Source: a virus. From it: a DNA stretch of 21,670 nt. Where the stretch lies: positions 1-21,670 of IMG/VR virus record IMGVR_UViG_3300025132_000363; one strand, written 5' to 3'. Position 1 is the stretch's first letter; each line of letters begins with the position of its first letter. The notes beneath the pieces were generated by a model, which saw only the letters and a program-made list of their open reading frames with translations, was not told the origin of the DNA and made no database searches. Made by a program: the position numbers and the translations under genes. Positions 1 through 21,670 of the stretch are shown one piece after another.

Positions 1-1413
1 CAACAACGAAGAGCCCCCGGACAAAATAGCAATCAGGGAACAGCCTTTAACTGGGTAGTTCCAACTGGTGTATCCAAAATAAGAATCACAGCTGTCGGCG
101 GTGGTGGTGGTGGTGGCCATTATGGAAATAGCTACTACGGAGATGCCGGTGGAGGTGGAGGTGGTTTCGCTTCTGGTGAATTTAACGTATCCGCAGGAGC
201 TACTCTAGCTTGCACTGTCGGTGGTGGTGGTTTTGGTTTTTACGGTGGTAGTAATGGTTGGGGAGGCGCTGGCGGCCCTACAACTGTTACAGGATCAAAT
301 ATCAATATCGAAGCAACTGCAGGAGGAGCAGGATACTATCAAAGTAACGTCGGTGCTGGTGGTAATGGAACCGCGTCTGGATCTGCTTTAATCTCAGGCA
401 CTAACTTAACAGCTAGTGGAGGTAGAGGCGGATACGGCTCTGGTAACGGTTTCGGATGGGGACCAGAAGGATACCCAACAGGAGGTGGCGGAGCCGCAGG
501 TAGTTGGGTAGGAACAGGTGGAAGAGGAGGAGATGGATCAAGTGGAGGATACCCTCACGGAGGAGGCGGAGGAGGAGGAATTGGAGGTCGAGGTGGCGAT
601 GCCGGTAACTTCAGTTCTCCTTCAGACTCCAATTATTGGTCAGCAGGTGGTGGCGGATCCGCAGGCGCAGGTCGTAACTATATCCAAGATGGTCCTTGGT
701 CTTCTCACCAATCCTATGGAGGTGCAGGCATAGCAGGATCCGTAAGTTCGGCTCCAGGCTATACCATGGAATGCCCTAACAGCAGTAATGATGCTGCTGG
801 TAAAGGTGGTAACAATATGTACACTGGCTATACATCTGATAACTGGAAGAAAGCGTCTAACGGTGCTCGTTATGGTGATGGAGTTGGCTCTAACCAAAGC
901 ACCTTCGGCGGCGGCGGCGGAGGAGGCGGCGGCGCTTATACCGTTTCCATCGGTGGCAGTGGTGGCGGCGGCGTTACCTACAGTGCGAAGTCATTTAACG
1001 GTCTTCTCGGTAGATGTGTAGGAGGAGGAGGCGCAGGAGCTCCTAAGAACGACAATAACTATGGTGAGCAAGGGCATGCAGGAGGAGAAGGTGGATCCGG
1101 TGGTGGCGGTGGTGGTGGCACTACACAAACCAGCCACGGAAATGGCCACTACAACTGGCAGTCTTGGGCAAGCTTTAGTCCTGTCGACTTAGCCTTATAT
1201 ATTCCATCTAGTACTGCATCGTCTCAAAGTTACTGGCAGTCAGGTCAAGGTGGACATGGCGGAGCCCTTGGTGGTGGTGGCGGTGGTGGATATCACTGCG
1301 CTGGTGGTGCTGGTGGAATCGGCGGTGGCGGCGGTGGCGGCCATGGTTGGGTCTATAGCTCCCCAGGTGCTGGTGGTCCTGGCGGCCCCGGTTATCTCCT
1401 TATTGAATGGTGA
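1..1413 (+). CDS. Glycine-rich tail-fibre/adhesin-like protein, 5' partial
   Basis: The frame is open from the first base of the window to the TGA at 1411-1413, giving 470 visible residues; the start lies upstream. An early segment (FNWVVPTGVSKIRITAVGGG) has the look of the phage glycine-rich domain: a short beta strand, then a valine strand, then long Gly runs. The rest is Gly-rich with scattered Tyr, Ser, Asn and Trp, and ends in GGPGGPGYLLIEW, a typical end for these proteins. In known phages such polyglycine segments form stacked PGII-type sandwiches in receptor-binding tips (for example the gp38 adhesin of T4-like phage S16). A role in host recognition at the distal tail is inferred from that, and from the small companion gene directly downstream. 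Internal ATGs, such as the one at 766, are not likely starts because the same frame stays open and equally Gly-rich upstream. The fold is low-complexity, so homology could be convergent. Confidence 0.85.
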   Translation, partial: QQRRAPGQNSNQGTAFNWVVPTGVSKIRITAVGGGGGGGHYGNSYYGDAGGGGGGFASGEFNVSAGATLACTVGGGGFGFYGGSNGWGGAGGPTTVTGSNINIEATAGGAGYYQSNVGAGGNGTASGSALISGTNLTASGGRGGYGSGNGFGWGPEGYPTGGGGAAGSWVGTGGRGGDGSSGGYPHGGGGGGGIGGRGGDAGNFSSPSDSNYWSAGGGGSAGAGRNYIQDGPWSSHQSYGGAGIAGSVSSAPGYTMECPNSSNDAAGKGGNNMYTGYTSDNWKKASNGARYGDGVGSNQSTFGGGGGGGGGAYTVSIGGSGGGGVTYSAKSFNGLLGRCVGGGGAGAPKNDNNYGEQGHAGGEGGSGGGGGGGTTQTSHGNGHYNWQSWASFSPVDLALYIPSSTASSQSYWQSGQGGHGGALGGGGGGGYHCAGGAGGIGGGGGGGHGWVYSSPGAGGPGGPGYLLIEW

Positions 1414-1419
1414 TTTATT

Positions 1420-1740
1420 ATGGCTAAATTTGCTTTAATTTACGACACAAGAGTAGCGGATGTTTTCGATACCGACCCAGGTCTCTCTGGGTCAACAGTC
1501 GTCGAATGTCCCGATACAGTAAAACCTAACTGGCTTTACGACGGATCGAGCTTTTCGGAAGATCCCGCTTCAAATCCTCCAGAGGTTGCAATACCATTGA
1601 ATGCAACTCAGGCTGATAGAGATGCAGCGATTGCAGCACTTCCTGAAGGCGCTTTCGTTGATATAACATCTGCTGACGCAGTGGCTTGGAAGAAGGCTCA
1701 ACAAGATGCTTCTGATGCCTTGGCTCCAAATCCTGGCTAA
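1420..1740 (+). CDS. Small protein downstream of the adhesin, possible tail-fibre companion
   Basis: This is a 106-residue ORF starting six bases after the adhesin stop, so the two are almost certainly co-transcribed. The N-terminal half is beta-like (MAKFALIYDTRVADVF) with a segment W-L-Y-D-G-S-S-F near residues 38-45. The C-terminal half is Ala/Asp-rich and helical, and the protein ends in Asn-Pro-Gly. The W-x-x-DG-x-x-F pattern and the position after a fibre gene recall small tail-fibre assembly proteins, but I do not recognise a specific family. It could equally be a minor fibre-tip subunit. That it is a gene is well supported; its function is a guess from position. Confidence 0.75.
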   Translation: MAKFALIYDTRVADVFDTDPGLSGSTVVECPDTVKPNWLYDGSSFSEDPASNPPEVAIPLNATQADRDAAIAALPEGAFVDITSADAVAWKKAQQDASDALAPNPG

Positions 1741-1755
1741 GTAGACGCTTCCTGA

Positions 1756-1792
1756 ATCTTCTATACAATGCTGTTAGGTATGTATAGAAGAT
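1756..1792 (+). promoter_or_regulatory. Perfect 12-bp inverted repeat spanning the start of the first oxygenase gene
   Basis: The arm ATCTTCTATACA (1756-1767) is the exact reverse complement of TGTATAGAAGAT (1781-1792), with a 13-nt loop. The right arm contains AGAAG, the only purine-rich ribosome-site candidate, and the first two bases of the ATG at 1791. No T-run follows, so it is not an ordinary terminator. It may be a translation-control hairpin or a protein-binding operator between the fibre genes and the oxygenase genes. Confidence 0.55.
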
Positions 1793-2555
1793 GTCTCAGG
1801 AGCAATACGAAAAAGCTATCAAGTCTACTAGAAAATTTGATGAGATACAAGTTACTCCACTAAGGCGTCAGATTTTCTCGACGCCTATTTTTTGTGCCAA
1901 GGATTTAAGAGAAGAAGGTGAAGAACTAAGAAAGAAGGCTATTGATTTAGCTTATAAAACTATTGAAGGACAAACAGAAAGTGGATTAGTATCCGAAGGA
2001 TGGAATGATGCAACTATTACTGGAGACAAAAAGAGACAAAGTAAGATGGGTGTTACCAGTTTCTTTGGCCAGAATTTATGTAATGAAAAAGAATGGAAAT
2101 TTTTCAATGACTATGTTGCTCAACTATCTTACGAAGTATTAGCAGAAACAATAGATCCCTATCTTCTAGAAGGTCTAAGCCTTGCCAATAGTTGGGTCAC
2201 TGTTTATCCCAATGGCGCTTATGTACCAGAGCATATACATTCCATGTTTGAAGTGAGTGGAGTGTATTACTTGCAAGCTGATGGAGGTGATATTAGTTTT
2301 AAAGATCCTTATTGGGTGGGTAAGACTATGAATATATGGGGGCAAGGGGAAAAGATCTTTCCTCATGGTGCAGTGACAATGGATTACGAAGCAAATACTG
2401 GAGGAATAATGTTGTTTCCTTCATGGTTGCCTCATCGTACTAAACCAAACCCAAGCGATAAAGATCGGATCATTTATAGTTTCAACTTATCTACTAGCAG
2501 TGCAATTAGACGATTATGCCAGTTGAATTTCGAAGACAGTGGGATGAATAGATAA
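1791..2555 (+). CDS. 2OG-Fe(II) oxygenase, TIGR02466-like (2OG-FeII_Oxy_5 type)
   Basis: This 254-residue protein matches the pattern of the putative 2-oxoglutarate/Fe(II) oxygenases common in marine cyanophages. Residues 133-160 contain a strand, then PEHIHS, then SGVYYL, the usual metal-ligand strand of this family (H148 and H150). Residues 206-233 contain LFPSWLPH (H215 the distal iron ligand) followed by RIIYSFN, where R226 is the likely 2-oxoglutarate contact. The family is expected to hydroxylate or otherwise oxidise a substrate with release of succinate and CO2; the substrate is unknown. It is the first of three adjacent genes for such enzymes, with one base between its stop and the next start. 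The start sits at the edge of a strong hairpin. Fold assignment is fairly sure; activity and target are not shown. Confidence 0.88.
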   Translation: MSQEQYEKAIKSTRKFDEIQVTPLRRQIFSTPIFCAKDLREEGEELRKKAIDLAYKTIEGQTESGLVSEGWNDATITGDKKRQSKMGVTSFFGQNLCNEKEWKFFNDYVAQLSYEVLAETIDPYLLEGLSLANSWVTVYPNGAYVPEHIHSMFEVSGVYYLQADGGDISFKDPYWVGKTMNIWGQGEKIFPHGAVTMDYEANTGGIMLFPSWLPHRTKPNPSDKDRIIYSFNLSTSSAIRRLCQLNFEDSGMNR

Positions 2556-2556
2556 C

Positions 2557-3168
2557 ATGTTAGGTGATTTCTTCGTATTACATGACGTCCTTTCTGCTGA
2601 AGAGTGTCAGCAATATATTGACTTCTATGATTCACAATCCAAGCCTTCCTTAATAGAAGGCAAAGGGGAAGTCTCTGATGTACGTCGTTCAGAAAATAGT
2701 TTCTTGGAATTGAATAAACTCCAGACAGATCCCGTTTTATTGAGTATCACTCAAAAACTAACGGCAGTTTTTTCTGAAGTTGCTTATAACATCTTTAGAA
2801 GAGAAATTAAGCATATAGAAAATATTCAATATACAAAATATAAAGAGGGCGATTACTACGATTGGCATATTGACAGTGGTCATGATTACGCATCTTTTAG
2901 AGATATTTCAGGAACCATAGAATTATCACCACCTGAAGATTTCGAAGGAGGTGAATTATGTTTCTTCCCTACGGAAAACCATTCCACAGCAAAACAAGGG
3001 ACTTTGATTATCTTCCCTTCGACTATGGCACACAAGGTTAAACCTGTGACATCTGGTATAAGGAGATCTTTGGTCGTTTGGGCTGGCATCGAAGATCCTT
3101 CTGTTGCGAGATGGGATACTAGAAATAAAAATGATGTTCAAAGATTGTTGTGGGGTGTAGATAAATGA
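2557..3168 (+). CDS. 2OG-Fe(II) oxygenase, PKHD/prolyl-4-hydroxylase type
   Basis: This 203-residue protein opens with FFVLHDVLSAEECQQYIDFY, the usual N-terminal strand-helix of P4Hc-type oxygenases. The catalytic facial triad is visible as WHID (H104, D106) and MAHKV (H159), with GIRRSLVVWAG supplying the 2-oxoglutarate arginine (R169 or R170). The central segment FEGGELCFFP is typical of the double-stranded beta helix. Length is close to PiuC/YbiX-like hydroxylases. All metal ligands are present, so it is probably active. It lies between two TIGR02466-like oxygenases and overlaps the next gene by four bases (ATGA), which implies translational coupling. Substrate unknown; protein or small-molecule hydroxylation are both possible. 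Confidence 0.92.
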   Translation: MLGDFFVLHDVLSAEECQQYIDFYDSQSKPSLIEGKGEVSDVRRSENSFLELNKLQTDPVLLSITQKLTAVFSEVAYNIFRREIKHIENIQYTKYKEGDYYDWHIDSGHDYASFRDISGTIELSPPEDFEGGELCFFPTENHSTAKQGTLIIFPSTMAHKVKPVTSGIRRSLVVWAGIEDPSVARWDTRNKNDVQRLLWGVDK

Positions 3169-3839
3169 CGAGATATCCAGAGGAGCACCGAGAAGTACAT
3201 CAACTATTCGCTAGCCATCTATACACGTGTGATTTAGATGATCCTTTTAATGAACTTAAGGATCACAAGGAAGACCAAGGTCATGTATATCCAGGAGAAT
3301 ACTGGGGCGCGCAGCAAAATAGTGAAGCAAAAATAGAGAATTACAATCCTGACTACCGTGTATTAGAAAAATTTCCAGAAACCAAAGAAAAAATTTTAAC
3401 AATCTGCAGGGATTATTTACAAGGATATTTTGGATATACCAAAAATGATTTTTTAATGAGCACGTCATGGATAACTATCACACCTCCGAACGTCATTTCA
3501 ACGGAACATAATCATCGTGGAGCCTTCTTTAGTGGAGTGTTATATTTTGACGAGTATGACGAGAAATCAGGAAGGTTAGTATTTATTGATCCTTTGACCT
3601 CATTAAAACCATATAATCTTGAGAGTGTATATGAAATGGATAGAGATAAATGTTGGTCATATGTAATTACACCAGCCCATGGCAGACTCTGCTTATTTCC
3701 TAGCTATTTACGACATAAAGTTGAAAAGAATACATCAGATGTTACACGTTATTCTCTTGCTTTCAATATCCTTCCTAAAGGTCGGTGGAACGTATCAGAT
3801 TCCGATTCCATGATCGACAGCGAATGGTTTGCTGAGTAA
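3165..3839 (+). CDS. 2OG-Fe(II) oxygenase, TIGR02466-like
   Basis: This 224-residue protein starts in the ATGA overlap with the preceding hydroxylase gene. Its layout follows the first oxygenase: a variable N-terminal half, then SWITITPP, STEHNHRG (H115, H117), SGVLYFDEY, and near the C terminus LFPSYLRHKV (H184) followed by TRYSLAFN (R195). These are the expected iron and 2-oxoglutarate contacts, so an active oxygenase is likely. The first and third genes may be old duplicates around the PKHD-type gene, but their sequences have diverged widely. The tail after the core (about residues 204-224) is acidic. Substrate unknown. Confidence 0.88.
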   Translation: MTRYPEEHREVHQLFASHLYTCDLDDPFNELKDHKEDQGHVYPGEYWGAQQNSEAKIENYNPDYRVLEKFPETKEKILTICRDYLQGYFGYTKNDFLMSTSWITITPPNVISTEHNHRGAFFSGVLYFDEYDEKSGRLVFIDPLTSLKPYNLESVYEMDRDKCWSYVITPAHGRLCLFPSYLRHKVEKNTSDVTRYSLAFNILPKGRWNVSDSDSMIDSEWFAE

Positions 3840-3863
3840 AATTATTCCAGTCTGCAAATTAAA

Positions 3864-4127
3864 ATGACTTACCCAAGAGAAGTAAGAGAACAACAGAATC
3901 GCTCTGAAATGATGGAATGGTTGTATAAAGTGTTCGACAGAGATAACGCACCTCTTGGAAAAAGAAATACTTTTATTGGACTAGCTGACGAATATCGTTT
4001 ATACCTAGGCAAAGAGGAGATGGATAGGATATGTAGCCTATGGCATGACGAGAAGACTAGATCATCTGCTGAAGCGGCAATCAAAGCTAGACCTCCTGTT
4101 ATCTCCCATGATTCGTCATCCGATTAG
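3864..4127 (+). CDS. Small conserved hypothetical protein
   Basis: This is an 87-residue, mostly helical, charged protein starting MTYPREVREQQNRSEMMEWL. I have seen similar N-terminal phrases in small cyanobacterial and cyanophage proteins but cannot name a family. There are no membrane segments, signal peptide or metal motif. It starts 24 bases after the oxygenase stop and its 3' end overlaps the next small gene. The upstream bases are A/T-rich without a clear Shine-Dalgarno site. The C-terminal 15 residues look disordered (Ser/Asp-rich). Confidence 0.7.
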   Translation: MTYPREVREQQNRSEMMEWLYKVFDRDNAPLGKRNTFIGLADEYRLYLGKEEMDRICSLWHDEKTRSSAEAAIKARPPVISHDSSSD

Positions 4128-4308
4128 CACTAACCAGCAAAAGATAGACTCGATGGTTGCTACTCGTGATTTTCTTTTACGATTAACTAATGTTCAACAG
4201 GAACCACGTATTCCTAGAGAAGTTAGAAGAGAAGCACGTACCTTGTTACGACACTATCCTCCGAAGAGGGAATTGAAACCGATACTAGAAAAAGAATTTA
4301 AGATTTAA
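4108..4308 (+). CDS. Small protein resembling the BPSL0761 family
   Basis: The core VATRDFLLRLTNVQQEPRIP followed by REVRREARTLLRHYP matches the pattern of small BPSL0761-type bacterial proteins (a start helix, then 'PREVRxEAxxLLRHYP'). The frame is open from an ATG at 4045, but I prefer 4108 (66 residues) or even 4153, because the earlier start would lie 83 bases inside the preceding gene and would add a segment unlike the family. Function of the family is unknown. It is basic and helical, without membrane segments. Confidence 0.7.
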   Translation: MIRHPISTNQQKIDSMVATRDFLLRLTNVQQEPRIPREVRREARTLLRHYPPKRELKPILEKEFKI

Positions 4309-4351
4309 TCCCTTTTCAACATATAAAATTGTAGATAGAAAAGATATAGCA

Positions 4352-4567
4352 ATGTTTATGGCTTTGACTCAAACTACAATACGTTTCAACATCAGTGCTA
4401 ATGGTGTAGTTAAAGAAGAAGTACTAGGTGTCCCTTGTAATCAATGTGAAACAACGACCAAAAAGATAGAAGCTGAGTTAGGAGATATTGAAAATAGAGT
4501 GTATAAAGCTGATTATTACGAGCCCTGCTCTATCGATCAGCCTCATATACTGTCACAAGCCGAATAA
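4352..4567 (+). CDS. DUF2997-like small protein
   Basis: This 71-residue protein has the DUF2997 layout seen in cyanobacteria and plastid-related operons: a first strand (TTIRFNISANG), V-V-x-E-x-V-L-G-V, a cysteine near the start of a helix (NQCETTTKKIEAELG), then DIENRVYKADYY. In the family the glycine and cysteine around 'G-x-C' are conserved; here the segment reads GVPCNQC, with cysteines at residues 29 and 32. A host-derived origin is plausible. Biochemical function is unknown. Either the ATG at 4352 or the one two codons later (4358) could be used. It stands alone between AT-rich spacers. Confidence 0.72.
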   Translation: MFMALTQTTIRFNISANGVVKEEVLGVPCNQCETTTKKIEAELGDIENRVYKADYYEPCSIDQPHILSQAE

Positions 4568-4619
4568 AATATTACATTTTGTATATAAAATTAGAAGTGT
4601 TAACCAAAAACAGAATTCC

Positions 4620-4991
4620 GTGCTAAAGACACTTTATAGCGCAGCTGCATTAACTTTGATTGCTGTTCCTGCATCATTTGCTGGACCTTATATTAATGCA
4701 GAGACCAACGCTAATTGGACAGACAAAAAGTATACAAACGCTACAACCGATGTTCATATCGGTTATGCAGGTGCTAATGACACTGGTAAGGTTTCTTACT
4801 ACGTACAAGGTGGACCAGCTTTCGTAGCTGTTAAAGATGCAGACACTGAAACACGCTTTTCAGGTAAGGCTGGTGGTAGCGTTGCTATCGCAGAAGCTAC
4901 TGATGTTTATGGTGAGTTTTCTTTCCTTACAGGTGAAGAAGAAGAAGATTTCGCTACAGGTGGAAAGCTAGGAATTAAATACAGCTTCTAG
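4620..4991 (+). CDS. Exported small beta-rich protein (cyanophage porin-like)
   Basis: Starting at the GTG at 4620 gives a 123-residue protein with a clean signal peptide, MLKTLYSAAALTLIAVPASFA, predicted to be cut before GPYINAETN. The mature part alternates hydrophobic and polar residues with aromatic turns (VHIGYAGAN, VSYYVQGGPAFV, VYGEFSFL) and ends in KLGIKYSF, a C-terminal Phe as in outer-membrane beta strands. An ATG at 4488 in the same frame would put a non-signal-like 44-residue segment in front and overlap the DUF2997-like gene, so I reject it. Similar short secreted proteins occur in cyanophages, with unknown role; a periplasmic or outer-membrane location is inferred. A strong terminator follows. 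Confidence 0.75.
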   Translation: MLKTLYSAAALTLIAVPASFAGPYINAETNANWTDKKYTNATTDVHIGYAGANDTGKVSYYVQGGPAFVAVKDADTETRFSGKAGGSVAIAEATDVYGEFSFLTGEEEEDFATGGKLGIKYSF

Positions 4992-5007
4992 TCTTGTTAA
5001 TTGAAAG

Positions 5008-5196
5008 TTAGGCCGTCTGTGTAACAGCAGGCGGCTTTTCTTTTTTCTGATAAAAGAACTCCACAAAAGCTTTGCAATCAGGACAACCTAGGATTGTGAC
5101 CGCATTCCATGGTTTGTAATCATCGCCGTATAAATTTTGATCCAAAGAACAAGTATCTCCTTGGATAAGTTCAGCGGAACAGTTTAAACATTTCAT
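5008..5196 (-). CDS. Small zinc-ribbon protein
   Basis: This is a 62-residue minus-strand ORF with paired cysteines, CLNC (C3, C6) and CPDC (C38, C41), spaced as in a zinc ribbon. The C-terminal 15 residues are Lys/Pro-rich. An AGGA lies about seven bases ahead of the ATG (minus strand), which supports the start. It is the only minus-strand gene within several kilobases of plus-strand genes. Its last codons are encoded by the hairpin of the plus-strand terminator at 5012-5046. Zinc ribbons of this size are often nucleic-acid or protein adaptors; no partner can be named. Confidence 0.72.
   Translation of the reverse strand: MKCLNCSAELIQGDTCSLDQNLYGDDYKPWNAVTILGCPDCKAFVEFFYQKKEKPPAVTQTA
5012..5046 (+). 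terminator. Rho-independent terminator after the exported-protein gene
   Basis: The stem GCCGTCTG (5012-5019) pairs with CAGGCGGC (5028-5035) with one G-T pair and an 8-nt loop, followed directly by TTTTCTTTTTT. This is a canonical intrinsic terminator for transcripts coming from the plus-strand gene ending at 4991. It lies inside the 3' end of the convergent zinc-ribbon gene. There is no matching A-run on the left, so termination from the minus strand is not predicted. Confidence 0.88.
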
Positions 5197-5243
5197 ATAT
5201 ATATCCTAGTTAGAATAAGGAATATTGAATATTTGTCGGGACA

Positions 5244-5660
5244 ATGCTCTTCGCAGGACAGAATCCAGGAATAAGAAAGATCATTGGTTGGCAAATGAGC
5301 TATCCTCCTAAACCTATATACGAAGGAGATGGCATGCAAGCTTTTGCAGTTCCAATGGATAAGCCCGGGGCATTCCCAGGACAGGATAAGAGTAAAGAAC
5401 GTCATGACGAGGGTTGGCCTCCTCCTGCTCCACTCGCACCTAAAGTGGATGGCGGTACTGATATTCAGAATTTACTAAGAAGTCTTGGTTTACCAGACAC
5501 TGACATAGCTATGGGCAACCCTAGCTTTGACATTGGGGGAGGTCATAATAAGGCCAAGAGAGGTGCAAAAATTTACAATAAGATAAGAGCTAATGACAAT
5601 ATGAATGAAGTAGAGATAATCAAGAAAATGCTTGGCGGTCCTGCTCTACCTCCTTTCTAA
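5244..5660 (+). CDS. Hypothetical protein, proline/glycine-rich
   Basis: This 138-residue protein starts at the ATG at 5244, or possibly at the ATG at 5295 (MSYPPKPIYEG). The N-terminal half is Pro-rich and probably unstructured (WPPPAPLAPKVDGG). The middle is helical (DIQNLLRSLGLPDTD), and the C-terminal 40 residues are basic and helical, ending in GPALPPF. It has no membrane segment or catalytic motif. It stops two bases before the next start, so the two are co-translated. The composition suits a small virion or scaffold-type protein, but I do not recognise it. A minus-strand ORF across 5193-5405 is treated as a shadow of this gene. Confidence 0.75.
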   Translation: MLFAGQNPGIRKIIGWQMSYPPKPIYEGDGMQAFAVPMDKPGAFPGQDKSKERHDEGWPPPAPLAPKVDGGTDIQNLLRSLGLPDTDIAMGNPSFDIGGGHNKAKRGAKIYNKIRANDNMNEVEIIKKMLGGPALPPF

Positions 5661-5662
5661 TC

Positions 5663-6577
5663 ATGAATGATCTAGACAAAATCATTGGGAAGCTCAACTC
5701 AATGGAGGGTAAGAATAATTTTGAGAAATTAATTCTATTAGCTCAAGCAGGTGATGTAGCTGCTCAAGCTACTCTCAAAAGTGTATGGAGTGGTGTACAA
5801 GCTTCGGATCAATTAGCTCGCAAAGTAGTTAGCGGTGTACAAGGAGCAGATCAAGTCGCTCGCGATGTCGTTCCACCTATCCTTAACAGGACTGGAGAGA
5901 TTCTTTCTGGAGCAGATCAAGCTGCTCGGCAGGTGGCTGAAGCGGTTCAAAGAGAAGCAAGAATACAAGGAACAGGAATATCTAAATTTGTCAAAGGACT
6001 GACGGCTCCTGCTGGCACTATGACGGAAGGTGATTTCGCTGCTCAGTTTCCAGAGCAATATAAAGATGGAAAAGCAAGTGCGTTAAAAGTGTTCCTTAAT
6101 TCTTCTGAAGCTTTTGATTTAGCTTTAGCAGAATTCAGGTCTCAAGGTTTATCAGAAGAAGAATCTAAAGTAGCTGCCTCTGCGAAGATATCTCAATTAC
6201 AAGGAAGAGCTCCGAGCAAAACAGACAGCGTTGAAGCACGTACTCCATTCGGTCCTGAGACTCGTGCAAGAGTGGAGCAACTGATCCCTACTGTTCAATC
6301 AGGCAAAACTTTAGATGCATTAGTTGGAGATTGGTCTGAAAACCTTGTAGTCCAAGGTATCACTAATACAGACATCAATGCTAAGGAAGTGTCAAAGGAA
6401 ACGATTGTTGATAAAATGAAGAAAACTCCCACGAAGAAAAGTCTTGGGGGAATGCGAATGGCTGGTAGATATGGAGCAGGAATCCTAGCAGCATTAGCAG
6501 GTGGATACGGACTAAGTGAACTTTACAAACCACGTTATGCCTCAACTTCAGCCCAAGATAGAGAAACAGCAGCGTAA
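5663..6577 (+). CDS. Helical protein with three ADQ-AR repeats, hypothetical
   Basis: This is a 304-residue Ala/Gln/Lys-rich, mostly helical protein. Between residues 43 and 92 a short unit occurs three times: SGVQASDQLARKV, SGVQGADQVARDV and SGADQAARQV. The repeat is also visible at DNA level around 5791-5935. After a variable middle, a glycine-rich hydrophobic stretch near residues 262-285 (YGAGILAALAGGYGLSELY) could insert in or lie on a membrane. Composition and C-terminal hydrophobic patch resemble internal virion or ejected proteins, but that is inference only. Its 3' end overlaps the next small gene by 41 bases. I do not recognise a family. Confidence 0.78.
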   Translation: MNDLDKIIGKLNSMEGKNNFEKLILLAQAGDVAAQATLKSVWSGVQASDQLARKVVSGVQGADQVARDVVPPILNRTGEILSGADQAARQVAEAVQREARIQGTGISKFVKGLTAPAGTMTEGDFAAQFPEQYKDGKASALKVFLNSSEAFDLALAEFRSQGLSEEESKVAASAKISQLQGRAPSKTDSVEARTPFGPETRARVEQLIPTVQSGKTLDALVGDWSENLVVQGITNTDINAKEVSKETIVDKMKKTPTKKSLGGMRMAGRYGAGILAALAGGYGLSELYKPRYASTSAQDRETAA

Positions 6578-6698
6578 GTTAATTAAATTAGCGACCAAAG
6601 CAGAGCAATGTGTTTCCCGACAAGAAGCACAAAAAATCATTAAAAAGGCTGATAAAGCCTATAAAAAACTCTCCGATACTCATGAACGAACTAGCTGA
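6537..6698 (+). CDS. Small basic coiled-coil protein
   Basis: Starting at the ATG at 6537 (MPQLQPKIEKQQRKLIKLAT) gives 53 residues. An in-frame ATG seven codons earlier (6516) would overlap more of the preceding gene and adds nothing family-like. The protein is lysine-rich and entirely helical, with heptad spacing of Leu/Ile/Ala, a single Cys and the helix EAQKIIKKADKAYKKL. It overlaps its neighbours at both ends, as is common in compact phage operons. Function unknown; a nucleic-acid-binding or packaging role would suit the charge but is not shown. Confidence 0.62.
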   Translation: MPQLQPKIEKQQRKLIKLATKAEQCVSRQEAQKIIKKADKAYKKLSDTHERTS

Positions 6699-6858
6699 CC
6701 CGTCAACGATTCAATTAGCTTTTTTATTTCCTTTCATACCTCTTATAGCTGTCGCTATTGTGACATATGCCTTAGGCTATGACCTAAGGAATGATAATGA
6801 AGACGATGATGACGACGACGATAGAGGTACATTAGTACCTGCCTATTACCCAACTTAA
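6682..6858 (+). CDS. Single-span small membrane protein with acidic tail
   Basis: Starting at the ATG at 6682 gives 58 residues: MNELADPSTIQ, then one transmembrane segment of about 25 residues rich in Phe, Ile, Val and Ala (IQLAFLFPFIPLIAVAIVTY), then YDLRNDNE, a run of Asp, and RGTLVPAYYPT. The frame is open from 6610, but the extra 24 residues are Lys-rich and only read through the preceding gene. The protein overlaps the preceding gene by 17 bases. It could be a holin-class or envelope-associated peptide; the Asp-run tail is distinctive. Confidence 0.7.
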   Translation: MNELADPSTIQLAFLFPFIPLIAVAIVTYALGYDLRNDNEDDDDDDDRGTLVPAYYPT

Positions 6859-6892
6859 AACGTCTACTATTAATGTAGATTAATTAAATGAA

Positions 6893-7342
6893 ATGGCTAC
6901 TACGGCAGATAAAAAAATTCCACAAGAGGAAGAGCCGAAGAAGAAGGGTGTCTTTCAGGCGTTAAAAGAAAAATTAGACGATAAAGAGGAACAGTTCGAA
7001 TACATCTCAGTTTTAGTGAGATTGGTAGTTGTTGCTTGGTCCGGGGCGCTAGTAACTTTAAATTATCTGCCAGAGATTCCTGGGTTGACGTCAGGGGAAA
7101 AACAGGATATAACTTTCCCGGCTAGTCTCCTGGCTTCGTCGCTTGCAAGTTTTGGCCTGGAGAAGAGTGCAAAAAAACAAGGAGATGGTACTTACAATGT
7201 GAATCCAGATGATAAACCCTTAAGCAAGAAAGAATTACTATCTTTATTAGGTAATCAGAATAGTGGCTATCAAACAATTAGAGTTGAGCAGCCAATTAGA
7301 ATATTAGGTGCAGAAGTGGTAGACTCTTCTAAAAAATCATGA
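6893..7342 (+). CDS. Membrane protein, two hydrophobic segments, cyanophage type
   Basis: This 149-residue protein begins with a charged stretch (residues 1-35), then EYISVLVRLVVVAWSGALVT as a transmembrane segment, a Pro-containing loop (NYLPEIPGLTSGEK), and a second moderately hydrophobic stretch, FPASLLASSLASFGLEKSAK. The C-terminal 60 residues are soluble. From memory, very similar proteins are common in T4-like cyanophages without assigned function. It shares a 4-nt ATGA overlap with the next gene and heads a coupled set of three membrane proteins. A holin or membrane-remodelling role is possible but unproven. Confidence 0.8.
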   Translation: MATTADKKIPQEEEPKKKGVFQALKEKLDDKEEQFEYISVLVRLVVVAWSGALVTLNYLPEIPGLTSGEKQDITFPASLLASSLASFGLEKSAKKQGDGTYNVNPDDKPLSKKELLSLLGNQNSGYQTIRVEQPIRILGAEVVDSSKKS

Positions 7343-7551
7343 CTTGCGATAATCCTTCACATGTAGACGCCTCTCAGGAGACCCGTCTGACAGTACAAGC
7401 TCTTAAAATCGAGAGATTGGAAGAGAAGCAAGACGAGTTACGTGAACGTCTCAAAGTCGTAGAGAAGTGGGTGATAGGGGCTGCAGCAGTATTAGCAGCT
7501 GGGGTTACCCTCATAGGATTTGCCACTAATATATCGAAAGCATATTTATGA
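7339..7551 (+). CDS. XhlA-like coiled coil plus transmembrane protein
   Basis: This 70-residue protein has an N-terminal coiled coil (about residues 14-43, with LKIERLEEKQDELRERLKVV), followed by one transmembrane segment (about residues 45-64, VIGAAAVLAAGVTLIGFAT). That layout is the same as haemolysin XhlA-type phage proteins, which act with holins in lysis. The similarity is architectural and I cannot confirm homology. It overlaps the preceding and following genes by four bases each (ATGA), so all three are probably made together. Confidence 0.72.
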   Translation: MTCDNPSHVDASQETRLTVQALKIERLEEKQDELRERLKVVEKWVIGAAAVLAAGVTLIGFATNISKAYL

Positions 7552-7736
7552 TCGAAAAAACAACAGACCCACAATTAATCCTCTTAATTGGTAGCTTAGT
7601 AACCATTCTTTTGGGTGCTATGAGTTACGGAATTTATTTAACTCTTGGAAATGGATCTAAAAATTTAAGAGATCCCATTGATGAACACGCCAAAATGCAC
7701 GAGTTGGGAATAGCTCACGGACATCGAAAAAAATAA
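7548..7736 (+). CDS. PsbN-like small membrane protein
   Basis: This 62-residue protein has one transmembrane segment (about residues 8-33) ending in MSYGIYLTLGNGSKNLRDPI followed by DEH. Cyanobacterial PsbN has the same order: a single span, then G-Y-x-x-Y-x-x-F-G-x-(P)S-x-x-LRDPFEEHED. Aligned residues include the GY/YGIY region, the 'GS-K-x-LRDP' block and the acidic DEH after it. PsbN is known as an assembly and repair factor for the photosystem II reaction centre, not a permanent subunit. The phage version has a different N terminus and an extra tail of about 15 residues rich in His and Lys. It is the last gene of the coupled membrane set. Homology is likely but the protein is short, so a profile search is needed. 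Confidence 0.7.
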   Translation: MIEKTTDPQLILLIGSLVTILLGAMSYGIYLTLGNGSKNLRDPIDEHAKMHELGIAHGHRKK

Positions 7737-7740
7737 TTAC

Positions 7741-7753
7741 CTACTATAAGTAG
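7741..7753 (+). promoter_or_regulatory. Short inverted repeat with late-promoter-like TATAAGTA
   Basis: CTACT-ATA-AGTAG is a perfect 5-bp inverted repeat lying about 20 bases before the ATG at 7773, in the only spacer between the membrane set and the secreted-protein genes. It contains TATAAGTA, one base away from the T4-type late element TATAAATA. An AGAAG just downstream would be the ribosome site. Promoter activity is a weak inference. Confidence 0.3.
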
Positions 7754-7772
7754 AGAAGTCTGAATTTTTCCC

Positions 7773-8303
7773 ATGAAGCGCGTAGTCTTACCAGCGCTGT
7801 TGCTTACATCCCTTGCAGCGCCTGCGATGGCAGATATAACGCATAGTCTGAGTTCTTCGGTACAGCTTACTGTAGATGGGGCCTCATCAGTTGCAACCAG
7901 GCTGGGGTCAACATATGCGGTAAGTGGTACGAATATCAAAGTAGGTACCGGTAATAATGATTCGTTTGGTGGATTAACAGCCGGATCGGCTACTGCAGCA
8001 GCGACGATGACGGCTGGGACCTACGTCCAAAATACCCCCGGAAATCAGTTCAGTTTTTCCGAAAGTTGGCTCCAAGGAGACGCTATACCTGGCATTAACG
8101 CCGGTTCAACTGTGTCAACAACCACCGGTCAGGTAGCTTCTATTCCGGCTTTCGGTAGCACCACCACGTTTGCTGGGGGAACTAAAGGCACCTTAGCTGG
8201 TGGAGTATCGAGTTTAGCTGGTGGAACAATTACGTCATTAACCGCCGGCGGATCTGGTACAACTGCAATTGGACAATTTATATCTACTCTTAACGTGAAG
8301 TAG
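7773..8303 (+). CDS. Secreted Thr/Ser/Gly-rich protein, cyanophage type
   Basis: This 176-residue protein starts with a textbook signal peptide, MKRVVLPALLLTSLAAPAMA, with cleavage expected before DITHSLSS. The mature protein is rich in Thr, Ser, Gly and Ala, with beta-strand patterns (VQLTVDGASS, YAVSGTNIKVG) and a Gly/Leu repeat near the end (GTLAGGVSSLAGGTITSLTAGG). I recall related secreted proteins in T4-like cyanophages, usually listed as hypothetical. The two following genes also encode exported, strand-rich proteins, so the three probably act together outside the cytoplasmic membrane or on the virion. Cysteine is absent. Confidence 0.82.
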   Translation: MKRVVLPALLLTSLAAPAMADITHSLSSSVQLTVDGASSVATRLGSTYAVSGTNIKVGTGNNDSFGGLTAGSATAAATMTAGTYVQNTPGNQFSFSESWLQGDAIPGINAGSTVSTTTGQVASIPAFGSTTTFAGGTKGTLAGGVSSLAGGTITSLTAGGSGTTAIGQFISTLNVK

Positions 8304-8310
8304 ATGTCAT

Positions 8311-8799
8311 ATGTCTACTCATGCATCCGAGAAACTGGTTGCCCCGATTGTTGGCGCCATATCGAAATTAAAGTATGTCGTAATTGCGGCGGGTGTCTTT
8401 GTCATACCTGCAGGTGCGGTTCCGGTAGTACCAAATTTTTCGTCCGGTCAGCTGACCCAAACAACAACGTCGCGATCTGTGATATCTGAGGCGATTGTCT
8501 CTGAAGATTTTGCGACAGGCTGGCAATATACTGTGTCCGGTACAGGTATAAATTTAAATGGTGCATCTATTGAACCAGCTGCCATAATCAATACAAATAC
8601 AACTGCCGCGTCAGGAATAACGACTAAATGGACAGGTCTCGACGTGAACAACAAGCCAAACTGGACTCTGACTCAACCAGGGGGTTCATTCCAATTTCAA
8701 TCCAGTTACTCCGGACCCGGACTTCAGAATCGCACGACCATAACGAGGACAATAGAAACGGACACAACGATAGAATCGGTTTCCGTATTTTCTCAGTAA
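8311..8799 (+). CDS. Secreted Thr/Asn-rich protein, cyanophage type
   Basis: This 162-residue protein has an N-terminal hydrophobic stretch (KLKYVVIAAGVFVIPAGAVP) that looks like a signal peptide or anchor with a longer than usual n-region. The mature part is Thr/Ser/Asn-rich and strand-like (GWQYTVSGTGINLNGASIEP, TKWTGLDVNNKPNWTL, FQFQSSYSGPGLQNRTTITR). The style matches the preceding secreted protein (shared 'Y-x-V-SGT' motif), suggesting an old duplication or common fold. It starts eight bases after the preceding stop. An overlapping Cys-rich ORF from 8304 is judged a shadow. Confidence 0.8.
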   Translation: MSTHASEKLVAPIVGAISKLKYVVIAAGVFVIPAGAVPVVPNFSSGQLTQTTTSRSVISEAIVSEDFATGWQYTVSGTGINLNGASIEPAAIINTNTTAASGITTKWTGLDVNNKPNWTLTQPGGSFQFQSSYSGPGLQNRTTITRTIETDTTIESVSVFSQ

Positions 8800-8822
8800 T
8801 ACCAAGGGTTCTTAGCGTTTTA

Positions 8823-9641
8823 ATGCTATTCCCTTTCTGTCCTATCGTCAAGGCAAGTGACGTAGGAGGAATATCTGCTACCTCTAATCCGGTCGCTAAT
8901 TCTTCCGGTCAAGCGAATGTTAATGCGTATCAAGTGTTGACAGGAAATTTTATGCAGTCAGGTTTTACTAATGGTGTCGTTTGCCAATCAGAGACATTAA
9001 CAATATCGCCTTATATAGGACGTTCTGCAAATATTAAAGAGCCTTTTTTCGAAACTTACGAAGATCCGGTATACGATGTCAGAGATATTGATGGCGATGG
9101 TGCTCCAGACAATCCTGGAGATATCCTTTGGTATAAGACAGTTCAAACTCTGCAGAAAGACAACTACTCTTTGAATATGGGGGTTACTGCTCAGTGGAGT
9201 AGACCCTTAGACAAGCAGATGATGTCTCTTTGCAAAGACGCTGCTGCTACTGAAATAGCCCTAAGAAAGGCAACATTAAATTTACGGGTTTTAGACTATG
9301 AAATTTCTCGACTTAAGCATTGCGGAAATCTAGCTAAGGAGGGCATTGTATGGGATCCGACCAGCAAATATAAAGTTATATGTGAGGACGTTTTATTAAC
9401 TTCGCCTCCTGGTGTCTTATTAAATCACAGTCATTCACTTGATCCTATTACTTTCGATTCTTCCTCTGCTCAAGCATCCTCTCTCGAACAGACAGAATCT
9501 TCTCAGGTTTCCTCAGAATCTTCTTTAGAACAGTCTTCGTCACTTTCTTCGCAAGAGGTTTCACAACCTTCATTAAATACTGTTGGAGAGGTTGGCCCAC
9601 TAGGGCCACCCCTAGAGTTGCGCCTACAGCTATCGAAGTAG
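8823..9641 (+). CDS. Secreted/virion-associated protein with Ser-rich tail, cyanophage type
   Basis: With the ATG at 8823 the product is 272 residues and opens with a short hydrophobic leader (MLFPFCPIVKA before SDVGGISATSNPVANSSGQ). The frame is open upstream to an ATG at 8628, but that part overlaps the preceding gene and reads as charged non-signal sequence. The core has cysteines in VVCQSE, LCKDA, HCGN and ICED, probable disulfides in an exported protein, and a helical region with LRVLDYEISRLKHCGNLAK. I recall proteins with this 'VGGISATSNPVANSSG' start in T4-like cyanophages. The last 64 residues are Ser/Gln-rich and are encoded opposite the convergent minus-strand gene (9448-9641). Confidence 0.75.
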   Translation: MLFPFCPIVKASDVGGISATSNPVANSSGQANVNAYQVLTGNFMQSGFTNGVVCQSETLTISPYIGRSANIKEPFFETYEDPVYDVRDIDGDGAPDNPGDILWYKTVQTLQKDNYSLNMGVTAQWSRPLDKQMMSLCKDAAATEIALRKATLNLRVLDYEISRLKHCGNLAKEGIVWDPTSKYKVICEDVLLTSPPGVLLNHSHSLDPITFDSSSAQASSLEQTESSQVSSESSLEQSSSLSSQEVSQPSLNTVGEVGPLGPPLELRLQLSK

Positions 9642-10260
9642 TGTTAAGGATCGTCTGAGGAGGAGGTGTGTAGTTATTTATAACGTTGAGCAAAGCAATA
9701 TCTTCGTACAGGGTGATACATTCTCCTTCAGAATTCTTTTTATAGCCTTTTACAATCTTCGTACCATATTTACCATACGCTCCCGGTGGGGGGCTTCCTG
9801 GTCTGGGACAGGGAAGATTAACGTCAACAGGGTTAATGGCGTTAACATCGAGATCAGGAATATTAGAGACCTGACCTGCTCCCTCTGTATTGGACTCATC
9901 CGTTTCATCTTGGGTCTCCTCAGATTTATTATTTCCTAAACCACTAACTGCTCCCAAATTAGGAGTAGTATCCATCGGAATAACTACTAATTCTTTACTT
10001 GGATCAAACTCAGGAGGATTGAAGTAGGGCATACCTGGCCCTGTACACAGCGTGAGCGTTCCCTGAGGATCGTCTTCTATTAATTTGTTATTACCTTGTG
10101 TCTCTCTGGCTTCAACGCAACCAGGCATCTCTACGGTTGGGAAGCCTATCTGAAGAGTGACAGGCGGGGCTTGAGGAATGCTTAAAGGTAAATCAATTGC
10201 CCATGTCGGAATCTGTGGGACGTATACATCCCTGACTCCTATCCGAGGGATGGAACCCAC
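9448..10260 (-). CDS. Virion-structural-type protein of T4-like cyanophages
   Basis: This 270-residue protein starts MGSIPRIGVRDVYVPQIPTW, followed by a Pro-rich beta stretch (VTLQIGFPTVEMPGCVEARE) that I recall in cyanophage proteins listed as virion structural. The middle is acidic and probably flexible (ETQDETDESNTEGAGQ), then VNLPCPRPGSPPPGAYGKYG, and after NTTSIAVGATLGVALVGQPL comes a helical, strongly basic C terminus (KVVKPLAKKVTKTVLKKILR ... EQRKNRK). The basic tail may bind nucleic acid or pack against another virion protein. The last 64 residues overlap the plus-strand gene ending at 9641 in antiparallel. A small membrane protein gene lies five bases upstream on the same strand. Confidence 0.83.
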   Translation of the reverse strand: MGSIPRIGVRDVYVPQIPTWAIDLPLSIPQAPPVTLQIGFPTVEMPGCVEARETQGNNKLIEDDPQGTLTLCTGPGMPYFNPPEFDPSKELVVIPMDTTPNLGAVSGLGNNKSEETQDETDESNTEGAGQVSNIPDLDVNAINPVDVNLPCPRPGSPPPGAYGKYGTKIVKGYKKNSEGECITLYEDIALLNVINNYTPPPQTILNTTSIAVGATLGVALVGQPLQQYLMKVVKPLAKKVTKTVLKKILRKPEKILSVRERMLEQRKNRK

Positions 10261-10265
10261 TGATC

Positions 10266-10532
10266 TTACTTACTAATTGGCAGAACGCCCCCAGTGGTAC
10301 TAGGAATAGATAGAAAACTGCTAGAACCACCAGAAGAATTACCACCGATACCAGGTAATGCACCTTTGATTTGAGATTCGACCAAAGGTCCGACTTGTTC
10401 AATTAATGCCTTTTTAATTTTTTCTTGAGTCGTTGGCGATTTCAGGTAAAAATATCCTGCGATTGTTCCACCGACAAGGCTCCCAGATAATACCAAGCTT
10501 GCAGCAGCGAGAATAGTTGGTAGGTTTTTCAT
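10266..10532 (-). CDS. Small membrane-anchored protein, Ser/Gly-rich tail
   Basis: This 88-residue protein starts MKNLPTILAAASLVLSGSLV with a hydrophobic segment (about residues 5-30) that can act as signal or anchor, followed by FYLKSPTTQEKIKKALIEQV, a helix, and then a flexible Gly/Ser tail (GIGGNSSGGSSSFLSIPS). It lies just upstream of the virion-type gene on the same strand, and the pair is probably one transcript. Similar pairs occur in cyanophages as far as I remember. No catalytic motif. Confidence 0.75.
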   Translation of the reverse strand: MKNLPTILAAASLVLSGSLVGGTIAGYFYLKSPTTQEKIKKALIEQVGPLVESQIKGALPGIGGNSSGGSSSFLSIPSTTGGVLPISK

Positions 10533-10607
10533 AATTTTTTAGGGGCCACTTCTAATTTTAGTGAGTTTGAAGTAGTGAAAGCAAAAGTATTTGATAGTTT
10601 GATTTTA

Positions 10608-10622
10608 CAGTTAATGTAACTG
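10608..10622 (+). promoter_or_regulatory. Inverted repeat CAGTTA-ATG-TAACTG in the divergent spacer
   Basis: A perfect 6-bp inverted repeat with a 3-nt centre lies in the 100-bp spacer between the minus-strand membrane gene (start 10532) and the plus-strand HNH gene (start 10633). The spacer is AT-rich and must hold promoters for both directions. An operator is possible; the repeat is short enough to occur by chance. Confidence 0.3.
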
Positions 10623-10632
10623 AAATCATTAT

Positions 10633-11148
10633 TTGACGCCAGAACACTGGGGCTCTTACGTTTTCGGTCTTGTAGACCTATCACCTCGAGCCGCACGGAA
10701 ACGTTTCCGTCAGTCGATCAAAGACGAATGGGGATGTTGTGCTTACTGCGGTGAATATCATGTTCACCTCACAATCGATCACGTGAAGCCAAGAACGCAA
10801 GGCGGCAGTAGTATGCGATCAAACCTTGTACCTGCATGTGTTAGATGTAATTCGAACAAAGGATCATCTAATTGGCGTGAATGGTACAAGAGCCAAGATT
10901 TCTTTTGCGCTAAAAAAGCGACCAGAATTGAAATCTGGATCAGACCTCAAATACCTGAGGAATGGGATTTATGGAGCAAAATCGGAGGAACTTTAAATGA
11001 CCAAAAGTCGAGGGTTGACAGCAGAACAACAATTTATGCTTCATCGAATTGCTTTAGAGATTCAGAGTCTAAGTCGAGACGAGTTGCATCAGGCATTACT
11101 CGATTGCTGGGAGGCTCGATTTCGGCAGAAGCAGTCCTTCATTGCTAG
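10633..11148 (+). CDS. HNH endonuclease, cyanophage type, TTG start
   Basis: This 171-residue protein begins at TTG 10633; an in-frame stop at 10621-10623 excludes an upstream start. Residues 6-33 (WGSYVFGLVDLSPRAARKRF) resemble the N terminus of HNH proteins in T4-like cyanophages. The nuclease core is complete: CAYC (C36, C39), LTIDHVKPRTQGG (H50), the Asn at 64, and CVRCNSNKG (C69, C72, N73). Two CxxC pairs bind structural zinc and H50 is the general base in the family. It may be a free-standing homing-type or genome-processing nuclease. From residue 122 on, the frame runs through the start of the next gene (152-nt overlap) and no longer looks family-like, so the natural end may have been lost. 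Confidence 0.87.
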   Translation: MTPEHWGSYVFGLVDLSPRAARKRFRQSIKDEWGCCAYCGEYHVHLTIDHVKPRTQGGSSMRSNLVPACVRCNSNKGSSNWREWYKSQDFFCAKKATRIEIWIRPQIPEEWDLWSKIGGTLNDQKSRVDSRTTIYASSNCFRDSESKSRRVASGITRLLGGSISAEAVLHC

Positions 11149-11344
11149 TGCTAAAGAAGCAGGCTTTTCATTCCAATTCAACGAGGGAATTGCGGTTATG
11201 CCTGCAACTGCCGTAGAAGAATTCGAAGACTTTCATGGACATGCTCCTACATGGGAAGATGCAGAGGATTATTTAGAGCAGATACAGGAAAATGTACACA
11301 TGGAATTAGACATGGATGCAATTGTCCTTGAACCTGAGGAATAA
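10997..11344 (+). CDS. NblA-like protein with C-terminal extension
   Basis: This 115-residue protein has residues 7-50 (LTAEQQFMLHRIALEIQSLS, then RDELHQALLDCWEARFRQKQ) matching the phycobilisome-degradation adaptor NblA: L-(S/T)-x-EQxF, a helix, L/M-(S/T)-R-(D/E), a second helix with the Leu/Ala periodicity. NblA in cyanobacteria bridges phycobilisomes to Clp protease during starvation, and phage NblA can promote phycobiliprotein breakdown. Here a further 60 residues follow, acidic and helical (TWEDAEDYLEQIQENVHMEL), which classical NblA (about 60 residues) lacks. The start at 10997 is inside the HNH frame. If true, it would give the phage a way to dismantle light-harvesting antennae. The match is by eye and short. 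Confidence 0.68.
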   Translation: MTKSRGLTAEQQFMLHRIALEIQSLSRDELHQALLDCWEARFRQKQSFIASAKEAGFSFQFNEGIAVMPATAVEEFEDFHGHAPTWEDAEDYLEQIQENVHMELDMDAIVLEPEE

Positions 11345-11379
11345 TGTGTATACACTATGACTGATTCAAGTCTTACTCA

Positions 11380-11778
11380 ATGGAAGCATTAATAGCAGTT
11401 TCAGGTGCATTAGTCGGTATTACGTTATCTCAGGTGATTGGCTTTCAAGTCAAGCGAGGCAAAGCTCCTGATGATTCTGTAATAGACAACAGAGTTGCCG
11501 CAATAGAAAGAGTTATACCTACCTTGATTCCGCGAGATGAGGTTTCTAAAGCAATTAGTAAGGTTCCTCCATTAGTCATGCAGGCAGTGCAAGAGGAGAT
11601 GAATGCTATTGGAATAGCGGCTTCTAGACCTTCTCCTATTACTTCTTCCTCTCCCATAGTGTCTGCTCCCCCTCAAATGCCAAACGCGGGTCCCGACCCT
11701 GCAACAATGGCTGCAGCTAAAGCAAATGAAGAGAAGATGAAAGAATTAAATGAGTTGCTAAAGAAATTTAATATTTAA
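11380..11778 (+). CDS. Membrane-anchored hypothetical protein
   Basis: This 132-residue protein starts MEALIAVSGALVGITLSQVI, one short hydrophobic segment, followed by a basic stop (QVKRGK), a helical stretch (VIDNRVAAIERVIPTLIPRD), a Pro/Ser-rich linker (RPSPITSSSPIVSAPPQMPN) and a terminal helix rich in Lys, Glu and Leu. The layout, an anchor plus a flexible linker plus a coiled coil, suggests a tether or a small phage membrane adaptor. I do not recognise it. It ends five bases before the next gene. Confidence 0.72.
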   Translation: MEALIAVSGALVGITLSQVIGFQVKRGKAPDDSVIDNRVAAIERVIPTLIPRDEVSKAISKVPPLVMQAVQEEMNAIGIAASRPSPITSSSPIVSAPPQMPNAGPDPATMAAAKANEEKMKELNELLKKFNI

Positions 11779-11783
11779 AGGCA

Positions 11784-12440
11784 ATGGATGGATATGAAAC
11801 TCATTGGTTAAAACAGGAAGACGCTGACAAAATCGAAGCGTTTGTTTTTAATGAAGAAATCTATTGGACATTCACTCCAGACGTAACCTTTCCTGCTGCT
11901 GTTAAAAAAGATCCAATAAGTACAAGGATATCAGGATTCAATGCTTCTATTATTAGAGATGGTCTGCCATCTAAAGTTGTCAATAATTTAGCTAGACTTT
12001 TAGATCATATGAATTTCAATGCAATTACAAAGCATTTAGATCAATATAGAGACCAGAGTTTTAATATAAGAAGATTACAATTTTGGATGTATCCCAATAG
12101 ACAAGGAGCAGGCAAAATTCCTCATCGTCCTCATATAGATTTCGGGGAATACAACAAAACAGGATTATATTTTGTTAATGATTGCGAGGCTGATACTGTT
12201 TTCTTCAAGATCAAAGATCAATACAAAGAAGAGTTCAAAAAAGAAATTGAAGATGGATATCAGTTGTATTTACTATTCCAGACTAATAAGCTAACGATGA
12301 ATCATTTAGAGGAAATTCATCGCGAGAAGTCTGAGAAAGGTAAATTAGTATTATTTGATGGTTATACAATCCACGCAAGCTCATCTGCAGAGGATGAGAT
12401 TCGTGTCACTTTAAATTTTAATTTACAACCAGTCACATGA
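11784..12440 (+). CDS. 2OG-Fe(II) oxygenase-like protein
   Basis: This 218-residue protein has a complete set of 2-oxoglutarate oxygenase motifs: PHRPHIDFG (H117 and D119), GKLVLFDGYTIHASS (H197) and, ten residues later, EIRVTLNFNL (R207). The spacing and the strand before and after are those of the double-stranded beta helix. AAAGG lies about seven bases ahead of the ATG. It overlaps the following gene by ATGA and points into a convergent halogenase-like gene. It may act in the same chemistry as those neighbours, but the substrate is unknown. Confidence 0.82.
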   Translation: MDGYETHWLKQEDADKIEAFVFNEEIYWTFTPDVTFPAAVKKDPISTRISGFNASIIRDGLPSKVVNNLARLLDHMNFNAITKHLDQYRDQSFNIRRLQFWMYPNRQGAGKIPHRPHIDFGEYNKTGLYFVNDCEADTVFFKIKDQYKEEFKKEIEDGYQLYLLFQTNKLTMNHLEEIHREKSEKGKLVLFDGYTIHASSSAEDEIRVTLNFNLQPVT

Positions 12441-13111
12441 AATTACGTTTAAGAAAAAAAGCACCTCAAATATGGGGTAATATTATTCAGAAACATATTG
12501 AAGATGTTCCTAAAAATTTAGATATTATCAAAAAAGAACTTCGAGAAATTCAAACAGGGAACCCTTTCCTGAAATCTAGTCATAGTACTGTTTTATATGA
12601 TTTATATAGAGAGTTAGATTTTATATTAAGACCGTTAATTAGTTTTCAGAATATTCATCGTACAACAATGTTAGTCACTACAGATGATCAAGGGGAAGCA
12701 ATCTTAGATCCTGATACACAAGAACCTGTATTTACCCGACAGCCTAATCCTGATTTAGATAATCAAAAGAACAACAGTCGATATTGGATTAAGTATTGGT
12801 TAAATATATTTAATACAGAAACAAATTTACATAGTCATAAAGGTAGTTACGCTGGATCTTTATGGATCGAGCCAGGACAATCTGTTACTGTATTCCCTGA
12901 CGTACATGAAGAAATAGAGAATAAGACAGGATTACTGTTATTAAGCGATTCACAGAATGTTCATTACCTAAAGAAACATCAATATGAGAAAAATGAAATG
13001 GCCGACGAATCAATTAGTATCGGTTTCGAAGTATATAATATGGAATATTTTGAACGTGAAAATATAGATATTTCTGATTACAAAGATTTTGATTTAATGC
13101 CTTTGATATAA
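12437..13111 (+). CDS. Putative double-stranded beta-helix (cupin/2OG-like) protein
   Basis: This 224-residue protein is translationally coupled to the oxygenase before it. The central block YWLNIFNTETNLHSHKGSYA with SLWIEPG resembles the first metal strand of 2OG or cupin folds (H132, H134). Later LLLLSDSQNVHYLKK gives a candidate distal histidine (H176), followed by ESISIGFEVY in the place where the 2-oxoglutarate arginine normally sits; no Arg is there. Either it uses another co-substrate contact or it is not a dioxygenase. A second possibility is a cupin-type binding protein. Its stop lies 18 bases inside the end of the convergent halogenase-like gene. Confidence 0.68.
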   Translation: MKLRLRKKAPQIWGNIIQKHIEDVPKNLDIIKKELREIQTGNPFLKSSHSTVLYDLYRELDFILRPLISFQNIHRTTMLVTTDDQGEAILDPDTQEPVFTRQPNPDLDNQKNNSRYWIKYWLNIFNTETNLHSHKGSYAGSLWIEPGQSVTVFPDVHEEIENKTGLLLLSDSQNVHYLKKHQYEKNEMADESISIGFEVYNMEYFERENIDISDYKDFDLMPLI

Positions 13112-14266
13112 TTTTTCATTCATTCCTTTCAACCAATACTTAAAGCTAGATATAGACCAAGGACCATACTTATAAGTACTAGGATAAGCAGCCTCTGCAA
13201 TCTTGATAGTTTCTAAAGTTTGATTCTTTGCGAAGTGCAACGCATCTGTAAACTCTGGATCAGCCAAAGTTAATCCTTCTGCGTATTTCCAAAACGGAGT
13301 GTCGTATTGGGACCCAAATTTATAGTGCCATAAAATAAAATTCTGTACCTGTTGAATATGTCTTTTAATATCAATCACTGCATGGTGAGGAGCCCATCCT
13401 TTATTACCAACAAACTGATACGATAGTTTTGCCCAAGTTTGGTATGTAGAGATAGACGTCGACTCCATAGGTTCCAAGAAAAACAATCTATTACCATTCA
13501 AAATAATACGGTTATCTATAACAGGATTCTTGGCTACGTAACTATTAAACGTCAAATTGTCAGTTACTGTGACGTCAAAATTTTTGGTAAAATTCTTTTC
13601 AGCATCTTCCCGCGAGGTTATATCTTTGTTATATAAATAGCCAACAGATCTGCTGTACGAAGGAGAAGTTTTATCGGTAGGAATAACAAAAGTCCATCCA
13701 TCTTCTGTTGCGATATGTTTTGTAAAAGGATCTGTATTAGGTTCGTTTGGTTTACCTAATACAGCAGCATTTATAGGATTAATGAGTGGATCATAATCTT
13801 CAAAACTTGAAGGTTTCCCTCTGCAATCAACAATATAATCTGAATCGATGTTTGATATATCGTTTACTTTTTGTCTTTTAACTTTGAAAGAATTAGAGTT
13901 CAAGACAAATGATTGCATCTCCCATGGGCAGAAATGCACAGCAATATGATTACCAGGGAAAGGATGAAAAACATCCTTATTAGTTTTACCCCAGTTTTGG
14001 TACAAGATACCTAGCTTTGGGGTGGCATTAATTTTATTGGAATAATAATTAAATTCTTGTTCTAAAGCACTCCAAAGTAACTGAGGTTGAGGCGGAAATG
14101 TAGCTTGACCTACTTTTTCTGATTCGCTATCTGGGTCGTAAATTAATTCAATTTCATCGATACCTCTACCTAGGGTCACCCATTTATCAATCTTGGCTAG
14201 CCACGAGTACTCGAGGGCAGTAAAACATCCTGCGTTGCCTGCACCTACAATTGTAACTTTAGTCAT
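13094..14266 (-). CDS. Tryptophan-halogenase-like flavoprotein
   Basis: This 390-residue protein starts with an FAD Rossmann motif, VTIVGAGNAG (residues 4-13), and carries other marks of flavin-dependent halogenases: VGQATFPPQP (52-61) in the place of 'VGE-x-T-x-P', PKLGILYQNWG with K84 as candidate for the active-site lysine that channels HOCl, GWTFVIP (190-196) in place of the GW-x-W-x-IP signature, and LEPMESTSIS (264-273) matching 'LEPLESTxI'. Bacterial tryptophan halogenases are about 520 residues, so this is short; cyanophage relatives of this type are known. GW-x-W-x-IP has its second Trp replaced by Phe. A role in halogenating Trp or another aromatic compound is possible but unproven, and some family members are oxidases. 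It is convergent with the oxygenase pair 11784-13111. Confidence 0.83.
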   Translation of the reverse strand: MTKVTIVGAGNAGCFTALEYSWLAKIDKWVTLGRGIDEIELIYDPDSESEKVGQATFPPQPQLLWSALEQEFNYYSNKINATPKLGILYQNWGKTNKDVFHPFPGNHIAVHFCPWEMQSFVLNSNSFKVKRQKVNDISNIDSDYIVDCRGKPSSFEDYDPLINPINAAVLGKPNEPNTDPFTKHIATEDGWTFVIPTDKTSPSYSRSVGYLYNKDITSREDAEKNFTKNFDVTVTDNLTFNSYVAKNPVIDNRIILNGNRLFFLEPMESTSISTYQTWAKLSYQFVGNKGWAPHHAVIDIKRHIQQVQNFILWHYKFGSQYDTPFWKYAEGLTLADPEFTDALHFAKNQTLETIKIAEAAYPSTYKYGPWSISSFKYWLKGMNEKLYQRH

Positions 14267-14345
14267 CGACGTACCTTTTTAAGTTGAATATATAGATTGG
14301 TATAAGCAGCAATTACCAATAAGACTAATAGAAACGTATTAACTG

Positions 14346-14678
14346 TCACCTACCATCTCCTTTTGTGAAGGTTTCATCGTCGGGACCTGTAAATCTGTCG
14401 TCGATTCCCCATCCATTCCTTTGGTACTCCATGAGGAAGAGGAGGCAGCATCCGGCATGGGCGAGGTGGGAATAGCCTGTCTCGGGGTCATTGTCCTCTC
14501 CTCTCCACCAGGCGAAGAGATGCCTGCAGAGGGCGGCAAAGTAACGCCCCCACTCAGTTCCCCTACACCAGTTATTAGAACTATACTTTCGAGCACCGTA
14601 GCCGAGAACGTCAGCGATGTCTCCAACAGCTTGCCAAGGGATGAGATCAAAGCGAGTCTTTTCCATATATGAATCCAT
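14346..14678 (-). CDS. DUF5664/MazZ-like dATP/dGTP diphosphohydrolase family protein
   Basis: This 110-residue helical protein reads MEKTRFDLIPWQAVGDIADV, then LGYGARKYSSNNWCRG, RYFAALCRHLFAWWRGEDND, PETGYSHLAHAGCCLLFLME. That order (Y-GA-KY-xxNNW, R-H-x-x-x-W-x-x-GE-x-x-D, G-x-x-HLAHA) is the phage DUF5664 pattern, a MazG-related all-alpha nucleotide pyrophosphohydrolase; the cyanophage S-2L enzyme MazZ belongs to this broad group and converts (d)GTP to (d)GMP. The acidic residues in GEDND and the His of HLAHA are the expected metal and phosphate contacts. It may trim a purine dNTP pool during infection. A second frame on the same strand is a shadow. Start at 14678 or at the Met four codons later (14666). 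Confidence 0.85.
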   Translation of the reverse strand: MDSYMEKTRFDLIPWQAVGDIADVLGYGARKYSSNNWCRGTEWGRYFAALCRHLFAWWRGEDNDPETGYSHLAHAGCCLLFLMEYQRNGWGIDDRFTGPDDETFTKGDGR

Positions 14679-14717
14679 TGTGCCTAGGATAGTAAATGAA
14701 GCAAGCTTTTACATCTA

Positions 14718-15002
14718 GTGTTAAAAGGAGATCCGGCAGCTGCGTACAGAAATAAACTTTCACCTTTGGTTCAGAAATTCTTAGCAAAAGCTAGAAAAAT
14801 GAATCACGATAGTCAATCATATGGTGGAAGTACGGGAGGAAGAAAGAGCCTTACAGGAAGTACTGGTATCAATGTTATGAATCAACGAGCTTCTGAACAA
14901 GGAGTTAAGCGTCAAATATTTGATCAAGAGGTTAAACCATTTAGTGCAGGAAGGGAAATATGGGAAGGAAAGAAAAAATTATACGAAGATCTAGGGACCT
15001 AA
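14718..15002 (+). CDS. Small basic hypothetical protein, GTG start
   Basis: This 94-residue ORF begins with GTG at 14718 (MLKGDPAAAYRNKLSPLVQK) and has no obvious Shine-Dalgarno site, so the start is uncertain. It is basic and mostly helical at both ends, with a Gly/Ser-rich centre (YGGSTGGRKSLTGSTG). There is no membrane segment. It sits alone between minus-strand genes, divergent from the MazZ-like gene and overlapping the next minus gene's stop by four bases. I do not recognise it. Confidence 0.6.
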   Translation: MLKGDPAAAYRNKLSPLVQKFLAKARKMNHDSQSYGGSTGGRKSLTGSTGINVMNQRASEQGVKRQIFDQEVKPFSAGREIWEGKKKLYEDLGT

Positions 15003-15439
15003 TTAGCACATCGAACTTCTACTAATCTTCTGGTTAATGGTTTGACAATGAGCTTATTACCTCTTCGAACCGAGTTGTAGTGCTGTACATCTTGAGCAGA
15101 AAAATTATCAATCATAAATCGACAAGATTTTCCATGGCTCCATAGAGGATCAACATCTTCAGGATCCCACCATAAAACAAATTCAAAAGGAGGGTCAATT
15201 GTTTGCTTGTAATTTGGCAATGATTGATGAAGCTTGTGAATGCGACCTGCTAATTCGACAATATTGTTATAAATTTCTTGAGTGAGTTTCGATCTAGAAT
15301 CTTTATCGAAAGGTAGTGCATCTTGCCACGTGATCCAAGAATCATAGACAATAGACCTAATCGTTAAATATTTATTACCATCAGGAGCCATAAAAGAATC
15401 AGGAGGATTATCCATTATCTGACTATCTATTTGACTCAT
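14999..15439 (-). CDS. Hypothetical protein, last of the ThyX-like operon
   Basis: This 146-residue protein is coupled by ATGA to the Dam-like gene upstream. It is mixed alpha/beta, with aromatic-rich patches (VYDSWITWQDALPFD, FEFVLWWDPEDVDPLW) and a basic C terminus (LTRRLVEVRCAN). No known motif is visible. It is the fifth gene in a tightly packed minus-strand set headed by the ThyX-like gene, so it probably belongs to the same functional block. Confidence 0.78.
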   Translation of the reverse strand: MSQIDSQIMDNPPDSFMAPDGNKYLTIRSIVYDSWITWQDALPFDKDSRSKLTQEIYNNIVELAGRIHKLHQSLPNYKQTIDPPFEFVLWWDPEDVDPLWSHGKSCRFMIDNFSAQDVQHYNSVRRGNKLIVKPLTRRLVEVRCAN

Positions 15440-16053
15440 GAATGATAGTTATATGGTTTCTTGTTAGCGACTTTGTAGGATTTTTCCCAGTCACTATCAC
15501 CACTGTATTCGTTAAATACAATACGTCCAATAGGATTGAAGGCGTTATTGAATCTAGAAACGGCTGAATGGAATAATGCAGGAGGAGAAGGAGGAGGCAA
15601 GAAGAAAATTGCAGACCAATCAGCAGGTGCAACTGTTCTATAAACGTCTAATTCATCGTCGTACCAACAAGGCCTTAAACGTTTGAAAGGTATGCAGACA
15701 GGGAAATCCCAAATCCAAGGCGACCTGATCAATGCTTCATTGTGGGCGAGCCAAAGAATAGCTTGGTTTATATTGCCTTTTCTATATTCTTTAAGTGTTT
15801 TATTTAGTAGTCGACGTGTCAATACTGCTCCAGCTGGTGCTCCTATAAAAGCACGTTTTTGCAAAGGAGCATCCCATTCTTTACTGACAATATCTTCTAG
15901 CGTATACAATTCTCTATCATAAAATCGAGCAGCTTCGACTAAGGTATTAATTTGGTTGGTGGAATAAGGATCAAAATCAATAGCCCCCATTACTGATTTA
16001 GCCCCAAGAGTGACGTCCTTTGGTGGAGCTAGATCACATTTTGCTACTGACAT
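15436..16053 (-). CDS. Dam-like phage N6-adenine methyltransferase relative lacking the NPPY motif
   Basis: This 205-residue protein follows the layout of phage Dam-type methyltransferases (PF05869): MGAIDFDPYS with D26-x-D28-P29, then N33, a V-x-A helix (LVEAARFYD), W60, a strand leading to the motif IV position, a helix, then QAILWLAHNEALIRSPWIWD, PVCIPFKRLRP and a final FHSAVSRFNNAFNPIGRIVF. In active members motif IV is NPPYG or DPPYG; here the same place reads FIGAPAGA (residues 69-76), so the catalytic Asn/Asp and aromatic residue are gone. It may bind DNA or a nucleotide without methylating. It shares one base with the upstream gene (TAATG) and four with the downstream gene. Family assignment by eye; moderate certainty. 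Confidence 0.68.
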   Translation of the reverse strand: MSVAKCDLAPPKDVTLGAKSVMGAIDFDPYSTNQINTLVEAARFYDRELYTLEDIVSKEWDAPLQKRAFIGAPAGAVLTRRLLNKTLKEYRKGNINQAILWLAHNEALIRSPWIWDFPVCIPFKRLRPCWYDDELDVYRTVAPADWSAIFFLPPPSPPALFHSAVSRFNNAFNPIGRIVFNEYSGDSDWEKSYKVANKKPYNYHS

Positions 16054-16499
16054 TAAAGCTCACTCATCATCTCTTCTATACGTTTAGCAGGATTTTCTCG
16101 AGGTAATTTTAAAATTGATCCTCCCGATTTATCTATCAAAATAAAGCAAATCTCTTTTTTAAAATCTGTTGTATCAAAAATATTCAAGGCATCTTTGCAG
16201 AATTCAATAACTATGGTGTCTTTATTTTCTTCCGCATCTTTAAGATCTTGCTCCATCATGAATTTATTAACGTAGTTCTGCCTTTCTTGAACATGCTCCG
16301 ACAGGAGGTTTAATATGATTGCTCCGTCTCCTAAATAACCTCTAATAGTATCAAAATGCCTGATCATATCAGACATGATCGCTTCGCAAATTCTTACGTC
16401 TAACTCCTTAGATGCTTCTTTGTTAGAAGCAGCAACTGTTTTATCTATTAATTCTGGGAAGAACTTCGTTAAAAGTTCTACGGGTTTGGGTCGCGCCAT
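16053..16499 (-). CDS. Hypothetical helical protein in the ThyX-like operon
   Basis: This 148-residue protein starts MARPKPVELLTKFFPELIDK and is mostly helical, with a Glu/Lys-rich middle and a beta-like segment (FKKEICFILIDKSGGSILKL) before the C terminus. AGAGG lies 11 bases ahead of the start on the minus strand, which supports the ATG even though the first 59 bases overlap the end of the upstream gene. A last-base/first-base overlap joins it to the Dam-like gene. No catalytic motif recognised. Confidence 0.78.
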   Translation of the reverse strand: MARPKPVELLTKFFPELIDKTVAASNKEASKELDVRICEAIMSDMIRHFDTIRGYLGDGAIILNLLSEHVQERQNYVNKFMMEQDLKDAEENKDTIVIEFCKDALNIFDTTDFKKEICFILIDKSGGSILKLPRENPAKRIEEMMSEL

Positions 16500-16674
16500 G
16501 CAAGAAATGCCTCTGAAAATCTACTAAGAGCAAATCAAAACGCTCCTCTGCTGATTTTATAGCGGTGACCACAGTAGTCAACGTTTCATCGCTTTCAATC
16601 ACGTCTACCAAATCTGCTAGTGCAGAATGAGACTCCATAAGCAACTGCATTGCTTGTTCATCTGTTGGCTTCAT
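16441..16674 (-). CDS. Small helical protein coupled to the ThyX-like gene
   Basis: The best start is the ATG at 16674, which overlaps the ThyX-like stop as ATGA and gives 77 residues (MKPTDEQAMQLLMESHSALA). An ATG seven codons earlier (16695) would lie inside the ThyX-like gene without a ribosome site. The protein is helical with heptad-like hydrophobics (LADLVDVIESDETLTTVVTA) and a basic tail (TQTRRTFNEVLPRINR) that is encoded inside the start of the following gene. Function unknown; the tight coupling suggests a partner of the ThyX-like protein. Confidence 0.72.
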   Translation of the reverse strand: MKPTDEQAMQLLMESHSALADLVDVIESDETLTTVVTAIKSAEERFDLLLVDFQRHFLHGATQTRRTFNEVLPRINR

Positions 16675-17423
16675 AGTGCTACTTCTAACCTGCAACGGAA
16701 TGTGTTAGACCACCACTGATAGATATCAGGAGACCAGTCGTGGACATGCTTTTGAATTAATCCCATTACGTTCCTCATCTCATAAGGATGGCAAGGCCTG
16801 GAGTTGTAATCAAGAAGATTGAGCCACGCACGTAGGCTACCAGTCATAGTAGCTCTTTGCATGATGTTGACTGTCAAAAATTGCTGAGCCATTGTTTCTG
16901 ACATACCTCTATTCCGCTGATGGTCATAATCCATGGCAGCAGAATTAGAGATAGCTAAATGATTGTCTCTATCAGCACTACTCCAAGGTTGTCTATGACC
17001 ATGATGGTCAGGATAGTTACCTTCTCTCCTAGAGTAGAAAATACTTTCTAGTGGTTCGTTGTTATCTTTAGATTGACGAATAGCATCTCCAGCACTGCTT
17101 AAAGATTGCAGATTGATATTAAATTCATTTTCTTTCGTTAATTGAGACAAGGTAAGATGATCTGCTTTTATTTGCAAGGTTAAATAAGCATGATCCAAGC
17201 AACTATAGTCACCCCAACCTGGGTCTCTTTGGCTAAGACCTCTGTAATGTTGTACAACTAATGAACCTGATGTTCTGTCGTCAAAATAGTTTTGATCAGT
17301 TTCTATATCTTCTAAGAAATGATTGTTTGTCTCGCTATATAAAGCAGAGTAAATAACACGTTGAGGTGTTTCCGTTGCCGATATTTTCGTAACTCGAAAA
17401 GGTTCGAATTCGGGGGTAGACAT
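16671..17423 (-). CDS. ThyX-like protein without the RHR signature
   Basis: This 250-residue protein aligns through its whole length, by eye, with the ThyX of marine Synechococcus and cyanophages: FRVTKISATETPQRVIYSAL at the start, YSCLDHAYLTLQIKADHLTL, FYSRREGNYPDHHGHRQPW (family: 'FYLRPVGHYTDRQGKKY'), GMSETMAQQ, and TMTGSLRAWLNLLDYNSRP near the end (cyanophage ThyX: 'MTGNIRSWIHYINLR'). ThyX makes dTMP from dUMP using FAD, NADPH and methylene-tetrahydrofolate. However, the diagnostic RHR-x7-S block is replaced: residues 96-99 are TKEN where R-x-H-R is expected, 'QSxRY' is QSLSS (106-110), the 'R-x-x-LP' segment is AQQFLT, and the 'LR' dUMP contact is YN (206-207). FAD and dUMP binding in the usual way is therefore unlikely. 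The DNA reads cleanly through this part, so no frame error explains it. Confidence 0.82.
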   Translation of the reverse strand: MSTPEFEPFRVTKISATETPQRVIYSALYSETNNHFLEDIETDQNYFDDRTSGSLVVQHYRGLSQRDPGWGDYSCLDHAYLTLQIKADHLTLSQLTKENEFNINLQSLSSAGDAIRQSKDNNEPLESIFYSRREGNYPDHHGHRQPWSSADRDNHLAISNSAAMDYDHQRNRGMSETMAQQFLTVNIMQRATMTGSLRAWLNLLDYNSRPCHPYEMRNVMGLIQKHVHDWSPDIYQWWSNTFRCRLEVAL

Positions 17424-17532
17424 TCAGTCGGAGTTCGATCTGAATAGAAAGTATCGTTAAACGCTATCGATAGCAATAGATGTCAATGAGTGAGTATATT
17501 AACTTATCTAACTTTGTTTCAAATGATTAAGG
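17422..17532 (-). promoter_or_regulatory. ThyX-like gene leader: start hairpin and 12-bp palindrome
   Basis: This is the only sizeable spacer in the minus-strand block. ATTCAG (17422-17427) pairs with CTGAAT (17440-17445), a 6-bp hairpin that includes two bases of the ATG at 17421-17423. Further upstream GCTATCGATAGC (17463-17474) is a perfect 12-bp palindrome, a plausible operator. The remaining bases are AT-rich and probably hold the promoter, but no clear -10 or late element was identified. Confidence 0.4.
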
Positions 17533-18336
17533 TTAATCGTCGTCCTTATCTCCGTAGAGTTTATCGTAGTAATAGTCAAACATTTCCTTAGGATCACCGT
17601 AATCGGGAACTGTAAACTTAGGCCCTGTCGAATTTCCGTCCTTATCCCAACCTATAGCATTTGCCATATTTCTTTTATTAATGAAACGCAACTCGTTCGC
17701 TGAATTACGAGAATTTTGATGGAGCTTATTAATATGTATCATTGCACTATCTGTTAGACGGTTTCCGAAACTAGCAGCAGCACTAAGTCCTGGAGAGTCG
17801 GGATCTATTTCGTAAGCAGGTAATGTTGCACTGTATTTATTCCAATCGTAGTTATCAGGATCATTCTGATCGTTAGGGTCAGGGTCAGGGTCAGGGTCAG
17901 GATCGGGACCAGGCTTAGGAGGATTAGGATTATCGTTACATCCACCTGGTCCAAAGTAAGTCAAGCAAAGCTCGTTTTCTTTGTTATCTTTCCATTCGTC
18001 AGAACGTTTAATGTTTTCTAGTACTTGTTGACGAGTTTGAACTGGTCTTTCACTGCCATAAGTTAAGTCTTCCTTTCCTGAACCTTTACCACGCAAGTCT
18101 CCCATCCACCAATTCCTACCTTCATCGCCTAGCTCCCTACCTAATTCTTGTCTGTAAGTATCTCCTAGCCACTTTTCATCACTTCTGTTGATGTTGGCTT
18201 CGACCTGTACTCGTGTCTGATTACCACTGGACAGTTCCTTGCCCCAATAGTCGAGACCTTCTTGACCTACATCTCTACCGAGAATTTTTTTATAGGTATC
18301 GGATAACCATTGTGAATCACTATTTAACGTTGCCAT
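17533..18336 (-). CDS. DUF4214-repeat protein with Pro/Asp linker
   Basis: This 267-residue protein carries two DUF4214-type modules: WLSDTYKKILGRDVGQEGLD plus YWGKELSSG, and WLGDTYRQELGRELGDEGRN plus WWMGDLRG, each followed by TR-x-(Q)V-x-x-NI-x-RSDE. DUF4214 occurs in bacterial surface and S-layer-associated proteins, often calcium- or sugar-linked, and in cyanophage virion proteins. A linker of alternating Asp-Pro (residues about 140-160) separates these from a C-terminal domain with DSAMIHINKLHQNSRNSANE and an acidic end (GDKDDD). A host-surface or tail-associated role is likely. It lies next to another modular protein gene, 18404-19369. Confidence 0.82.
   Translation of the reverse strand: MATLNSDSQWLSDTYKKILGRDVGQEGLDYWGKELSSGNQTRVQVEANINRSDEKWLGDTYRQELGRELGDEGRNWWMGDLRGKGSGKEDLTYGSERPVQTRQQVLENIKRSDEWKDNKENELCLTYFGPGGCNDNPNPPKPGPDPDPDPDPDPNDQNDPDNYDWNKYSATLPAYEIDPDSPGLSAAASFGNRLTDSAMIHINKLHQNSRNSANELRFINKRNMANAIGWDKDGNSTGPKFTVPDYGDPKEMFDYYYDKLYGDKDDD
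17875..17904. repeat. Hexanucleotide tandem repeat (AGGGTC)x5
   Basis: Four perfect copies of AGGGTC followed by one AGGATC lie within the DUF4214 gene and encode its Asp-Pro linker on the minus strand. Such a tract can change length by slippage, adding or removing Asp-Pro units without breaking the frame. Confidence 0.9.
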
Positions 18337-18403
18337 AAGAGAATCCTAGTAGACAATGAATGAGTTAAGTCTATATGTTCTTATTAATTCTACAATCTTT
18401 CTT

Positions 18404-19369
18404 CTAGGCTTTGAATAAATTGCCTATAAGGTCGTCAGCCATCATAGTGGCATCTCCAGGTTTATTGCTTTTTAAAAAAGTATCGAATTTGCCTTTTTGG
18501 TAACTTTTAGGTTTATAACCAGTAGTATTGTTTTGCCAGTCGGATCTAGCGTTGAAATAATTACCAGGTGTGACGTAAGGAATACTACCCATTTGTTCCA
18601 TCGGATTCTGAGATACTCCTAGTTTAACTCCCATCCCTTGCATAAAGTCTTTGAAATTCAGACCTGGGAATGTTGATTTAGGATTACCTTTTTCAGGAAT
18701 GTCGTCACCTATATTCCAATCGTTTCCTTTATTTTTGTTGTCGTCGTCTTCCTTAGGGATCGTCTCTTCTCCTGGAGGAGAAATACATGTTCCTGATCCG
18801 CCAGGGTCTGGTACTTGAGGAGGTGTGCAAACAACAGGATCTGGTCCAACTGGCTCTGGATCTTTACATCCTCCGGCACCGTCAGGAATTTGAGGTGCAG
18901 TGCAGGTTGGATCTGTAGATGTTTGAGCAGCTGTTTTAAATCTATAAATGTTGAAGTAGTCGTCATCTCCATCGTCTTCTCCTCTTTCATAGGAGGCTTT
19001 GCCTGATTTTCTTAGCTCTTCGTCAAGATGATCCCAACCTCCGCTAGCTCTCCATAGAAGATCTTTTCCATCAAAAGCTAAATCGTTACTCTTCATGTAA
19101 CGATTATTTGAATCTAGTTGGATTCCTCCTGATGTCCCCGCTTCTGCTAAAGCAGCAGATATGGAATCCCTGCTATATGCGTATTTACCCCATGCATCTC
19201 CACGATTATTGAATATAGTTTCATATTCGTCCTGAGTTAAAGCTTTGTCGTCACCTGCTGCAGTTATTATTGAATCGTAAATATGTTTGTTTCTATTTGT
19301 CCACTTATCGTCCATAGTTTTCCAACCTTGAGAACGATAAAAAGATTCTTGATCCTTAGCAAATGACAT
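18404..19369 (-). CDS. Modular protein with Cys/Pro repeats, probable virion or surface protein
   Basis: This 321-residue protein has an N-terminal helical domain (FAKDQESFYRSQGWKTMDDK, with an Asp/Gly-rich turn AAGDDKALTQDEYE that could bind calcium), then two short Cys/Pro units, CTAPQIPDGAGGCKDPEP and CTPPQVPDPGGSGTC, each with a Cys pair spaced 12-14 residues that may form a disulfide loop. A Lys/Asp/Asn linker leads to a C-terminal domain (FPGLNFKDFMQGMGVKLG, VTPGNYFNARSDWQNNTTGY). The pattern 'helical head, Pro-rich linker, C-domain' parallels the neighbouring DUF4214 protein, so both may be parts of one surface structure. No family name recognised. Confidence 0.8.
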   Translation of the reverse strand: MSFAKDQESFYRSQGWKTMDDKWTNRNKHIYDSIITAAGDDKALTQDEYETIFNNRGDAWGKYAYSRDSISAALAEAGTSGGIQLDSNNRYMKSNDLAFDGKDLLWRASGGWDHLDEELRKSGKASYERGEDDGDDDYFNIYRFKTAAQTSTDPTCTAPQIPDGAGGCKDPEPVGPDPVVCTPPQVPDPGGSGTCISPPGEETIPKEDDDNKNKGNDWNIGDDIPEKGNPKSTFPGLNFKDFMQGMGVKLGVSQNPMEQMGSIPYVTPGNYFNARSDWQNNTTGYKPKSYQKGKFDTFLKSNKPGDATMMADDLIGNLFKA

Positions 19370-19411
19370 TACCTAGACTTTCTAATAACTCAATACATCT
19401 ATATTAGTTGA

Positions 19412-20101
19412 TTATTTTTTTAGCTTTTTATAGCCATTCTCTGTATTAATGAGGTCGAAGCTGATAGGACCATCAGAATTTAATCTGAAATCAATCCATA
19501 TTCGATTTGCATTATGGATCTTTTCAAAGCGTTGAGGATCCTTATCGGCTGTTGTCTCTAAAAATAATTGAGTATCTGCTGTTAATTTATTAGAGCAGAA
19601 CTCAAGATCTATAACTTGCAAATCCCTGTTATGGAAGAAGTGTGGCACGCCTTTTATTCTCCAATGCAATGGATTACAACAGTTATGATCTCCGCAAATT
19701 GGCTTGATGGGCAACCTGCCTATATCTCCCCATGTAGTCCAAACCGCCATTCGAGGTGCTGAATACTGACGTCCTGCTCCCCAATGTCTAGGGATTTGAA
19801 AATAACTAGAGTTGGATCGAGAATGATATTTACCTCTCCACGGCCAGCATTCATCCGCACCTCTTATTTCGACAAAAGACCAAAACTCTAAGAATCGACG
19901 ACGATACTTCCTTTCAATCTGATGAACATCCAATGAAACTCGACCTTCAGTTAATGCACTAATACATCGAACACAAGCATGACTATCTTTGTACCGAGGA
20001 ATCAGTCCGTCTTTGCTGCCTATCGAATGTTCAGAGTGAAAACAGACAGGTCCACCCTCTATCTCAGAGTGCAAATTCGGTGGCAAAGCCCATTGAGCCA
20101 T
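19412..20101 (-). CDS. HNH-like protein with N-terminal zinc motif
   Basis: This 229-residue protein has cysteines at 20, 43 and 46 with His at 22 (VCFHSEH, HACVRC), a possible zinc knuckle, then ECWPWRGKYHSRSNSSYFQI, a PRMAVWTTWGDIG segment and ICGDHNCCNPLHWRIKG (136-151). The last parts match the 'CW-x-W-x-G ... R-x-A-W ... H-x-C-xx-x-x-C-NP-x-H' layout of HNH_3/AP2-HNH type phage proteins. The histidine normally before 'xC' is an Ile-Cys here, so the catalytic set is atypical. The C-terminal 70 residues are of unknown fold. A DNA-binding or nicking role is possible. The preceding small gene ends five bases upstream. Confidence 0.72.
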   Translation of the reverse strand: MAQWALPPNLHSEIEGGPVCFHSEHSIGSKDGLIPRYKDSHACVRCISALTEGRVSLDVHQIERKYRRRFLEFWSFVEIRGADECWPWRGKYHSRSNSSYFQIPRHWGAGRQYSAPRMAVWTTWGDIGRLPIKPICGDHNCCNPLHWRIKGVPHFFHNRDLQVIDLEFCSNKLTADTQLFLETTADKDPQRFEKIHNANRIWIDFRLNSDGPISFDLINTENGYKKLKK

Positions 20102-20106
20102 GAAGA

Positions 20107-20331
20107 TTAGATTGCTAGAGGAAAGCCTTTAGGAGGACTGAAATCTCCTCCAAAGTTTTTGAGTTGTAGCTTTTTGTTTCGCAGCTTAACTTGAGAAGCT
20201 GGCCATAGTTCTTTACGAGTTGATCCTTCTATATTGACTGGAATCAATTGGTTATAAGGAACATTAATAACAAAACCAAATCGGCCATCAACGGTATTCA
20301 ATACACGATGTCCGAGGACAATCTCAGTCAT
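20107..20331 (-). CDS. Small beta-rich hypothetical protein
   Basis: This 74-residue protein reads MTEIVLGHRVLNTVDGRFGF and VINVPYNQLIPVNIEGSTRK, a strand-rich pattern like a small SH3/KOW-type barrel ('G-x-x-V-x-x-x-x-GRFGFV'). The C terminus has FGGDFSPPKGFPLAI. I do not recognise the family; the pattern would suit binding to RNA or protein. It heads the transcript with the HNH-like gene, after a possible late promoter at 20345-20352. Confidence 0.7.
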   Translation of the reverse strand: MTEIVLGHRVLNTVDGRFGFVINVPYNQLIPVNIEGSTRKELWPASQVKLRNKKLQLKNFGGDFSPPKGFPLAI

Positions 20332-20344
20332 TACTTCATCAAAA

Positions 20345-20352
20345 CATTTATA
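20345..20352 (-). promoter_or_regulatory. Possible T4-type late promoter element
   Basis: Read on the minus strand the sequence is CTATATAAATG, containing TATAAATG, one base from the T4/cyanophage late element TATAAATA. It lies about 14 bases ahead of the ATG at 20331, in the spacer after the dCMP deaminase gene. The leader would be very short, so the call is weak. Confidence 0.3.
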
Positions 20353-20398
20353 TAGCTACGGTAGTCAATTTACCTATTCGACTATAGAAATCAAGTAT

Positions 20399-20902
20399 TC
20401 ACTCACTATCAGTTGAAACGAAACCGTCAATATCGCCGTCTAGAGGAATGCGATGCACGGAAATTCCTGCTTCAACACACATTTCTCTTGCCTTATCGAA
20501 AGACTCCTGCCATCTGTAAGGTTCAACGAAATCTGGTACAACAATTTTTTGAATACCTGCTTGAATCAATACGGAAGCACACTGACTGCAGGTCATCAAA
20601 GGCCAAACATACATGGTTGCCCCAGCCAAACATACTCCGTTTCTTGCTGCATATGAAATACAATTCATCTCAGCATGAACTGTCATACTGAGTCTCGTGT
20701 CTCTATTTTTGAGACGAGCATCTGAATCAGTAATACCTTGAGGTAGACCGTTATACCCTTGGCATAAGATGCGGCGATCTCTGACAGCAACAGCACCTAC
20801 TTTGGTAGAGGGATCTTTAGACCACCCCGCAAACATACGTGCAGCCACTAAAAAACGTTGATCCCAATGTTTTGGAGCACGTGGTGGCTTTAAATCAGTC
20901 AT
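20399..20902 (-). CDS. dCMP deaminase
   Basis: This 167-residue protein shows the zinc-dependent cytidine/deoxycytidylate deaminase signature: HAEMN (H76, E78) and TCSQC (C105, C108), with the substrate-side segment YNGLPQGITD (50-59) and the N-terminal SKDPSTKVGAVAV. It is expected to turn dCMP into dUMP, the precursor for thymidylate synthesis. The usual Pro directly before the first zinc cysteine is moved (PLMTCSQC), a small variation. It is likely active. It starts 26 bases from the divergent plus-strand gene, and shares the strand with the ThyX-like gene about 3.5 kb away. Confidence 0.93.
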   Translation of the reverse strand: MTDLKPPRAPKHWDQRFLVAARMFAGWSKDPSTKVGAVAVRDRRILCQGYNGLPQGITDSDARLKNRDTRLSMTVHAEMNCISYAARNGVCLAGATMYVWPLMTCSQCASVLIQAGIQKIVVPDFVEPYRWQESFDKAREMCVEAGISVHRIPLDGDIDGFVSTDSE

Positions 20903-20928
20903 AATATGGTTGGAGGTATTGTGAATTT

Positions 20929-21138
20929 ATGTTAGAGATTGCTGCCATCGTTGGTGTCGCTTCTGCTGGAGCTTTATGGCGCATTGCTTTCACTCATGGA
21001 AGTATGAAATCAAGTATGGGAGCTATCTTAAGAGAGATTAAATTACTCAGACAAGATGTAAATAAAGATATTAAATATCTCGGGGAGGAGATAAAAGACC
21101 ATGAATTAAGATTAAGACGTCTAGAGAAGAAACATTAG
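20929..21138 (+). CDS. Small membrane-anchored coiled-coil protein
   Basis: This 69-residue protein has an N-terminal hydrophobic segment (MLEIAAIVGVASAGALWRIA) and a C-terminal coiled coil rich in Leu, Lys, Glu and Asp (SSMGAILREIKLLRQDVNKD). GGAGG lies about 13 bases ahead of the ATG. The layout is the reverse of XhlA-type proteins (anchor first), as in some phage spanin- or tether-like peptides. Function unknown. Confidence 0.72.
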   Translation: MLEIAAIVGVASAGALWRIAFTHGSMKSSMGAILREIKLLRQDVNKDIKYLGEEIKDHELRLRRLEKKH

Positions 21139-21151
21139 TTTTTTTAAAGAA

Positions 21152-21361
21152 ATGGACTTCGAGCTAGAGACTAAAGTCATTAGACTGGAAAGTATGATCA
21201 CAGTTTACGACGAACATATACAAGAATTAGAAAAAGAAAATAAGGTGCTGGAAGATAAGATCAAGTTTTTGGAACAGCAATTAAATTATAAATCTATGGG
21301 TAGACCAGCGGAAGACTTGGATATGCAATCTTTCCTTTCTATTGCCCGCAGCCAGCAGTAA
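21152..21361 (+). CDS. Small coiled-coil protein, SlyX-like layout
   Basis: This 69-residue protein is a single long heptad-repeat helix (KVIRLESMITVYDEHIQELE, then KENKVLEDKIKFLEQQLNYK), followed by a short polar tail. SlyX-type bacterial proteins have a similar layout, but coiled coils are easily confused. It starts 13 bases after the preceding gene and its last 23 bases overlap the convergent minus-strand gene. It may pair with the anchored coiled-coil protein upstream. Confidence 0.7.
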   Translation: MDFELETKVIRLESMITVYDEHIQELEKENKVLEDKIKFLEQQLNYKSMGRPAEDLDMQSFLSIARSQQ

Positions 21362-21641
21362 CGTCAGCGCCTGAACCTACTTCGTCTTCTGCTAGTTGAC
21401 CTGGTCTCCAGCCGCTTTGCCAGATTTGCTTGGCTTTAGCTTGAAGCTGATCGGGAGTCTTGTTCCACTGATGAAGGGCCATGAGAATATCACTTCGAAG
21501 ATCTTCACTGTCAGGTAAGCCGCTATAGCGAATGAGAAGTCGGGATACATTAACAATGTCTTCATTAGTTAATTCGTCTAGAGATTTTGATATGATTCTA
21601 TGCACAACATCTCTATCTGTGCCAATCATTGGATGAGCCAT
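21339..21641 (-). CDS. Hypothetical helical protein
   Basis: This 100-residue protein starts at the ATG at 21641; an in-frame TGA eight codons upstream excludes a longer form within the window. It is helical and mostly polar (VHRIISKSLDELTNEDIVNV, SDILMALHQWNKTPDQLQAK) with AKQIWQSGWRPGQLAEDEVG near the end. I recall this 'IWQSGxRP' phrase in small cyanophage proteins of unknown role, without firm identification. No membrane segment or metal motif. Confidence 0.7.
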   Translation of the reverse strand: MAHPMIGTDRDVVHRIISKSLDELTNEDIVNVSRLLIRYSGLPDSEDLRSDILMALHQWNKTPDQLQAKAKQIWQSGWRPGQLAEDEVGSGADVTAGCGQ

Positions 21642-21670
21642 AGTGACAGGGAGCCGGGGGTGTCAGGGTA

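Follow-up and report, generated by a model that had tools for sequence, protein, structure and literature searches.

Few adaptors of the cyanobacterial Clp protease are known, and NblA is one of them (PMC7966870, excerpt). Its binding site for ClpC lies near the N terminus, and that for phycobiliproteins near the C terminus (PMC4103541, excerpt). Phage-encoded NblA is known from freshwater and marine phages, and expression of some of these proteins led to the loss of phycobilins; the NblA of cyanomyoviruses S-SCSM1 and S-TIM5 was so called on the basis of HHpred (PMC9602691, excerpt). NblA was also reported from uncultured marine cyanophages (Nadel et al., 2019; Flores-Uribe et al., 2019), with which the family described here is compared by description only. 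A survey of 2017 lists nblA for other cyanophage groups and none for the S-EIV1 group (PMC5332604, excerpt with Table 2), and the excerpts of PMC5332604, PMC9382816, and PMC9239245 do not describe NblA in S-EIV1-type phages.

We analyzed a stretch of viral DNA of 21,670 nucleotides (IMG/VR record IMGVR_UViG_3300025132_000363, positions 1 to 21,670), hereafter the window. It carries a gene for an NblA-like protein, for which we use the working name nblX; the gene and its relatives are designated family F1. Like NblA (PF04485) and the NblA proteins of phages Ma-LMM01 and PaV-LD, the protein has the helix-1 motif L-S/T-x-E-Q-x-F and a two-helix layout in the same register. Those proteins are 54–65 aa long and end after helix 2, whereas nblX encodes 115 aa, its helix 2 is weakly alike, position 51 is occupied by S/A/T, and an acidic linker with a terminal peptide follows. 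The PF04485 score of nblX was 20.0 bits vs. 52 bits for Ma-LMM01 NblA and 45.4 bits for PaV-LD NblA, which served as controls. The NblA of the S-SCSM1/S-TIM5 type also differs, having 54 aa and no tail. Since S-SCSM1 NblA had no PF04485 match at E 1, F1 is nearer to the Pfam NblA profile than this protein. F1 is a real and widespread family of divergent NblA-like proteins whose tail is conserved; phage NblA as such was already known.

The nblX gene and its surroundings

The features of the window considered here are the following.

7548..7736, + strand: PsbN-like gene (PF02468, 31.4 bits, cut-off 25)
10633..11148, + strand: HNH endonuclease ORF (PF01844, 44.9 bits), adjoining nblX upstream
10984..10989, + strand: GGAGGA, probable ribosome-binding site, directly 5' of nblX in the sequence
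10997..11344, + strand: nblX, ORF with translation, 115-aa NblA-like protein, stop included
11015..11158, + strand: NblA-like helix pair, residues 7–54 (helix 1, 9–22; helix 2, 27–54)
11159..11200, + strand: conserved AGFxFxxNEG stretch after helix 2, residues 55–68 (identity 0.57, 26 rows)
11201..11299, + strand: variable acidic linker, residues 69–101 (identity 0.32–0.35; predicted helices 70–80 and 86–99)
11300..11329, + strand: MELDMDAIVL, residues 102–111, the most conserved stretch (identity 0.83)

The ORF scan and translation gave an ATG start and 115 codons plus a stop for nblX, and the reverse strand of its frame is closed by many stops. A purine-rich stretch akin to GGAGGA precedes most of the listed starts of its relatives. 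These relatives were found on 34 IMG/VR contigs by a family-alignment search. Totals for F1 (34) and for the second family F2 (66) refer to contigs; ORF totals count some contigs more than once. Alignment A6 consisted of 26 rows chosen from the 34 F1 loci, locus L036, and the window protein.

F1 relatives were also observed on contigs assigned to two MAGs that bear the title Euryarchaeota. Four cyanophage contigs (L027, L028, L036, and L039) lie inside MAGs titled Euryarchaeota archaeon and were probably mis-binned. MAG G014 includes three NblA-like phage genes, which lie on three of its contigs.

The HNH ORF overlaps nblX by 152 bases in a different frame, and an HNH relative was located directly 5' of the F1 gene in 34/34 loci. 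The HNH frame ends before nblX in some relatives, such as L009. The PsbN-like gene, already reported in the preliminary description of the window, was recovered above its Pfam cut-off.

Several other genes of the window were recorded. A tryptophan-halogenase-like gene is encoded at 13094–14266 on the minus strand (101 bits), and similar genes occur in Synechococcus phages Sf-CH5 and Sf-CH8. A weak match to 2OG-Fe(II) oxygenase at 11784–12440 adjoins nblX; S-SCSM1 has several 2OG-Fe(II) oxygenase genes near its own nblA. The phrog_570 protein encoded at 9448–10260 on the minus strand (171.7 bits) has counterparts in 387 phage records, almost all of which are cyanophages. The small protein at 6610–6858 has one hydrophobic stretch followed by an Asp run and gave no family match worth naming.

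Protein architecture and likeness to NblA

The first half of nblX had been described as carrying the NblA pattern LTxEQQF...LSRDE, and LTAEQQF...LSRDE is present at residues 7–29. Within the helix-1 motif of F1, L7, E10, and Q11 were invariant, and position 8 was T or S (26 rows). The best Pfam match of nblX was PF04485 NblA (E 9.8e-4, residues 7–37), which was also its sole Pfam match below E 0.01. The NblA profile match expected from the preliminary description was found in this way, but its score (20.0 bits) is lower than the curated cut-off of 25. The best NCBIfam match was NblA as well (16.5 bits, cut-off 100). The NblA crystal chain 1ojh aligned without gaps to residues 6–44 of nblX, weakly (E 0.65). 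In 12/12 F1 IMG/VR records, PF04485 matched only the nblX homologue, at 14.3–21.4 bits, all below the cut-off. The strongest scorer, L036, reached 24.8 bits (25.1 with neighbours) in one scan and 23.8 bits in another.

A tblastn search of the phages with an Anabaena-type NblA gave no match at E 10, although PaV-LD and Ma-LMM01 were in the collection. As it missed both of these phages, the search was considered insensitive, and family profiles were used instead. The F1 profile represented the nblX family by 13 rows of alignment A3. The F2 profile was made from 28/66 S-EIV1-type loci and S-EIV1, and the F3 (NblA) profile from 8/26 PaV-LD-type loci, Ma-LMM01, and pieces of three PDB chains. The hhalign score of F1 vs. 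F3 was 39.6, whereas 200 column shuffles averaged 10.7 and peaked at 20.2, and the reversed profile gave 10.3; the claim of an NblA-like first half was upheld by this comparison. F2 vs. F3 scored 38.0 (maximum of 200 column shuffles, 18.9). Both likenesses are far outside chance since the scores were well above the shuffle maxima. The score of F1 vs. F2, 26.8, was within chance (maximum of 200 column shuffles, 27.3).

When the F3 profile was searched against 25,752 ORFs, F1 and F2 members came next after the NblA proteins (best scores 27.2 and 23.1 bits, respectively), and the top unrelated ORF had 16.9 bits. Four F1 members (L168, L169, L175, and L176) scored at the background level of 5.6–6.7 bits, which counts against NblA descent. 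The top scores outside the families belonged to a 30-aa frame at L173:823-912 and L174:823-912 (16.9 and 14.7 bits, respectively). In an ungapped register against five NblA proteins, helix 1 of nblX scored higher than 5000/5000 shuffles, and helix 2 higher than 4879/5000, a weak likeness; register 0 was the best among 15 offsets for both helices.

Mean pairwise identity over 26 rows was 0.59 for residues 7–26 and 0.66 for residues 27–54. The protein is about twice as long as NblA, as stated in the preliminary description (115 aa vs. 54 aa in PaV-LD NblA), and the added acidic second half is present and conserved in the relatives. The tail consensus in F1 is mostly M/F-ELDMDxIVL. AlphaFold2 with 26 sequences predicted helices at residues 9–22, 27–54, 70–80, and 86–99 (mean pLDDT 73.8, pTM 0.37), with low confidence for roughly the final 15 residues. 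The extra half had been called acidic and helical; its acidic character was clear (17 D/E and zero K/R in residues 58–115), while helices accounted for only part of it (70–80 and 86–99), the end being of low confidence. It had also been proposed as a new recruiting domain. Rather than a clear new domain, the added half appears to be a variable acidic linker, partly helical by prediction, that ends in a peptide under strong conservation.

Of the helical hairpin that forms the four-helix dimer of NblA, two helices of the right length were predicted; Foldseek, however, listed no NblA structure, and nothing was below E 0.001 in PDB (both models) or BFVD (model 2). No conclusion was drawn from a likeness of model 1 to ribosomal proteins (VIA), which covered residues 34–115 with Z ≤ 4.6, a range that the tool calls common.

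Substitution rates were estimated from ten close pairs. Over residues 7–54, dN was about 0.067 and dS about 0.59; over residues 102–115, dN was 0.018 and dS was 0.70. The dN/dS ratio was well below 1 for every segment of nblX. Purifying selection acts on all segments, and nblX evolves as a protein.

Kinship with S-EIV1 and clues to the host

Contig G001 (66 kb) is 85–96% identical to the window across most of the window. S-EIV1-like terminase and virion genes were assessed on this contig; the window itself is without these genes. Compared to S-EIV1, the terminase of G001 gave 50–51%, and other virion-region ORFs gave 49% and 69%. S-EIV1 and each of four F2 contigs have PolA (5/5), which is absent from the F1 contigs (0/10), and the F1 phages are therefore at most a sister branch of S-EIV1. 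The lineage of Flores-Uribe et al. reportedly has an integrase and a split DNA polymerase. The tyrosine integrase PF00589 was found in 0/15 records (S-EIV1 and F1/F2 contigs), leaving the assignment of F1 to that 2019 lineage unsupported.

In S-EIV1, the hypothetical protein AHV82245.1 is NblA-like (L049:19995-20315, corresponding to KJ410740.1 73902-74222). It has a PF04485 score of 16.3 bits, below the cut-off, and an Asp-rich tail. Its relatives, family F2, occupy 66 IMG/VR loci. Similar to nblX, the F2/S-EIV1 protein has an NblA-like head followed by an acidic tail, and the virion genes of these phages are kindred. Unlike F1 with its S/A/T, F2 has retained L/I at the equivalent of position 51 (28/28), and its tail is without ELDMDxIVL. 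The F2 gene is situated behind lysozyme (in S-EIV1, with about 4 kb between it and the HNH gene), whereas the F1 gene is situated behind HNH. An F2 query found F2 genes in 5/5 F2 records among 20, the sixth match being the F1 gene in G017 (E 0.003). In the opposite direction, P0001 recovered the F1 genes of 5/5 F1 records and gave a weak match to a single F2 gene in five F2 records (E 0.009). According to these reciprocal searches, F1 and F2 replace each other in the searched records.

PsbN was above the cut-off in 6/17 records, and psbA was present in 6/17 records. The psbA comparison was a ranking by identity. G001 psbA was most similar to psbA of single-particle marine viruses and of Prochlorococcus phages. 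Of its best 40 rows, 30 had a named host (25 Prochlorococcus and 5 Synechococcus), and when the list was sampled at regular intervals, most Synechococcus isolates were at 82–86%. For psbA of the F2 contig G023, the named hosts in the best 25 rows were Prochlorococcus in 15/15 cases; the 10-kb locus of this contig has 31.7% GC. Synechococcus phages S-TIM4 and S-SSM7 have psbA similar to that of G001, which counts against a Prochlorococcus host, as do the 60% GC of the L160 locus and the Synechococcus host of S-EIV1. In addition, psbA moves between phages, which reduces its value as host evidence. Viruses of plate AG-345 were rejected as host evidence because this plate represents an extracellular sort gate (PMC6122165, excerpt). 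Among T4-like cyanophages, a PsbN-like gene is universal in and exclusive to Prochlorococcus isolates (PMC3037559, excerpt). In Prochlorococcus, chlorophyll-binding proteins replace phycobilisomes, and nblA is lacking (PMC7439483, excerpt). Judged from gene content and similarity, the host clues appear to point partly to Prochlorococcus.

Possible function of nblX

Position 51 was S/A/T in 26/26 F1 members and W, W, I, L, and M in the five NblA proteins. We take this position to be the equivalent of Leu51 of Anabaena NblA, the phycobilisome-binding leucine. Position 53 was K/R in 20/26 F1 members, as in NblA. The helix-1 match, S/A/T at position 51, and the tail together suggest that the docking half was kept, the cargo half altered, and a tail added. 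We give about even chances to the reading that nblX descends from NblA and serves the host Clp protease as an adaptor whose cargo end has been rebuilt.

ClpC binding, the cargo, and the role of the tail are what we infer for such an adaptor. Helix 1 of nblX, with the region of the NblA docking motif retained, would bind ClpC, and the end of helix 2, the tail peptide, or both would grip a host protein. The cargo could be a phycobiliprotein where the host has them and another protein elsewhere. The flexible tail may also offer the protease a starting point for pulling. The adaptor reading is consistent with the position of the most conserved segment (residues 102–111, 0.83) behind the least conserved linker (0.32–0.35) and with the second family, S-EIV1 and 66 IMG/VR loci, in which an NblA-like head is likewise followed by an acidic tail. 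It is opposed by the PF04485 scores, which are under the cut-off for the protein of the window and for almost every relative, by the four F1 members at background against the NblA profile, by the weak likeness of helix 2, by the absence of an NblA structure among the Foldseek matches (pTM 0.37), and by the direct neighbour of nblX, which is an HNH nuclease (34/34 loci) and no photosynthesis gene.

Alternatively, nblX may be an ordinary phage NblA that delivers phycobilisomes to Clp, as in Ma-LMM01, PaV-LD, and the tested marine phage, with a tail that tunes stability or affinity; this is possible, and we lean against it. Such a role would suit the NblA-like head (PF04485, 20.0 bits; hhalign, 39.6), K/R at position 53 in 20/26 members, the Synechococcus host of S-EIV1, and the 60% GC of L160, unlike Prochlorococcus. 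It also agrees with the loss of phycobilins that the NblA of a marine cyanophage brought about in S. elongatus (PMC9602691, excerpt). It fits poorly with S/A/T at the hydrophobic cargo-end position in 26/26 members and with the host clues that partly indicate Prochlorococcus, an organism without phycobilisomes (PMC7439483, excerpt). Neither a bilin reductase gene nor a CpeT gene was found in 16 records (0/16 for each), which may be incomplete, and this, too, speaks against an ordinary NblA. The same three observations bear on the earlier suggestion that the phage dismantles antennae. The suggestion is unproven since part of the host clues lead to Prochlorococcus, which has no phycobilisomes.

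In a more specific form of the adaptor reading, phages of phycobilisome-free hosts (Prochlorococcus) would keep the ClpC helix, drop the phycobilisome grip, and feed another protein to ClpCP via the end of helix 2 and ELDMDxIVL. We regard this retargeting as tentative and rather doubtful.

It is still less probable, and in our view unlikely, that an NblA-type helix pair was co-opted for a phage job unrelated to Clp, as a partner of HNH or a small virion or packaging factor. The HNH relative immediately 5' in 34/34 loci, the 152 bases shared by the HNH and nblX frames in the window, and the weak similarity of L036 to a tail assembly chaperone of phages (14.3 bits, cut-off 27) would be explained by such a job. 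However, the S-EIV1-type NblA-like gene is located behind lysozyme, about 4 kb from HNH, so the pairing with HNH is not general, and the protein has best preserved the helix with which NblA docks on ClpC.

That nblX is unrelated to NblA, being a short helical protein of chance likeness or a Nif11-type peptide, is very improbable: the score under the Pfam cut-off, the four F1 members at background against the NblA profile, and a weak match to Nif11 (PF07862; 13.8 bits, E 0.075, residues 29–59, cut-off 23.8) are in its favor, but 0/200 shuffles and the reversed profile (10.3) did not approach 39.6, and no Nif11 match at E 1 was reported for L036 (two forms), L025, L041, and L012, so the Nif11 reading was rejected.

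With nblX as a putative NblA-derived Clp adaptor, two points concern the biology of these phages. The isolate S-EIV1 turns out to carry an NblA-like protein annotated merely as hypothetical. With family F1, one can test whether host proteolysis is redirected by phages, and toward which target.
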